This document shows positions 1 through 64,000 of a stretch of DNA of 64,000 nucleotides, one piece after another. The DNA comes from an uncultured Gammaproteobacteria bacterium (GTDB taxonomy: Bacteria > Pseudomonadota > Gammaproteobacteria > Arenicellales > JAANXG01). A program made the translations under genes and the position numbers. The stretch covers positions 102,439 through 166,438 of the forward strand of contig CAMYMN010000002.1 in the NCBI GenBank assembly GCA_947259395.1. Direction: 5' to 3'. The number at the start of each line of letters is the position of its first letter. The first letter of the stretch is position 1. The notes beneath the pieces were generated by a model. The model was given only the letters and a program-made list of their open reading frames with translations. It had not been told where the DNA came from and searched no databases.

Positions 1-304
1 CGACTTTCACAACATCTCCGGCACGCAGCCCCACATCGACCCCGGGGATTTTATCGCCGGCCTTGTGGTGCGCCAGTAATTTCGCCCCGGTGGCGGCAAT
101 GACCTGTGAATTGCCGCCGGTGTGGTCGCCGTGTTCATGCGTGTTCAGGACCTGAGTAATCTCCCACCCGCGTTGTTTGGCGGCGTTCAGGCACCGTTTG
201 TGATCCAGCGGGTCAACCGCCAACGCCTCCCCGGTCTGCGGGCATACGATCAGATAATTGAAGTTGCGCCACGCATTCTTGGTCCAAATCTGTTCGACGA
301 TCAT
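1..304 (-). CDS. metallo-beta-lactamase-fold hydrolase, glyoxalase II-like (partial, N-terminal part)
   Basis: This reading frame is absent from the ORF track because it runs off the left edge. Read leftwards from an ATG at 304 it gives about 101 residues starting MIVEQIW and containing the metal-binding motif [10 protein letters not shown], the HxHxDH signature of the metallo-beta-lactamase fold. The family hydrolyses thioesters, and this version with an early HxHxDH motif resembles hydroxyacylglutathione hydrolases. The C-terminal metal ligands lie outside the window, so the substrate cannot be settled. It is divergent from mscL, with about 190 bases between the two starts. Confidence 0.75.
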
Positions 305-496
305 CGGCCAACCTGCAGCGTTGTGAGGCCCGCGATGGTAACACGACTCAACGACAGCTGTGCCGGGGTCACCAATGTGTCGTCTGTGCCGGATCGTATT
401 GGTGACAAATTTACCGTCGTTTACATATTCTCATGGCCGCCGAAAAGTCGGTTTATTAAAATTGAGCGGCTTTCAATTTCAATTAAAGGGACGGTT

Positions 497-925
497 ATGT
501 TTAAAGAGTTCAAAGAGTTTGCGATGCGCGGAAACGTGGTGGATATGGCAGTTGGCATCGTTATCGGCGCCGCCTTCGGCACCATTGTCAAGTCGTTTGT
601 CGCCGATGTGTTGATGCCGCCCATCGGTCTGTTGCTCGGTAACGTCGACTTTTCCAACCTGTTCGCGGTGATCAAGGAAGGGGCCACCGCCGCCCCCTAC
701 GCGACCCTCGAGGCAGCCCAGAAAGCTGGCGCGGTGACGCTGAACTATGGTGCATTTTTTAACACCGTGATCAGTTTCGTGATTATCGCGTTTGCGGTGT
801 TTATGGTCATCAAGGCCATCAACAACATGCAGAAACAGGAAGAAGAAACAGAAAAGGCGCCGGCCGAACCGCCGAAGCAAGAACAGCTGCTGACCGAAAT
901 CCGCGACATCCTCCAGGGCAGTTAG
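497..925 (+). CDS. mscL: large-conductance mechanosensitive channel MscL
   Basis: This is an inner-membrane pentameric channel that opens under membrane tension and releases solutes during hypo-osmotic shock. The ORF track starts at 122, but the family begins [13 protein letters not shown], which matches the ATG at 497 preceded by AAAGGGA. That start gives 142 residues, the usual MscL length. The first membrane helix is visible in [15 protein letters not shown] and the second around [22 protein letters not shown] charged cytoplasmic tail rich in E and K follows. It stands alone between the divergent hydrolase and the convergent glycerol-phosphate genes. Confidence 0.96.
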
Positions 926-1101
926 TTGCACCCCGTGTCCGGCGCCGGGTCCAAAGCAACCGCGCCCACGCGAACGGCGCCGCGTTCTGAGCGACATCGA
1001 CCGCAGTGACCGGGGCGCCGCGGACCGTCGAAGTCACGTGGTTGAACACCATCGCTCGTGACTCGTGCGTACCCGGGTCGATGGGCAGTGCGAGCGGCGC
1101 G

Positions 1102-2274
1102 TCAGTCATCTGCACGTAACGGCAACTCGCTGGTGTGCGCCACCGGAGTTCTCGTCGGCAGCGTCTTGTGCAGCCGTTTTATCACCTTCTCTGCGGTGGC
1201 CCGATAGCCGGTCAGCTTGCCGCCTAAGATCGAGAGTACCCGCGGGTGACTGGGGTCATCGACTTCCAGCCGTGTCTCGCGGGAGCTTTTGAATGCCGCG
1301 CCTTGGGTCACCGGCAGCACCCGCAATCCCGCCCAAGCCGCCAGTACCTGTGCCGGACGTTGCGGGAAATAATGGCGATGGACCTTGAGCAGATAATCGA
1401 TCTCCTGCGGTAACGGTGCCACGTCACCCGGATCGCCCTGATAACGGTGTTCGGTGGTGCCCAGCAGCGCGACATCATCGCGCCAGGGAATGAGAAACAC
1501 CGCACGACGGTCCTCCGGGACCTCCATGTAGTAGCAGCCATGCTCTACCCCACCTTGCAACTCGAGGTGGGTGCCCTGAATGTTCTCCACCGCCGGCGCC
1601 GCTACCGGCGGCGTAAAACGCTGCAATACCGATGTTGCCCACGGCCCCGCGGCGTTGATCACCGTCTGAGCGGTACACTGGTGGTCACGATCCTGGTAAC
1701 GGTATACCACCCGACAGCCGTCGCCGTTGAGGTTGCCGCGCACGAACGCCGCCGGCCACAAGCACCGGGCGCCCAGAGACTCGGCCGATCGTATCACCGC
1801 CTGGGTCAGGCGTACGTCGTCGGTCTGCGCGTCCCAGTATTGGAACACCGCCTGTAGCCCTTCGGTACGCAGTCCGTCCAGATCATGCCACTGTGCCTTG
1901 GGCAGCGACTGAAAGCGCACCTCTCGTCGCAGTCCCGCCAACAACGCGTAGATACTGAGCCCGGTGCGAATCAGCCACGGCCGCCGGCTAGTGCCTGGAT
2001 AAACGGGAATAAAAAATCGTTGCCGGTGCACCAGACCCGGCGCCAGCCGCAGCAACAGCTCCCGTTCTCGCAGACTTTCGCGCACCAGACCGAATGCCGC
2101 GCTTTCTAGATAACGCAATCCACCATGGATGAGCTTGCTGGAGCGGCTCGACGTCCCTGCCGCGGGGCGCCGTTGCTCCAGCAACAACACCGCATAGCCG
2201 TGCGCCGCGGCAGCCTGTGCGACCCCCGCGCCGTGGATCCCGCCACCCACCACCACGATGTCATAGTTATCCAT
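1102..2274 (-). CDS. glpD: FAD-dependent glycerol-3-phosphate dehydrogenase-like oxidoreductase (short GlpD)
   Basis: It probably oxidises sn-glycerol 3-phosphate to dihydroxyacetone phosphate at the membrane and passes electrons to the quinone pool. The N-terminus MDNYDIVVVGGGIHGAG is an FAD-binding Rossmann motif, and SSKLIHGGLRYLE is a GlpD hallmark. The ORF track start at 2607 lies deep inside the upstream gene. The ATG at 2274 gives 390 residues and overlaps the diesterase gene by 8 bases. At 390 residues it is about 110 shorter than E. coli GlpD and appears to lack most of the C-terminal DAO_C domain. The assignment to the GlpD family is firm, the exact substrate less so. Confidence 0.85.
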   Translation of the reverse strand: MDNYDIVVVGGGIHGAGVAQAAAAHGYAVLLLEQRRPAAGTSSRSSKLIHGGLRYLESAAFGLVRESLRERELLLRLAPGLVHRQRFFIPVYPGTSRRPWLIRTGLSIYALLAGLRREVRFQSLPKAQWHDLDGLRTEGLQAVFQYWDAQTDDVRLTQAVIRSAESLGARCLWPAAFVRGNLNGDGCRVVYRYQDRDHQCTAQTVINAAGPWATSVLQRFTPPVAAPAVENIQGTHLELQGGVEHGCYYMEVPEDRRAVFLIPWRDDVALLGTTEHRYQGDPGDVAPLPQEIDYLLKVHRHYFPQRPAQVLAAWAGLRVLPVTQGAAFKSSRETRLEVDDPSHPRVLSILGGKLTGYRATAEKVIKRLHKTLPTRTPVAHTSELPLRADD

Positions 2275-3049
2275 GGCGTGCGCGCTTTGCCAACAGGGGA
2301 TGTTGCAACATATCGACGATGCGGTCGGTCTCCACCAGGTCGATACCGCGCGTGGAAAACGCCAAGGCCTGGTCCGGATCATCGACGACATACACGGCCC
2401 ATTGCCACGGCCCACGCCAGATGTCGTGGTCGTGTTCGGGAAGGATGTCCGTGTCGCAAAATAAATAGTTGGGTGCCATCGCCTCGGCCCGTACCTGGTT
2501 GTCGGCGTTCCATTCCGGCAGTACCCAACCGATGCGCACGCCGTGGTTCCAACATGCATATTCCATCGCCGCTGCGTCAAAAGAGATGAACACCGCCTGG
2601 TCGCCAAATGCGCGCAATATCTTTACCGTCGCATCAACCATGTTGGCGCGCCCGAAATGAATAAGGCTGGCACGTTTTAACTCTACAAAGGCGGTGACCT
2701 CGGGCCACACCGCCAGCAATTCGCAAAACTCGAGCAGCGACGGAATCGGGTTGTTGGTGAAGCGATCCCCGAAACGCGCCGGAAATGACGCGCGCAGCTT
2801 CTTGACCTGTGCGAGAGAGCGCGTCAACAGACCACCGGCGACCCCGGACATGCGCAGCGTGTCGGAATCGTGATACAGCACCGGGACACCGTCAGCGGTG
2901 AGCTGTACATCCAACTCCAAATACCGTGCACCGGCCTGCAGCGCGGCCTCAAAACCGATGAGCGTGTTTCCGGGCATCGATGCCGGAACGCCGCGGTGCG
3001 CGACCAGGTGCGGCGCTTGCGGTGTGTGATTAGCGAGCTTTTGTCGCAT
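2267..3049 (-). CDS. ugpQ: glycerophosphodiester phosphodiesterase
   Basis: It hydrolyses glycerophosphodiesters derived from phospholipid turnover to glycerol 3-phosphate and an alcohol. The 260-residue protein shows the family active-site set: AHRG near residues 17-20, ELDVQ near 45-49 and YHD near 59-61. No signal peptide is seen, so it is probably cytoplasmic like E. coli UgpQ. Its 3' end overlaps the start of the short GlpD gene by 8 bases, so the two are probably translationally coupled. Its product, glycerol 3-phosphate, is the expected substrate of that neighbour. Confidence 0.93.
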   Translation of the reverse strand: MRQKLANHTPQAPHLVAHRGVPASMPGNTLIGFEAALQAGARYLELDVQLTADGVPVLYHDSDTLRMSGVAGGLLTRSLAQVKKLRASFPARFGDRFTNNPIPSLLEFCELLAVWPEVTAFVELKRASLIHFGRANMVDATVKILRAFGDQAVFISFDAAAMEYACWNHGVRIGWVLPEWNADNQVRAEAMAPNYLFCDTDILPEHDHDIWRGPWQWAVYVVDDPDQALAFSTRGIDLVETDRIVDMLQHPLLAKRARHG

Positions 3050-3228
3050 ATCTACAAAAGACGTCGCTGCGCAGGCCAGGGTAACTGACCGCCCCGTAGT
3101 GCATCGCGGGCGCTAACCAGCGGTGTTTGGTGATTGTCAATAAATGCATGAGCCTTAACGCACGCGCGTGTCATCCTGGAGCGACAGTTTATCGTTATCT
3201 AGAGATCAACCATACGGGAACATTGCTG

Positions 3229-3681
3229 ATGTACAAACAAATTGTTGGTGTGGTGTTGGCCGGCACCATGGTTGCCGGCGGCTGTGCGATGACCAAAGAA
3301 GAGGCGGGCACGGCCACCGGTGCGGTGGCTGGCGACGTGCTCGGTTCCACCATCGGTGACGGCAGCGGCCAAGTTGCCGCAACATTCGTAGGTGCAGTGC
3401 TCGGGGCCCTGGTGGGCCAAGAAATCGGCCGTTCCTTGGATCGCGTCGATGAACTGCATGCGCAACACGTGCTGGAGTACAACCGTGTCGGGGAAAGTAC
3501 CCGCTGGGTGAATCCGGACGAGGGCAGTCAAGTCACCATCACTCCTACGCAGACCTACCAAACACCGTCGGGCGAATATTGCCGCGAATTCCAAACCGAC
3601 ACTATTGTCGGCCGCAACCGGGAAAAGGCGTATGGGACGGCATGCCGGCAACCCGATGGGTCTTGGCGGATCGTCAACTAA
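3229..3681 (+). CDS. glycine-zipper outer-membrane lipoprotein, RT0821/Lpp0805-like surface antigen family
   Basis: The ORF track starts at 3127, but a signal sequence begins at the ATG at 3229: MYKQIVGVVLAGTMVAGGC, with Cys as likely lipidation site although the lipobox is not perfect. The 150-residue product then has a glycine-zipper stretch (TGAVAGDVLGSTIGDG and GAVLGALVGQEIG). The C-terminal half EYCREFQTD...YGTACRQPDGSW is typical of the 17-kDa surface antigen family. Its molecular role is not known. A hairpin that could end transcription follows at 3711. Confidence 0.82.
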   Translation: MYKQIVGVVLAGTMVAGGCAMTKEEAGTATGAVAGDVLGSTIGDGSGQVAATFVGAVLGALVGQEIGRSLDRVDELHAQHVLEYNRVGESTRWVNPDEGSQVTITPTQTYQTPSGEYCREFQTDTIVGRNREKAYGTACRQPDGSWRIVN

Positions 3682-3710
3682 GAATAATTGGCTTCCAAGA
3701 GAGCACTCCG

Positions 3711-3733
3711 ACCCGGTGTGCTCACCGGGTTTA
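3711..3733 (+). terminator. candidate Rho-independent terminator after the glycine-zipper lipoprotein
   Basis: The inverted repeat ACCCGGTG-tgct-CACCGGGT has 8 perfect pairs and a 4-base loop, followed by TTTA. It lies 30 bases past the stop codon, between two convergent genes. The T run is short, so termination efficiency is uncertain. Confidence 0.55.
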
Positions 3734-4396
3734 CAATCGTTGCTCGAGCCGGTGTTGGCGGCTCGCGTCGTACGCCGCCCGCTGGCGTTCATCGGTGAAC
3801 GAATCTTTGAGATCATCGTAAGCTTGGCGCGCCCATTCACGGTCGGCGAACACGGTGATGATGCCTTCCGCCCACTTGAGCCGGTCGCCCGGCGCTGACA
3901 ATGTTGCGCCTGCCGTGCGGGCGGCGAGTTCTTGCAGCGCGTCAAGATCCTTGCATTCGGCCTCCACCTTGGTGAGTAGCGATGTTGCCAACTCCGCATC
4001 GACCTGCCCGGCCATGTGCGCCAGGTCCATGATCTCATCCAGTCCCGTCGCCTCCTCCACGGCCTACGCCAGCAGCGTCTTGCCGGTTTCGGCATCGCCG
4101 ACCAGGGTCGCGAAGGCATGACCTACCGCTGCGAATTCCTTACCCTCGAAGCACGCCTCTTTAGCTTGCTGCAACAAGTCCTTGGCATATTCTTGGTCCC
4201 CCAGTCCGGCGGCGAAACTTCTCGCTACGTCGACGTATTGCGCCGGAAGCTGGCATTGCATCTCCGCCTGCTGCAACAGGTGCCTGGCGTATTGTTTGTC
4301 CTCCGGGTCGCTCAACGCTTCATTGGCCAACGCCACGAAGTCATCGCTGCTGGTGCCGTCTGTTTCTCGCGCCTCTTGGTCTTGTTTCGTCGCCAT
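3731..4396 (-). pseudogene. helical-repeat protein interrupted by an in-frame amber codon
   Basis: The ORF track shows two pieces, 4064-4450 and 3731-4060, but they are in the same frame and separated only by TAG (4066-4064) and one GCC codon. The likely start is the ATG at 4396 (MATKQDQEARE), giving about 221 residues if read through. The protein has repeats of about 38 residues with the pattern D-x-E-YA-x-x-LLQQA. In the third repeat LLQQA is replaced by LLA-stop-A, so TAG sits where the second repeat has Gln (CAG to TAG is one transition). It could be a recent nonsense mutation, a sequencing error, or a truncated 110-residue protein. No function is recognised. Confidence 0.65.
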
Positions 4397-4511
4397 CTCT
4401 AAAATTAAGGCTGGGCTGGAGGTTGTTGCGGGCGGGGAATCATAGCGCACGCGGCGTCGGCGCAGGAAATCATCACTACAATTTCTCTTTAGGCTGCGCT
4501 AAGGTCGCTTA

Positions 4512-5534
4512 ATGTCTGAGCCCGCCACACACGATATCACCGACAACAGCAGCGAGGCACGCGCCTATCAGGCCTTGCAGCCGGAACAGATTCTGAATGC
4601 TGTAGAAAGTGTTGGTTTTCACTGTGACGGCCGACTATTGGCGCTCAACAGCTACGAAAACCGCGTGTATCAAGTGGGGCTGGAAGACGCCGCGCCCATG
4701 ATCGCGAAATTCTATCGCCCGCATCGCTGGAGTGATGACGCGATCCACGAAGAGCATAGCTTCGCTGGCGAGTTGGCGGCAGCGGAAATCCCGGTGGTCC
4801 CGCCGTGGCGTTCGACCTCTGGCGAGACCTTGCATCTTCAAGGACCGTTCCGCTTTACGCTGTTTCCCCGGCATGGCGGCCGGGCGCCGGAGCTGGACAA
4901 CCCGGCACACCTGAAACAACTCGGACGCTTTCTGGGACGCATCCACGTGGTCGGCGCCGTGTGCGAGTTCGCACATCGCCCGGCGTTGACGATCGAATCC
5001 TTCGGTCACGACGCGTACCGTTACTTGTTGGAGAACGGGTTCCTGCCGCCGGAACTCGAGACCCCCTATCGGTCGATCGCCGAGGATGTGTTACAACGCG
5101 TCGGCTATTGTTTTGACCGCGCCGGGGAGGTCGGTCGTTTACGTTTACACGGCGACTGCCACAGCGGGAACATATTGTGGGCCGAAACAGGGCCTCACAT
5201 CGTCGACCTGGATGACGCTAGAACGGGTCCCGCGATCCAGGACCTGTGGATGTTCTTATCCGGTGATCGCGCTTACCGAACGGCGCGTTTGCATGAGTTG
5301 TTGGACGGTTACACCCAGTTCAATGACTTTGATGCGCGTGAGCTGCACCTGGTCGAAGCACTGCGCACGCTGCGCCTGCTACACTATCACGCGTGGTTGG
5401 CGAAGCGGTGGAACGATCCGGCGTTTCCGCGGGCGTTTCCATGGTTCAACACTCAGCGCTGCTGGGAGGACCACATCCTCTCGCTGCGCGAGCAGGCTGC
5501 GTTGATGGACGAACCCGCCCTCGAGTGGCCTTGA
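4512..5534 (+). CDS. srkA: stress response Ser/Thr kinase SrkA (YihE/RdoA family)
   Basis: It is a cytoplasmic aminoglycoside-phosphotransferase-fold protein kinase which in E. coli counteracts stress-induced death. The 340-residue length is close to E. coli SrkA. Motifs seen are the N-terminal NSYENRVYQVG nucleotide loop, the catalytic LHGDCHSGNILW, and the metal-binding IVDLDDARTGPAIQDLW. The start ATG at 4512 follows a leader with no strong Shine-Dalgarno. It precedes the membrane exonuclease gene by about 155 bases on the same strand; no functional link between them is known. Confidence 0.93.
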   Translation: MSEPATHDITDNSSEARAYQALQPEQILNAVESVGFHCDGRLLALNSYENRVYQVGLEDAAPMIAKFYRPHRWSDDAIHEEHSFAGELAAAEIPVVPPWRSTSGETLHLQGPFRFTLFPRHGGRAPELDNPAHLKQLGRFLGRIHVVGAVCEFAHRPALTIESFGHDAYRYLLENGFLPPELETPYRSIAEDVLQRVGYCFDRAGEVGRLRLHGDCHSGNILWAETGPHIVDLDDARTGPAIQDLWMFLSGDRAYRTARLHELLDGYTQFNDFDARELHLVEALRTLRLLHYHAWLAKRWNDPAFPRAFPWFNTQRCWEDHILSLREQAALMDEPALEWP

Positions 5535-5689
5535 CCCGCGTATTGCACAACCCGTCCCGGGAACCGGCGGCGACTAATTCAATCAATCCCCTCGCCGGTC
5601 TCGCCGCCCCGCCGCAACAGGCGGGCAATTGGTTGCGGTTATTGAATCGAAATCAACCATTCCACAGCCCGTGCGGTTACAATTTCACT

Positions 5690-7144
5690 ATGGGCAATCG
5701 GCTCTTCTACGTTGCCGCCGGCCTGACCCTGGTCATCATCGCGATGTTCGCACTGGATATCTGGATGGTTGTAGCGGGCGTCTGGCCGCCGCTGGTGACA
5801 GTCATTGTTTTCGCGCTGCAGTGCCTGATGCTGGTCAGCATCGTCTGGGGGGCGTACTCGCTGCTGGATCTGCGCGTGTTTCGCCCGCTGCACTTGATCA
5901 AAGACCAGGTAAAAATCGTCACCCACATCGACAGTGAATACCGCTTTGAGCTCCCGGAAAAGCACTACTTGGGAGACCTGCCGAAATGCGCGGAAGAACT
6001 GGGGCAATCACTGGCGCGCGAACGCGGGGAAACGGCGCGCGCGATGGAGTCGGCGGCAGATCGCGTAGATCAGCGTAAGGCGCGCCTGGAGGCGATCTTG
6101 CACGATCTGACCGAAGGCGTTGTGGTGTGCACGCTCAATCACCTGATTGTGTTATTCAATCAGGCCGCGGCGTCGCTGCTGCAGGACGCCGGTCCGTTGG
6201 GTCTGCACCGCTCGGTTACCGCATTGTTCGAGGGTGACGACATCGAGCACCACCTCAAAACAATGCTCGCACGGTATTATCACACCGACGAGGTGGACAT
6301 CGGTGAATTCGGATGCCGGCTCGCGGGGTCCGCCGCGGGCAGGGTGGCGGTGCGCATGAACTTGATTATCGATCCGGACGGCAGCTGCTCCGGCTATGTG
6401 CTGTCATTGGCCGGGAAGGGGCTATTGCGTATCGAACGGCATAAAGACAGCGGGGTCAGTGTATTGACCGATCGTCCCGAGTTCTACGATTTCTCCCTTT
6501 TCGACCGCGACGCCCCGGGGGAGTTGATGGACAGCAACCTCCTGGAGCTCGACTATGTGGTGTTCGATACCGAGACCACCGGCCTCAATCCGTCGAAAGG
6601 TGACGAAATCGTTCAGATTTCCGGTGTGCGGGTGATCAACAACCGCGTCCTCGAGAGTGACCATTTCGACATTCTGGTGAATCCCAGAGTACCGATTCCC
6701 AAGCAATCGATTCGATTCCACGGCATCACCGACGACATGGTGACCGACGCACCCGGGATTTGCGAGGCGCTGAATATGTTTCACGAGTTTACACGGGATG
6801 CGGTGCTGGTCGCCCACAATGCGGCCTTTGACATGAAATTCATAAAGCTCAAAGAGAGCTCTTGCGGTGTGGCCTTCGACCATCCGGTGCTGGACACCTT
6901 GCTGTTGTCGTTCGTACTGCAACCCAATCACAGCGTGCACACACTCGATGCGATCGCCGCACGTTTTGGAATCGAAATCAAACCGGAGCTTCGCCACACC
7001 GCTCTAGGGGACTCACAGGCCACGGCAGAGATATTTGTCAGAATGCTAACGGCACTCGAACAGCAGGGAATGTTCTCGTTGAGAGAGGCGATTGAGGCGT
7101 CGAACCAGGTGTTCGAGATCCGCCGACTTCAAGAGCAGCATTGA
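5690..7144 (+). CDS. membrane-anchored PAS-like / DEDDh 3'-5' exonuclease (DNA polymerase III epsilon-like)
   Basis: The ORF track begins inside srkA; the ATG at 5690 (MGNRLFYVAAG) is preferred because two membrane helices follow at once (residues about 5-27 and 35-58). After a coiled region, residues about 130-250 look PAS-like (LEAILHDLTEGVVVCTLNHLIVLFNQAA). The C-terminal third is a DnaQ/PolC-type exonuclease: VVFDTETTGL (Exo I), AHNAAFDMKF (Exo II) and HTALGDSQAT (Exo III) carry the DEDDh residues. Protein length is 484. It faces the CBS-DUF294 gene tail to tail, and I recall related genes sitting near DUF294 genes in other proteobacteria. The role is unknown; a signal-responsive nuclease at the membrane is an inference. 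Confidence 0.85.
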   Translation: MGNRLFYVAAGLTLVIIAMFALDIWMVVAGVWPPLVTVIVFALQCLMLVSIVWGAYSLLDLRVFRPLHLIKDQVKIVTHIDSEYRFELPEKHYLGDLPKCAEELGQSLARERGETARAMESAADRVDQRKARLEAILHDLTEGVVVCTLNHLIVLFNQAAASLLQDAGPLGLHRSVTALFEGDDIEHHLKTMLARYYHTDEVDIGEFGCRLAGSAAGRVAVRMNLIIDPDGSCSGYVLSLAGKGLLRIERHKDSGVSVLTDRPEFYDFSLFDRDAPGELMDSNLLELDYVVFDTETTGLNPSKGDEIVQISGVRVINNRVLESDHFDILVNPRVPIPKQSIRFHGITDDMVTDAPGICEALNMFHEFTRDAVLVAHNAAFDMKFIKLKESSCGVAFDHPVLDTLLLSFVLQPNHSVHTLDAIAARFGIEIKPELRHTALGDSQATAEIFVRMLTALEQQGMFSLREAIEASNQVFEIRRLQEQH

Positions 7145-7236
7145 TCCGCATCCTGCAACAAGGCGGCACACGAACGGCCGGCGCTGTCGCTAATCAAGAC
7201 TGCTATCGATGTGCCGGGGGTGAACGACCCTGGGTG

Positions 7237-8694
7237 TCAAAACAGCTCTCCTGTCAAATCCGCACGCAACCGGCTGCGGTACTGCTTGATTGCCCTGAAC
7301 CCGTCGACCAGCATATCGCGCTCACGCTTGGATAACGCGTCGATGGAGACGTGATTTCCCACCGCCTCCCCGGCCTCGAAATCCCGGAGCTGCTGCCGCA
7401 ACAGCAGATTGGCAATGTGACGATAGGCGCCTGAAAGATAGTCTTGTTCGTCCGCAGACAACTTCGACTGCCGCTGTAATGTGGCAATGCGCTTCAGCGT
7501 GGAGGTCTCCGCAACCCCGCGGGCCAGCGCCGCAATACGCACCGCGCCGACCAGCGGCAAGGTGCCGGTCAGTTTCAGATTCAGCTTGCCCTTGTTCGGG
7601 CCGTCCAGCTTGTCGAGCAACAAGCGATTGAACGGACCCAGCGCGACCTCGTGCTCTTCATCGAGCTTGTACATCTCCCGCAGGAAGAACGGCCGCTGCG
7701 CCGCCTCGGTCACAAAGGCGCGAAGGTCGGCGGCCAGGGCCCCAGTGCCGTACACCGGGACGAAATCGAAAAATATATCTGCCAACCGCAGCGCCGTACC
7801 CGCGCCCTTCCCCACCCAACGGCCGATCTGATCGTGCCATTGCGATATGGTTTTTCGCCACAACGGATTCGTCGCCATGACATTACCTTTGCAATACCCG
7901 AAGCCCACCTGATTCAGGGCCTCGGTCATGCGCTCGGCAAGCTCAATAAACCAGGGGTCGACTTCCGTGTGCCGGGCGTCGGGGTAATCCGCGAGAACGA
8001 AACCGTTGTCTTGGTCGGGGTATAGATAGCTTTCACCGCGGCCCCCCGACCCGAGGGTGATCACGTCGAACTCCACCGGCGGATCGCCCCAGCCAGCGGC
8101 GGCCATTTGCATCACACACAGGTTGACAATACGGCGGCAGAGATCGTTGTTGATCCTTGACAGCAGCGCTTGAATTTCGGGCGCCGGAACCGCGTCGGAG
8201 CACAGTTGCTTGGCCACCTCCACCTGCGCCTGCTTGGTGTGCTTCATCCCCTCAACAGTCTCCGAGTGGGTCAGGATTTCGATCTGGTCGACCATTTGCT
8301 GCGCGGCCATCGCTAGCGCATGGTGCAGCTGAAGTCCCCCGACGACGCCGCCATGCTTATCCACCACCGGCATGTGACGCAGGCGTCCACGCCGCATCTG
8401 GGCGATCGCATGATAGAGAAGCTCGTCGTCACGAACGGTTTGCAGCGGCGCAGTCATGACTTGGTCAACGGGCGTATTCCCTGGAAGTTGAAACGCCAAC
8501 CGCCGAACCACATCCTGCTCGGTGATAATCGCCACCGGGGTACCGTCCCCGTCGACAATAACGATGCTGTCGGCCTGCGCGTCGCGCATGCGGCGCACCG
8601 CATCTTCACAGGACGTGCCCACCGGCACCGTCACCGGCGCCGGCCCCATGTGGTCGCGGACCAACCGTGTGAAAACCGCTGTATGTGAAAGCAT
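7237..8694 (-). CDS. CBS-domain pair plus DUF294 nucleotidyltransferase-like protein
   Basis: The 485-residue protein starts with two CBS domains (residues about 10-130), which usually bind adenine nucleotides. A putative nucleotidyltransferase core follows, with LGSGGRGESYLYPDQDNGFV, the GS-x-D-type signature of the DUF294/GlnD-like fold. A helical C-terminal domain (DUF294_C) ends the protein. Many relatives also carry an N-terminal cyclic-nucleotide-binding domain, which is missing here. It is convergent with the PAS/exonuclease gene. Homologues are presumed to be signal-transduction uridylyl- or adenylyltransferases, but the target is not known. Confidence 0.88.
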   Translation of the reverse strand: MLSHTAVFTRLVRDHMGPAPVTVPVGTSCEDAVRRMRDAQADSIVIVDGDGTPVAIITEQDVVRRLAFQLPGNTPVDQVMTAPLQTVRDDELLYHAIAQMRRGRLRHMPVVDKHGGVVGGLQLHHALAMAAQQMVDQIEILTHSETVEGMKHTKQAQVEVAKQLCSDAVPAPEIQALLSRINNDLCRRIVNLCVMQMAAAGWGDPPVEFDVITLGSGGRGESYLYPDQDNGFVLADYPDARHTEVDPWFIELAERMTEALNQVGFGYCKGNVMATNPLWRKTISQWHDQIGRWVGKGAGTALRLADIFFDFVPVYGTGALAADLRAFVTEAAQRPFFLREMYKLDEEHEVALGPFNRLLLDKLDGPNKGKLNLKLTGTLPLVGAVRIAALARGVAETSTLKRIATLQRQSKLSADEQDYLSGAYRHIANLLLRQQLRDFEAGEAVGNHVSIDALSKRERDMLVDGFRAIKQYRSRLRADLTGELF

Positions 8695-9104
8695 ATGTGA
8701 CTAAATTTTCAATCGAATTGTCAGGCCCAATTCACTGCGGTCCCTCATCGGCCCATGCCGTGGCCGTAAAGATATCGGCGGCGACAGATCTCGAGTAGAA
8801 TTTTAGGTCAGCGCCTTGCATAAACAACCAATACCCAAGATTATTGGCTTTCCGAAGAGTTTTTGCTAGCGTGGCCGGCTTATAACAAAACCACTCACGG
8901 TGACCGCAGACGCGGCGGTCGACCTCACCCACCGGCGCGCGCAGTGCGCCAAGGCGACAAAGAAAATAACGAATGCAGTTTAAAATAGCGAGTTCGATGA
9001 ATGTTCGTTGCGACGTTTCCTGCCCGGGGTTGGACCGATCCCGGCGCCATCATCCGGGATCATTGATGCGCTGTAGACGATAGGTTTACCGTCTTTAACT
9101 ACCT
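8695..9104. other. intergenic stretch with a degenerate repeat end
   Basis: This 410-base gap lies between the divergent DUF294 and rhomboid genes and presumably holds both promoters. The 66-codon minus-strand ORF inside it has no recognisable features. The segment 9048-9076 (CATCATCCGGGAT then cattGATGCGCtgTAG) resembles the right end of the CTAG-type element found at 10908-10943 and elsewhere. Nothing else stands out. Confidence 0.5.
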
Positions 9105-9674
9105 GTGAGAGCGCCCCCGCTTACTACCTCGTTGATCGTGCTGTGCGTAAGCCTGGCCTTGGTGTCGGGCTTCGGCGATAAGATCGATTTGTTACGGCCA
9201 TTTTTTATCTCCGAGCGCACGGATGTCATGCTGCCGGAGATCAGGTCTGGACAAGTGTGGCGCCTGTTAACACCGGTGCTCATACATTTTGGCATTATCC
9301 ATATTGTATTCAATATGCTCTGGCTATGGGAACTTGGCGGGGCGCTGGAAAATCGATTGAGCGCGCTGGATCTCGCCAACATGGTGGTGGTGCTGGGGGT
9401 GGGTTCAAACCTGGCGCAATATTTTTATCAGGGCCCGGCGTTCGGCGGTATGTCCGGGGTGGTGTTCGGCCTGTTGGGATATTTTTGGATGCAGGGGCGA
9501 TTCAACCCGCGTTTCGGTATGAGACTGCACAAGCACATTGTGATTATGATGCTGGGGTGGTTTGTCATCTGCTGGCTCGGCCTCGTCGGCCAGATCGCCA
9601 ATATGGCGCACACCGTGGGGCTGTTACTGGGCATCGCGTGGGGTTACGCGTCGGCGAAAATGGGCCGGCCATAA
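9105..9674 (+). CDS. rhomboid-family intramembrane serine protease
   Basis: It is an inner-membrane protease predicted to cleave transmembrane substrates. The 189-residue protein has about six hydrophobic helices. HFGIIHIVFNM carries the His and Asn of the oxyanion region, GGMSGVVFG holds the nucleophile Ser117 in GxSG, and NMAHTVGLLLG holds the catalytic His169. The start is GTG at 9105, the only start upstream of the first helix. It lacks the GlpG N-terminal cytoplasmic domain. A degenerate repeat end sits 29 bases upstream. Confidence 0.9.
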   Translation: MRAPPLTTSLIVLCVSLALVSGFGDKIDLLRPFFISERTDVMLPEIRSGQVWRLLTPVLIHFGIIHIVFNMLWLWELGGALENRLSALDLANMVVVLGVGSNLAQYFYQGPAFGGMSGVVFGLLGYFWMQGRFNPRFGMRLHKHIVIMMLGWFVICWLGLVGQIANMAHTVGLLLGIAWGYASAKMGRP

Positions 9675-9925
9675 TTCCGAAGGCTGCACATGGCGCCAAG
9701 GATCGCGGCTGATAGCGACGGGACGAGAGCGCTGCACACTGCACTCAAGCGCAACCCCCAGGTTGGGTAAAACGCGCGTCCGGTTCGTTGTCAAGATCAA
9801 GCCGGCACCGAGATGAGTCGAAATCCGTACCCAAATTGTGACTGCGGCGGCGTCTCAAGCGACCGCTCTTGATTAGCCTATTGTCACATTGCTCTGTTGG
9901 CCTATTTTGATGGCGCCGATAGGGC
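9675..9925. other. intergenic gap without recognised features
   Basis: About 250 bases lie between the convergent rhomboid and phasin-like genes. Short ORFs here lack coding character and there is no convincing T-tailed hairpin. Confidence 0.4.
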
Positions 9926-10387
9926 TCAGGAGCGAAACGCCTCCAAAAATTGGGTCATCGCCTGTTGCTGGGCCTCCATCATTTTGTTGGTGGATTCGGA
10001 AAACTGTCGTATCAGCTGGTCGCCTTGTTGTTGCCACACCTCATTGAGCTTTTCTGGGTCGATGCCTTTCAACGTCTCCACCCATTTACTCCAGAGTTGC
10101 TGTTGTGCTGCGCCCCATTGCCCGAACATATCCTGAAGGGCAGGAAAATATTGGCCGAGATCCGGCGCCGTTGCGCCACCTTGTTGCACCAGGCTCGCCC
10201 ACATCTTCATCGCCTCAGACTGCGCATCCAAGGTCTGCCGTATGGACTGTTGCCATAATTCCAACCCGCGACGCCACGCGTCCTCAGGCGATTCGCTGGT
10301 CGCCGTCGGTGCCCATGATTTCCATAATTGCTCTTGGGTGTCTGTCCACGTTTTTAAAATCTTGTCAGCCTCGTCTGCCCAGCTCAT
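9926..10387 (-). CDS. phasin / PhaE-like coiled-coil protein
   Basis: This 153-residue soluble protein is rich in Trp, Gln and Met and almost entirely helical, with runs such as TDTQEQLWKSW, WGAAQQQLWSKWVETLKG and MMEAQQQAMTQFLEAF. The composition resembles phasins and the PhaE subunit of class III polyhydroxyalkanoate synthases, which coat or help form storage granules. No phaC gene is in the window, so the assignment rests on composition alone. It is flanked by two intergenic gaps and is not in an operon. Confidence 0.5.
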   Translation of the reverse strand: MSWADEADKILKTWTDTQEQLWKSWAPTATSESPEDAWRRGLELWQQSIRQTLDAQSEAMKMWASLVQQGGATAPDLGQYFPALQDMFGQWGAAQQQLWSKWVETLKGIDPEKLNEVWQQQGDQLIRQFSESTNKMMEAQQQAMTQFLEAFRS

Positions 10388-10827
10388 GGCGATCCTCCAA
10401 TTAGTTGTCTAGTGTGTAACTTTAACGCGTTTACGATTCAACGCCCAGGCTTGGGCAACATTTGGTCCGCGAGCGTAATGTCGACGACGATCTCAGTGTG
10501 TCGATCGTGACCTGATAACATAAGCGCGTACTGCGGGGCGGAGGTCCGACACATGCTGTGCCCATCTGCGCCAGCGCCGCGCGCATTTTCAACAATAACT
10601 GCCGTCGTTCACAGCAGGCACAACGTACAGAACACTGATACACTAACGCGCATACTGCGCCAAGGCATCCCGTCCCTATTCATGAGTATACAGCGGAGGA
10701 ACACTCAACGTGTTGTTCAGGAAAACAATGGCATTTGACTGTCCAGGTTGCTTGGAAGGAATAGGGGCGCGATTAACGCCGCGCTGGATCAGTATTGAAA
10801 ACGTGCGCTTGGGCCGCGCTCGACAGG
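10388..10827. other. intergenic region upstream of the orphan terminator
   Basis: This 440-base gap holds the promoter side of the phasin-like gene and whatever transcript uses the terminator at 10828. The plus-strand ORF 10710-10943 runs through the terminator hairpin and has no recognisable domain, so I do not call it. I did not find a well-spaced sigma-70 promoter by eye. Confidence 0.4.
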
Positions 10828-10867
10828 AAAACAGGGGTCGGCGTCACAGACGCCGACCCCTGTTTTT
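10828..10867 (+). terminator. strong orphan Rho-independent terminator
   Basis: The arms AAAACAGGGGTCGGCGTC and GACGCCGACCCCTGTTTT pair perfectly over 18 bases around an ACA loop, and the second arm ends in TTTTT. The flanking genes point away from it (phasin-like leftwards from 10387, mlaA rightwards from about 10972), so neither annotated gene ends here. It may end a small RNA or a very short gene in 10400-10828. The symmetry means it could act in either direction. Confidence 0.75.
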
Positions 10868-10907
10868 GACCGCGCCAACGCGGCATGCAGCGACCCGATT
10901 GCTTCGC

Positions 10908-10943
10908 CATCATCCGGGATTCTTAGTGCAATATGCGCGCTAG
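10908..10943 (+). repeat. solo right end of the CTAG-type dispersed element
   Basis: The segment CATCATCCGGGAT-tcttaG-TGCAATATGCGCGCTAG aligns with the reverse complement of 26259-26290 (CATCCGGGAT...ATGCGGGCTAG). No partner left end is visible upstream. The internal ATG, followed by CGCGCTAGG, is the start of the ORF-track version of mlaA. Confidence 0.7.
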
Positions 10944-10971
10944 GGAGTTACGCCAGGGTTGGTATAAATCG

Positions 10972-11721
10972 ATGTGCCAAACTCTGATGAACGGAACGCT
11001 CATGGTTTTATTCTTGACAGTAATCGCCGCCGGATGCGCCACCGTGCCCAATGAAGGTCCAAAAACCCAGGAAGCGGAACAAGGGCAGGAGGACGGACAC
11101 GATCCTTGGGAGGGATTTAACCGGGCAGTGTACAGATTCAACGACGAGATTGATCGTGTGTTCATCAAGCCGCTCGCAAAGGGATATCGCCGCATTACCC
11201 CGAGTCCTGTACGACGCAGTGTTGGAAACTTTTTTCGCAACCTGTTGGAACCGACCACCGTAGCCAACGATCTGTTGCAGGGCAAACCTCTCCAGGCGAT
11301 CTCGGACGCCAGCCGGTTTTTGCTTAATTCAACATTAGGCATCGTCGGTCTTTTCGATGTCGCCACCAAACTTGGCGTAGAGCGCAATCAGGAAGATTTT
11401 GGTCAGACATTCGCGGTTTGGGGGGTTCCGTCCGGGCCGTTCGTTGTATTACCGTTTTTCGGGCCCAGTAACGTGCGCGATGCCTTTGGGCTGCTGCCTT
11501 ACTATTACGTTACCGACCCAAGGCTGCAGCTGGATGATAGAGCGGCGCGTGTCGCGTTAATCGCAGTCGATGTGATCGATTTCCGTTCCCAAATACTCGG
11601 CGCGACAAGGTTACTGGACATGCAGTTGGATCCTTATCTATTTTCCCGCGAAAGTTACCGGCAGAAACGGCTCGACCTCATTTATGACGGCGACCCTCCC
11701 CTGGATGAGCCGTCCCTGTAA
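10972..11721 (+). CDS. mlaA: phospholipid-asymmetry lipoprotein MlaA (VacJ)
   Basis: MlaA is an outer-membrane lipoprotein that takes misplaced phospholipids from the outer leaflet and hands them to the periplasmic Mla pathway. The signal peptide MCQTLMNGTLMVLFLTVIAAGC ends in a good lipobox Cys, and the mature part has the family motif HDPWEGFNRAVYRFND. I start at the ATG at 10972; an ATG at 10987 is equally possible. The ORF-track start at 10933 lies inside a repeat end and would put charged residues ahead of the signal peptide. The rest of the mla operon is not here. Confidence 0.92.
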   Translation: MCQTLMNGTLMVLFLTVIAAGCATVPNEGPKTQEAEQGQEDGHDPWEGFNRAVYRFNDEIDRVFIKPLAKGYRRITPSPVRRSVGNFFRNLLEPTTVANDLLQGKPLQAISDASRFLLNSTLGIVGLFDVATKLGVERNQEDFGQTFAVWGVPSGPFVVLPFFGPSNVRDAFGLLPYYYVTDPRLQLDDRAARVALIAVDVIDFRSQILGATRLLDMQLDPYLFSRESYRQKRLDLIYDGDPPLDEPSL

Positions 11722-11732
11722 AGTCCTGGCCC

Positions 11733-12689
11733 ATGCGCTCTCTGTTCCCGGAAATTAAACCGAACAAGAGTTTTCATCTTGTTGTCGACTCACCTCATGA
11801 ACTGTATGTGGAGGAGTGCGGCAATCCTGAGGGGCTGCCCGTGCTTTTTTTGCATGGCGGTCCCGGCGCTGGTTGTGAGCCGTATCATCGCCGTTTTTTT
11901 GATCCTGAAATTTATCGCATCGTGTTGTTTGATCAACGTGGCGCCGGCAGGTCACGACCCCATGCGAGCTTAGAAGCCAATACCACACCACATCTCGTGG
12001 CTGACATCGAACAGATCCGTGAACATCTCGGCATTGAACGATGGGTGCTATTCGGAGGGTCGTGGGGATCAACATTGGCGCTGGTGTACGCTGAAGCCCA
12101 CCCAAGCCGAGTGCTGGCCCTCATTTTACGCGGGATTTTTTTGTGCCGGCGGCACGAGATCGATTGGTTTTATCAACAGGGTGCCAGCCGGATTTTCCCG
12201 GACTATTGGGAGGATTTCATCGCGCCGATTCCGGAATCCGAACGTGACAGGCTACTGCATGCATATTATCAACGCCTAATCGGGGATGACGAACTCGCGC
12301 GCATGGCGGCAGCAAAGGCATGGTCCCTGTGGGAAGGTCGCTGCGTTACCCTGCATCCAAGCGGGACAGTAAGAGATTTCTTCGGTACACCTCACGTCGC
12401 CTTGAGCCTTGCCCGTATTGAGTCGCATTACTTCATCAACGACAGTTTTCTCTCTCCAAATCAGATATTGCGCGATGCCTATCGGCTGGCCGAGATTCCC
12501 GGAATTATTGTACATGGGCGCTATGACATCGTTTGCCCACTGGAAAATGCGTATCAGTTACAGCGCGCTTGGCCCAAGGCGCAACTGATTGTGGTGCCGG
12601 ACGCAGGCCATGCGGCCAGCGAACCGGGGATTGCGGACGCGCTGCTAAAAGGGACCGACACTGTCTCGCAAATGCTGCGGCGAAGGTGA
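11733..12689 (+). CDS. pip: proline iminopeptidase
   Basis: This alpha/beta-hydrolase of peptidase family S33 releases N-terminal proline from peptides in the cytoplasm. The 318-residue protein has the oxyanion motif HGGPGAG, the nucleophile elbow GGSWGS (Ser110), an acidic residue in HGRYDIVCP and the catalytic His in PDAGHAASE. It starts 11 bases after mlaA and ends 6 bases before apaH, so a shared transcript is likely. Confidence 0.94.
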   Translation: MRSLFPEIKPNKSFHLVVDSPHELYVEECGNPEGLPVLFLHGGPGAGCEPYHRRFFDPEIYRIVLFDQRGAGRSRPHASLEANTTPHLVADIEQIREHLGIERWVLFGGSWGSTLALVYAEAHPSRVLALILRGIFLCRRHEIDWFYQQGASRIFPDYWEDFIAPIPESERDRLLHAYYQRLIGDDELARMAAAKAWSLWEGRCVTLHPSGTVRDFFGTPHVALSLARIESHYFINDSFLSPNQILRDAYRLAEIPGIIVHGRYDIVCPLENAYQLQRAWPKAQLIVVPDAGHAASEPGIADALLKGTDTVSQMLRRR

Positions 12690-12695
12690 AGGGCT

Positions 12696-13508
12696 GTGGC
12701 GGTGTATGCGATTGGTGATGTCCAGGGATGCTACCGATCGCTCGAAGCACTGTTGAACCGGATTGGCTTTGATCCCGAGAACGACCAGCTTTGGTTTGTC
12801 GGCGACTTGGTTAATCGGGGCCCGGAGTCGCTGCAAGTGCTGCGTTTTGTCAAGGCGCTCGGAGACGGTGCCAGGGTCGTGCTCGGCAACCATGATCTCA
12901 ACCTGCTTGCGGTCGCGGCCGGCGCGCGCCGACGAGGGCGGGGGGATACTTTGGATCCGGTTTTGCAGGCCCACGACTGCGAAGAGTTGCTGACTTGGCT
13001 GCGTTCTTGTCCGTTGTTCCTGGAAGATGCAGTTCTTAACGTGGCGATGGTCCACGCCGGTTTGCTCCCACAGTGGTCATTGACGCAAGCAGCGGAACTC
13101 GCCGGCGAGGTCGAAGACATGCTCGGGTCCGACAACAGCGCGGTGTTTTTGCACCGTATGTATGGAGACACGCCGCACCGCTGGCGTGAATCATTAATCG
13201 GATGGGAAAGGCTGCGATTCATCACTAACGTGTTTACACGCATGCGTTATTGTGATCATCAGGGGCGCATTGATCTCGCGTACACCGGGCCACCGGGCAC
13301 TCAGCCGAGCGCACTACAGCCGTGGTACGCGACGCGGCGCAACGGCGGCGAATTGTTGATATTTGGCCATTGGTCGACCCTGGGCGCGGGGCAAATAGGG
13401 CACGTGATCTGCCTGGATAGCGGTTGTGTCTGGGGAAATAGCCTTACCGCCGCGCGTGTGGACACAAGGCCAATCGAATTGACCGCGGTGCGTTGCCAGG
13501 AGGCCTGA
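12696..13508 (+). CDS. apaH: bis(5'-nucleosyl)-tetraphosphatase, symmetrical
   Basis: ApaH splits diadenosine tetraphosphate (Ap4A) into two ADP and, in E. coli, also removes Np4 caps from RNA. The 270-residue protein has the phosphoesterase metal motifs IGDVQGCY, FVGDLVNRGP and LGNHDLN, and C-terminal FGHWSTLG. It begins with GTG at 12696, directly in front of the motif-bearing strand. It follows pip closely and precedes apaG by 108 bases, the reverse of the enterobacterial apaG-apaH order. Confidence 0.95.
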   Translation: MAVYAIGDVQGCYRSLEALLNRIGFDPENDQLWFVGDLVNRGPESLQVLRFVKALGDGARVVLGNHDLNLLAVAAGARRRGRGDTLDPVLQAHDCEELLTWLRSCPLFLEDAVLNVAMVHAGLLPQWSLTQAAELAGEVEDMLGSDNSAVFLHRMYGDTPHRWRESLIGWERLRFITNVFTRMRYCDHQGRIDLAYTGPPGTQPSALQPWYATRRNGGELLIFGHWSTLGAGQIGHVICLDSGCVWGNSLTAARVDTRPIELTAVRCQEA

Positions 13509-13616
13509 ACCCACCTATCGCGCCACGGCGCCGTGCACCGATCTAGGGGAGAGCCTTCGGCAAAGACAGGGGCTAGATATAGCCGCAGGGAGCAGTGTTA
13601 GAATCTGCGCAGAACA

Positions 13617-14000
13617 ATGAGCGAAACACGCAAGTATCAGATCACCATTGCAGTGAAGACTGCGTACATCGAGGCGCAGTCCGATCCGCATGCCAATCGT
13701 TACGTGTTTGCGTACACGGTCACCATTACCAATGACGGATCGGTGCCGGTACAACTCGTGACCAGGCATTGGATCATTACCGACGCGCACGACCGGGTGC
13801 AAGAGGTGCGCGGCGATGGTGTCGTCGGAGAGAAACCGCGGTTACAGCCGGGAGCAAGCTACCAGTACACTAGTGGTACCGCCATTGAGACGCCGGTGGG
13901 CACGATGGGGGGCAGTTATCAGATGGTGGCCGACGACGGGACCAAGTTTGACGCGGAGATCCCTGCTTTCACGCTCTCAACCCCAGGCACGTTACACTAA
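13617..14000 (+). CDS. apaG: ApaG family protein
   Basis: ApaG is a small fibronectin-III-like beta-sandwich protein of uncertain biochemical role, linked by genetics to Co2+ resistance in Salmonella. The 127 residues match the family throughout: FAYTVTITNDGS, VQLVTRHWIITDA, GVVGEKPRLQPG and the C-terminal MGGSYQMVADDG. It is the last gene of the rightward mlaA-pip-apaH-apaG group and is convergent with gyrB, only 49 bases apart. Confidence 0.95.
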   Translation: MSETRKYQITIAVKTAYIEAQSDPHANRYVFAYTVTITNDGSVPVQLVTRHWIITDAHDRVQEVRGDGVVGEKPRLQPGASYQYTSGTAIETPVGTMGGSYQMVADDGTKFDAEIPAFTLSTPGTLH

Positions 14001-14049
14001 CGATAAAAGGAGTTCATCGTAGTTTGCCGAAGTTCGGCGCCTAATTGCC

Positions 14050-16572
<2,523 letters not shown>

Positions 16573-16587
16573 TCGGTCACGTAGACA

Positions 16588-16603
16588 TGTTTCACGTGGA
16601 ACC
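16588..16603. promoter_or_regulatory. parS-like site 2
   Basis: TGTTTCACGTGGAACC matches the parS consensus at 14 of 16 positions and contains the CACGTG core. It overlaps the last base of dnaN and lies 15 bases from site 1. The clustering of two such sites so near parAB and dnaA strengthens both calls. Confidence 0.7.
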
Positions 16604-17703
16604 TATAAACGCATGGGCATCACGAGGTACAACGTCGATTCATCACCGGGTGCCGTCACCGTACAGCTGCTGTTGGCGTCTTGCAGCCCAAGATCCACCT
16701 TCTCACCACCCAGAACACGTAGTGCCTCCATGAGATATCCGACATTAAACCCGATCTCAAGCTCCCCCTCCTCATAGTCGATCACCATTTCATCGTTGGC
16801 CTCTTCCTGATCCGGATTATTAGCACTCACTAATAATCGATTAGAAGATAAATTCAAGCGCACACCCTTGAACTTTTCATTAGTTAATATCGCCGCACGC
16901 GCCAAAATGTCATATAACTCGCCGCGCGTAACCTCCAGATGCGTGCTCAAACTCTTCGGGATCACCTTCTCGTAGTCCGGAAATCGTCCATCAATCAGTT
17001 TTGAGGTAAATACCAGCGGTCCGGCTTTCACGCGAATATGATTCGGATTCATCCTCAAGTCTGCAACTGAACTGCTGTCCTCCAGATAACGCGCTAATTC
17101 CAATACCGCTTTTCGCGGCACAATTAACTGCCGTAATTCACCGATATCACCTTCTATATGGGTCTTCGACATCGCAAGACGATGACCATCCGTTGCTACC
17201 GCACGCAAGGTTTGCGCCTCGGTTTCTAACAACAATCCATTGAGGTAGTACCGCACATCCTGCTGCGCCATAGAAAATGCAGTATTTTCAATAAGTTGTT
17301 TCAGCTTTCCTTGTTCTACCACACACTCACGATCCCATTGCTCGGTCTCTAATCGAGGGAAATTGGACGCCTCCAAGGTTTGCAGAGAAAAATGACTTTT
17401 CCCGCTTTGTATATTTACCCGATCACCGGTCGCATCCAACTCAATGACCGCGTCTTCCGGTAACGCACGACAGATGTCATGAAGCTTGCGCGCGGTCACT
17501 GTACATTCCCCATCACCGCCATCGACATTATCGATCTGTGTAGTGACCTCGGTCTCCAGATCCGTTCCGGTTAACACCAAACTACGATCATCGAACCGCA
17601 AATACACATTACCTAATATCGGCAGTGTCTGACGGCGTTCAACAACACTGCTGACTTGACTCAAGGGTTTCAATAAACGATCACGTTCTATGCTTAATTT
17701 CAT
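16603..17703 (-). CDS. dnaN: DNA polymerase III beta subunit (sliding clamp)
   Basis: The beta clamp is a ring dimer that tethers the replicative polymerase and many repair proteins to DNA. The 366-residue protein starts MKLSIERDRLLKPLSQVSSVVERRQTLPILGN and ends TLYLVMPMRL, both diagnostic. Three clamp domains of about 120 residues are present. It is read leftwards between dnaA and gyrB, and its stop overlaps a parS-like site. Confidence 0.98.
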   Translation of the reverse strand: MKLSIERDRLLKPLSQVSSVVERRQTLPILGNVYLRFDDRSLVLTGTDLETEVTTQIDNVDGGDGECTVTARKLHDICRALPEDAVIELDATGDRVNIQSGKSHFSLQTLEASNFPRLETEQWDRECVVEQGKLKQLIENTAFSMAQQDVRYYLNGLLLETEAQTLRAVATDGHRLAMSKTHIEGDIGELRQLIVPRKAVLELARYLEDSSSVADLRMNPNHIRVKAGPLVFTSKLIDGRFPDYEKVIPKSLSTHLEVTRGELYDILARAAILTNEKFKGVRLNLSSNRLLVSANNPDQEEANDEMVIDYEEGELEIGFNVGYLMEALRVLGGEKVDLGLQDANSSCTVTAPGDESTLYLVMPMRL

Positions 17704-17924
17704 ATTAAATAAATGATTAAGGAGTTAACTGCTTACTACTACGCAGTTATTTATGTGGATAAGTATAAATTACCTATTTAATTCAGTAAGTTACAGTTAT
17801 AATGTTGCTGTAGATAACTATTAGATTTCGAGTGTAATGTGGTGGAGAAATATGCGGTGCGAACGTCAACAGCCGCGACGTGCAGCGTTATCCACAGGGT
17901 ATTTGGTCATTTTATCTCTAGCGT
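17704..17924. other. oriC: candidate replication origin (oriC) between dnaN and dnaA
   Basis: The 221-base gap contains two perfect DnaA boxes in opposite orientation: TGTGGATAA at 17754-17762 and TTATCCACA at 17888-17896. An AT-rich stretch (AAGTATAAATTACCTATTTAATT) adjoins the first box, and TAGATAAC at about 17811 is a weaker box. The position next to dnaA fits an origin, but the region is short and also serves as the dnaN leader. The dnaA-rpmH gap lacks perfect boxes, so this is the better candidate in the window. Confidence 0.55.
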
Positions 17925-19256
17925 TTACCGGCCAAGTAGATTTTGCAGGTTTTCATAGTCTTCCTTGGTTTTTGCATCGTGTTTGAGGAGCTCCTCGACC
18001 TTGCGGCAGGCATGCAGGACGGTGGTATGATCGCGGCCGCCGAATGCGTCGCCAATATCGGGGAGGCTCAGACTAGTGAGTTCTTTAGCAAGTGCCATTG
18101 CTATTTGCCGTGGGCGCGTAATTTGACGGTTGCGCCGCTTTGAATGTAGATCTGCTAAACGCATCTTGTAGTATGCCGCCACTGTTTTTTGTATGTTTTG
18201 CATAGTGATCTTGCGTTCTTGAAATACCATTAAATCCTTAAGCGCGTCTTTTGCCAGCTGTATATCGATCGCTCGTCCGGTGAATCGAGCACTTGCAAGT
18301 ATGCGGTGTAACGCACCTTCTAGTTCGCGTACATTGGAACGTACTTGCCGGGCGATAAAAAATGCCACGTCGTCGTCGATCTGAATTCCTTTGTTATGAG
18401 CCTTATTGCTCAAGATTGCCACCCTTGTCTCTAACTCCGGCGGATCTATGGGTACCGTTAAGCCACTGCCAAATCGCGAGATCAGCCGCTCTTGAACGCC
18501 CGTAATCTCCTTCGGGAAGCGGTCACTGGTAATCACGACTTGTCTTTGACCTTCTGTTAACGTGTTGAAAGTATGAAAGAATTCTTCTTGTGAATGGTTT
18601 TTGCCGCTGAAGAATTGGATGTCGTCGATGAGTAGCGCATCGAGTGAGCGGTAGTAACGCTTAAAGTCGTTGATTGCGTTGCGCTGTAGTGCCCTCACCA
18701 TATCGGCGACAAACCTTTCCGAGTGCACGTACGCAACCGACGCCGCCGGATTACGGCTCACTATCAAATTACCAGCGGCTTGCATAAGATGGGTCTTTCC
18801 CAGGCCCACACCGCCATAAATAAACAGTGGATTGTAGGCCTTTCCTGGGTTCTCCCCGACCTGTATGGCGGCCGCCCGCGCCAGTTGATTGGACTTCCCT
18901 TCCACGTGGTTTTCAAACGTAAACGCGGTATTTAACGATTTCGTTCCATAGTTACCGATCCGGCTAATTGGTTTGTTGTCGCTACGCTTGACATCGGCAA
19001 GTTCTACTCGTGTATTGCTGCCAATTTCCAGACAAACGGTAATATTTTTCTGACTATAATCGCTTACGAGCTTGTCAACCCGCCCCATGAACTTCTGTTT
19101 TACCCAGTCCATTACGAACCGATTGGGGGCCAGCAAACGCAATGTTGCTGTATCTTCAATCGCCTGAAGTGGGCGTATCCACGTGTTAAATTGTTGTGGG
19201 GTCAGCTCATCCTCCAAGTGATGCAAGCACTTGTTCCAAATCGCCGAATTTGACAA
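17925..19256 (-). CDS. dnaA: chromosomal replication initiator DnaA
   Basis: DnaA binds DnaA boxes in oriC and melts the origin. The 443-residue protein has the N-terminal helicase-interaction domain, a short linker, and an AAA+ core starting near [19 protein letters not shown] with Walker [10 protein letters not shown]. The C-terminal DNA-binding domain carries [15 protein letters not shown]. It is slightly shorter than E. coli DnaA (467), the difference being in the linker. It is divergent from rpmH, with about 207 bases between the starts. Confidence 0.98.
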
Positions 19257-19357
19257 GTTGCACTCCTCTGCTGGTGGTCTTATCTCACGCCTTATGTTGA
19301 TTAATATGCGGCGCGGACGTATCGAATTATGATTGCGTCAATAAATCGCTGTTTTAG

Positions 19358-19386
19358 TTGACACTTGTTGGTAAACCTTTTAAGTT
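19358..19386 (+). promoter_or_regulatory. candidate sigma-70 promoter for rpmH
   Basis: TTGACA (19358-19363) is a perfect -35, followed after exactly 17 bases by TAAGTT (19381-19386), a weak -10. It lies about 75 bases upstream of the rpmH ATG in the dnaA-rpmH divergent gap. Assigned by eye only. Confidence 0.5.
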
Positions 19387-19463
19387 TGCTCGCCCTTTTT
19401 TATGTCGGTGTTCGCGGTTCTACCGACGATAAGTAAACTTTTTTACGAACATTTATTTTTACC

Positions 19464-19598
19464 ATGAAACGTACGTTCCAGCCTAGTCAAGTTAAGCGTA
19501 AACGATCGCACGGTTTCCGCGCACGTATGCGGACCAAAGGTGGTCGTGCTGTGATTAATGCACGGCGCGCTAAGGGACGCAGTCAATTAAGTGCTTAG
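19464..19598 (+). CDS. rpmH: 50S ribosomal protein L34
   Basis: This gene is too short for the ORF track. The ATG at 19464 opens a 44-residue frame, [18 protein letters not shown]..., ending GRSQLSA before TAG. The sequence is the L34 family from end to end: very basic, with the conserved TFQPS start and the RARM and GG-x-x-V segments. L34 is a structural protein of the large ribosomal subunit. It heads the conserved rpmH-rnpA-yidD-yidC-mnmE cluster and lies 29 bases before rnpA. Confidence 0.98.
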
Positions 19599-19627
19599 GC
19601 TTAGAAAGGCTTAGGTAAAAAGTCCGC

Positions 19628-19990
19628 GTGGCGCGGTATCAGCTGCCAAAGAATTATAGACTGCACCGACAATGCGACTATACACGGGTGTTGAAATATC
19701 GCCAGCGTATTCGCGTAGGGAAATTTGAAGCCGCGACCGCTCCTAATAATCGACCATTTCCAAGACTTGGTCTCGCCGTGTCCAGGAAAGTGTCAACGAA
19801 GGCAACTGTGCGCAATCGTTTGAAACGTTTGATTCGAGAATCGTTTCGCTTGCGCAAGCCGCACATAAACGGAATGGACGTAGTAGTATTCGCTCGACCC
19901 GGTGCTGATCGCCTGATGGCTGATGAAGCGCTTGGTATGCTTGATAACCTCTGGTTTTTAGTGGAAAAATCATGCGCCGACTTGTGCTAG
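19628..19990 (+). CDS. rnpA: ribonuclease P protein component
   Basis: RnpA is the basic protein that helps the catalytic RNase P RNA cut the 5' leader of pre-tRNAs. The 120-residue product has the signature RNRLKRLIRESFR and LGLAVSRKV. The start is GTG at 19628 (MARYQLPKNYRL), which matches the family N-terminus. Its 3' end overlaps yidD by 19 bases, the usual arrangement in this cluster. Confidence 0.96.
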   Translation: MARYQLPKNYRLHRQCDYTRVLKYRQRIRVGKFEAATAPNNRPFPRLGLAVSRKVSTKATVRNRLKRLIRESFRLRKPHINGMDVVVFARPGADRLMADEALGMLDNLWFLVEKSCADLC

Positions 19991-20226
19991 GAGTAATCCG
20001 GACCTACCGCTATGCCGTGAGCCCGTTGCTCGGCCAGCATTGTCGTTACTATCCGACCTGCTCAGAATACGCGCTGACCGCCATTGAGCGATTTGGCCTG
20101 CCTCGCGGTGTGTGGATGACTCTGCGGCGCGTGTCACGGTGTCATCCGCTCCACGCCGGTGGTTTCGACCCGGTACCCGATCGCGATCCATGCCCGGGTG
20201 ACACATCCGCCGGTGAGTGCCAGTAA
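19972..20226 (+). CDS. yidD: membrane protein insertion efficiency factor YidD
   Basis: YidD is a small inner-membrane-associated protein that supports YidC-dependent insertion. The 84-residue protein has the family core YRYAVSPLLGQHCRYYPTCSEYA and HPLHAGGFDPVP, with the conserved cysteines. It overlaps rnpA at its start and ends directly in front of the yidC ATG at 20227. Confidence 0.95.
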   Translation: MRRLVLGVIRTYRYAVSPLLGQHCRYYPTCSEYALTAIERFGLPRGVWMTLRRVSRCHPLHAGGFDPVPDRDPCPGDTSAGECQ

Positions 20227-21894
20227 ATGGACATTCAACGCGGACTGTTGTTTATTGCCCTGGCCTTTGTGTTAATCCTTATCTATCAAAAATGGTTGGA
20301 AGAGCAACAACCGCCACCGACATCGACACCCCAACCCTCAGCGCAAACATCGGTGCCAGCGCCAGACACCGGTGATGTCCCCCAAGCCCCCACTGCTGTC
20401 GATCAACCCCCTGAATCACCTGAGCAACCACAAGCCGTTGCTACCAGTGATCGCGTACTGGTGACCACCGATTTGTTCCGTGCGCACATAGACACCGGCG
20501 GCGGTGATTTGAAGAAGGTCGAGTTGCTCAAGTACCCGGTCAGTGTCGATCAACCCGACAAACCATTCGAATTGCTTCGACAACAGGGTGCCGATGTGTT
20601 TACAAGCCAAACCGGCTTGATCGGGCGCGGCCGTGACTTTCCCAACCACAAGACCACGTTCAACGCTGAAAACACCTCTTATGAGCTCGCTCCGGGCAAC
20701 GAAAGTCTCGAGGTCAAACTGTCGTGGAACTCACCGGACGGTGTCAAATACTCGAAGGTATATACCTTTTATCGCGACAGCTACAACATTTCCATTGACT
20801 ATTTGGTTGACAACCAAACCACAGACACCTGGAATGGGTACTTGTATGCGCAGTTCCTGCGCACCCAGGTCGTGCCGGAGAGAAGCTTTTTCCTGGGTGT
20901 GGTCCCGAGCTACTTGGGCGGTGCGATTTACACCCCCGAGGAGAAATACGAAAAGATCGATTTCGCTGATATGACCGACCAGGACCTGAGTCGCGACGTC
21001 AAATCCGGCTGGGTGGCGATGCTGCAGCATTATTTCGTTGGTGCCTGGCTTCCGCAACAGGAGGGGCCCTACCAGTTTTATAGCCGAGTCATCAACACCA
21101 ACACCGCTGGAGGCCCACGTTACAATATTGGTTACAAGACCTTGACACCAACCGTTGTGAAACCCGGCGAACGCGGCACGCTGAGCACGAAGCTGTTCGT
21201 TGGCCCCAAGGAACAGGAACGCCTCAAACAACAAGGCGAGGGGTTCGTGCTAAGCGTTGATTACGGATGGCTGACGCCATTATCGGCACCCTTGTTTTGG
21301 ATCCTCGAACGCATCAACGCGGTGGTCAATAACTGGGGCTGGGCCATTATCATCTTGACGCTATTGATAAAGCTCGCCTTCTATCCGCTATCCGCCGCGA
21401 GCTACAAGTCGATGGCGAAGATGAAGAAACTGCAACCGCGGCTGCAGACCTTGAAGGAGCGTTACGGGGACGATAAGCAGAAGCTGCAGCAGGCAATGAT
21501 GGAGCTTTACAAGAAAGACAAGATTAATCCACTTGGCGGTTGCCTGCCTATCGTGATTCAGATTCCGGTATTTATCGCCTTGTACTGGGTGCTGCTGGAA
21601 AGCGTTGAACTACGCCAGGCTGAGTGGGCGTTTTGGATTAAAGATCTATCAGTAAAAGACCCGTACTTCGTGCTGCCGATCTTAATGGGGGGGAGCATGG
21701 TGTTTCAGCAGTTACTCAACCCATCGCCCCTGGATCCCATGCAAAAAAAGATAATGATGGCATTACCGGTCGTGTTCACCTTGCTGTTTCTCTATTTTCC
21801 CGCCGGTTTGGTTCTTTACTGGCTGGTGAACAACGTCCTGTCTATCGCCCAGCAGTGGTACATCAACAAGACCATCGGCGCCAAGAACACGTAA
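20227..21894 (+). CDS. yidC: membrane protein insertase YidC
   Basis: YidC inserts and folds inner-membrane proteins alone or with SecYEG; F1Fo subunit c, encoded downstream here, is a classical substrate. The 555-residue protein has the Gram-negative design: an N-terminal helix (MDIQRGLLFIALAFVLILIY), a Pro/Gln-rich linker, a large periplasmic beta domain, and the C-terminal insertase core with YPLSAASYKSMAKMKKLQPR and NPLGGCLPIVIQIPVFIALY. It abuts yidD without a gap. Confidence 0.98.
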   Translation: MDIQRGLLFIALAFVLILIYQKWLEEQQPPPTSTPQPSAQTSVPAPDTGDVPQAPTAVDQPPESPEQPQAVATSDRVLVTTDLFRAHIDTGGGDLKKVELLKYPVSVDQPDKPFELLRQQGADVFTSQTGLIGRGRDFPNHKTTFNAENTSYELAPGNESLEVKLSWNSPDGVKYSKVYTFYRDSYNISIDYLVDNQTTDTWNGYLYAQFLRTQVVPERSFFLGVVPSYLGGAIYTPEEKYEKIDFADMTDQDLSRDVKSGWVAMLQHYFVGAWLPQQEGPYQFYSRVINTNTAGGPRYNIGYKTLTPTVVKPGERGTLSTKLFVGPKEQERLKQQGEGFVLSVDYGWLTPLSAPLFWILERINAVVNNWGWAIIILTLLIKLAFYPLSAASYKSMAKMKKLQPRLQTLKERYGDDKQKLQQAMMELYKKDKINPLGGCLPIVIQIPVFIALYWVLLESVELRQAEWAFWIKDLSVKDPYFVLPILMGGSMVFQQLLNPSPLDPMQKKIMMALPVVFTLLFLYFPAGLVLYWLVNNVLSIAQQWYINKTIGAKNT

Positions 21895-21926
21895 TCGCAC
21901 CCGCGTGACTACCGGCCACCGTCCGG

Positions 21927-23291
21927 GTGCAACGGCCACCTCTTTTGCATACTGAGAACGACACTATCGTCGCCATCGCCACATCCCCGGGGCGCGGCGG
22001 CATCGGGGTGGTGCGGATTTCCGGACCCCAAAGCCCGCCCATCGCCGACGCGATGCTAGGTCGGCTTCCGCGAGCGCGCCGGGCGATTTACAGCGAGTTT
22101 TTGGGCGCCGATGGAATTGCCATCGACCGCGGGATAGCCCTGTACTTCCCGAAGCCGTACTCGTTCACCGGTGAACACGTATTGGAGTTGCAAGGGCATG
22201 GCGGCCCAGTGGTGTTGGACATGCTCGTTAATCGCGTATTGGAACTGGGCGCCAGGCTCGCCCGACCGGGGGAGTTCTCCGAGCGCGCGTTCTTGAACGG
22301 CAAGTTGGATCTGGCACAGGCGGAGGCCGTGGCCGACCTCATCGACAGCGGATCGCAAGCCGCGGCGCGCTCTGCTATGCGCTCGTTGCAGGGGGAGTTC
22401 TCGCGGCGTGTGCACCGGTTGGTGGAGGCGATGATCAGCGTGCGGACGTACGTTGAGGCGGCGATCGATTTCCCGGAAGAGGAAGTCGATTTTTTGGGTG
22501 ACCAACAGATCACAGACGCCATTGACGACCTATTGGCAGAGATCGAGCGCGTCCTGGCCTCAGCTCAGCAAGGATGCCTGTTACGGGATGGGATGCGTAT
22601 TGTGCTCGCCGGTCCTCCCAACGCCGGAAAATCCAGCCTCCTGAACGCGCTCGCACAGGTCGACCGCGCCATTGTCAGCGATACCCCAGGCACCACCCGT
22701 GACATCGTTGACCAGCATATTCAAATCGACGGGCTACCGTTGCACCTGTTGGACACCGCCGGCCTCCGTGACGCCGCCGACGATATCGAACACCAAGGCG
22801 TATCACGCGCCCGTGCCGCGATGCAACAGGCCGACCGCGTGCTGGTGGTGGTGGACGACAGTCATGGCGTTGATCTGCAGGTATTGATGACCCAGCTACC
22901 GCCGGGGGTACCGGCAACCGTGGTGCGTAACAAGATTGATTTGTCCGGGCGCAAACCAGGCATGGACACCACGCGCGCGGTTACCGAAGTCGCCATCTCG
23001 GCTAAGACCGGCGCGGGACTCGTGTATTTGAAAAGACACCTCAAACAAAGTATGGGTTATGAAATCGGTGGCGAGCCGACCTTTATCGCTCGGCGCCGAC
23101 ACCTGGAGGCGCTACACCTGGCACGCGAACGAGTGCTCGCAGGGAAGCAACTATTGGTCGACCGTCGGGCCGGTGAGTTGTTGGCCGAGGAGCTGCGTTT
23201 GGCCCAGCAATCCCTGTGTGAGATCACCGGCGAGTTTACCAGCGACGACCTATTGTGCCGGATCTTCTCGGCTTTCTGTATCGGAAAATAG
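21927..23291 (+). CDS. mnmE: tRNA uridine-5-carboxymethylaminomethyl modification GTPase MnmE
   Basis: MnmE works with MnmG to modify the wobble uridine of several tRNAs (cmnm5U34). The 454-residue protein has the tetrahydrofolate-binding N-domain ([22 protein letters not shown]) and an inserted G domain with [24 protein letters not shown] and NKID. The C-terminal FCIGK holds the catalytic Cys. It starts with GTG at 21927. Its partner mnmG is encoded 4.3 kb downstream. Confidence 0.97.
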
Positions 23292-23334
23292 CACCGGCCC
23301 CAGCTCGACCGGCCCCGCCACCGCTATCGCTGCC

Positions 23335-25347
23335 TTAGTGGCCTACGGCCTTGAACCGGCGAACGCGCCCGCGAAATTGGTCGATCAAGTCCTCTCGGGC
23401 CACGTTTCCGTATCTGAGTGTGACGTACAGGGCGATGATCGGTTTGCTGTCGGCGGCCAGGTCCGGGCGTGCGGTCACGATGCGGTGATAAAAATCCAAC
23501 GGCCCTTCGTGGGCACGGCGCGCCAGCCCCGTTTTTCCTAACTTGGCACAAAAACGCCGATAGGCGGCGGTTACCGGATCCGATTTATTGCGCGTCCACA
23601 GCAGCGTAGCGGCTATCACCAACAATAACGCGGCCACGCCGATGATCAGGGTTGCGCCCACTTGGGCCCACGATGGCGTATCAAAACCGAGCGACTGCAA
23701 CAAACGCTGTTGGCGCTCAGGTCCGTAAGCCATGACCCAGCGGTTCCAGGCGGTGTTTGCCGCATCCCAGTACATTCCCAGGTGGTGCCATTGACGCGCC
23801 AACCAGCGACCCTCGAGCAACGCGCGGATCGTTGCGGTTTCGAGCTCCCCTGGCAGTGCGCCTTGCGCCAGCAGTGCCTGTAATGCGTTCATCCCCAGTT
23901 CGATCCGCTCCGGCGCCACCGCTGCGGTAGGGTCCACGCGCGTCCAACCGCGGTTCTCGCGCCACACCTCGGTCCAGGCATGGGCGTCTGCTTGGCGAAC
24001 CACCAGGTAGTCGCCGGCGTTATTCCACACGCCGCCCTGATAACCGACCACTAGCCGGCTGGGGATGCCGAGGTGGCGCATCAGCAGCGCGAAGGCGGCG
24101 GCGTAGTGTTCGCAATAGCCGCGACGGGACACGAACAAGAACTCATCCAAGAAGTTCTCTCTCAACAGCGGCGGGGTGAGCGTGTAACCAAAGTCTTGTT
24201 CATTAAAGTAACGCAATACCGCGCGCACCGGATCGGCTTCTCGTCGCCACCCATCGACCAGAGCCCGCACTCGCCGGCTCAAGGGTCGCGGGGCGCGCAA
24301 GTTGAGCGCGCGCTCCCCAGGCGCGATGGGCTCGGCACGATGAGCGGGATAGGACCGCACCCCATATTGGAAGCGATTCTGAACCGGGCGCTGCGCCTCG
24401 AGAATGAATCCCGGCCGCGCGGTGGCCTCAGCGGGAACAGAAACCGGAACGTCCAGCGCCACCAACCAGCGGCGGCCGGTGGCCTCGAAATCGATGGTGT
24501 AGTCGATCGGCTCGCCGACACCGCTGTATAACCATGACTCGGCATTGACCGCGGACGCCTCGCGGGCCCGGGTCCAGGTCGCGCCGTCGGTGCCGCTCAA
24601 CACCAACGATCGCCAGTACAGTTGATGCGCCGCCGGAACCTGGCCCGCGAAATCCACTCGAAACGCCACCGCATCGTTGCTGGAAAGCTCGTTGATCGAT
24701 CCCGGTGTCACCGTGTCGCTCAGTCCGGTGTGCGCATCGAAGGCATCGGCAGGCAGCCCCCACAGGCTTCCCTGAATCCGCGGAAACAACAGATACATGA
24801 CCAGCATGATCGGGACCGCTCGCCACAGTATGGCGACGGTCAGCCGCAGCCCCTCCGACGCCGGCAGCGCATTGGGAAGGCTGAGCCTCACCACGGCGGC
24901 GGTGGTGATCACCGCCACAGCAAACGCCAGCCCGGCGGTGAGCAATGACTGTGAGAACAAAAAAGCCCCGAGGGTGAGAAAATAGAGCAGAAAAACGGAA
25001 ACGAAATAATCACGCAGCGAGCGGATTTCCAGGATCTTCAGCCCCACCAATATGGCCAGCAGGCTGATCCCTGCCTCGCGGCCCAATAATGTGCCGTAGG
25101 CGTTGAACACCGCAACCACCGCGGCCAGCAGCAGGCTCCAACGAATCAGTCTTGGTGGATGCCGCCAACCGAAGTTCTCCATCAGGTAGCGCCATGCCAC
25201 CAGGCCGCATACCCCCAGGCTCAACCACCACGGCAGCCGCTGTATGTGGAGCGCAAACGCCGCTGACGCACTCAACAACAGCCCATTCGCCGCGTGACGA
25301 TCCGGGGCGCGGTCCGGCGGCCGATAGGTGCGCAACTTAAAAAACAC
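23335..25347 (-). CDS. DUF3488 / TgpA-type membrane transglutaminase-like protein
   Basis: The ORF track starts at 25518 inside the upstream gene. A GTG at 25347 (VFFKLRTYRPPD), 8 bases after a GGAG, fits the operon overlap and gives 670 residues. The N-terminal third is a bundle of membrane helices (DUF3488). A periplasmic transglutaminase-like domain follows with Cys in RRGYCEHYAA, His in ADAHAWTEVW and Asp in RVDPTAAV. One more helix near residue 560 and a C-terminal DUF4129-like tail end the protein. TgpA of Pseudomonas aeruginosa is essential but its substrate is unresolved. It is the last gene of the MoxR-DUF58-TgpA operon. Confidence 0.88.
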   Translation of the reverse strand: MFFKLRTYRPPDRAPDRHAANGLLLSASAAFALHIQRLPWWLSLGVCGLVAWRYLMENFGWRHPPRLIRWSLLLAAVVAVFNAYGTLLGREAGISLLAILVGLKILEIRSLRDYFVSVFLLYFLTLGAFLFSQSLLTAGLAFAVAVITTAAVVRLSLPNALPASEGLRLTVAILWRAVPIMLVMYLLFPRIQGSLWGLPADAFDAHTGLSDTVTPGSINELSSNDAVAFRVDFAGQVPAAHQLYWRSLVLSGTDGATWTRAREASAVNAESWLYSGVGEPIDYTIDFEATGRRWLVALDVPVSVPAEATARPGFILEAQRPVQNRFQYGVRSYPAHRAEPIAPGERALNLRAPRPLSRRVRALVDGWRREADPVRAVLRYFNEQDFGYTLTPPLLRENFLDEFLFVSRRGYCEHYAAAFALLMRHLGIPSRLVVGYQGGVWNNAGDYLVVRQADAHAWTEVWRENRGWTRVDPTAAVAPERIELGMNALQALLAQGALPGELETATIRALLEGRWLARQWHHLGMYWDAANTAWNRWVMAYGPERQQRLLQSLGFDTPSWAQVGATLIIGVAALLLVIAATLLWTRNKSDPVTAAYRRFCAKLGKTGLARRAHEGPLDFYHRIVTARPDLAADSKPIIALYVTLRYGNVAREDLIDQFRGRVRRFKAVGH

Positions 25348-26269
25348 CGACGGGCCTCCATAAGGCAAGCGAGCGCAAGCACTTGTGGAGATGTCGGGGA
25401 CCCGAATCCGGGGCGATTTCGAGGCCCGGCAGCCGCAGCCCGTAACGTAGACCGGCGCGGTCGGCGTCGAGGGCCCAGCGGCACAATACACCGAGGCGCC
25501 CATCGACGTCGCCGCCATGGGTCGCGGTCCAGTCCAACCAGACGACGCCGCCGGTGGAGTCGCCGAAGCGTTTGGTCAACCACTCTGCCCCGCGCGCGGC
25601 GGCCTTCCAATGCACGTGTCGCGGGGGATCGGCCGGTTGATACGCACGCAGGCCCACGAAGTCGTCGCCGTCGACGCTCTGGCCGCGGTGGTGACGATGG
25701 GATAAATCCGGATCCTGGGGCCAGGGCAGCCGGGGCCCCGGGGCGGGATAGACCAAACAACGGTTTATAGGAAGTAACGGCTTCGCCCAGGTGTAGAGCA
25801 GGCCGAAGGGGAATGCGCTGGCTACCGAGAAGGCCGGACAGGGCAAGTAGCCGCGCCGCGGCGCTGCGACCGTCAGCGATGATGGGTGCGAGCTATGGGG
25901 TGCGATATCGACGCATCGGGAGTAGGAGTCGGATAACAACCACACCCCAGGTCGCCGCGTTTTGGACGTGTTATGGAGGTAAACCGGAAACCGCGCCGAC
26001 TGTCCCGCGAACACCGGCGTGGCATCCTTGATCGTCAGCCGTAAGCCGGTGACGTTACGGTGCGTGTACAGCATCGACACCAGGCCCACCGCGGCGAGCG
26101 TGAAGGTAAATCCGTACGCGAGGCCGTTGTTGTAATTGACCGCGGCCAGCAGCATCACCAACAGTAACAGCGCGAAGTACAGCCCATGGCGGGTCGGCAG
26201 CATGTACAAGCGCTGCCTGCCCAGCACATATTCGTCGGCGGAGTCGCCCACGGGTTCGCTAGCCCGCAT
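25337..26269 (-). CDS. DUF58 domain membrane protein
   Basis: The 310-residue protein has two N-terminal membrane helices (about residues 27-70) and a DUF58 region with the family motif DDFVGLRAYQPADPPRHVHWKAAAR. DUF58 proteins have a von Willebrand-like fold and almost always accompany MoxR AAA+ ATPases. The ATG at 26269 lies inside the left inverted repeat of the 26259-26505 element, so residues M-R-A are supplied by the element. A GTG at 26251, just outside the repeat, may be the ancestral start. The 3' end overlaps the transglutaminase gene by 11 bases. Confidence 0.82.
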   Translation of the reverse strand: MRASEPVGDSADEYVLGRQRLYMLPTRHGLYFALLLLVMLLAAVNYNNGLAYGFTFTLAAVGLVSMLYTHRNVTGLRLTIKDATPVFAGQSARFPVYLHNTSKTRRPGVWLLSDSYSRCVDIAPHSSHPSSLTVAAPRRGYLPCPAFSVASAFPFGLLYTWAKPLLPINRCLVYPAPGPRLPWPQDPDLSHRHHRGQSVDGDDFVGLRAYQPADPPRHVHWKAAARGAEWLTKRFGDSTGGVVWLDWTATHGGDVDGRLGVLCRWALDADRAGLRYGLRLPGLEIAPDSGPRHLHKCLRSLALWRPVGVF

Positions 26270-26505
26270 TTCTCACCAGGATCCCGGATGCTGGCGCAGG
26301 ACAGGTGCGGCTGAACGCCGGGCTGGAATGAGATGCATAGCCGTAGCTATGGATCGAGTGAAGCCCAAGTTCAGGCGTGCCTGGACCAGCCAGCGCCGGG
26401 ATAGGCAATTCAATTACAGACTGTCTGTCGAGCAACATGGAATATCCATATATTGACGGTACATTGAAAACTAACCATGGCCGCCTGGTGAGGAATGCGG
26501 GCTAG
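26259..26505. mobile_element. 247-bp inverted-repeat element (MITE-like), complete copy
   Basis: The ends CTAGCCCGCATTTCTCACC... and ...GGTGAGGAATGCGGGCTAG are inverted repeats that match at 21 of 22 positions. The interior carries CATAGCCGTAGCTATG and a segment with AGGCGTGCCTGGACCAGCC shared with 57857-57927. There is no transposase inside, so it would need one in trans. The CTAG at each outer end may be a target duplication or part of the repeat. It separates moxR from the DUF58 gene, which are normally contiguous. Confidence 0.8.
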
Positions 26506-27461
26506 GGAATTGCGACCGAACGCAGCAGACGCTCGACCATCTCGTCACCTTCGTTCCCGTCGCTGCTGGCGGCCTGTAATCGATGACCGAACACCGCCGG
26601 GGCAACCGCTTGCACATCTTCCGGCAACACCAACTCCCGCGCCGATAACAGCGCCCACGCCTTGGCGGCGCGCACCAGTGCCAGCCCAGCGCGGGGAGAT
26701 AGACCATGCATCAGCCAACCGGCCTCGCGGGTGGCGTTGAGCAGTGCCTGTACGTAATCCAGCAACGCATCGCTGCAGACCACTCGATCGACGGTGCGCT
26801 GCAACAAGGTGAATCGGTGTGCATCGATGGTTGGCGATAGAGATTCGAGCATCATCCGCCGGTCACTGGCCCGCAGTAACCGCCGTTCCGCTTCCTGATT
26901 CGGGAAGCCGATGTCGATGCGCATCAAGAACCGATCCAGTTGTGACTCAGGCAGTGGGAATGTGCCGATTTGGTGGCGAGGATTTTGCGTGGCGATAACG
27001 AAGAAAGGTTGGGGCAGGGCATGCGTCTTCCCTTCCGCCGTCACCTGATGTTCCTCCATCGCTTCGAGCATTGCGCTTTGCGCCTTGGGTGTCGCGCGAT
27101 TGATCTCGTCGGCCAGCACCACCGACGCAAATATGGGCCCCGGGTGAAATCGAAACGACTGGGTGTCGGTATCGTAAACCGACACGCCGAGGATGTCTGC
27201 CGGCAATAGATCGCTTGTAAACTGAATGCGACTGAATTCGAGCCCGAGAACCGTTGCCAGGGTATGGGCCAATGTGGTCTTGCCAACCCCGGGGATGTCT
27301 TCGATCAGCAGGTGCCCACGCGCCAACAAACAACTCAGCGCCAGACGGATGGTATCCGTCTTGCCAAGTATAACCTGATCGACTTGGGCAATCACTTGCC
27401 CCAACGCAGCAGCGGCGCCGTGGCCCGCAAGATCGACTTTTTTGGTTCCTGCTTCCATCAT
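26502..27461 (-). CDS. MoxR-family AAA+ ATPase
   Basis: MoxR ATPases act as chaperone-like factors for partner proteins with von Willebrand or DUF58 domains. The 319-residue protein has Walker A EDIPGVGKTTLA, Walker B VVLADEINRATPKAQSAML, sensor 1 FVIATQNP and an LLPESQLDRF-like segment (PLPESQLDRFLMR). Its stop codon TAG is the CTAG at the right end of the 247-bp element. It is the promoter-proximal gene of the leftward MoxR-DUF58-transglutaminase operon and is divergent from mnmG. Confidence 0.94.
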   Translation of the reverse strand: MMEAGTKKVDLAGHGAAAALGQVIAQVDQVILGKTDTIRLALSCLLARGHLLIEDIPGVGKTTLAHTLATVLGLEFSRIQFTSDLLPADILGVSVYDTDTQSFRFHPGPIFASVVLADEINRATPKAQSAMLEAMEEHQVTAEGKTHALPQPFFVIATQNPRHQIGTFPLPESQLDRFLMRIDIGFPNQEAERRLLRASDRRMMLESLSPTIDAHRFTLLQRTVDRVVCSDALLDYVQALLNATREAGWLMHGLSPRAGLALVRAAKAWALLSARELVLPEDVQAVAPAVFGHRLQAASSDGNEGDEMVERLLRSVAIP

Positions 27462-27466
27462 ATTTC

Positions 27467-27498
27467 AGACTATTCTGGTTTAAGACTATGCTGGTGTA
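27467..27498. repeat. tandem 16-bp direct repeat upstream of moxR
   Basis: AGACTATTCTGGTTTA (27467-27482) is followed at once by AGACTATGCTGGTGTA (27483-27498), identical at 14 of 16 positions. It starts 6 bases upstream of the moxR ATG in the divergent gap with mnmG. It could be an operator with two protomers on one face, or chance; no regulator is recognised. Confidence 0.45.
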
Positions 27499-27629
27499 GG
27501 AGCATCGTCCGATGGTGGTGAACAATAAGTGTAGACTGAAACGCCTGGTTGACCGAAACTTCTTTCTACTTGCAATGGTCCCGGCAAGCATTATGATTCG
27601 GCAACCCAGATAGTGACGCTCGAGCGATC

Positions 27630-29516
27630 ATGCAATTTCCACACGATTATGATGTTGTCGTTGTTGGCGGAGGCCATGCCGGGACTGAGGCGGCGCTGGC
27701 GTCCGCGCGCACCGGTTGCCGGACGTTGTTGCTGACGCATAACATCGAGACCATCGGCCAGATGTCGTGCAATCCGGCCATCGGCGGTATCGGCAAGGGT
27801 CACATCGTCAAGGAGATCGACGCCCTGGGCGGAGCCATGGCGCAGGCGATCGACCGTGCGGGCATTCAGTTTCGGACTCTGAATTCAAGCAAGGGTCCGG
27901 CGGTACGGGCGACGCGGGCCCAGGCGGATCGCGTTTTATACAAGCAGGTAATCCGGCAACTGTTGGAGAAGCAGCCGGATATATGGTTGTTTCAACAGGC
28001 AGTGGATGACCTCATCCTCGAACAAGGACGTATTGCCGGTGTCGTGACGCAGATGGGGCTGCGATTCGCGGCGCGTGCCGTGGTGTTGACAACGGGAACG
28101 TTTCTCGGCGGCCGGATCCATATCGGGGAGTCCAACTATGAGGGCGGTCGCGCCGGCGATCCACCGGCGGTTACCCTGGCCCGGCGGTTGCGGCAACTGC
28201 CGTTTCGCGTTGATCGGCTGAAAACCGGTACGCCGCCGCGCATTGACGGCGATACTATTGACTACACCAAGTTGCAAGACCAACCCGCAGACCAGCCGTT
28301 GCCGGTGTTTTCTTATCTCGGAGATGCGTCACAACATCCACAACAGATCAGTTGTCACATTTCCGCCACCAACACGCGTACCCACCAGATCATCCGCGAT
28401 GGGTTGGATCGATCGCCGTTGTATTCCGGGGTGATCGAAGGCGTTGGGCCACGGTATTGCCCGTCAATTGAGGACAAAGTGGTGCGATTCGCCGACAAGA
28501 ACTCGCACCAGATTTTCGTCGAACCAGAGGGATTGAGCACGAACGAGGTGTATCCCAACGGTATTTCCACCAGCCTGCCATTTGATGTGCAGTGGGACCT
28601 GGTGCGGAGCATCAAGGGATTTGAGCATGCCGCGATTACCCGTCCCGGCTATGCGATCGAGTACGATTTTTTTGATCCTCGGGACCTGTGGCCTAGCCTG
28701 GAAACCAAATTCGTGCCGGGTTTGTTCTTCGCCGGGCAGATCAACGGCACCACGGGTTACGAAGAAGCGGCCGGCCAGGGCCTGGTGGCAGGCATCAACG
28801 CGGCGCGCGGGGTGCAACATCGAGAGCCATGGTGGCCGCGCCGGGATCAGGCATATATCGGCGTGTTGATCGATGACTTGATCACCCGCGGGACCAATGA
28901 ACCCTATCGCATGTTTACGTCGCGAGCGGAGTACCGGCTGTTGCTGCGAGAGGACAATGCGGATTTGCGCCTCACCGAAGTAGGTCGTGAGTTGGGCATC
29001 GTGGGCGACGAGCGTTGGCGGGCGTTTACTGAAAAACGTGACGCCATAGAACGTGAGCAACAGCGCTTGCAGGCTACTTATATCCGCCCCGGGCAACTCC
29101 CTGATACCGACTGTGTGCGTGTGCTTGGACAGCGGTTGCAGCGCGAGGTCAGCTGCATGGAATTGTTGCGCCGCCCAGAGGTGGGCTATGACGCGTTGAT
29201 GTCATTGCCCGGCATCGGCCCTGGAGTAGCGGATCCAAGGGTCGCCGAACAGATTGAGACTCAGGCACGTTATGCAGGATATATTGATCGCCAGCATCTA
29301 GAAATCGAGCGGCACCGACGCCATGAGACTGCGCGTTTACCGCGTGACCTGGATTACACTCAAGTTCGCGGCTTGTCTACCGAAGTACGCCAGAAACTGG
29401 ACCAACACCGTCCCGAGACAATCGGACAAGCGTCACGCATATCCGGGGTGACGCCGGCGGCGATCTCCTTGTTGCTGGTGCACTTAAAAAAGCAGGCCGT
29501 TCTGAGCGCCGCCTGA
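27630..29516 (+). CDS. mnmG: tRNA uridine-5-carboxymethylaminomethyl modification enzyme MnmG
   Basis: MnmG (GidA) is the FAD- and folate-dependent partner of MnmE in wobble-uridine modification. The 628-residue protein opens with the dinucleotide motif [16 protein letters not shown] and the GidA signatures [24 protein letters not shown] and [12 protein letters not shown]-terminal [17 protein letters not shown] and the helical tail for MnmE binding are intact. It is normally followed directly by rsmG; here three genes intervene. Confidence 0.98.
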
Positions 29517-29562
29517 TGGCCTGCTGCGACACTCGCGAACAGATACGCGCATAACATCGAGC

Positions 29563-30402
29563 ATGCTGGGGCAATACAAAATAACTAGAAAACTTGCGGC
29601 CGGTGCCACCGGTGAACTTTACTTGGCCGATGACCCGCAGAAAGGACAGGTGGCGATAAAGGTGTTGCAACTCGGTCGCCAATATCCCAAGCCAGCGGAA
29701 CGAGAGCCAGCAGGCGAACGTATATTAGAGGCGGCGCGTGCATTGTCTCGATTGGAGCACCCCAATCTGGTGCAGATTTATGATGCACAGACGGCCGATG
29801 ACGCCATTTACATCGTGATGGAGTATCTTCCGGGACGCAACCTTTCCTATTACATTGCCAAAGAACAACTGAGCCTGGAGGAGGTCTTCGGCGTCACAAT
29901 TATGGCGGCACGAGGATTGGCCTACGCGCACCAGCATGGCGTGATCCATCGCGATATCAAGCCGGCGAACATTATCTACAATCGTGGCAGCGGTGCAGTA
30001 ACGGTTACCGATTTTGGGTTGTCGATAGTAACTGGTTCCGCCAGGCGAAAAACGAAAATGTTTGCCGGGACGCCTTATTACATGGCCCCGGAACAGATCA
30101 TGGGTAATGAGGTGGACGCACGCGCCGACATCTACGCACTGGGCGCGACCCTGTTTCAGCTGCTCACCGGCGGCGTGCCGTTCGAGGCCGGCTCCCTTGA
30201 GGCGCTGATACGAAAGATTGAGAAAGATCCGCCGCCAGATATCCTTGCGGTGCGACCTAAACTGGCGAGCGTGGGTGTTTGTCTGCGCGCGATCATGGAC
30301 AACGTGTTGCAAAAACAACCCAAAGACCGCTATCAGTCCTGTGAAGAATTTCTCGAGGATCTAATTCCCTGTTCAGACGTGATCGTGAATTCCCTGCAAT
30401 GA
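29563..30402 (+). CDS. Hanks-type Ser/Thr protein kinase
   Basis: The 279-residue soluble protein is essentially a bare kinase domain. It has a glycine loop AAGATGELYLA (the first Gly of GxGxxG is Ala), the lysine in VAIKVL, catalytic HRDIKPANI, the metal-binding DFGLS and MAPEQ at the end of the activation segment. No membrane helix or PASTA repeats follow, unlike PknB. Its stop overlaps the start of the PP2C gene by 4 bases (ATGA). A kinase/phosphatase pair of this kind usually shares substrates; none can be named from the sequence. Confidence 0.92.
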   Translation: MLGQYKITRKLAAGATGELYLADDPQKGQVAIKVLQLGRQYPKPAEREPAGERILEAARALSRLEHPNLVQIYDAQTADDAIYIVMEYLPGRNLSYYIAKEQLSLEEVFGVTIMAARGLAYAHQHGVIHRDIKPANIIYNRGSGAVTVTDFGLSIVTGSARRKTKMFAGTPYYMAPEQIMGNEVDARADIYALGATLFQLLTGGVPFEAGSLEALIRKIEKDPPPDILAVRPKLASVGVCLRAIMDNVLQKQPKDRYQSCEEFLEDLIPCSDVIVNSLQ

Positions 30403-31229
30403 TCCTGAGAGATGCCATTGAAATAGCGGTTGCCTCCGATACCGGCAGAGTGCGGCAGCACAACGAGGACAGCACTGCGCTAGACATCGACATCGGGCTG
30501 GCGGTGTTGGCGGATGGGATGGGTGGCTACAAGGCAGGCGAGGTGGCCAGCGCGATTGCCACCACCACTATCTATCGCGAGATCAGCAACGCCCTGGAGA
30601 CGTTGGTGCGTGGACAGACCGACCAGGCAACCGGTTACCGATATGAATCCCTGGTGATGCGTGACGCCATAGCCTTGGCCAATGAAATCATTTTCAAGGC
30701 GGCACACGACGATCCCGAGTTTGACGGCATGGGCACGACGGCGGTGGCCACTTTGTTTTATGATAATCGCGTCACTATCGCCCATGTCGGAGACTCGCGG
30801 GGATATCGTTGGCGGGGCGGCAGGCTGGAGCAGCTCACCGTAGATCACACGGTAGTCCAAGAGTATCTCAACAGCGGGCTGTACACTCCGGAGCAAGCCC
30901 GGACCTCCACGGACAAGAACCTGGTGACGCGGGCATTGGGAATCGCGTCGGATGTAGAGGTTGATCTTGGCGAATACAAAGTGCAGTCGCAAGACATATA
31001 TCTGTTGTGCTCGGACGGCCTGACGGACCTGGTTGCCGATCCGGCGATTGCGGCGGCACTGGAAAAACGGAATGAGACCCTTGATTCTTCGGCATCTAGG
31101 CTCGTGGGGCTGGCGAACAGCAAGGGCGGGATCGACAACATTTCGATAATCTTGGTGCGCATAACACAACCGTTTACTACGCCCAGCTCATGGCAAACCA
31201 AGCTCGCTGAATGGTTCACCAGCAGTTGA
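30399..31229 (+). CDS. PP2C-family Ser/Thr protein phosphatase
   Basis: The 276-residue protein carries the PP2C metal-binding motifs: DTGRVRQHNEDS, LADGMGGYKAGE, GMGTTAV, HVGDSRGYR, LCSDGLTDLV and GGIDNISIILV. All acidic metal ligands are present, so an active Mn/Mg phosphatase is expected. It is translationally coupled to the kinase by an ATGA overlap and most likely reverses its phosphorylation. No membrane segment is visible. Confidence 0.93.
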   Translation: MILRDAIEIAVASDTGRVRQHNEDSTALDIDIGLAVLADGMGGYKAGEVASAIATTTIYREISNALETLVRGQTDQATGYRYESLVMRDAIALANEIIFKAAHDDPEFDGMGTTAVATLFYDNRVTIAHVGDSRGYRWRGGRLEQLTVDHTVVQEYLNSGLYTPEQARTSTDKNLVTRALGIASDVEVDLGEYKVQSQDIYLLCSDGLTDLVADPAIAAALEKRNETLDSSASRLVGLANSKGGIDNISIILVRITQPFTTPSSWQTKLAEWFTSS

Positions 31230-31550
31230 ATAACACCGCGAACCGTCCGCGGGCTAGGCACAAAACAAGACCCGGGACCTTGATCTAATTGCTTATTCCA
31301 AACAAGCCGTGAGCCATCCTTTTCGCCGTCTAAATGTGGTATTCGGGTGAGCTCCCATGTTCGCGGTTTTGGTGAACAGCGCGCGCTGCAGCGCTCCACG
31401 GCAGACCGACCCGGTGCGACGCACGATCAAATCTGGCTGATCGGTGGTGAAATATGCTGCTCCGGGTTTCTCTAAACTCGGTGGCCGGGTTTCCGCTGCA
31501 GTTCTCGGAAGGCCGTACCTTATTGTTTAACAACCAAAGAGGTCTTCAGT
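31230..31550. other. intergenic gap between PP2C gene and DUF302 gene
   Basis: This 321-base gap contains CCGCG-aaccgtc-CGCGG at 31237-31253, a weak hairpin with no T run, followed by GGCTAGG, which may be a worn end of the CTAG element family. A further weak resemblance (GGTGAAATATGCTGCTCCGGG) occurs near 31444. No ORF of coding quality is seen. Confidence 0.35.
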
Positions 31551-32009
31551 ATGCGTGCAACACGTTTTTTGATATTCGTCATCGTGTCGATGATTGCCAC
31601 CGCGGCCACTGCAGACAAGGGTGTGGTCGTCAAACCGAGCGCCTACAGCGTGGATGAAACCTTGGACCGCCTGGAGCGGGTGCTGCAGAAAAAAGGCCTG
31701 ACGATCTTTGCCCGTATCGATCACAGCGCCGGCGCCGCAAAAATACAACTGAACTTGCGTCCCACCCAAGTGTTGATCTTCGGAAATCCCAAGATGGGCA
31801 CCGCGCTCATGCACAGCAACCAGGCGGTTGGGATCGATCTTCCGATGAAGGTGCTGGCGTGGAAAGACGAGCAAGGTCGGGTTTGGATCGCCTACAACGA
31901 CCCAGGTTATTTGGCCGATCGCCATCAGATTCGTGACCGTGGTGAGGTCCTCAAGAAAATGACAGGGGCTCTTTCTAAGCTCACGGATATGGCAACCTCA
32001 AAACCGTGA
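31551..32009 (+). CDS. secreted DUF302 protein
   Basis: The 152-residue protein begins with a signal peptide (MRATRFLIFVIVSMIATAATA) and continues with a DUF302 domain: SVDETLDRLERVLQKKGLTIFARIDHSAGA, PTQVLIFGNPKMGTALM and DLPMKVLAWKD-x-x-GRVWIAYNDP. The domain has a small alpha/beta fold and is found in periplasmic and metal-related proteins, but its function is not established. An AGAGG lies before the start. It is transcribed in the direction of rsmG, 65 bases ahead of it. Confidence 0.85.
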   Translation: MRATRFLIFVIVSMIATAATADKGVVVKPSAYSVDETLDRLERVLQKKGLTIFARIDHSAGAAKIQLNLRPTQVLIFGNPKMGTALMHSNQAVGIDLPMKVLAWKDEQGRVWIAYNDPGYLADRHQIRDRGEVLKKMTGALSKLTDMATSKP

Positions 32010-32074
32010 CCGGCGCTTGTTGCACATGCCGGAAGCGGTGAGACGCGCCGCCGTCGCGCGCGCGTCACGCCGCC

Positions 32075-32821
32075 TTGCCGGAGTCCAACTTGGATAGGGA
32101 GGCGGCGCTGAACACCGGACTGGTATCACTCGGGCTGGATCTTGGCCAGTTGTCCCAGGCCAAGCTGATTCAGTATCTGGACCTGATTGAACAATGGAAT
32201 CGTGCTTACAACCTGACCGCCATTCGCGATCCCCAGGCGATGGTGCCCTGGCATCTTTTGGATAGCTTGGTGATTTCCCCGTATATTCACGGTTCCCGCG
32301 TACTGGACATGGGAACCGGCGCCGGACTTCCGGGAATCCCGTTAGCCATCGCTCACCCCGATGTCTCTTTTTCGCTGTTGGACAGCCGCCGCAAGCGCAT
32401 CCAGTTTCTCATCCAGGCAGTGCGGGGACTCGGCTTGGGTAATGTTGATATCGTGCACCAACGGGCCGAGCAATACCGGCCCGAAAAGAAATTTGATACG
32501 CTAGTCGCGCGTGCATTTGGTGCGCTGCCAAAACTGCTGACAGCGGCGGGACACCTGTGTCGGCCGGGCGGGACGATACTGGCGCTTAAGGGCAAGGACC
32601 CACAGCGCGAAGTCAATGAGCTGTCAGAGGATACCCTGGCGGCGGTTGAGGTCGTGCCGCTGCGAGTTCCGCTCCTTGGCGCTGCTCGCCATTTGGTGAT
32701 TGTACGCCCGATATCCTCGGGACAGGCGAACACAAGGGCCGACGGCCCAAAAACAGAGAATTCGATTTCCGAACATGGGGAAAATCGTCGCAGTCGCCAA
32801 TCAAAAAGGCGGCGTGGGTAA
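32075..32821 (+). CDS. rsmG: 16S rRNA (guanine527-N7)-methyltransferase RsmG
   Basis: RsmG (GidB) uses S-adenosylmethionine to methylate G527 of 16S rRNA; its loss gives low-level streptomycin resistance in several bacteria. Family signatures are LIEQWNRAYNLTAIRDP and VLDMGTGAGLPGIPLAI, the SAM-binding loop. The start is probably TTG at 32075; another TTG lies 15 bases further on. The last roughly 30 residues after RHLVIVRP are an Arg/Ser-rich extension that overlaps the start of parA by 47 bases in another frame. Confidence 0.94.
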   Translation: MPESNLDREAALNTGLVSLGLDLGQLSQAKLIQYLDLIEQWNRAYNLTAIRDPQAMVPWHLLDSLVISPYIHGSRVLDMGTGAGLPGIPLAIAHPDVSFSLLDSRRKRIQFLIQAVRGLGLGNVDIVHQRAEQYRPEKKFDTLVARAFGALPKLLTAAGHLCRPGGTILALKGKDPQREVNELSEDTLAAVEVVPLRVPLLGAARHLVIVRPISSGQANTRADGPKTENSISEHGENRRSRQSKRRRG

Positions 32822-33545
32822 GACCACCACCGGCATTAATCTTGCTGCTTCCCTGGCTGCGGGCGCGCAGCGCGCGGTTATGTTGGTCGACATCGATCCG
32901 CAAGCGAACGCGACGGTCGGTAGCGGTGTTGACAAGGAGTCGATCAACAAATCTGTTTACGATCTACTGCTGCAGAACGCGAGTATTGACGAGGTTCAGA
33001 TATCATCCTCGGCCGGATACGACCTCATACCCGCAAACGGTGATCTCGCAGGCGCGCAAGTGGAGTTGGTCAGCGAAATCGGCCGAGAGCTACGCTTGCG
33101 CATGGTGCTAGAGCAGGTGCGAGATGACTACGACTACATCATGATCGATTGTCCGCCGGCCCTGAATATCTTGACGATAAATGCGCTGGTTGCGGCGGAC
33201 ACTGTGATTATTCCGATGCAATGTGAGTACTTTGCGCTCGAGGGGCTGACGGCGCTGGTGAACACGATACGCAAGATCCGCCAGATGCTGAATCCTCGTT
33301 TGCGGATTGAGGGCCTGCTGCGCACCATGTTCGATGGTCGCAACACCCTGGCTAATGAGGTATCCGAGCAGCTGCAACAACATTTCGGAGACAAGGTCTA
33401 TCGTACTATCATTCCCCGCAACGTGCGCTTGGCGGAAGCGCCCAGCTACGGGAAACCGGTGCTTTACTACGACAAGAGTTCCAAGGGGGCCCAGGCTTAT
33501 CTGGAGCTCGCTGGCGAGATCATTAGACGGGATGAAGCGGCATGA
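32775..33545 (+). CDS. parA: chromosome-partitioning ATPase ParA (Soj)
   Basis: ParA is a deviant-Walker ATPase that binds the nucleoid and drives ParB-parS complexes apart. The ATG at 32775 starts MGKIVAVANQKGGVGKTTTGINLA, with the diagnostic KGGVGKTT box; the ORF-track start at 32700 only reads through rsmG. Further motifs are VLLVDIDPQA-like (VMLVDIDPQAN) and YIMIDCPPAL. Length is 256 residues. It overlaps parB by an ATGA tetranucleotide. Confidence 0.97.
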   Translation: MGKIVAVANQKGGVGKTTTGINLAASLAAGAQRAVMLVDIDPQANATVGSGVDKESINKSVYDLLLQNASIDEVQISSSAGYDLIPANGDLAGAQVELVSEIGRELRLRMVLEQVRDDYDYIMIDCPPALNILTINALVAADTVIIPMQCEYFALEGLTALVNTIRKIRQMLNPRLRIEGLLRTMFDGRNTLANEVSEQLQQHFGDKVYRTIIPRNVRLAEAPSYGKPVLYYDKSSKGAQAYLELAGEIIRRDEAA

Positions 33546-34402
33546 GCACAGCAAAAAAGAAACGACTTGGGCGCGGCCTGGATGCGTTACTGGGCGACAT
33601 TACGGATGCTGGCGGTGAACGAAGAGAGGTAGAGCTTCGTGACCTGCCCATCGATCTGTTGGAACGCGGGCGCTATCAGCCCCGCACCCACATGAATAAA
33701 GCGGCACTCGAGGAACTCGCGCAGTCGATCAAGGCCCAGGGGGTGTTACAACCGGTGGTGGTGCGCCCGTTGACCGCAGACAGCTATGAAATCATCGCTG
33801 GTGAGCGGCGCTGGCGGGCGGCGCAACTGGCCGGACTGGATTCCGTGCCAGTGGTGATCCGTCGGATCCCCGACGACGCGGCGCTGGCCATCGCGTTGAT
33901 TGAAAATATACAACGAGAGAACCTGAATCCCGTGGAGGAGGCCAACGGATTGCAACGCTTGCTGGATGAGTTTGGCCTCACCCATCAGCAGGTCGCGGAC
34001 ACCATCGGCCGCTCGCGAACCGCGGTGACAAACCTGCTGCGCCTGTTGACGCTCAACCCACTGTCCAAGAAACTGCTGGAACAAGAAAAACTGGAAATGG
34101 GGCACGCCCGGGCATTGCTGGCGCTTTCTGGCACCGACCAGGACAAGGCGGCGAAGGAGGTGGCTGCCAAAGGCCTGTCCGTGCGCCAAACCGAGGCCTT
34201 GGTGCGGCGCTGGCAACAACGGCGCCACCCGCGCAAGCCAACGGCGTACAAACCCAGCGCCGACATTTCGCGCTTGCAACAACAGTTATCCGACCGGCTC
34301 GCGGCCAAGGTGTCGATCAAGGACCGCGGCGGCAAGGGTCAGGTGGTAATTCAGTATCACAGCCTGGACCAGCTCGACGGAATACTGGACCGGTTCAAGT
34401 AA
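33542..34402 (+). CDS. parB: chromosome-partitioning protein ParB (Spo0J)
   Basis: ParB is a CTP-dependent DNA clamp that loads at parS and spreads along DNA. The 286-residue protein has the N-terminal ParB/Srx fold with GERRWRAAQLAGL and the arginine-rich ENIQRENLNPVEEA, then a helix-turn-helix (LTHQQVADTIGRSRTAVTNLLRLL) and a C-terminal dimerisation region. Candidate binding sites lie at 16557 and 16588. It ends the rightward mnmG-rsmG-parAB group. Confidence 0.97.
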   Translation: MSTAKKKRLGRGLDALLGDITDAGGERREVELRDLPIDLLERGRYQPRTHMNKAALEELAQSIKAQGVLQPVVVRPLTADSYEIIAGERRWRAAQLAGLDSVPVVIRRIPDDAALAIALIENIQRENLNPVEEANGLQRLLDEFGLTHQQVADTIGRSRTAVTNLLRLLTLNPLSKKLLEQEKLEMGHARALLALSGTDQDKAAKEVAAKGLSVRQTEALVRRWQQRRHPRKPTAYKPSADISRLQQQLSDRLAAKVSIKDRGGKGQVVIQYHSLDQLDGILDRFK

Positions 34403-34540
34403 CCAGGCAACGGATATAATCCCGCGCCCCATCGTCGTATATTGACCGTGCTATGCCTGGTCTATTAAACTTCTTCGGCTTTGCTGCAGTGCAGCTAAAC
34501 TCGCGGATCGGGCCTGCTGCTGGTCCCAAAGCCTCACGAC

Positions 34541-34573
34541 GAAACGGCCTAAACGGCCGTGTTTTCGTTTTTG
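34541..34573 (+). terminator. candidate Rho-independent terminator between parB and atpI
   Basis: ACGGCC-taaac-GGCCGT is a 6-base-pair GC-rich stem followed by GTTTTCGTTTTT. It lies 26 bases before the atpI start, so it could separate parB transcription from the ATP synthase operon or attenuate the latter. Confidence 0.55.
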
Positions 34574-34598
34574 ATCGGGGCGTCGATGGGATCCGCGC

Positions 34599-35000
34599 AT
34601 GCTGGGAATGAAGTTACGTGCGCTGGCGACGGTCAAGCGAGCTCTCGTCGCGCAGCTCGGTGTCACCATCGCTTTGGCGTTGGCCCTCATTTTCTATGGG
34701 CACATAGCCGCGTACTCGGCGCTGCTCGGAGGGATGATTTATACGATCGCCAATACGTATGCAGGTTGGCGGATTTTTTCGCGAAAACAAAACGATTCCG
34801 TACACGGTGAGCTGTATAACTTCTATCGCGCTGAGTTCGGTAAATTATTGATGATCGGTGCACTGTGCGCGGCGACGTTTGCCGCGATCAAGGCGATCAA
34901 CGTGCTTGCGTTCGTGGCCGGGTGCGTCGCAGCGATGATAGCGGGTGTCGTGATCGCGAGCCTCGAGCAAGCGAATTACGCGCCCCCGAAGCAAAAGTAG
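34599..35000 (+). CDS. atpI: ATP synthase subunit I
   Basis: AtpI is a small membrane protein that helps assemble the c-ring but is not part of the finished enzyme. The 133-residue product has four hydrophobic helices, with LGGMIYTIANTYAGWRIFS and YRAEFGKLLMIGALCAA matching the family. It heads the operon, 21 bases before atpB. The start could be this ATG or the in-frame ATG three codons later (MKLRALATVK). Confidence 0.9.
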   Translation: MLGMKLRALATVKRALVAQLGVTIALALALIFYGHIAAYSALLGGMIYTIANTYAGWRIFSRKQNDSVHGELYNFYRAEFGKLLMIGALCAATFAAIKAINVLAFVAGCVAAMIAGVVIASLEQANYAPPKQK

Positions 35001-35906
<906 letters not shown>

Positions 35907-35943
35907 GGCGAAATTTTCGATCTCACCTGAAACTTCACATTAG

Positions 35944-36189
<246 letters not shown>

Positions 36190-36232
36190 ATTAGATAAGG
36201 CGATTTATTGTTGTGAGCTTTAGGAGCCGGCC

Positions 36233-36703
36233 ATGAACATCAATCTGACCCTGATCGGGCAGTCGATTGCTTTTATAGTTTTCGTCTGGTTTTGCATGAA
36301 ATACATATGGCCTCCGATCATGAATGCGTTGGAGCAGCGAAAAAAGACTATCGCCGACGGATTGGCCGCTGCGGAACGCGGTATGAGGGAGCGTGAGCTG
36401 GGTGAGCAACGCGCCACCGAGGTGATCAAAGAGGCCAAGGGCAAAGCGGGAGAAGTGATTGCGAGCGCTGAGAAACGCGGAGCGGAGATCGTCGAACAGG
36501 CGAAAACCGACGCGAAACTGGAGGGTGAAAGGATTATCGCCGCGGCCCGTGCCGAGATCGAGCAGGAGGCGCAGCGCGCGCGGGAGGCGCTACGCACCGA
36601 GGTCGCCGCTTTGGCCACCGCCGGTGCCGAGCAGATCTTGGGAAAAGAAATTGACCCCGCCGTGCACGCCCGGATGCTCGACGAATTGGCGACCCAGCTT
36701 TAG
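36233..36703 (+). CDS. atpF: F1Fo ATP synthase subunit b
   Basis: Subunit b is the dimeric peripheral stalk. The 156-residue protein has one N-terminal helix ([24 protein letters not shown]) followed by a long charged Ala/Glu/Arg-rich coiled coil, the standard length for bacterial b. It sits between atpE and atpH in the conserved order. Confidence 0.97.
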
Positions 36704-36715
36704 TGGAGTGTTTCA

Positions 36716-37252
36716 GTGAGCGAGTACCACACCATCGCCCGTCCCTATGCGCAAGCGGTGTTTGCCCTGGCTAAGGACGCCGATGATTATCAGTCTTGGT
36801 CGCAGGTGTTGGCATTGTTGGCGGCGTTGGCAGAGAATTCTCAGATCCGGGAATTGGTGCAAAATCCGCGTATCGACCGCGGCGCCCTGGCGCAGCTTTT
36901 CGTGGACATCTGCGGTGACACACTGTTTGACCACGCGAAGAGCTTTGTGCGTTTGATCGTTGGTAATCACCGGGTGTTTAGCCTGCCGAATATCGCCAGT
37001 CAGTTCGAGACCATGCGCGCGGAGGCCGAGGGCACGATTGACGCGGATCTGATCGCGGCACAGCCGGTAACCGATGCCCAACAGCTGCAGATCACTGCAT
37101 CGCTGTCGCGGCGACTGGGCCGGGAGGTTAATCTGCGGGTGACTGAAGACGCGGCGCTGATCGGCGGCGCGGTGCTGCGCGCGGGAGACATGGTCATCGA
37201 CGCCTCGGTGAGAGGCCGTCTGCAGAAACTGGCCGCCAACCTGGCACATTGA
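36716..37252 (+). CDS. atpH: F1Fo ATP synthase subunit delta
   Basis: Subunit delta joins the peripheral stalk to the top of F1. The 178-residue product starts with GTG at 36716 (MSEYHTIARPYAQAVFALA), which is the family N-terminus, and ends with the RLGREVNLRVTEDAALIGGAVLRAGDMVIDAS-type domain. It lies 12 bases after atpF and 44 before atpA. Confidence 0.96.
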   Translation: MSEYHTIARPYAQAVFALAKDADDYQSWSQVLALLAALAENSQIRELVQNPRIDRGALAQLFVDICGDTLFDHAKSFVRLIVGNHRVFSLPNIASQFETMRAEAEGTIDADLIAAQPVTDAQQLQITASLSRRLGREVNLRVTEDAALIGGAVLRAGDMVIDASVRGRLQKLAANLAH

Positions 37253-37296
37253 GAAAAACCGGGTAACCAGCGCCCATCAATATTTGAGGAATAGTT

Positions 37297-38844
<1,548 letters not shown>

Positions 38845-38897
38845 GGCAAAGCGTCGCGGTATCATTTTAGTTACGTGCACAAGTAGCGGATCAAAAC

Positions 38898-39758
38898 ATG
38901 GCCGGCGCCAAAGAAATTCGCACCAAGATCAAGAGTATTCAAAATACTCAGAAAATCACCAAGGCCATGGAAATGGTCGCCGCGAGCAAGATGCGCAGAG
39001 CGCAGGAGCGCATGCAGGCTGCGCGGCCCTATGCACAAAAAATGCGCAATGTCGTCGCGCACCTGGCCCACGCCCATCCGGAGTACAAGCATCCCTTTGT
39101 CATTGAGCGTGAGGCCAAACGGGTCGGACTGGTGATCGTTTCCACCGACCGGGGATTGTGTGGTGGATTGAACGTCAATCTATTCCGCGCCGTGGTATCG
39201 ACCATGGAGGAATGGCAGAACAAAGGCGCGGAAATCGATCTCGCCACCATCGGTACCAAGGCGCTGGGATTTTTCAAGCGCTTGGGCGGCAACATCATTT
39301 CCGAGGCCTCGCATCTTGGCGATGCGCCGGCAGTCACCGATTTGATCGGAGCGATCAAGGTGATGTTGGATGCCTACGAGGAGGGCAAGCTCGACCGCTT
39401 ATTCCTGATCCACAACGATTTCGTCAATACCATGATCCAGAGACCGGAGATACTACAGCTCTTGCCGTTGCCAACGAGCGACGAGGCAGAGCTGCGGCAC
39501 CACTGGGACTATCTGTACGAGCCCGATTCCAAAGACGTGCTGGACGTGTTGTTGACGCGATACATCGAGTCACTGGTGTATCAAGGTGTCGTGGAAAACC
39601 TGGCATGCGAGCAGGCTGCGCGCATGGTGGCGATGAAGGCCGCGTCGGATAATGCAGGCAATCTGATCGATGAACTGCAACTCGCCTACAACAAGGCGCG
39701 TCAGGCGGCAATCACTCAGGAGATCTCGGAGATCGTCAGCGGCGCGGCCGCGGTTTGA
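38898..39758 (+). CDS. atpG: F1Fo ATP synthase subunit gamma
   Basis: Gamma is the central rotor shaft. The 286-residue protein starts [32 protein letters not shown] and ends with the long helix [35 protein letters not shown], both family hallmarks. The gap to atpD is 115 bases, longer than other gaps in the operon, with only a short spurious ORF. Confidence 0.98.
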
Positions 39759-39855
39759 GGTGGAGCACGCGCACATGAAAGCAAACAGACTAGAGCTAAG
39801 GAGAAAGCAATACGCGCCGTCGGTGCGGGATCTCTCTTTACTCTTGATTTGGTGA

Positions 39856-41253
<1,398 letters not shown>

Positions 41254-41272
41254 TTGAAAGAGGCAGGAACGG

Positions 41273-41698
41273 ATGGCAATGACAATTCACGTAGACATCG
41301 CCAGCGCCGAAGAAGAAATTCATTCTGGCCCAGCCGCAGTGGTGTATGCGCCCGCAGAAATGGGCGAGGTCGGTATCTATCCTCGTCATGCGCCTTTGTT
41401 GAGCCGCCTCAGGCCGGGTGAGGTCCGTGTCGAAACCCCGGCGGGAGAAGAATTGTTCTTTTTCGTTTCCGGCGGCTTATTGGAGGTGCAACCCCATGTC
41501 GTTACCGTGCTAGCGGACACGGCGATACGCGCCACCGACCTTGACGAGGCTGCGGCGGTGGAGGCGCAGAAGCAGGCCGAAAAACAGATGAAGGACCGCA
41601 AATCAGAGATGGATTACGCCAAGGCCAAGGCGGAACTGGTACAAGCGGCGGCGCAACTGCGCGCGATTCAAAAACTTCGCAAACGGGGACGAGGGTAA
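41273..41698 (+). CDS. atpC: F1Fo ATP synthase subunit epsilon
   Basis: Epsilon binds gamma and can inhibit ATP hydrolysis through its C-terminal helices. The 141-residue protein has the N-terminal beta sandwich ([32 protein letters not shown]) and a C-terminal helical hairpin rich in Ala/Glu/Lys. It ends the atp operon 51 bases before the FKBP gene. Confidence 0.96.
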
Positions 41699-41749
41699 AC
41701 CCGTATATTGCACCAACGCGTCACGCCCAAGGGCGTCGGAACACTCAGC

Positions 41750-42235
41750 ATGTCAGCAACCATCAAGACCGACATGGTAGTCTCATTCACTTACGTGATC
41801 CGCGATAACAGTGGTGAGATTTGCGAGTATCGTGACTTGCCGGTTGCTTATATTCACGGCGGGCAAAGTCCTCTATTCCCACAGATTGAGCGCGCCCTGG
41901 AAGGTCGACCCGTCGGCCATCGGGCGGTGGTTACCCTCAGTGCGCGAGAGGCGTTCGGGGAGCACGACCCGTCTTTGACGTTTACCGATGCGCTCGACAA
42001 TGTGCCGGATGAATTACGTTACGCCGGTGCGGAGTTCGAGGCTGAGAATGAACAGGGTGATCGGCGCCAGTTCCGCGTGACCAAGATTGAGGATGGCCGG
42101 TTGACCGTGGATGCGAACCATCCGTTGGCGGGCAAGGCCCTTACCTATGAAGTCACAGTCGTCGGTATTCGCCAGGCCAGCGACGAGGAACTTAGAAGCG
42201 GGCAGGCTGACCCGGATCTGTCGGCCGTCCAATAG
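41750..42235 (+). CDS. SlyD-like FKBP-type peptidyl-prolyl cis-trans isomerase
   Basis: The ATG at 41750 (MSATIKTDMVVSFTYVIRD) is chosen over the ORF-track start at 41708 because it begins right at the first FKBP strand. The 161-residue protein has the SlyD/FkpB layout: an FKBP core (YIHGGQSPLFPQIERALEGRPVG) with an inserted flap domain after HDPSLTF. It lacks the His-rich metal-binding tail of E. coli SlyD. It probably acts as a folding helper in the cytoplasm. It follows the atp operon on the same strand. Confidence 0.9.
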   Translation: MSATIKTDMVVSFTYVIRDNSGEICEYRDLPVAYIHGGQSPLFPQIERALEGRPVGHRAVVTLSAREAFGEHDPSLTFTDALDNVPDELRYAGAEFEAENEQGDRRQFRVTKIEDGRLTVDANHPLAGKALTYEVTVVGIRQASDEELRSGQADPDLSAVQ

Positions 42236-42315
42236 GCGTTAAATCGTCTGCACGCACCCGTGGCCGGTGGTATAGTATTCTTCCCGCGACGAGCAGTTAC
42301 CCACCCGACACGCCA

Positions 42316-43686
42316 ATGAGCCTCGAAGTCATCGTTCTCGCTGCCGGCAAGGGCAAGCGGATGCAATCCGACCTGCCCAAGGTGTTGCACACCCTCGCGG
42401 GCAGACCGCTTATTAGCCATGTGCTCGACACAGCAAAGGCGCTCCAGCCCCACGCCATCCACGTGGTGTGCGGCGGCGACGGCGAGTCGGTGCGGGCGGC
42501 GACCAGCGGCGACGAGTTGCGCTGGGTTGTGCAGGCGCAGCAACGAGGCACCGGTCATGCAGTGCAACAGGCATTGCCGGGGGTTTCCCAGGACGCGCTG
42601 GTATTGGTGATGTACGCAGACGTGCCGCTGGTGCGTTGCGACACACTCCGCGCCGTGGTGAATAGCGCCGGGGAGAAGGGCTTGTCTTTGTTGACCGTAA
42701 TAGCGGACGATCCTACCGGTTATGGGCGGATTCTGCGCGATAGTGAGGGACGCATCGAGGGCATCGTCGAGGAGCGGGACGCCAGCGAGGATCAGCGTGC
42801 GATCACTGAGGTCAACACCGGGATCCTGGCGGCGCCGGCACCGGCATTGGCGCGCTGGCTGGCGCAGGTGACCGACGACAATGACCAGAACGAATTTTAT
42901 TTGACCGATGTGGCCGCATTGGCCGATCAGGACAACTTTGCGATCCATAGTGTCGTAGCGTCGACGCAGGAAGAAGTGCTGGGTGTAAACAGCCGACAGG
43001 AACTCGCGCTATTGGAGCGGTTGTATCAGCGACGTTTGGCAGAGGTGCTGATGAATCACGGTGTGACGGTCATCGACCCCGACCGGCTTGATATTCGTGG
43101 TAAGGTTACGGCGGGGCGTGATTGTGTGCTGGACATCAACGTGGTGTTGGAAGGCGCGGTCGACCTAGGTGATCGTGTCACCATCGGGCCCAACAACGTG
43201 ATCCGCAATGCGTCAATAGATGACGACGTGGTGGTGTTTGCAAACTGTGTCATCGAGCACGCGAGCATCGGCGCCGGTGCGCGGATTGGTCCATTTGCGC
43301 GTATTCGTCCCGGTGCCGCCATTGAAGAACAGGTGCACGTCGGAAATTTTGTCGAAATCAAAAATAGCGAGCTTCGCGCAGGCGCAAAGGTCAATCATTT
43401 GAGTTATGTGGGCGACAGTACGGTGGGCCGGAATACCAATATCGGCGCCGGGGTCATCACATGCAACTACGATGGAGCGCACAAACACCGCACCGAGATT
43501 GGGGATGATGTGTTTGTAGGGTCCAACAGCCAGCTGGTCGCGCCGGTGACCATTGAGCAAGGTGCCACCGTTGGCGCGGGGTCCACGATAACCAGCGATG
43601 TCCCGGAGCGAACGCTTGCGGTCACGCGGGCTCGGCAGCGCCATGTCAGCGGATGGCGGCGCCCGCGCAAGGACACCAAGCGGTAA
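42316..43686 (+). CDS. glmU: bifunctional UDP-GlcNAc pyrophosphorylase / glucosamine-1-phosphate acetyltransferase
   Basis: GlmU makes UDP-N-acetylglucosamine for peptidoglycan and lipopolysaccharide. The 456-residue protein has the N-terminal nucleotidyltransferase motif VLAAGKGKRMQSDLPKVL and a C-terminal left-handed beta helix of hexapeptide repeats ending with YDGAHKHRTEIGDDVFVGSN. TATAGT at 42271 may be its -10 box. It precedes glmS by 35 bases, a common pair that feeds the same pathway. Confidence 0.97.
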   Translation: MSLEVIVLAAGKGKRMQSDLPKVLHTLAGRPLISHVLDTAKALQPHAIHVVCGGDGESVRAATSGDELRWVVQAQQRGTGHAVQQALPGVSQDALVLVMYADVPLVRCDTLRAVVNSAGEKGLSLLTVIADDPTGYGRILRDSEGRIEGIVEERDASEDQRAITEVNTGILAAPAPALARWLAQVTDDNDQNEFYLTDVAALADQDNFAIHSVVASTQEEVLGVNSRQELALLERLYQRRLAEVLMNHGVTVIDPDRLDIRGKVTAGRDCVLDINVVLEGAVDLGDRVTIGPNNVIRNASIDDDVVVFANCVIEHASIGAGARIGPFARIRPGAAIEEQVHVGNFVEIKNSELRAGAKVNHLSYVGDSTVGRNTNIGAGVITCNYDGAHKHRTEIGDDVFVGSNSQLVAPVTIEQGATVGAGSTITSDVPERTLAVTRARQRHVSGWRRPRKDTKR

Positions 43687-43721
43687 TGTGGAGATGACTT
43701 GATCACTATGGGGGGTTAATT

Positions 43722-45551
43722 ATGTGTGGAATAGTCGGAGCGGTGGCAGATCGTGATGTGGTGCCGGTGTTACTCGAAGGATTGAAGCGGCTCGAATACC
43801 GTGGCTACGATTCCGCTGGGGTTGCGGTCATCGATGATAACGGACATCTCGCCAGAACCCGCAAGGTCGGCCGGGTCAAAGAGTTGGAACCCGCGTTGAT
43901 GCACGACCAGGTCACGGGCGTGACCGGTATTGCGCATACGCGTTGGGCGACCCACGGTGGCGTCACCGAGAGCAACGCTCATCCGCATGTCTGCCGGGGC
44001 ACGGTGGCCGTTGTGTGCAACGGCATTATTGAAAATCACGAGTCATTACGCCGGCAGCAACACGAGGACGGCTTTGAGTTCACCTCGGATACCGACACCG
44101 AGGTGATCGTCCATCAGATCTACAGCCACCTCGACGAGGGGAAAGATCTATTAGCGGCAGTACAGGCCGCCATCGCACAGCTCGAGGGGGCGTACAGCTT
44201 GGGCGTCATCAGCACGCGCGAACCGGGACGCCTATTAGCGGCGCGCAATGGTCCGCCGTTACTGATCGGTATCCGCGACGGAGAATCATTTATTGCTTCT
44301 GACATGGCCGCCCTGCTGTCGGAGACTCAAGACTACATGGTGCTCGAAGACGGGGACGTTGCAGATATTTCTCGCGCCGGAGTAAAGATCTATGACCGCA
44401 GTGGTAAGCGTACAGAACGTGGCGTGAAAAAGTCCACGTTGACCGCCGATGCGGTCAACTTAGGTCAATACCGGCACTTCATGCTCAAAGAGATCTTTGA
44501 ACAACCCAGCGCGGTCGCCGACACGTTGGAGGGCCGTATCTCCGGTGAACGATTATTAGATGCGTCCTTCGGACATCGAGCGACCGGTATATTGGACGCA
44601 ACCGATGCGGTGCAAATCGTTGCCTGTGGCACCAGTTATCATGCTGCGTTGGTCGCTAAGTATTGGCTGGCATGGCAAGGGGTTGCGTGTGATGCCGAGA
44701 TCGCGAGCGAGTTTCGTTACCGTCCCCAAGTCGTGCGCCGCAACACACTGTTCGTCACCATTTCCCAATCCGGAGAAACCGCGGACACCTTGGCGGCTTT
44801 GGAGTACGCGCGGAACAGTGGCTATCAACACACACTCACGATTTGTAATGTGCCGGAGAGTTCTTTGGTGCGTGCATCGGATATCGCGCTGATGACCCAT
44901 GCCGGGCCTGAGATCGGTGTTGCATCCACCAAGGCGTTCACAGCCCAACTAACAGCATTGCTGCTGTTAACGATCGCGTTGGCTCGTCGCCACGGCCTGG
45001 GGGCCAAGGATGAAGCACGGCTGATTAGCGAGTTGCGCACTTTACCTGCAAAGATCGACCAGGCCCTTGGGCTCGATGAACAAATCCGCGGCATTGCCGA
45101 GCAGTTTTCCGACAAACAAAACGTGCTGTTTTTGGGCCGCGGCGCCCATTATCCGGTGGCCCTGGAAGGCGCCTTGAAGCTCAAAGAAATCTCTTACATT
45201 CACGCCGAGGGGTATGCCGCCGGTGAACTCAAGCATGGCCCCTTGGCCCTGGTCGACGGTAACATGCCGGTGGTGGCGGTGGCGCCAAACAACCAGCTGC
45301 TGGAGAAGCTGAAGTCGAACATCCAAGAGGTGCGCGCCCGCGGCGGGCAACTATTTGTGTTTGCCGACCCCCAGTCCGGAATTATCAGCGATGAAGACAG
45401 CCACGTTTTTGACGTCGCCCCGGTGGATGACTGTATTTCGCCGATTATCTACACCATTCCGCTGCAACTGCTCGCCTATCATGTCGCCGTCATCAAGGGA
45501 ACCGATGTCGACAAACCGCGGAATCTGGCCAAATCAGTGACTGTTGAGTAG
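43722..45551 (+). CDS. glmS: glutamine-fructose-6-phosphate aminotransferase (isomerizing)
   Basis: GlmS makes glucosamine 6-phosphate from fructose 6-phosphate and glutamine. The 609-residue protein starts MCGIVGAVADRDV with the nucleophile Cys2 of the glutaminase domain, then has two SIS sugar-isomerase domains (SQSGETADTLAAL) and ends DVDKPRNLAKSVTVE. A GGGGGG run precedes the ATG. No glmS ribozyme-like leader is seen in the short glmU-glmS gap. Confidence 0.98.
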   Translation: MCGIVGAVADRDVVPVLLEGLKRLEYRGYDSAGVAVIDDNGHLARTRKVGRVKELEPALMHDQVTGVTGIAHTRWATHGGVTESNAHPHVCRGTVAVVCNGIIENHESLRRQQHEDGFEFTSDTDTEVIVHQIYSHLDEGKDLLAAVQAAIAQLEGAYSLGVISTREPGRLLAARNGPPLLIGIRDGESFIASDMAALLSETQDYMVLEDGDVADISRAGVKIYDRSGKRTERGVKKSTLTADAVNLGQYRHFMLKEIFEQPSAVADTLEGRISGERLLDASFGHRATGILDATDAVQIVACGTSYHAALVAKYWLAWQGVACDAEIASEFRYRPQVVRRNTLFVTISQSGETADTLAALEYARNSGYQHTLTICNVPESSLVRASDIALMTHAGPEIGVASTKAFTAQLTALLLLTIALARRHGLGAKDEARLISELRTLPAKIDQALGLDEQIRGIAEQFSDKQNVLFLGRGAHYPVALEGALKLKEISYIHAEGYAAGELKHGPLALVDGNMPVVAVAPNNQLLEKLKSNIQEVRARGGQLFVFADPQSGIISDEDSHVFDVAPVDDCISPIIYTIPLQLLAYHVAVIKGTDVDKPRNLAKSVTVE

Positions 45552-45613
45552 CTATATCGTGTCACCATACGACAACGGTCAACCGTAATATTGCGCACAC
45601 ATTGCTGGTAGCC

Positions 45614-47770
45614 ATGGATGTCTCCCATATCTTCGAACAGTTAAATGAGGCACAGCGTGAAGCGGTATCGTCCCTACCGGGGCCATTGCTGATATTGGCA
45701 GGTGCCGGTAGCGGTAAAACCCGCGTACTGACCTATCGCGTGGCATGGCTGGTTCAAGTCCATCAGGTATCGCCGTTGTCGGTGATGGCGGTAACCTTTA
45801 CCAACAAAGCCGCCCAAGAGATGCGTGGACGCATAGAGGAAATCCTCGGCTACCCGGTGGGCGGAATGTGGATGGGGACATTTCACGGCATAGCCCACAG
45901 ATTGTTGCGTGCTCACTGGCGAGAGGCCGGATTGCCCCAGGGATTTCAAATCCTAGACAGTGATGATCAGCTGAGGATGATCCGGCGCACGCTGAAACAG
46001 CTGGACTTGGACGAGGGATATTGGCCGCCAAAATCGGTACAGTGGTTCATCAACGGGCACAAAGAAGAAGGCCGCCGACGGCCACACATCCCGGAAACCC
46101 ACGATACACAACAGCGTCAACTGTTACAGATATACCAGACCTATGAAGAGTTGTGTCAACGCTTCGGGCTGGTTGATTTTGCGGAACTGTTGTTGCGCGC
46201 GTTCGAACTGTTGCAGAACAACGAATTGCTGCGCGCACGTTATCAACAACGTTTTCAGCATATACTCGTCGATGAGTTCCAGGATACAAATGCCATTCAG
46301 TACGAATGGTTGAAATTGTTGGCACAGCAACACCACAACATTTTCGTGGTTGGCGACGACGATCAGTCCATCTATGCCTGGCGGGGCGCGCGAATCGAAA
46401 ACATATTTCAGTTTGAAAAGGACTTTCCGGGCACCACGGTGTTACGTCTGGAACAGAACTACCGATCGACCAGCACGATCCTCACTGCTGCCAACGCGGT
46501 GATTGATCACAACAAAGGGCGCCTGGGCAAACGCCTGTGGACAGAAGGCGATGATGGTGATCTGGTACGGCTGTATGCGGCGTTCAACGAGGTCGACGAA
46601 GCACGGTTCGTGGTCGACCGGATTCAGTCCTGGGTAGAGACAGGTCAGCGCAGATCCGAGGCGGCAATCTTATATCGTTCCAATGCCCAGTCGCGGGTGT
46701 TCGAAGAAATATTGCTGGATGTTGGCATGCCGTACCGGGTCTACGGAGGATTGCGTTTTTTCGAGCGCGCGGAGATCAAAGACGCATTGGCGTATCTGCG
46801 ATTGGTGGCCAGCCGTCAGGACGATCCCTCTTTTGAACGTGTAGTCAATGTCCCGACCCGCGGTATCGGCAACAAGACCTTGGAGCAAGTGCGTGAATAT
46901 GCGCGTGTAAATCAAGTGGCGCTGTGGGATGCGGCGTTGGCCTTGATCCACAGCCACCAATTGGCGGCGCGCAGCGTTCAGGCATTGTCTCGTTTCATTG
47001 CACTGATCAACGACATCAACTCGCAGATCACCGGCCTACCGTTGATGGAGCAGACGGACATCATGCTGCAGCAAAGCGGGCTCATTGAACACTACCGTAA
47101 GGAAAAAGGGGAGAAGGCTGAGACCCGTGTCGAAAACCTGGAAGAACTTGTAAATGCAACGCGTAATTTTGAGCACGATCCGGAACATGACATGGACGCG
47201 CTGACGGCGTTTCTTACCCACGCAGCACTCGAGGCCGGTGATACCCAGGCCCAGGAATGGGAGGACTGTGTTCAACTCATGAGCCTGCACTCGGCGAAAG
47301 GCTTGGAATTTCCGTTTGTTTTCCTGACCGGCATGGAGGAGGGATTGTTCCCGCACCAGCGTTCGTTACAGGAACCGGGACGCCTGGAGGAAGAACGGCG
47401 CCTGTGTTACGTGGGCATGACCCGGGCAATGCGTCAACTGTACATCACCTATGCAGAGGTACGTCGGTTACACGGCCGCGAGGCGTATACCAACCCATCC
47501 CGCTTCCTCGGGGAGATCCCACGCGAATTGATAGAAGAGGTACGCGGCGGTTTTACCATGCGGCCGTCCCTCAAAGTGGCGGTGCACTCGACTGACGATG
47601 ACACCGAAAACGGCATGCGGCTCGGAGACCGCGTCCGCCATCAGAAATTTGGCGACGGTGTGGTATTGAGTATCGAAGGCCGGGGGCAGTACACCCGTGT
47701 GCAAGTGAATTTCGAGGCCGTCGGAAGCAAATGGTTGGTATTGGCCTACGCCAATCTCCAGTTGTTGTGA
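45614..47770 (+). CDS. uvrD: DNA helicase II UvrD
   Basis: UvrD is an SF1A 3'-5' helicase acting in nucleotide excision and mismatch repair and in RecA filament removal. The ATG at 45614 (MDVSHIFEQLNEAQREAV) matches the family start, so the ORF-track TTG at 45602 is not needed. Motifs include Walker A AGAGSGKTR, VDEFQDTN, DDDQSIYAWRGA, LEQNYRST and GLEFPFVFLTGMEEGLFP. The C-terminal Tudor-like domain (VRHQKFGDGVV) is intact; length is 718. Confidence 0.96.
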   Translation: MDVSHIFEQLNEAQREAVSSLPGPLLILAGAGSGKTRVLTYRVAWLVQVHQVSPLSVMAVTFTNKAAQEMRGRIEEILGYPVGGMWMGTFHGIAHRLLRAHWREAGLPQGFQILDSDDQLRMIRRTLKQLDLDEGYWPPKSVQWFINGHKEEGRRRPHIPETHDTQQRQLLQIYQTYEELCQRFGLVDFAELLLRAFELLQNNELLRARYQQRFQHILVDEFQDTNAIQYEWLKLLAQQHHNIFVVGDDDQSIYAWRGARIENIFQFEKDFPGTTVLRLEQNYRSTSTILTAANAVIDHNKGRLGKRLWTEGDDGDLVRLYAAFNEVDEARFVVDRIQSWVETGQRRSEAAILYRSNAQSRVFEEILLDVGMPYRVYGGLRFFERAEIKDALAYLRLVASRQDDPSFERVVNVPTRGIGNKTLEQVREYARVNQVALWDAALALIHSHQLAARSVQALSRFIALINDINSQITGLPLMEQTDIMLQQSGLIEHYRKEKGEKAETRVENLEELVNATRNFEHDPEHDMDALTAFLTHAALEAGDTQAQEWEDCVQLMSLHSAKGLEFPFVFLTGMEEGLFPHQRSLQEPGRLEEERRLCYVGMTRAMRQLYITYAEVRRLHGREAYTNPSRFLGEIPRELIEEVRGGFTMRPSLKVAVHSTDDDTENGMRLGDRVRHQKFGDGVVLSIEGRGQYTRVQVNFEAVGSKWLVLAYANLQLL

Positions 47771-47855
47771 CCGCCAGAATTGCACGGCATAGTGCGGTTT
47801 GGTGTAATTTGTTAAAGTAAGTTCTTCACATTCGACCAGGTGGGTTCGAGCAAAG

Positions 47856-48581
47856 ATGTCCAAATTCTCGTTCCGTAATCGAGTTACAGTGTTGACGCGG
47901 TTGGTGGTGGCGAGCTTCGCGGGGTTATTTGCCGCTTTCGGCATCGGGATCTGGGGGGCAGATGTGCCTTCATGGTGGGTGCCGGTAGCCGGTACCGCTT
48001 TGGTTGCCGTGGGCCTCTCAGCACTGATTTATGCCTGGGTGGTGACGCCGCTAAGCAGACACACCGTCGAAGCCAGCCGTGTTGACGAACTGGACGAGCT
48101 TACTCAGACCCTGAGCCGTCACGGCATCACCGTCAAGCTTTTTGAGTTCATGGCGTTGGCCGATCGCTATGGCAACCGGCTCTCCTTAGCTATAGTCGGC
48201 ATCGACCACCTGCGAGATCTTGTGAGCGAGTACGGTGACCAGGCGCGCGACTCCGCCCTGCAGACCATCACCGAGGTATTGACCGAAACGATTAGAATGC
48301 CCGATCGTATCGGGCGCTATGATGAAGACAAGTTTTTGGCAATCTTGCCGGAGACAAATATGAGCGGCGCTTGTCAAATCGCTGAACGCATACGATCTGA
48401 AGTCTACAAGACCGACATTGGGATCACCACCCGCCGCAAGGTCAGGCTCACCGTGAGTATTGGCGTTACGGTCTTCCGGCGTGGCGAAGATCTAAATCAG
48501 TTGTTGTCGCGTGCAACCCGCATCCTGGCGCGAGCCAAGACTCAAGGGCGCAATCGGGTGCTGACTGATCTTGCCGCTTGA
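47856..48581 (+). CDS. membrane protein with degenerate GGDEF domain
   Basis: The 241-residue protein has two N-terminal membrane helices (residues about 15-35 and 40-65), a short linker, and a GGDEF-like domain. Fold markers are LAIVGIDHLRDLVSEYGDQARDSAL, LTVSIGVTVFR and an RATRILARAKTQGRNRV ending. The active-site GGDEF is replaced by DEDKF within GRYDEDKFLAILPE. Without the Gly-Gly pair it is unlikely to make c-di-GMP by the usual mechanism; it could bind nucleotide or be structural. It lies 85 bases after uvrD. Confidence 0.82.
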   Translation: MSKFSFRNRVTVLTRLVVASFAGLFAAFGIGIWGADVPSWWVPVAGTALVAVGLSALIYAWVVTPLSRHTVEASRVDELDELTQTLSRHGITVKLFEFMALADRYGNRLSLAIVGIDHLRDLVSEYGDQARDSALQTITEVLTETIRMPDRIGRYDEDKFLAILPETNMSGACQIAERIRSEVYKTDIGITTRRKVRLTVSIGVTVFRRGEDLNQLLSRATRILARAKTQGRNRVLTDLAA

Positions 48582-48638
48582 TCGGCGTGCCGAAAAAACA
48601 CTTGCCACGCGCACCCGTCGGGGAGATAAAATTCTGTA

Positions 48639-49157
48639 ATGCGCTATTTTGCCTTTGGCTCTAACATGTTGAGTGCGAGATTGCGAGCCCGTGTAGGGGA
48701 GTTCCCCGCTGGCGTTTCGGGCGAAGTAACGGGTCATCAGCTGCGGTTCCATAAGCGCAGTGGTGACGGCTCGGCAAAATGTGACGCGTATCAAACAGAG
48801 AATTCCGACGATGTATTACATGGTGTGGTCTATCACATTTCTGCGGCACAGCAAGTCTTACTCGATAGCTTCGAAGGCCACGGTTACTCGAAGCTCGAGA
48901 TTCCAGTAAACGTCAATCGCGACTGCGTTACGGCGTCTATGTATGTCGCAGACCCCGATTACGTTGATCCTGATCTCGCCCCCTATCACTGGTACAAACT
49001 GTTAGTCATCGCCGGTGCCAAGGAGTTCGCGTTACCCGCGCACTACGTGCGCACCATATTAAAGGTGCCGGCAGTAACGGATCCAGACAGTGATCGGCAT
49101 CTTCGCAACATGGCGGTGCTCAGCAGCTTAGCGACTGCTAAGCAATCATCGCCTTGA
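48639..49157 (+). CDS. gamma-glutamylcyclotransferase-like (AIG2/GGCT fold) protein
   Basis: The 172-residue protein begins MRYFAFGSNMLSARLRAR, the YGSN-type substrate loop of the GGCT fold, and continues with HGVVYHISAAQQVLLDSFEGHGY, where the Glu is the predicted general acid/base. Such enzymes cyclise gamma-glutamyl amines or peptides to 5-oxoproline. The substrate here is unknown. Its 3' end overlaps the convergent deacetylase gene by 20 bases. Confidence 0.88.
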   Translation: MRYFAFGSNMLSARLRARVGEFPAGVSGEVTGHQLRFHKRSGDGSAKCDAYQTENSDDVLHGVVYHISAAQQVLLDSFEGHGYSKLEIPVNVNRDCVTASMYVADPDYVDPDLAPYHWYKLLVIAGAKEFALPAHYVRTILKVPAVTDPDSDRHLRNMAVLSSLATAKQSSP

Positions 49158-50082
49158 GCACCTCGTTCCACGCCAAGGCGAGGTTGGTTCGGTTATATCC
49201 GCCGCCTCCCATGGCAAGGATTCGGCCCTGGCAAAATTCATCTGCGAGAGTGCAAAGGCGGGTCGCGGTATGACCGTGGGCCTGAGGAGAAAACGCCATG
49301 TCTGTAATCGGGTCGCCTTTGATGCTGTCGGCGCCGGCTTGTAACAGGATGAACTCCGGGGTGCCCTGACGCAGGAATTCCTCCGCTTCCGGCCATACTT
49401 TGGAGAACGCCGTATCGTCGGCCCCGGGCGGTAATGGAATGTTCAGTTTCGTGCCCTGCGCCGCGCCCGTGCCGGTTTCGTTCGCGAACCCGGTGCCGGG
49501 ATATAGAAAACGGCCATCTTCGTGAATGTCGACGATTATCACGTCGGGGTCGGACTCAAAGGCATAAAATACGCCGTCGCCGTGATGGGCATCAATGTCT
49601 ACATAGGCCACTTTTTTGACGGCGAAGACTTGTTTCAGTGTCTCGATCAAAATACCGGCGTCGTTGAAAACACAAAAACCCGCGGCGTTATCGCGGCGCG
49701 CGTGATGCAGTCCGGCGATGGGTACGAAGATCCGTGGATGACTTCCCTCCATGGCACGGGTCAACCCCTCGAGGTCGCTACCGACAACGTAGCAGATGGC
49801 TTCGAATATGCCCGGGAATGCCGGGGTATCACCATAATCGAGATATCCTTGACCGGAGACCGATTGCGCCTTGACCCGCGCTACGTAGTCTGGGTGGTGA
49901 AAACGGGTTAATGCCTGCTCGTCGCAGAGTACCGGCGCGGCGACGTCGACATGTTTATCGAGGCCCTGTTTAACAGTCTCCTTCCAAAAGGCCTGAATTC
50001 GGTCAGGGCCGAACGGATGTCCGTCACCAAAAGCGTAGCGCCCGAGATCGTCGCCGTAATAGACCCGTACCGGCACGGTCAT
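49138..50082 (-). CDS. histone deacetylase / AcuC / AphA-family protein
   Basis: This is a zinc-dependent arginase-fold deacetylase; bacterial relatives act on acetyl-lysine (AcuC), acetylpolyamines or other amides. I start at the ATG at 50082 (MTVPVRVYYGDD), which overlaps the upstream stop by 4 bases; the track start at 50190 lies in that gene. The 314-residue protein has GLHHARRDNAAGFCVFND with the catalytic His pair, VDIDAHHGDG with zinc ligands, and LLQAGADS with the third. The substrate is not evident. It is third in a tight leftward operon. Confidence 0.9.
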   Translation of the reverse strand: MTVPVRVYYGDDLGRYAFGDGHPFGPDRIQAFWKETVKQGLDKHVDVAAPVLCDEQALTRFHHPDYVARVKAQSVSGQGYLDYGDTPAFPGIFEAICYVVGSDLEGLTRAMEGSHPRIFVPIAGLHHARRDNAAGFCVFNDAGILIETLKQVFAVKKVAYVDIDAHHGDGVFYAFESDPDVIIVDIHEDGRFLYPGTGFANETGTGAAQGTKLNIPLPPGADDTAFSKVWPEAEEFLRQGTPEFILLQAGADSIKGDPITDMAFSPQAHGHTATRLCTLADEFCQGRILAMGGGGYNRTNLALAWNEVLKAMIA

Positions 50083-50444
50083 GGTTGTTCGAGACACTCC
50101 CAAGAGACAATCTTTGTGCCTCGCTCCCCCGCCAAGAACCAGCGTGCCCCCGGTTTCAACTTGTCGGTGGGCTGTTTTTTGTTCTTCCAACTAGCTGTTA
50201 CAACGGCTTCCGTCTTACAGTTTCTGTCGGCGAAAATCCGGCAATATTCAAATCCAACTTGTGAAATGCGGTAAACACGACGCTTGGTCAGAAAATTGTG
50301 GCACCCCGGCTTGTTGGTGCCGGTGATCAGCGAGATCAGGCTTTGTTGTTGCCTGCTATTGATTGTGTAAAAGCGAATTTCGGCGCCCCACGCGGCGTTG
50401 CTTAACAATAGGAAAACAAGGGCGGTGTAGTGGAGACGTTTCAT
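50079..50444 (-). CDS. small secreted protein of unknown function with four cysteines
   Basis: From the ATG at 50444 the 121-residue product has a signal peptide (MKRLHYTALVFLLLSNAAWG) cut before AEIRFYT. The mature part has four Cys (PGCHNF, FEYCRIF, DRNCKTE, SWECLEQP), compatible with two disulfides, and alternating hydrophobic strands. I do not recognise the family. It overlaps both neighbours by 4 bases, so it belongs to one transcript with the membrane protein upstream and the deacetylase downstream. Confidence 0.72.
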   Translation of the reverse strand: MKRLHYTALVFLLLSNAAWGAEIRFYTINSRQQQSLISLITGTNKPGCHNFLTKRRVYRISQVGFEYCRIFADRNCKTEAVVTASWKNKKQPTDKLKPGARWFLAGERGTKIVSWECLEQP

Positions 50445-51148
50445 GAGTGAAATATTTTTTTGTAACTGCAGTAGGCGGCACATAGCGTCACTGGTATTAG
50501 AACCAGGTAACCAAGAAACAACGGGATCGCCGCCAGGAAAGCAAGTATGAGGTAGATCACGCCAAAAAACAGAAACGGCACAATGTTGGTAAAGCAGGCA
50601 TTCAAACTCGACTTTACCGCTTCAAGCGGTGTCACGCCATCCAGCATGACGAGGGGAACGGCATAAACTATCACCACAATGATCAAGCCCTCCAACAGCA
50701 AAAGCACTGACATCCCGAGGATGCTGCCTATACCGGCGGAGATTCTCGCGGCGACATCGCTACCGCTGACATAACCGGTCATCAATGAACCACCAAGCAG
50801 ACTTGCCGCGATCAGGGTGAGCACGATGGTGGCGGCCAACATCATGGCACCCAATATGAGCAGTGACGAAGTCTTGGGTTTGTCGGCAAAGCCTTTGAAC
50901 AGCATCTTGATTTCGAGCGGTCGGTCTTCATCCACCGTCCTCGCGGCATGATAAAGGCCGCCCAAAAAAACGGGCGCCACCATAATCAGTGCTAATTGAC
51001 CCACCACCGGTACGAACACAACAATGAGGTTGATTAAGGCCAGGAGCAAACATATTACTACCCAGATGACTGGAGAGCGCCGGAACAGCTGCCAACCGCA
51101 GGTGTACCAGTGCAGGCCCTCGCCAAGCTCAACCTGGTGCGGTTGCAT
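50441..51148 (-). CDS. BPSS1780-like integral membrane protein
   Basis: The 235-residue protein has a short N-terminal cytoplasmic part with GLHWYTCGWQLFRRSPVIW and then about five or six hydrophobic helices (for example VVFVPVVGQLALIMVAPVFLGGLY). The layout fits the BPSS1780 family of uncharacterised membrane proteins. It is the first gene of the leftward operon with the secreted four-Cys protein and the deacetylase. Confidence 0.75.
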   Translation of the reverse strand: MQPHQVELGEGLHWYTCGWQLFRRSPVIWVVICLLLALINLIVVFVPVVGQLALIMVAPVFLGGLYHAARTVDEDRPLEIKMLFKGFADKPKTSSLLILGAMMLAATIVLTLIAASLLGGSLMTGYVSGSDVAARISAGIGSILGMSVLLLLEGLIIVVIVYAVPLVMLDGVTPLEAVKSSLNACFTNIVPFLFFGVIYLILAFLAAIPLFLGYLVLIPVTLCAAYCSYKKIFHS

Positions 51149-51285
51149 GCTGATTTTTCGTGGCTGTCGTCACAACAGGGATTCGATGGGCTTGGTTGCC
51201 TATCAATGAAAATTGGGTTCTTTCGAAAACACGCAAGGTGCGATGTCCCGTTAGCGCAGCGTCCCCGCGAGCGGAAACGTGGGCG

Positions 51286-51636
51286 TCAAAAACTGCCTAA
51301 ACGCCACTTCGGCAGATTGACGTCATCCTCGATAGAGTCCGCCGGCCGCCGGTTCAACTCGCCGTCGCCATATTGATCGATCATGTATAGCGGCGGTGCT
51401 GCGCCTTTGGGTTTTATCTTTAGCATGTACAACTGGCCGAATCGGCGGTACTCGGTAATCGCCTGGGTACCTTCCTCGTATTCGCGTATATCCAGGGTAC
51501 CAGCGTCGACCCCTGCGGCGCCTGGATCAGTGGTTGGCTGCTCGGCGGTTGCCTGATCACCGGTAGCTGTTTGCGCCTGGACAAATTGGCCGGCGGCGAC
51601 AAAAACGAGGGTAATGAGGCTGGCTAAATAGCGCAT
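51286..51636 (-). CDS. DUF2782 periplasmic protein
   Basis: The ATG at 51636 gives 116 residues with a signal peptide (MRYLASLITLVFVAAGQFVQA), a Thr/Ala/Gln-rich linker, and the DUF2782 core: IREYEEGTQAITEYRRFGQLYMLKIKPKGAAPPLYMID then WRLGSF. The track start at 51924 runs through a repeat and is rejected. I recall members of this family sitting beside polA in gammaproteobacteria, as here, where it is divergent from polA. Function is unknown. Confidence 0.85.
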   Translation of the reverse strand: MRYLASLITLVFVAAGQFVQAQTATGDQATAEQPTTDPGAAGVDAGTLDIREYEEGTQAITEYRRFGQLYMLKIKPKGAAPPLYMIDQYGDGELNRRPADSIEDDVNLPKWRLGSF

Positions 51637-51736
51637 GGATGAATGTCTCCCGGTGCTCACGCGTAGATTAACACCCAAATACCGCGATCTAAAGCTCCTG
51701 TACGTGTAATAGACCGGGAATGGATCAGAGAGTTCG

Positions 51737-51936
51737 CTGGTGGGAATATTGCACCACGGCGCCACGCCCCTGTTGTTCATCGCTCCAGGCGCGGCCTCCA
51801 GCCGCCCGATCCCGCCCCGGTTCCCAGAATGCAGCGGAGAAATCCGCAGTGTCTGCTCCATGAAATGGCGATGTTCGTTGTTCCTGTTTACTTGGTAACA
51901 ATGGGGGCGGGATCCTTGGTGCAATCCGCGGGCTAG
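51737..51936. repeat. degenerate 200-bp copy of the CTAG-type element upstream of polA
   Basis: The left end CTGGTGGGAATATTGCACCA and the right end TTGGTGCAATCCGCGGGCTAG are imperfect inverted repeats related to those at 26259 and 57688. The segment 51858-51915 (CCATGAAATGGCGATGTTCG through CTTGGTAACAATGGGGGCGGG) is shared with 63737-63795. The right end stops 20 bases before the polA ATG, so the element occupies most of the DUF2782-polA divergent promoter region. Confidence 0.65.
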
Positions 51937-51955
51937 TGGTTACAATTAGCGCCGC

Positions 51956-54649
51956 ATGAATAAAGCTAAAAAACTCATACTCGTAGACGGATCCTCGTAC
52001 CTGTACCGGGCGTTTCATGCCCTGCCCAAGCTCGCAAGCTCGTCCGGCGAGCCCACCGGAGCGGTGTACGGTGTTATCAACATGATCCGGCGGTTGCTGG
52101 CCGATCATGACCCCGGCTACGTGGCGATCGTATTCGACGCCAAGGGCAAAACATTTCGCCACCACCTATATCCCCAGTACAAGGCCACGCGCCCGCCGAT
52201 GCCCGACGAACTCCGGCAACAGATTCCGGTATTGCACGAATTGATCCGGGCACTGGGATTACCATTGCTCATCATTGATGATGTGGAAGCGGATGACGTC
52301 ATCGCTACTTTGGCATTGCAGGCCTCAGAGCAGGGGCTGGATACCATTGTGTCGACCGGTGACAAGGATCTCGCCCAGATCGTTAATAACCACGTGAGCC
52401 TGGTGGACACCATGCGCAACACGGTGTACGACCGAGACGCTGTGGAGAACAAATATGGTGTGCCACCAGAGCGAATTGTGGACTATCTCGCGCTGATTGG
52501 TGATACATCCGACAATGTCCCCGGGGTGGCGAAGGTTGGCCCAAAGACGGCCCAGAAATGGCTGCATCAATACGGTTCGTTGGACACGCTTATCGAACAC
52601 GCGGACGAGATCGCCGGTAAGGTCGGCGCCAACCTGCGTGACAGCTTGGATGTACTGCCCTTATCCCGGCAGTTGGTGACGGTGAAACGCGATGTGAAGC
52701 TCGATGTTGATCCCACGGATCTTCGCGCTGATCCGGCGGATAAAGACAAGCTGAAAAAATTGTATGCGCGCCTGGAATTTCAAAGCTGGTTGGCGGAGTT
52801 GGGCGGGCTCAGCGGTGGGCCCGGGGACGATGACATCAGGGGGGACTACATCGTTATCACCGATGAGTCGGCGTTGGACGCATGGCTCGAGCGTCTTGTC
52901 GATGCGCCGTTGTTTGCGTTTGACACCGAGACCACGTCGCTGGATGCCGTGTCTGCGGAATTAGTGGGGGTGTCATTTTCGGTGCGGGCCGGCGAGGCCG
53001 CTTATGTGCCGTTCGGACACGATTACGCCGATGCACCACAGCAGCTTTCGCGGCAAATGGTTCTGAGAAAGTTGTCGGCGCTGCTGGAAGACGCAACACA
53101 GCGCAAAGTCGGACAAAACTTGAAATACGATCACTGCGTGCTCGTTGGCTACGATATAGAGCTGCGCGGTATCGCATTTGACACCATGTTGGAATCCTAT
53201 GTGCTGGATAGCGTGGCCAATCGCCACGATATGGACACCTTGGCGTTGAAGCATCTGGGCCACAAGACCATCACGTTCGAGGACATCGCCGGCAAAGGAA
53301 AATCGCAGCTGACGTTCAATCAAATCGACATTGATGAGGCGGCGCAGTATGCCGCGGAGGATGCGGACATCACCTTGCGCCTGCATAAAGCGTTGTGGCC
53401 GAAACTCGAGGCGGAGCCGATGCTCCGGGATTTGTTCGCGAACATAGAGATACCTTTGGTACCGGTATTGTCCCGAATCGAACGTCGCGGCGTAAAGATT
53501 GATACGAACATGCTTGCCCAACAAAGTGACGAGCTCAAGGATAGAATCGCAACTTTGGAGATCCAGACCCACGCCGCCGCCGGTGGACCGTTCAACCTCG
53601 CGTCTCCCAAGCAGATCCAGGAAGTATTGTATGAACGCCTGAAGTTGCCGGTGTTGCGCAAGACCCCTAAGGGGCAGCCGTCCACCGCCGAAAACGTGCT
53701 GCAAGAACTCGCGGTTGACTATGATCTGCCGCAACTCATCCTCGAACACCGCGCGCTCAGCAAGTTGAAGTCGACCTATACCGACAAACTGCCGGAGATG
53801 ATCAACCCCAAAACCGGACGCGTGCACACCTCCTACCATCAAGCGGTGGCGGCGACCGGACGTTTGTCGTCGGCGGATCCCAATCTACAAAATATTCCAG
53901 TACGCACCGCGGAAGGTCGGCGCATCCGGGAGGCGTTTGTAGCACAGCCCGGCGATGTCATCCTGTCGGCGGATTATTCGCAAATAGAGCTGCGTATTAT
54001 GGCGCATCTATCTCAGGATCCTGGCTTGCTGCAGGCATATGATGAGGGTGCAGATATCCATCGGGCGACGGCCGCAGAGGTGTTCGGATTACCTCCGCAA
54101 GATGTCAACGACGAACAGCGGCGGCATGCGAAAGCGATTAACTTCGGCTTGATATATGGTATGTCGGCGTTCGGCTTGGCCCGTCAGTTACGTATCGATC
54201 GCACCGCTGCCCAGGAATATGTCAACCTGTATTTTGCGCGTTACCCCGGAGTGAAACGTTTCATGGACGAGACCCGCGCACGTGCCCACGAACGCGGTTA
54301 TGTCGAGACCGTATTTGGCAGACGCCTGTATTTGCCGGAGATTAATGCCAGTAATCACGCACGGCGTCAGTATGCGGAACGCACCGCGATAAACGCGCCG
54401 ATGCAGGGTACGGCCGCGGATTTGATCAAGATGGCGATGCTGGTGATCGACGACTGGATCCGCGAAAATGACAAAGCCCTGCGGATGATTATGCAAGTAC
54501 ACGACGAATTGGTGTTTGAGGTCCCCGAATCCGAGCTCGAACAAGCCGGCGGCGAGATTGCACGGTTGATGGGGGGCGTCGCACAACTGACGGTACCACT
54601 TGAGGTGGATGTCGGCAGCGGCCCGAATTGGGCGTACGCTCATCCCTGA
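51956..54649 (+). CDS. polA: DNA polymerase I
   Basis: PolA fills gaps in repair and removes Okazaki primers. The 897-residue protein has all three domains: the 5' nuclease (residues about 1-290, DGSSYLYRAFHALP, DVEADDVIATLA), a 3'-5' exonuclease with intact acidic residues (FDTETTSLD, AAEDADITLRLH), and the family A polymerase (from about 500; SADYSQIELRIMAHLSQD, AKAINFGLIYGM, QVHDELVFEVP). The proofreading domain therefore looks active. It starts just after a repeat end. Confidence 0.98.
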   Translation: MNKAKKLILVDGSSYLYRAFHALPKLASSSGEPTGAVYGVINMIRRLLADHDPGYVAIVFDAKGKTFRHHLYPQYKATRPPMPDELRQQIPVLHELIRALGLPLLIIDDVEADDVIATLALQASEQGLDTIVSTGDKDLAQIVNNHVSLVDTMRNTVYDRDAVENKYGVPPERIVDYLALIGDTSDNVPGVAKVGPKTAQKWLHQYGSLDTLIEHADEIAGKVGANLRDSLDVLPLSRQLVTVKRDVKLDVDPTDLRADPADKDKLKKLYARLEFQSWLAELGGLSGGPGDDDIRGDYIVITDESALDAWLERLVDAPLFAFDTETTSLDAVSAELVGVSFSVRAGEAAYVPFGHDYADAPQQLSRQMVLRKLSALLEDATQRKVGQNLKYDHCVLVGYDIELRGIAFDTMLESYVLDSVANRHDMDTLALKHLGHKTITFEDIAGKGKSQLTFNQIDIDEAAQYAAEDADITLRLHKALWPKLEAEPMLRDLFANIEIPLVPVLSRIERRGVKIDTNMLAQQSDELKDRIATLEIQTHAAAGGPFNLASPKQIQEVLYERLKLPVLRKTPKGQPSTAENVLQELAVDYDLPQLILEHRALSKLKSTYTDKLPEMINPKTGRVHTSYHQAVAATGRLSSADPNLQNIPVRTAEGRRIREAFVAQPGDVILSADYSQIELRIMAHLSQDPGLLQAYDEGADIHRATAAEVFGLPPQDVNDEQRRHAKAINFGLIYGMSAFGLARQLRIDRTAAQEYVNLYFARYPGVKRFMDETRARAHERGYVETVFGRRLYLPEINASNHARRQYAERTAINAPMQGTAADLIKMAMLVIDDWIRENDKALRMIMQVHDELVFEVPESELEQAGGEIARLMGGVAQLTVPLEVDVGSGPNWAYAHP

Positions 54650-54820
54650 ATCACGCGCAAGCCAGGGCTGAAGCACTGCAAATTCAGGACGTTATCCGAA
54701 AAATGTCATAAAATAGCTTGACTGTTATTGATAGATATCCGATGTTAACTAAGGGGTGGGCGGTGCAAGGTAGCGCGGTTTGTCCGAGGTGTAGACACTG
54801 GCATAAAGCGAGGTAAGAAA

Positions 54821-56470
54821 ATGCTCCGTAGCGTTCGAGCGAATATACATTCCGTAATCCTAGCCGGGTGGCTGCTGTGCGGCCCATCATTTGCTCAAGA
54901 TGACCCGATGCAACAGGCGATCACCGCGTATGAAGCGGGTGAATTCGTTAAGGCTGGCCAGCTGTGGGAACCGTTGGCTAACGAGGGCGACGCCCAGGCG
55001 CAATATTCCATTGCTGTGTTGTACCACAAGGGCCAAGGTCGCCCTGCCGATTTCGGTCAGGCGCTGGACTGGTACCGAAAGGCGGCAGAGCAAAATCACG
55101 TCAACTCACTTTTCAACCTCGGCGTCGCCTATTGGGAGGGACGCGGGGTTGCCCGTAATTTGCAAGACGCGGTTCAGTGGTGGCGCCGCGCCGCGGAACT
55201 CGAGTACGGGGCCGCGCAACACAATCTGGCAACGGCCTATTACCTCGGGCAAGGCGCGGAAAAAAACGTCGAAGAGGCGATTACCTGGTTTCGCAAGGCC
55301 TCTGATAACGGCTACACGCGGGCGGACAAAGCGCTGAACGTCATCGAGAATAAATATCCGCAGTTGTTTGCCAAGGCCGCATCCCCGATGAGTTCCGACG
55401 TCCCGCAGCAAGCGGTTAGCGCCGCGGCCGCGCCGGAAGCATCCGCAGCCACCGCGTCGATACCTGCCACGGTCATGCCCGCGGAGCCCTTGGCACCGGA
55501 GCAAACTGCGCGTGTAGCGCCGGCGCCGGAACCGTCAACGCCAACCGAAACCGGCAGCGTGAAACCGGCGACGCAAATGAGCGGACAAAACGTCGCGCGC
55601 ATCGGCGAGCAGGGTGCGAAAGCCTACCCGTTCTATCGCGACTCCCTCCCGGCGCTTGAAGAGTTGGCGCCGGGCAGCCCGATTCGCGTCCTGCTCCGGC
55701 ACCAGGACTGGGTGTATGTTCAAGTGCCCGACGGTTTCGAGATGTGGGTTTACGGTCGTTATGTAACCGGCGAAAGCGGCACGGGTACGATCAACAACGC
55801 GAGCGTACGGGCGCGGCCGCTGCCCTCGACCGCGAGCGCCTCCTACCCGTTGGGAACTTTCAATGAAGGCGAAACAGTTGACGTGCTCGCGGTGCAGGGA
55901 GACTGGAAAAGGGTGCGCGGCCCGCAGCGATTGGGTGCGTGGGTCAAGGCGCAGGACGTGGAGCTGGGGGCGATGGCTCAGGCGCGGGGCGCCACACCAG
56001 AGGCGGTGCCCGATATGGTTGCCGAAGCCGCGGCTGCGACCCCGGTAACAGCCGCCGACACCGCGGCTGACGCGGTAATGCGAGTGGCACAGGGAGGCGC
56101 CAAGATCTATCCATTTCATCGCGAAACCCTGCCCGAGATCGGTGAATTGTTGCCGCATACCACCGTGCGGTTAGTGGTTCGCCAGGGAGACTGGGTGTAT
56201 GTACAGGTTCCTGGAGGACTCGAGGTGTGGGTGTACGGCCGCTATGTGGACGGAGAGAGTGGCCAGGGAACGGTTAATGCTGCAGACGTACGCGCCAGGC
56301 CGGTACCGTCGACCGCCCGCAACTCCTATCCGTTAGGCACATTCAACAAGGGGGAATCTGTGGAGGTGCTGGAGGTGCAAGGAAAATGGAAGAAGGTTCG
56401 CGCCCCGGAGCGTTTGGGCGCCTGGGTCAAAGCGGCGGACGTAGTTGCCGGTGACAATCGTGAGTCGTAA
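54821..56470 (+). CDS. secreted Sel1-repeat protein with two duplicated SH3-like modules
   Basis: The 549-residue protein starts with a signal peptide ending GPSFA-QDD. Residues about 30-180 hold three or four Sel1/TPR-like repeats of 36 residues (AQYSIAVLYHKGQG, LFNLGVAYWEGRG, HNLATAYYLGQG). A Pro/Ala-rich linker follows, then two copies of a module of about 120 residues with paired SH3-like segments (DWVYVQVPDGFEMWVYGRYV and DWVYVQVPGGLEVWVYGRYV), about two-thirds identical. SH3b domains often bind peptidoglycan, so a periplasmic envelope role is likely but unproven. Confidence 0.85.
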   Translation: MLRSVRANIHSVILAGWLLCGPSFAQDDPMQQAITAYEAGEFVKAGQLWEPLANEGDAQAQYSIAVLYHKGQGRPADFGQALDWYRKAAEQNHVNSLFNLGVAYWEGRGVARNLQDAVQWWRRAAELEYGAAQHNLATAYYLGQGAEKNVEEAITWFRKASDNGYTRADKALNVIENKYPQLFAKAASPMSSDVPQQAVSAAAAPEASAATASIPATVMPAEPLAPEQTARVAPAPEPSTPTETGSVKPATQMSGQNVARIGEQGAKAYPFYRDSLPALEELAPGSPIRVLLRHQDWVYVQVPDGFEMWVYGRYVTGESGTGTINNASVRARPLPSTASASYPLGTFNEGETVDVLAVQGDWKRVRGPQRLGAWVKAQDVELGAMAQARGATPEAVPDMVAEAAAATPVTAADTAADAVMRVAQGGAKIYPFHRETLPEIGELLPHTTVRLVVRQGDWVYVQVPGGLEVWVYGRYVDGESGQGTVNAADVRARPVPSTARNSYPLGTFNKGESVEVLEVQGKWKKVRAPERLGAWVKAADVVAGDNRES

Positions 56471-56507
56471 TTTATTCGTGTTGCAGGGATAATACCGACG
56501 CGTTTTA

Positions 56508-57638
56508 ATGGATCATGACTGTAAGCGAGAAACGGTGAATAGACGACCAATGTTCACAGCCGCGTGGTTCAGCCTTGTGTTGCTCATGCTTGGTTTGGTG
56601 ACGATCACCGTGTCCGCCGCGGCGAATCACGACCAGGAGCTGCGTAATATCGAGGCGCTGATCGATGCCGGCAAACCCCGCCTGGCGGTGAACTACGCCG
56701 GTCGCTACGTCAACAGGAATCCGGAGGACCCTAGGGCGCTTTTTTTGATGGCCCGCGCCGAGGAGAAGGCGGGTCACCTCGGTAAGGCAACCAAGATCTA
56801 TGAGCGGCTGATTCGTGAGTACCCTCGCCTGCCGGAACCATTTATCAATCTCGCGGCCATCTATGCCAACGCGGAGCAATACGAGAAAGCGCGGCGGCTA
56901 CTGGTAGCGGCGCTGAACACCGATTCGATATATGCGAAGGTCTATGAGGGTTTGATTAATCTCCATGCAACCATGGCGAGCCAGGCCTACAAAAATGCGT
57001 TGTTATTGGATGGCGAGGCGGTAAAACCCAATCCCAGTACAGTGAACGCGTTGATTTCCTGGTCAGCCGAGACACGTCCCGATACCTTAATTGCGCAGGG
57101 CGAGCCGTCGCCACCCGCGAGTCGGCCCAAGGGTGTGGGCGTGTCCGCGGACGATGCAAAAGTTAAGCCGGCACCAGCGATTACCGAGCCCGTCAAGGTA
57201 GCCATTCGCCCCGCGAATCCAATCAACAACGGGCAGTTGATTAACCAGGCCACGCCTGATCCGAAGCCGGTGGCATTACGGTCAAAACCAGTCCGTGATG
57301 ATCGCGAGGAACTGGAAACTACAGTTAAAAACTGGGCTGAAGCGTGGTCACGCCGGGATGTTGGACGATACCTATCATTCTATAGTGCCCGATTTCGTCC
57401 CACTGCTGGTGTATCTCGAAAACAATGGAAACAGCAACGCGAACTGCGTATTTCCGCCAAAAAAGAAATCCACATTGAGTTGTCCGATTTCAATACATCA
57501 GTAAATGGACGCACCGCTACGGTGTTGTTCTTGCAGGCCTATAAATCCGATACATTCAGGGATGTGGTTCGCAAAAAGCTCGTCCTCGAGCGTGGTGCAG
57601 GGGGTTGGAAGATCGTTCGCGAAACTACCGTGAGCTGA
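56508..57638 (+). CDS. membrane-anchored or secreted TPR protein with NTF2-like C-terminal domain
   Basis: The 376-residue protein has one hydrophobic N-terminal segment (FTAAWFSLVLLMLGLVTITVSA), a TPR region (LFLMARAEEKAGHLGKATKIYERLI and EPFINLAAIYANAEQYEKARRLL), a Pro-rich linker and a C-terminal domain beginning ELETTVKNWAEAWSRRDVGRYLSFYS. That last part is an SnoaL/NTF2-like fold seen at the C-terminus of some L,D-transpeptidases and TPR proteins. GTG 56535 and ATG 56550 are alternative starts. It lies 37 bases after the Sel1/SH3 gene and probably shares its transcript. Confidence 0.8.
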   Translation: MDHDCKRETVNRRPMFTAAWFSLVLLMLGLVTITVSAAANHDQELRNIEALIDAGKPRLAVNYAGRYVNRNPEDPRALFLMARAEEKAGHLGKATKIYERLIREYPRLPEPFINLAAIYANAEQYEKARRLLVAALNTDSIYAKVYEGLINLHATMASQAYKNALLLDGEAVKPNPSTVNALISWSAETRPDTLIAQGEPSPPASRPKGVGVSADDAKVKPAPAITEPVKVAIRPANPINNGQLINQATPDPKPVALRSKPVRDDREELETTVKNWAEAWSRRDVGRYLSFYSARFRPTAGVSRKQWKQQRELRISAKKEIHIELSDFNTSVNGRTATVLFLQAYKSDTFRDVVRKKLVLERGAGGWKIVRETTVS

Positions 57639-57687
57639 TTGTTTACATCGACTTGTTTGTGACCCGCTGTGCTTGCATCTAAGTGGG

Positions 57688-58013
57688 CTAGTCCGAATAT
57701 TGCATCAGTATCCGGTAAACTGGCGCACACTGCGACTCCGCGCAGCACAAGGGACAGGGGCGGCTGAACCCCCTGCTGCGCTTGTGCTGCGCATAGTCGC
57801 AGTGCGAGGACAAGCACTGCAACGACACCAGCACAAGCGCCGGACTGGAGCGAAAGTCATAGCCGTAACTATGGCTTGAGCGAAGTCCAAGTGCAGGCGT
57901 ACCCGGACCAGCCAGAGCCCGGATAGGACACCGACCGTGTACAAAACGTACCCGGGCCAAGTGCTCTAGCTTCGGTATACAAAAACGGCCGACTGGTGCA
58001 ATATGCGGGCTAG
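57688..58013. mobile_element. 326-bp inverted-repeat element (MITE-like), second complete copy
   Basis: The left end CTAGTCCGAATATTGCATC and the right end TGGTGCAATATGCGGGCTAG are inverted repeats matching at about 19 of 22 positions. Both left ends in the window continue with ATCC...CTGGCGC. The segment 57857-57927 (CATAGCCGTAACTATGG, then CGTACCCGGACCAGCC) is shared with the copy at 26259-26505. It lies in the gap between two convergent genes, 49 bases after the TPR gene, and has no coding capacity. Confidence 0.8.
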
Positions 58014-58122
58014 TTGATCAATAACGGTCAGGGACGGCGCAGAAGCAGCAATACCAACGCACGGACCACACCGGAACGTGGCGTGTTGTACGCGCGGGAT
58101 GCGGTTAGTCAGGTAAGGACCA

Positions 58123-59289
58123 CTACTTCCCTTCCGGGTAGGGGTTGGCCTGGTCAATCAGTGCGGTCCCGGTCCTTGCCGTTTTTATCTTCGGCACATT
58201 TCGTTGTAGCCAATACACTAAATCCACCCACATGTGCGTGACTTGCTGCGAACTGGGCATCACGTAGGCGTGCGGCATTTCCAGTGTGACCACAGGAATA
58301 CCTTTGTGGACGCCCGCGTAGTTACCCAGAGAACCCGGGAACGTGCCGAGGAAGTCTCGATACAAAATACCGATGCGGTGCGGCGCCGAACGGCGGTCGA
58401 GCGCATCGTAATCGACGATGCCGTGGGGCGCGTGCACACTTACAATTATATCCGGCTCGAAACGGTCAATTTGTTCGACCAGCCATTGAGTTTCCGGTTC
58501 GCTGCCTGGTGCTTTGCCCGGGTAGCGACGTGGATCGCGTCCCGTGGTGTTCACCCAGTAATTTCTACTCAAACGTGGCCACTCCGGCGTTGGAAGATTG
58601 CGATTCAAATCTATGCCGTTAGCATTGGTCCGCGTCGATTTGTTCACCAGCAGCCCGTCGGGATTGAGCAACGGCGTGATTCGCCAATGAAACATTCCCG
58701 TGTGATAGCGCCTCAGCTTGTGCATCCATATGAATACCGAGCTGATCGACGTCAACTCATCAGCATGCGTGCCGCCAATCAAGAGCACCCGGCCAAGTGG
58801 CTTCCGATTGGACATGGGTGGAAACTCGCGCACCAATATAGGCAGTTTGTTTGCCGAATAGTATTCCGCCGGTCTTAAATCGAGCGACACACAGTCGTTG
58901 AGATTTACGCTCGCGAGTTTGTTTGCTATTCCTCGGCAGGTTTGTGACACCTGCTGTTGATGATCTGCTGTCAATGGTGGTGGTGGGGGGAGAAGTGGAT
59001 GTGCCTCGGTGGTGACTGTCGGTGTGTCGGTTTGCTGTTCGCTTGGTAGGTGCGCAGCCATTTTGGTCGCCGCTTTTTCAACGGGTTTTACGGCCGTTTC
59101 TTCAATCCGCCGAGGTTTCGGTGCCGGTGAGGTCGGCGGCGCACTGCTGGGTGAGCGAGCTGGTTGTGTGGCCGCTGCCGATGATGCCGTGTCGGGTGGT
59201 GGTGAAACGGACGGCGACCACGTAGCGCACGCCCCCACCAGAAGCAGTGGCGCGACAACGATAAGATATGCGATCGGCGGGCAGTTCAC
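58123..59289 (-). CDS. M14-family zinc carboxypeptidase-like lipoprotein
   Basis: The 388-residue protein starts with a lipoprotein signal (PPIAYLIVVAPLLLVGAC), then a long Pro/Ser/Thr-rich tether, then an M14 domain. Zinc ligands appear in GGTHADE (H and E) and in VSVHAPHG (H). LNRNLPTPEW corresponds to the substrate-arginine region and VTLEMPHA carries the catalytic Glu. This resembles MpaA-type amidases that trim peptidoglycan peptides, so an envelope anchored enzyme is plausible. It is leftward and convergent with the TPR gene. Confidence 0.85.
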   Translation of the reverse strand: MNCPPIAYLIVVAPLLLVGACATWSPSVSPPPDTASSAAATQPARSPSSAPPTSPAPKPRRIEETAVKPVEKAATKMAAHLPSEQQTDTPTVTTEAHPLLPPPPPLTADHQQQVSQTCRGIANKLASVNLNDCVSLDLRPAEYYSANKLPILVREFPPMSNRKPLGRVLLIGGTHADELTSISSVFIWMHKLRRYHTGMFHWRITPLLNPDGLLVNKSTRTNANGIDLNRNLPTPEWPRLSRNYWVNTTGRDPRRYPGKAPGSEPETQWLVEQIDRFEPDIIVSVHAPHGIVDYDALDRRSAPHRIGILYRDFLGTFPGSLGNYAGVHKGIPVVTLEMPHAYVMPSSQQVTHMWVDLVYWLQRNVPKIKTARTGTALIDQANPYPEGK

Positions 59290-59533
59290 GTTTTAAGGAT
59301 AGCAGACGAATGCTTATGTTGTTACTAGAACTATGCCGCGCTACCTATTGTTTGTAAATAGGTAGTCCGGGGTGGGACTCGCATCGTACTGATGCTCGGG
59401 GATGTTGTTGGGGGGACGCCCCACCCCGGACGACCTTTAATCGAAACCGACTATAGATTATCCCCCACTCGAAGCACGGCGTCAGCCAGGTCGCTGGATT
59501 TGTTGCAATTATTAACGATATCCGTTTGCGATT
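59290..59533. other. intergenic region with a long-range hairpin
   Basis: This gap lies between the M14 gene start and the candidate small RNA promoter. AGGTAGTCCGGGGTGGG (59360-59376) pairs with CCCACCCCGGACGACCT (59420-59436) over 17 positions with one mismatch, and encloses the small stem GCATC-gtact-GATGC. A competing hairpin GGGG-ggacg-CCCC overlaps the distal arm. It may be a structured leader of the M14 gene on the minus strand or a repeat; there is no poly-T tail. Confidence 0.5.
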
Positions 59534-59561
59534 GGAACTTATTCCCGACGAACTGGTCTCA
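59534..59561 (+). promoter_or_regulatory. candidate sigma-E (AlgU/RpoE) promoter of a small RNA
   Basis: GGAACTT (59534-59540) is the consensus extracytoplasmic-stress -35 element, and TCTCA (59557-59561) follows after 16 bases, one mismatch from TCTGA. The predicted transcript start is about 59568. No protein gene begins downstream on this strand before the terminator. Confidence 0.6.
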
Positions 59562-59567
59562 ATTAAC

Positions 59568-59686
59568 TAGGATAACGTGGAAGTTGTCCTCCCGCTTACC
59601 CTCCCTGAGCGGGCAGATTCTGTTCATCGCGGAATCGAAGCGTTATGGCCCCGGAATGTCCTCCCCTTGCGTCCGGGGCATTTTTC
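59568..59686 (+). ncRNA. candidate small RNA at the Spot 42 / ErsA position
   Basis: The predicted transcript of about 119 nt starts after a sigma-E-type promoter. It contains the hairpin CCCGCT-taccctccctg-AGCGGG (59591-59613) with a C-rich loop, and ends in GCCCCGGA...TCCGGGGC-aTTTTT. The terminator loop also holds CCTCCCC. C/U-rich loops like these pair with ribosome binding sites. Spot 42 in enterics and ErsA in Pseudomonas lie between polA and engB, the same general location as here; ErsA is sigma-22 dependent. Homology is inferred from position, promoter and structure, not alignment. Confidence 0.6.
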
Positions 59687-60320
59687 TTTGTGTATGCGTT
59701 AGCCATTGAACTAATACTTGTTGCGCTTGTGAGCAACCGGTTCGTTTTAGCGACGAGAAGAGTTGTACGGAAACCGTATTAGACAAACCACCGAGCTGTA
59801 CCGTCACTTCACGCAGTGTCCGCAGTGCCTTGCTACGGCTGAGCTTGTCGGATTTGGTCAACAAGACGTGTACTGTCAGGTCCACGCCCTCACTCCACTC
59901 CAACATTTGACGGTCGAGAACCGTTAGCGGGTGGCGAATGTCCATCAGCAATATCAAGCCGCCAAGACTCGACCGCGTGCCTAGAAACTGCTCTATGACA
60001 TGCCGCCAATGCCGCCGCAGTGATTCTGACACCTTCGCATAGCCGTATCCAGGTAAGTCCACCAAACGGCGGTCACCGTCAAGGCGGAAGAACACGATTT
60101 GCTGCGTGCGTCCTGGGATCTTGCTGGTACGGGCCAGGCCACGCCGATTGGTAATGGTATTAATGGCGCTGGATTTCCCGACATTTGATCGTCCTGCAAA
60201 CGCAACTTCAACGCCGTGGTCCGGCGGCCATTGATCAGGGTTGTGGGCGCTGATCAAGAACTGCGGATGTTGTAACAATGGCGGCAGAATCGGTTCGTTG
60301 ATCATGATAGCGGTGGTCAT
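59643..60320 (-). CDS. engB: ribosome biogenesis GTP-binding protein EngB (YihA/YsxC)
   Basis: EngB is an essential GTPase needed for late large-subunit assembly. The 225-residue protein has GRSNVGKSSAIN (G1), the G3 region VDLPGYGYAKVS and the G4 motif LTKSDK. The start may be the ATG at 60320 or the in-frame ATG at 60305. The last roughly 14 residues (RKMPRTQGEDIPGP) are encoded opposite the small RNA terminator and look like a non-conserved tail. It is divergent from cytochrome c4, a pairing I recall from other gammaproteobacteria. Confidence 0.96.
   Translation of the reverse strand: MTTAIMINEPILPPLLQHPQFLISAHNPDQWPPDHGVEVAFAGRSNVGKSSAINTITNRRGLARTSKIPGRTQQIVFFRLDGDRRLVDLPGYGYAKVSESLRRHWRHVIEQFLGTRSSLGGLILLMDIRHPLTVLDRQMLEWSEGVDLTVHVLLTKSDKLSRSKALRTLREVTVQLGGLSNTVSVQLFSSLKRTGCSQAQQVLVQWLTHTQRKMPRTQGEDIPGP
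59648..59686 (+). terminator. Rho-independent terminator of the candidate small RNA
   Basis: GCCCCGGA (59648-59655) pairs with TCCGGGGC (59672-59679), 8 perfect GC-rich pairs with a 16-base loop, followed by ATTTTTC. It overlaps the 3' end of the convergent engB coding frame. Confidence 0.75.
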
Positions 60321-60392
60321 TCGCGGTATTGAGACCCTCTCGGTGACATGATATAAAAACCCCGGAATCTTTGAGCGTCAACGCGTTGCCAT

Positions 60393-60411
60393 GTTGCAAT
60401 ATGCGGGCTGG
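60393..60411 (+). repeat. solo element end upstream of cytochrome c4
   Basis: GTTGCAATATGCGGGCTGG is nearly identical to the right end of the 57688-58013 copy (GGTGCAATATGCGGGCTAG), with CTGG in place of CTAG. No left partner is seen before engB. It lies in the engB-cytochrome c4 promoter gap. Confidence 0.6.
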
Positions 60412-60485
60412 AGCGTCGTTTGTCGATCCCGTCGGGTGTTGTCCGTGCGGGCGTGTGTATTCGAAACCCTCACGTGGAGTAGTCT

Positions 60486-61142
60486 ATGATCAAGCAAGTC
60501 GCATTTGTTGCAGTATTAGTTTGCTTTCCCTTTGCGGGTAACGCCAGCCACCTGGACCCTCCCCTTGACTTGCCTGCCGCCGACGCCGAGGCCGGAAAGC
60601 AGAAGGCAAAAGTGTGTGTAAGCTGTCACGGCGCGGACGGCAACAGCACCAATCCCGCCTATCCCAGTCTTGCCGGACAGGTGTCCGGGTATATTGCGGG
60701 GCAGTTATCGCTTTTTAAATCCGGTCAGCGCAAGAATGATATCATGGCCGGGATGGCCGCCGGCCTGTCGGAGCAAGACCTTGCCGATCTCGATGCTTAC
60801 TATTCGCGCCAGGAAATAAAACCAGGCCTGGTGTCCAAGGAGGAAAAAGAATCGGTGCTTCGTGGCGAACGCTTGTATCGCGGCGGTTATGCCCCGTTGC
60901 AAGTTGCGGCATGCATCAGTTGTCACGGACCTCGGGGCCACGGTGTACCCATGCGTTACCCCCGGGTCGCCAGTCAACATAGGCAATATCTGGAGGAACA
61001 GTTGTTGACATTCAAGGCCAGCTACGAAACGCCTGAGGCCGGGGCACGTTTTAGCTATGGTGACATCATGACGCGTATCGCATTCTTGTTGTCCGACCGG
61101 CAAATCAAAGACGTATCCGCCTATATGCACGCCATGAATTGA
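60486..61142 (+). CDS. diheme cytochrome c4
   Basis: Cytochrome c4 is a periplasmic diheme electron carrier, often delivering electrons to terminal oxidases. The 218-residue protein has a signal peptide (MIKQVAFVAVLVCFPFAGNA) and two c-type heme motifs, CVSCH (residues 44-48) and CISCH (143-147), one in each half of the duplicated fold. Met ligands are likely in NDIMAGMAAGL and GDIMTRIAF. It is divergent from engB. Confidence 0.95.
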   Translation: MIKQVAFVAVLVCFPFAGNASHLDPPLDLPAADAEAGKQKAKVCVSCHGADGNSTNPAYPSLAGQVSGYIAGQLSLFKSGQRKNDIMAGMAAGLSEQDLADLDAYYSRQEIKPGLVSKEEKESVLRGERLYRGGYAPLQVAACISCHGPRGHGVPMRYPRVASQHRQYLEEQLLTFKASYETPEAGARFSYGDIMTRIAFLLSDRQIKDVSAYMHAMN

Positions 61143-61254
61143 CTTTGCAGCAGTAGCGGACCGCCTGCACCCGGGCCCCGACGGTGCCGGTTGAGGACAC
61201 ATCCAGATTACCTCGGGTACCGACCGGTCTCAGCAACTCGATTAATATCACAGT

Positions 61255-61692
61255 ATGAGCGCCGTCGCCGACGAATCAACCTTTGCCCCGCATGAGTTCG
61301 GGTTGTTGGTGGAGACCGCGATTCATGCCGGCCAACGTCGCGAGCCGTCGATAGCGAAAACTGACTCGGCTGGAGTCCACGGTCCCTATGTCAAGGCCGC
61401 GGTGGCGTTACGGGATCATTTCGGTAACGACAAGCGTCGGTTCGAGAATGCGATGTCACGTTTCGTGGCTTTGATGCACTTGTTCACCCACAATCGGCTT
61501 GAGCACTGGGTGCGAGCCAGTGCGAAGAATGCGACCGCCCAGGACATTCATCCCGCGGTGATACACGCCGCGGCACAAATGAAGTTGAACAAAAGTGGCA
61601 AATTTCCGGAGCGTAAGTTCTTATCACTAGTCGCTGAGCTTGCCAGCGAGCAGTATCAGGGGCTCGCTGATTGGGACCCGAGCACCGAGTGA
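61255..61692 (+). CDS. conserved-looking protein of unknown function
   Basis: I do not recognise this 145-residue protein. It has no signal peptide or membrane segment, is predicted mostly helical, and has a central stretch NAMSRFVALMHLFTHNRLEHWV. Its stop overlaps the start of the PhoX-like gene by one base (TGATG), which argues that it is a real gene co-translated with it. The codon composition matches neighbours. Confidence 0.65.
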   Translation: MSAVADESTFAPHEFGLLVETAIHAGQRREPSIAKTDSAGVHGPYVKAAVALRDHFGNDKRRFENAMSRFVALMHLFTHNRLEHWVRASAKNATAQDIHPAVIHAAAQMKLNKSGKFPERKFLSLVAELASEQYQGLADWDPSTE

Positions 61693-63611
61693 TGGCCGTT
61701 TCCTATCGACATCAACGCGATCCAGATGATGAGCCCGTCAGCCCAGATAGCGCATCAACCTTTGAAGATATCCTGAGATTACGTTTTTCGCGAAGGCAGA
61801 CGCTACGGACCCTTGGGGCCGGTGCCGCGATCCTAGGACTGGTATCGAGCCACCGAGGGTGGGCCCGGGAAATGTCCGCGCACGTTGCGTCAAGTCTGCG
61901 ATTCGCCGAGGTACCCCGTGGCCGGGACGAGCGGTTGCATGTGCCCGCGGGTTACCAGGCGCAGGTCCTATTGCGCTGGGGGGAGCCGTTGTTCCCCCAT
62001 GCACCAGTTTTCGACCCCGGTCGACAGTCGGTGCAGTCGCAGCAATTGCAGTTCGGGTACAACAATGATTTTGTCGCCTATCTGCCGCTCCCCCGCGGCG
62101 CTACGGCGTCAGATCACGGTTTGTTGACGGTCAACCACGAATACACACTCGGCAGCTTGATGTTTCCCAACGCACCCCACCGAATTTCGTCCTCAGCACC
62201 ACAAGTTGCTGTGGAAATTATGGCTCACGGTATGTCGATCGTGGAGCTAAAACGCAGCGCAGGTGGCTGGCGCGTGATTATCGATTCCGGTTTCAACCGC
62301 CGCATTACGCCAGTCACCCAGATGCGTATTGCCGGCCCTGCGGCGGGACATCGACGGATGAAAACCCGGTACTCGCCGGACGGGGTGACGACCTGGGGGA
62401 CGTACGCAAACTGTTCCGGCGGTGTTACCCCCTGGGGGACAGTGCTCACCGCCGAAGAAAACATCCAGTTTTATTTCGCTGGAAACATCAATGGGTTGCC
62501 AGAGGCGGAAAACTACCGGCGTTTTGGTTTGCCCGGGAAGCTACTGTTTATACCCTGGGGCGCTCATTATCAGCGCTGGAACCTGGACGTAAATCCTAAC
62601 GAACCACTGCACGCCGGTTGGATTGTCGAGGTCGACCCCTTTGATCCACGCTCGGTACCCCTCAAGCGCACCGCGTTGGGTCGCTGCAAACATGAGGGCT
62701 GCAGCGTGCATATCAATACCGATAACCGGATTGTCTGCTACATGGGCGATGACCAGGAGTACGAGTATATATATCGATTCGTGAGCCGCGATCGGTATAA
62801 AGCCAATGATCGGTCGGCCAATCTTGATTTGCTCGATGACGGCGTCTTGTCAGTCGCCGAATTTGACGCAGATGGCAAGGTAACTTGGCATCGGTTGGTT
62901 TTCGGTCACGGGCCGTTGACCAAGCGTAACGGATTTCACAGTCAGGCCGACGTCGTCATCGATGTTCGCAAGGCCGCTGATCTGGTCGGTGCCACGAGGA
63001 TGGATCGGCCGGAAAGTGTAAATGTCAATCCCGTGACCGGTTCTGTGTTCGTGGTATTAACCGCCAATCAACTGCGAATACGCGCCGAAGTAGACGCCGC
63101 GAATCCACGTGCCCAAAATATGTTTGGCCATATCATCGAGCTGCTACCCCCGAACGGCGATCACAGCGCACCGCAATTCACTTGGGAGTTGTTTCTGCTC
63201 GCGGGTGATCCGGAACATCCTGACCATGGCGCCCGTTATCACGATGACGTTTCCGCGCACGGGTGGCTGATCAATCCAGATAACTGCACTTTTGATCGTG
63301 ACGGGCGGTTGTGGATTGCCAGCGATGGCGCGAATCAGCACGGTTTTGCCGATGGGGTTTGGGCAACTGATGTCACCGGTCCAGGTCGGGCGTTAACGCG
63401 GCATTTCCTGCGCGCACCCGTGGGCGCGGAGGTCTGCGGGCCGTTTTTTACACCCGACAACACAACCTTTTTTTGTGCTATTCAACACCCCGGCGAAGGG
63501 TCGACGTTTACACACCCCGCCACGCGCTGGCCCGATTTCCAACCGGATTATCCGCCTCGGCCGGCGGTGGTCGCAGTGACGAAGAACGGCGGCGGTATAG
63601 TCGGTAGCTGA
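61692..63611 (+). CDS. Tat-exported PhoX-family (DUF839) phosphatase-like protein
   Basis: The ATG at 61692 overlaps the upstream stop and is preferred to the track start at 61671. Near residue 35 a twin-arginine signal appears (FSRRQTLRTLGAGAAILGLV). The 639-residue protein follows the PhoX beta-propeller family: LTVNHEYT, NCSGGVTPWGTVLTAEEN with the iron-ligand Cys region, GRCKHEGC, YMGDDQEYEYIYRFV, NPDNCTFDRDGRLWIASDG and a C-terminal CAIQHPGEG. PhoX enzymes are Fe/Ca-dependent phosphomonoesterases; activity here is inferred from family. No Pho box was identified. Confidence 0.88.
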   Translation: MAVSYRHQRDPDDEPVSPDSASTFEDILRLRFSRRQTLRTLGAGAAILGLVSSHRGWAREMSAHVASSLRFAEVPRGRDERLHVPAGYQAQVLLRWGEPLFPHAPVFDPGRQSVQSQQLQFGYNNDFVAYLPLPRGATASDHGLLTVNHEYTLGSLMFPNAPHRISSSAPQVAVEIMAHGMSIVELKRSAGGWRVIIDSGFNRRITPVTQMRIAGPAAGHRRMKTRYSPDGVTTWGTYANCSGGVTPWGTVLTAEENIQFYFAGNINGLPEAENYRRFGLPGKLLFIPWGAHYQRWNLDVNPNEPLHAGWIVEVDPFDPRSVPLKRTALGRCKHEGCSVHINTDNRIVCYMGDDQEYEYIYRFVSRDRYKANDRSANLDLLDDGVLSVAEFDADGKVTWHRLVFGHGPLTKRNGFHSQADVVIDVRKAADLVGATRMDRPESVNVNPVTGSVFVVLTANQLRIRAEVDAANPRAQNMFGHIIELLPPNGDHSAPQFTWELFLLAGDPEHPDHGARYHDDVSAHGWLINPDNCTFDRDGRLWIASDGANQHGFADGVWATDVTGPGRALTRHFLRAPVGAEVCGPFFTPDNTTFFCAIQHPGEGSTFTHPATRWPDFQPDYPPRPAVVAVTKNGGGIVGS

Positions 63612-63663
63612 TGGCTAATCGACACCCTCCGCGATGAGGATGGGCGGCTCCATCGGAATACAG

Positions 63664-63800
63664 CTGATCCGCATAATGCGCCATGGCACCCCGCGTCTAT
63701 TCATGGTATGCCTCGACGAGACCTGCAACCTTACTACCATGAAATGACGACGTTCGATACTCGATGTGGCTTGGTAACAATAGGGGCGGGACTATCCCGG
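63664..63800. repeat. degenerate element copy downstream of the PhoX-like gene
   Basis: The left part CTGATCCGCATAATGCGCCATGG resembles element left ends (CTAGCCCGCATATTGCACCA). The segment 63737-63795 (CCATGAAATGACGACGTTCG through CTTGGTAACAATAGGGGCGGG) is clearly related to 51858-51915. The right end is not clear. CCATAGCTATGAC at about 63843 echoes the palindrome inside the complete copies. Confidence 0.55.
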
Positions 63801-63885
63801 CGCTGACCCGGTTGCGACCGCGTGCATACGCGGTTCACTCACTCCATAGCTATGACTCTACCCCAGCGCGGCGCTCGTCCTCGCG

Positions 63886-64000
63886 CAGCAGGGGGGCTCG
63901 TCCTCGCGCAGCAGGGGGCTCGTCCCCGCGCAGCAGGGGGCTTGTCCCCGCGCAGCAGGGGGCTTGTCCCCGCGCAGCAGGGGGCTTGTCCCCGCGCAGC
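63886..64000. repeat. 22-bp tandem repeat array reaching the window edge
   Basis: Five units of CAGCAGGGGGCTTGTCCCCG+CG follow one another (63886-63908 is 23 bases, then four of 22), with a sixth starting at 63997; a partial unit lies at 63871-63885. Early units have CTCGTCCTC or CTCGTCCCC, later ones CTTGTCCCC, so the last three are identical. Each unit holds the mini-hairpin GGGG-cttgt-CCCC. The period is not a multiple of 3, which argues against a coding repeat. The array continues beyond the window. Confidence 0.85.

Follow-up and report, generated by a model that had tools for sequence, protein, structure and literature searches.

A conserved small RNA gene with a sigma-E-type promoter beside engB that may be a branch of an ancient beta- and gammaproteobacterial polA-engB gene

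The authors who described the small RNA (sRNA) sX13 asked if the polA loci of other bacteria also encode sRNAs that work alike (PMC3771888). The same question is raised by a 64,000-nt stretch of DNA from an uncultured gammaproteobacterium (the window), in which a preliminary description had placed a sigma-E-driven sRNA candidate on the polA side of engB. We consider it likely, with a probability of about 0.8, that this RNA (the window RNA) is transcribed by RpoE, acts in trans to repress ribosome-binding sites through CCUCCC loops, and is a diverged orthologue of an ancient polA-engB gene.

That the window holds a conserved RNA gene is near certain. As had been described, GGAACTT (59534-59540) and TCTCA (59557-59561) are separated by a 16-nt spacer and are followed by an RNA of about 119 nt with two C-rich loops and a terminator, and we found two hairpins that had gone unmentioned (Table 1). 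The loop of hairpin 2, ACCCUCCCU, is proposed as the main pairing site of the sRNA. The second C-rich loop, AUGUCCUCCCCUUGCG, lies at 59656-59671 within the terminator hairpin, and hairpins 1 and 3 are without C-rich loops. The sRNA folds at -48.8 kcal/mol (z -4.12), and 0 of 200 shuffled sequences were equally stable, which together with the covariation and the 75 copies presented below supports the sRNA reading. A 105-aa open reading frame that runs across the site was ruled out as a protein gene by 1-2 nt indels in relatives, and no conserved reading frame was found in the sRNA region among the relatives compared, in agreement with the original view that no protein gene lies here.

Table 1. 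Positions of the sRNA gene, its parts and its neighbours in the window
Feature	Position	Strand	Evidence
Small RNA gene, about 120 nt	59567..59690	+	Start inferred at about 59567-59569; fold, RF02837 match, model R1 match, covarying copies
-35 element GGAACTT, sigma-E (RpoE) type promoter	59534..59540	+	GGAACTT/A in 9/9 copies of the order
-10 element GTCTCA, same promoter as GGAACTT	59556..59561	+	GTC at spacing 15-16 in most homologues
Hairpin 1 (AGGAUAAC/GUUGUCCU)	59569..59590	+	8/8 pairs compensatory somewhere; 94.2% of cells paired
Hairpin 2 with C-rich loop ACCCUCCCU (loop 59598-59606)	59591..59613	+	Stem 98.4% paired
Hairpin 3 (GAUUCUGU/GCGGAAUC)	59616..59636	+	8/8 pairs compensatory somewhere
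Rho-independent terminator (hairpin 4)	59648..59689	+	Stem 59648-59655/59672-59679; U tract 59680-59689; 99.0% of cells paired
engB/ysxC, convergent neighbour of the sRNA	59643..60320	-	ORF; Pfam MMR_HSR1; conserved synteny
polA	51956..54649	+	Pfam DNA_pol_A; directly beside the RNA in L008 and L009
Three-gene block between polA and the sRNA	54821-59289		Pfam Sel1/SH3, TPR-Cds6_C, M14 peptidase

By DNA similarity, the sRNA was found in 6 of 6 genomes of the genus, in two further genera of the same family and in one genome from a different family of the order, for nine copies in total; five more genomes of the family, from two genera, gave no DNA match. A tenth match (L010) was discarded as a chance match within a coding region. 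A covariance model built from the nine order copies (R1) scored the window RNA at 144.1 bits, with no other match at E ≤ 1 across the 1.2 Mb of host genome searched, and detected 75 copies at 71 loci, most of them with E < 1e-6. In the alignment of these copies, which was fitted to R1 and includes loci chosen by the hairpin 2 pattern (L011-L038), 96.4% of cells were paired compared with 69.5% in shuffles and at most 50% in slid controls, and compensatory change occurred at 29 of 31 pairs (559 such cells; shuffles gave 155 and slid controls no more than 93). Hairpins 1, 3 and 4 lie outside the selecting pattern, and L039-L068 were not chosen by it. The preliminary description had pointed to the C-rich loops, and to the promoter and hairpins of close relatives, as features whose conservation should be checked. 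We found that over the 75 copies the loop CCUCCCU is 92-95% conserved while the stems vary and covary, and that all nine copies of the order retain the promoter.

The RNA is also found well outside the order. A search with the hairpin 2 pattern over 84,980 species genomes returned 28 matches in the window's relatives and in Betaproteobacteria (Nitrosospira/Nitrosovibrio, Rhodocyclaceae, Chitinimonas, Crenobacter and Ferrovum), all 28 of which adjoin engB. An envelope-stress sRNA had been proposed for "this lineage"; the promoter fits the first part of that proposal, and the betaproteobacterial copies remove the confinement to one lineage.

An Rfam search at curated cut-offs gave no match in the window RNA. 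The closest family was anti-hemB (RF02837, Burkholderia RNA 7), which aligned over model positions 1-81 of 81 with 46.8 bits (E 2e-10), 2.7 bits short of the cut-off of 49.5, and took in both the CCUCCCU loop hairpin and the terminator; the copy from another family of the order (L009) scored above the cut-off at 49.6 bits. Since the match is full-length yet below the cut-off, we regard the window RNA as a diverged relative of RF02837 and not as a formal member. Both RNAs have a hairpin of the form CCCGCUU..CCUCCCU.AGCGGG, a second hairpin and a terminator with a C-rich loop, whereas the description of anti-hemB (B. cenocepacia ncS04) is confined to Burkholderia. The best RF02837 copy in the class sample (G166) lies near hemB and has no sigma-E-type promoter, in contrast to the window RNA, which lies beside engB and has one. 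This copy (L076, about 7090-7180) is flanked by a UPF0093 (HemJ-like) gene and by hemB, well away from engB, and its position suggests a branch that was translocated to the vicinity of hemB, in line with the Rfam name.

Across the class, RF02837 matched at E ≤ 0.01 in 154 of 274 genomes, 13 of them above the cut-off; because 5 of 14 unrelated control genomes also gave weak matches, none above the cut-off, we treat the weak matches as unreliable. For the 57 class genomes with RF02837 at E ≤ 1e-5 and a listed engB, the match lay no more than 400 nt 3′ of engB in 44, nearly all convergent, and in most of the 13 others engB and the match were on different contigs. A wider set of 72 genomes, some hand-chosen below the E 1e-5 level, included 55 with engB adjacency; we rely on the 44 of 57 alone. 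The first half of the question posed for sX13 is therefore largely answered: a large proportion of the beta- and gammaproteobacterial genomes sampled have a structured sRNA with a sigma-E-type promoter at engB.

The preliminary description had also likened this locus to that of ErsA and Spot 42. The place itself was confirmed, since the RNA lies 3′ of engB and is adjacent to polA in relatives that lack the three-gene block, and kinship with Spot 42 was not. Spot 42 is under sigma-70/CRP control and has U-rich pairing regions, whereas the window RNA has a sigma-E-type promoter and C-rich loops. Its model (RF00021) matched 0 of 274 genomes, host included, at E ≤ 1e-4, while the E. coli control did match, and it gave none at E ≤ 10 in the window. 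We therefore ruled out kinship with Spot 42, known from Enterobacterales and Vibrionales, which has in common with the window RNA the genomic neighbourhood alone (PMC3771888). The ErsA model (RF01719, Pseudomon-1) likewise had no match in the host genome and none at E ≤ 10 in the window, so that the comparison with these two models, suggested earlier as a check, turned out negative for both, and RF02837 is the closest family.

Elsewhere, the ErsA model matched in 22 genomes, once strongly and 21 times more weakly, and in at least 15 of the 22 the match was 3′ of engB or at the polA-engB locus. Weaker matches in G114, G123, G202, G214, G259 and G324 fell on the same RNA as RF02837. The strong match, in a genome that is Pseudomonas-like by its CrcZ, follows polA (L082) and has the promoter TGAACTT-N16-TCATA; ErsA was not found beside engB in this genome (L073), the polA copy being on another contig. 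ErsA of Pseudomonas aeruginosa resembles the window RNA in its polA-engB locus, promoter type, size (132 nt) and C-rich terminator loop but has a U-rich unstructured domain (PMC8575079). It reduces the porin OprD and other targets, and its effect on anr requires Hfq (PMC8575079).

The sX13 model (RF02232) scored 13.4 bits (E 1.3) in the window. Strong matches occurred in two genomes, there after polA; in G229, G141 and G292 the model matched the loci found by RF02837, and in G196 it matched a locus 3′ of engB. Of two tandem neighbours in G229, one is matched by the sX13 and anti-hemB models and the other by the anti-hemB and ErsA models. sX13 of Xanthomonadaceae is encoded downstream of polA and represses G-rich mRNAs with C-rich apical loops (PMC3771888), and the window RNA shares both the C-rich loops and the polA locus; unlike the window RNA, sX13 has no clear GGAACTT promoter, and it is reported to be Hfq-independent. 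CU-rich loops predicted over ribosome-binding sites are also known from Bordetella S17 and the RF02278 "toxic" double-hairpin RNAs (ncS27) (PMC11722255, PMC5688073), but these occupy other loci and have two hairpins only, and S17S is processed by RNase E; the RF02278 model had no window match at E ≤ 10.

We suggest that ErsA, sX13, anti-hemB and the window RNA probably go back to a single sRNA gene, driven by sigma-E and placed between polA and engB, which already existed before Beta- and Gammaproteobacteria diverged. The likeness to ErsA and sX13 could instead have arisen by convergence among RNAs with C-rich loops that occupy a favoured locus. That the window RNA itself is recognised by neither model fits this alternative, as do the example of Spot 42, which occupies the same locus and is unrelated in sequence, and the tendency of C-rich hairpins to score across families (L074 also matches ar14). 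We nevertheless consider convergence unlikely, though credible, and prefer common descent, because intermediates exist that score significantly with two or three models and share both location and promoter position. In the open literature searched, we found no joint mention of ErsA, sX13 and small RNA, and what is new here is that ErsA, sX13 and anti-hemB, catalogued as separate families, appear to be branches of a single ancient gene linked to engB. If common descent is true, this gene is a core, vertically inherited envelope-stress riboregulator so far hidden under lineage-specific names, and the comparison suggests that part of envelope-stress riboregulation is old and has been inherited vertically. 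As an object the sRNA is of a type already described; more worth pursuing is the wider proposal of a single engB-linked envelope-stress sRNA shared by two proteobacterial classes.

The promoter was scored against GGAACTT-N15/16-GTC (10 positions) in a 62-nt region around each RNA start. All nine order copies reached at least 9/10, with individual scores of 9 or 10, as did 22 of 32 copies in the RF02837 class sample, 14 of 21 in the pattern-selected set and 8 of 13 others, compared with 0.1-0.3% of shuffled controls. When 110 nt were scanned freely, nearly every copy with a score of 8 or more had its best site some 50-60 nt ahead of hairpin 2. GGAACTT-N15/16-GTC agrees with the E. coli RpoE consensus. 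The host genome encodes an RpoE equivalog (318.8 bits) with rseA directly after it, as well as an Hfq equivalog (100.4 bits), and a motif like the sRNA promoter, AGAACTT-N15-GTCCTT, is found upstream of rpoE. The conservation of RNA structure, promoter and place is directly supported, as is the presence of RpoE-RseA and Hfq. From these sequence features, transcription of the sRNA by RpoE is predicted and very likely, and the sigma-E-type promoter originally proposed is upheld.

It is rather improbable that this is a real sRNA of the family transcribed by another ECF or a housekeeping sigma factor and thus not an envelope-stress RNA. Four further RpoE-like ECF sigma factors are present in the host genome, the motif is missing or unrecognisable in some homologues (e.g., L014, L018 and L039), and GGAACTT-N15/16-GTCT is without genome-wide enrichment, with only 4 occurrences in the 4.1-Mb host genome and 6 for the reversed control. 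Because the pattern is so rare, however, its chance origin before a conserved hairpin array would be unexpected, and besides fitting the RpoE consensus, the same motif precedes rpoE itself, as autoregulation would predict. ErsA, which has the same promoter type, is moreover reported to be sigma-22 dependent (PMC8575079). Since the homologues without a recognisable motif include the top-scoring RF02837 match (L039/G166), sigma-E control looks ancestral and lost in some branches.

In the window, polA is 4.9 kb upstream of the sRNA. The preliminary description had counted four genes' worth of sequence between them; the separation is real, and the intervening genes with Pfam matches number three. 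This block is present in the window's genus and absent in L008 and L009, where the RNA directly follows polA. G007 likewise has the M14 gene, together with part of the TPR-Cds6_C gene, beside the RNA, and in a genome of another family (G029) the interval from the TPR-Cds6_C gene to engB yielded no such sRNA. On the other side, the 3′ ends of engB and the sRNA overlap by about 45 nt, and with the conserved convergent placement this could point to a cis-acting antisense RNA or terminator controlling engB, an explanation that is very improbable: most homologues end up to a few hundred nt from engB with no overlap, some in beta lineages (L018, L030) are on the same strand, the L039/G166 copy is away from engB, the U tract is absent in the reverse direction, and the C-rich loops are conserved while the overlap is not, for which reason an antisense role was ruled out.

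Returning to an RpoE-driven, trans-acting RNA, we propose that the stand-alone sRNA gene would be transcribed by RpoE (sigma-E) under envelope stress, on RpoE release. The CCUCCC loops would act as single-stranded anti-Shine-Dalgarno mimics that pair with G-rich ribosome-binding sites of target mRNAs, and pairing, probably with Hfq, would block translation of selected mRNAs. The RNA would be the diverged orthologue of an ancient beta/gammaproteobacterial polA-engB gene with RF02837, ErsA and sX13 branches. For the window RNA we infer transcription, dependence on RpoE and on Hfq, and repression by the loops. A role as an anti-Shine-Dalgarno repressor is plausible by analogy, as sX13 represses mRNAs via C-rich loops at G-rich sites near the start codon (PMC3771888) and a loop mechanism is supported for Bordetella S17, with its CU-rich sites predicted over ribosome-binding sites (PMC11722255). 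Across 1,053 start regions, the loops were predicted to pair no more strongly than their shuffled versions, and the predicted targets showed no enrichment in exported proteins. The top predicted targets were a LivK-like binding protein (AGGAGGACAUU beside AUG) and a lytic transglycosylase (CAAGGGGAG); in relatives, the first site is not conserved and the second in part only. Whether the RNAs also function alike, the second half of the question posed for sX13, can be tested with one promoter and one loop in the tractable hosts Nitrosospira, Chitinimonas and Pseudomonas.

Tandem sRNA arrays were observed beside polA, with five copies in G320 (L075, 6010-6810) and four in G229 (L074, 2150-2950), most of them with their own GAACT-type promoter and terminator, and G165, G206, G208 and G319 have two copies of the RNA each. 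We also found a second conserved structured element at 59362-59435 (+), about 100 nt upstream of the sRNA promoter on the same strand, with an outer stem GUCCGGGGUGGG/CCCACCCCGGAC, an inner hairpin and an invariant GGGGAU core. It had no match in Rfam. The element is present in L002-L007 and at L078:2001-2081 (-), and also in G029, where the sRNA was not found. It occurs in three genera of two families (model R2, E 2e-10 or better), with 5 compensatory pairs, is single-copy in 1.2 Mb of the host genome, and from its sequence is possibly an undescribed RNA motif.

Follow-up and report, generated by a model that had tools for sequence, protein, structure and literature searches.

The array of 22-bp units that closes the window (the whole stretch of DNA analysed, 64,000 nucleotides) belongs to a miniature transposon (MITE) starting near position 63664, and it lies inside this element rather than beside it. 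The best explanation, to which we give a probability of roughly 0.78, is that the array is an internal minisatellite of a non-autonomous IS1380-family MITE, growing by slippage, with units that are also mobile as exact wholes. Judging by the matching ends and target, the MITE would be mobilised in trans by an IS1380-type transposase that recognises ends reading YTAR followed by CCCGCATATTGCACC. The 22-bp unit would sit in a fixed slot of the MITE's second hairpin arm, and the array, riding on the MITE, would grow and shrink by slipped mispairing, as its left-to-right gradient and homogeneous runs suggest. Three related units, alpha (22 bp), beta and gamma, would be inserted at new slots, each time as a complete unit with exact ends and without detectable target duplication, with the MITE, each other and a family of TGTCAT repeats as targets and hairpin-rich repeats favoured. 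The MITE assignment is strong. The units, all of which begin with CTTGT, sit in hundreds of short transposon-derived elements of the genus and seem to spread as exact whole units.

The only array reported by TRF spans 63873-64000 (period 22, 5.8 copies, 97% matches, score 212), which bears out an initial annotation of at least five tandem 22-bp units. Unit starts fall at 63874 (one extra G), 63897, 63919, 63941, 63963 and 63985, the last unit being cut at 64000, and the array gives four 20-mer matches (up to one mismatch) compared to 0.01 expected in shuffled sequence. The homogenisation toward the right edge that had been annotated also holds, with CTCGTCCTCG in the left units and CTTGTCCCCG in the right ones, as does the view that the period is incompatible with a coding repeat and that the array expands like a satellite. 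Across arrays, the first unit often carries CTCGTCCTCG and later ones CTTGTCCCCG; this gradient is our reason for proposing growth by slippage. Contig C2 is 166438 bp long and the window (G000:C2:102439-166438) forms its final 64 kb, so the array is open at the right and 5.8 copies is a minimum.

An array that stops exactly where its contig stops could be an assembly artefact, the refuting case foreseen in the initial annotation, and contig C27 terminates in such an array as well. We regard this as extremely improbable because bounded copies of the 22-bp unit exist elsewhere. The array junction pattern (up to two mismatches) has 33 matches in the genome of the window, G000 (4.1 Mb, 222 contigs, 86.6% complete), versus 0 in a reversed control; many of the matching arrays are internal to contigs, with flanking sequence on either side, and bounded arrays of the unit are also present in three related species. 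The alpha array at the end of C27 is accompanied by a sequence resembling the right half of such a MITE, in the opposite sense (L002, L041); contig C27 may be the continuation of C2, and a C2-C27 join is predicted. The findings also suggest why contigs of G000 can end at arrays of this kind.

The MITE copies of the window and the parts of the terminal copy are as follows.

63664-64000, + strand: MITE copy holding the alpha array, left part degenerate, right part past the contig end (module order as in complete copies; terminal inverted repeat, TIR, match at 63671)
63664-63686, + strand: target-like CTGA (63664-63667) and left TIR TCCGCATAATGCGCCATGG (63668-63686), which differs from the TIR consensus at 3 positions of the 16-mer core
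63690-63792, + strand: hairpin A module, CCCCGCGTCTATTC...CAATAGGGGCGGGAC, whose arms have partly decayed (supported by DNA matches with other MITE copies, among which the arms covary)
63793-63873, + strand: module B as far as the unit slot, ending in CCCCAGCGCGGCG (sequence reading, module comparison with other copies)
63874-64000, + strand: alpha array, 22-bp unit CTTGTCCCCGCGCAGCAGGGGG, five units plus a sixth that the contig end truncates (TRF, sequence reading)
10643-10943, + strand: complete MITE copy with a terminator-like hairpin and without the alpha array, used in the empty-site test (empty sites, TIR and modules)
26259-26505, - strand: MITE copy (TIR pair)
51737-51936, + strand: MITE copy (TIR pair)
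57688-58013, - strand: MITE copy with beta, plus alpha bearing a nested gamma (TIR pair, unit content)

The last 400 bases of the window have 43 matches in their own genome, and the neighbourhoods of these matches show a common element with inverted ends. The initial annotation was right to associate the array with a degenerate mobile element; rather than adjoining it, the array occupies the element's interior, in a slot common to other copies. Stretches totalling about 0.84 Mb were sampled, and the sampled sequence holds about 40 complete copies; complete copies are 98-437 bp long and without a transposase gene. Their ends, about 19 bp, read YTAR followed by CCCGCATATTGCACCAAGG (0.73 Mb sampled), and a search with the end sequence GCATATTGCACCAAGG, allowing up to three mismatches, gives 253 matches compared to 23 for the reversed control. 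A complete copy opens with a TIR and one of several left modules, often hairpin A; module B, with its small hairpin, comes next, then the unit slot, module D and the second TIR. For the copy cut by the contig end, the missing right half is predicted to read TTCAGCCGCCC...CCTTGG, followed by the right TIR. A terminator-like hairpin, GGGGTC...GACCCC followed by T-runs, is frequently present where module B has its small-hairpin slot (window 10643-10943; L128 5765-6080; L155 6691-6970), and hairpins look as if they had been exchanged at this slot.

Empty sites in relatives point to the insertion of whole elements. At window 10643-10943, where the window reads ACACTA, element, CTAGGG, two relatives are uninterrupted (ACACTAGGGG and ACACTACGGG). 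Along a 20-kb syntenic stretch, MITE copies are missing in relatives with about 4 bp remaining at the site, and at three sites relatives carry different MITE copies. The 4 bp to the left of the MITE equal the 4 bp to its right in no more than 13 of 61 copies versus 8.4 expected by shuffling, so the case for a target duplication rests mainly on the empty sites. Different MITE copies at the same intergenic sites of related species (L121 2143, 7314 and 10820 compared to L199, L200 and L201) suggest fast turnover or preferred sites.

The host element is very probably an IS1380-type MITE, because similar ends are found on a complete IS1380-family element of a sister species and on the annotated IS1380 elements ISPosp7 and ISPa33; the MITE is classed by its ends and not by a resident transposase in G000. 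Of the genus's PF01609 transposase loci, a single one, in G001, lies between MITE-like ends (CCCGGATATTGCACGA and CCTGGATATTGCACGA, next to TTAG and GTAG, respectively). It encodes a 437-aa transposase of the IS1380 family (NF033539, E 2e-121; PF13701, E 1e-167). No MITE-like ends were found at the PF01609 loci of G000, a genome 86.6% complete. In ISPosp7, ISPa33 and an Acidovorax element, the ends are of the type CTAG followed by CCCG- or CCTG-. Over 16 bases, the MITE TIR shares 13-14 with the G001 insertion sequence, 12-13 with ISPosp7 and the Acidovorax element, and at most 10 with ISPa33. The MITE resembles the IS1380 family in its CCCG[CG]ATATT[GT]CAC ends beside CTAG-like targets, but differs in having no transposase gene and a modular interior with unit arrays. 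For IS1247, a member of that family, the target duplication is listed as 5 bp (PMC3281130). A weaker locus, L212, has a MITE-length TIR pair beside a transposase fragment. A DDE_5 (PF13546) transposase was also considered as parent, and the one such locus in the genus was without matching ends. What emerges is a large MITE family linked to IS1380-type ends.

The three units differ in how they are distributed. Alpha has 38 matches in G000, 48 in G004, 27 in G002 and 19 in G005, and none in the 56 other genomes sampled; across GTDB genome contigs, the exact alpha 22-mer occurs in one other assembly, an uncultured gammaproteobacterium. Gamma (24 bp, CTTGTGCTGCGCGAAGTCGCAGTG) has 74, 76, 19 and 44 matches in the same four genomes and a few in other genera of the family. 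Beta (23 bp, CTTGTGCTGGTGTCGTTGCAGTG) is almost private to the species of G000, with 103 matches there, 2 in G004 and 1 in G005. Reversed controls gave 0 for every unit. Arrays of seven or more units occur, and different units may be mixed within an array or nested in one another. At the one beta-array locus compared in relatives, the entire element is absent from them.

Unit boundaries were examined in 72 clusters by joining the 11 bases on each side and seeking the joined sequence elsewhere. With whole units removed, an empty relative was found for 31 of the 72, although some of the matching sequences themselves belong to other unit arrays; with the right boundary shifted by 1-4 bases, 0, 1 or 2 were found. 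The strongest cases are for that reason the MITE slots, namely CCTGCA^CTTG for beta, GCGCGGCG^TTCAG for alpha, and GGGATCC^TTGG and CCCGA^TCCC for gamma.

These data could also be read without any movement of units, as an ordinary MITE minisatellite spread solely by MITE copying, recombination and slippage. Such copying and recombination could explain many cases, given that 59 of 76 unit clusters lie in or near MITEs (of the rest, 7 are near TGTCAT repeats and 10 in decayed copies or other places), that identical composites with gamma nested in alpha recur across several MITE copies, and that the array gradient is common to copies. Furthermore, comparisons of relatives showed no orthologous gain of one unit outside the MITE. 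We nevertheless find this reading rather unlikely. Units occupy several fixed MITE slots in both orientations and with exact boundaries, and beta has burst in one species whereas the MITE is genus-wide. Moreover, all three unit types occur at one slot before AAGGATCT in unrelated TGTCAT repeats of two species, directly before AAGGAT or AAGAATCT in TGTCATCCTGAG repeats:

L188: beta, with extra partial units
L152: alpha with nested gamma
L146: divergent alpha, with extra bases
L234 (G004): alpha, three units
L193 (G004): gamma, seven units
L182: gamma and beta

This second host, TGTCATCCTGAG...AAGGATCT, is itself dispersed, and its middle hairpin varies (L146, L180, L234 and others).

The exact boundaries are observed; from these, the nesting and the second host, we infer that the units are very small mobile repeats. 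More tentatively, and at somewhat less than even odds, we propose that the CTTGT units, at 22-24 bp, belong among the smallest mobile modules known. They would insert as exact units without target duplication, beside hairpins or within them, perhaps by way of a single-strand intermediate and by an enzyme not yet recognised.

Another reading is that the units are REP-like elements mobilised by RAYT (Y1) transposases. The units are very short, clustered extragenic hairpins that sit within larger palindromes, as some REPs and REPINs do (PMC3116915, PMC3733652), and the genus has RAYT genes. Unlike REPs, however, they have no GTAG or CGTC foot and form head-to-tail arrays rather than inverted doublets, and neither a unit nor a MITE end was found in any of the 18 RAYT loci examined. 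We therefore set this origin aside as highly unlikely. The two RAYT genes of G000 (L164 and L170) have repeated motifs of their own nearby, GGGTAGCGTCCCC and AATTAAGTAAACTGTCCCC.

Turning to structure, alpha contains an internal hairpin, CCYC-GCGCAGCA-GRGG, in which columns 7 and 18 pair (CG, TG or TA) in 165 of 171 units. Among the arrays listed, all units with the TA pair come from G004, which may reflect a single event. The mini-hairpin of the initial annotation is partly retained: a covarying hairpin exists inside the unit, but the annotated register, GGGG-cttgt-CCCC, has one pair disrupted in 14 of 86 neighbours. In gamma, each pair of a 5-bp stem (CTGCG/CGCAG) is kept in 92-101 of 102 units; beta retains only three of these pairs.

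At the level of the whole element, the predicted fold of two complete MITE copies, a TIR stem bearing arms, is far better than those of shuffled sequences (z -5.8 to -6.4), compared to z -2.1 for the left-degenerate copy of the window, and in a triplet test on hairpin A 10 of 18 arms are identical versus a shuffled mean of 3.5. Such folding (z about -6) and covarying arms would be expected if the element were a selected regulatory or structural RNA, with the array tuning neighbouring genes. Paired arms are, however, expected of a MITE, and because the copies share ancestry, the hairpin A test reports paired arms and not selection. Rfam gave no match, and a known RNA family was rejected; shuffled sequence folds as well as the alpha array alone (z +0.32), and a stable fold of the array by itself was likewise rejected. 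The structural or protein-binding role suggested in the initial annotation found no support. Given also the quick copy turnover and the same-site differences between species, we consider a selected RNA very improbable.

As analogues of this minisatellite-bearing MITE and its units, the closest architecture is that of the pneumococcal BOX element and the closest behaviour that of cyanobacterial small dispersed repeats, which were reportedly described by Elhai et al. in 2008. Such repeats are of about 20-27 bp, dispersed, tandem and precisely inserted into other repeats, and the CTTGT units have these properties. In papers citing that work, the cyanobacterial repeats are about 20 bp, tandem, probably mobile and precisely inserted, as in SDR5 within HIP1 (PMC2884548, PMC4390886). 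The likeness is one of behaviour: the units here have a gammaproteobacterial host and comprise related CTTGT-headed forms of 22, 23 and 24 bp. BOX, in Streptococcus pneumoniae, is MITE-like and intergenic, with end modules and boxB in variable tandem copy number, and its ends resemble ISSpn2 (PMC3049150). Our MITE shares the end modules, the internal module of variable copy number and the insertion-sequence-like ends; we liken the two in architecture and claim no membership. They differ in sequence and host, and in their ends, ISSpn2-like in BOX versus IS1380-matching here; in addition, the units of 22-24 bp take several slots, nest and also occur outside the element.

The CTTGT units are a good model for how repeats of less than 25 bp spread. 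A single genus offers a natural experiment, with three units sharing a head, clear slots, nesting, two unrelated hosts and a species-specific burst, so that target choice and enzyme become testable.

Several contigs end in or beside unit arrays, including the end of C27 (L002, L041), the ends of C11 and C92 and the start of C50. A run of N within a beta array (L153 13976-14080) indicates that scaffolding gaps fall in unit arrays too.
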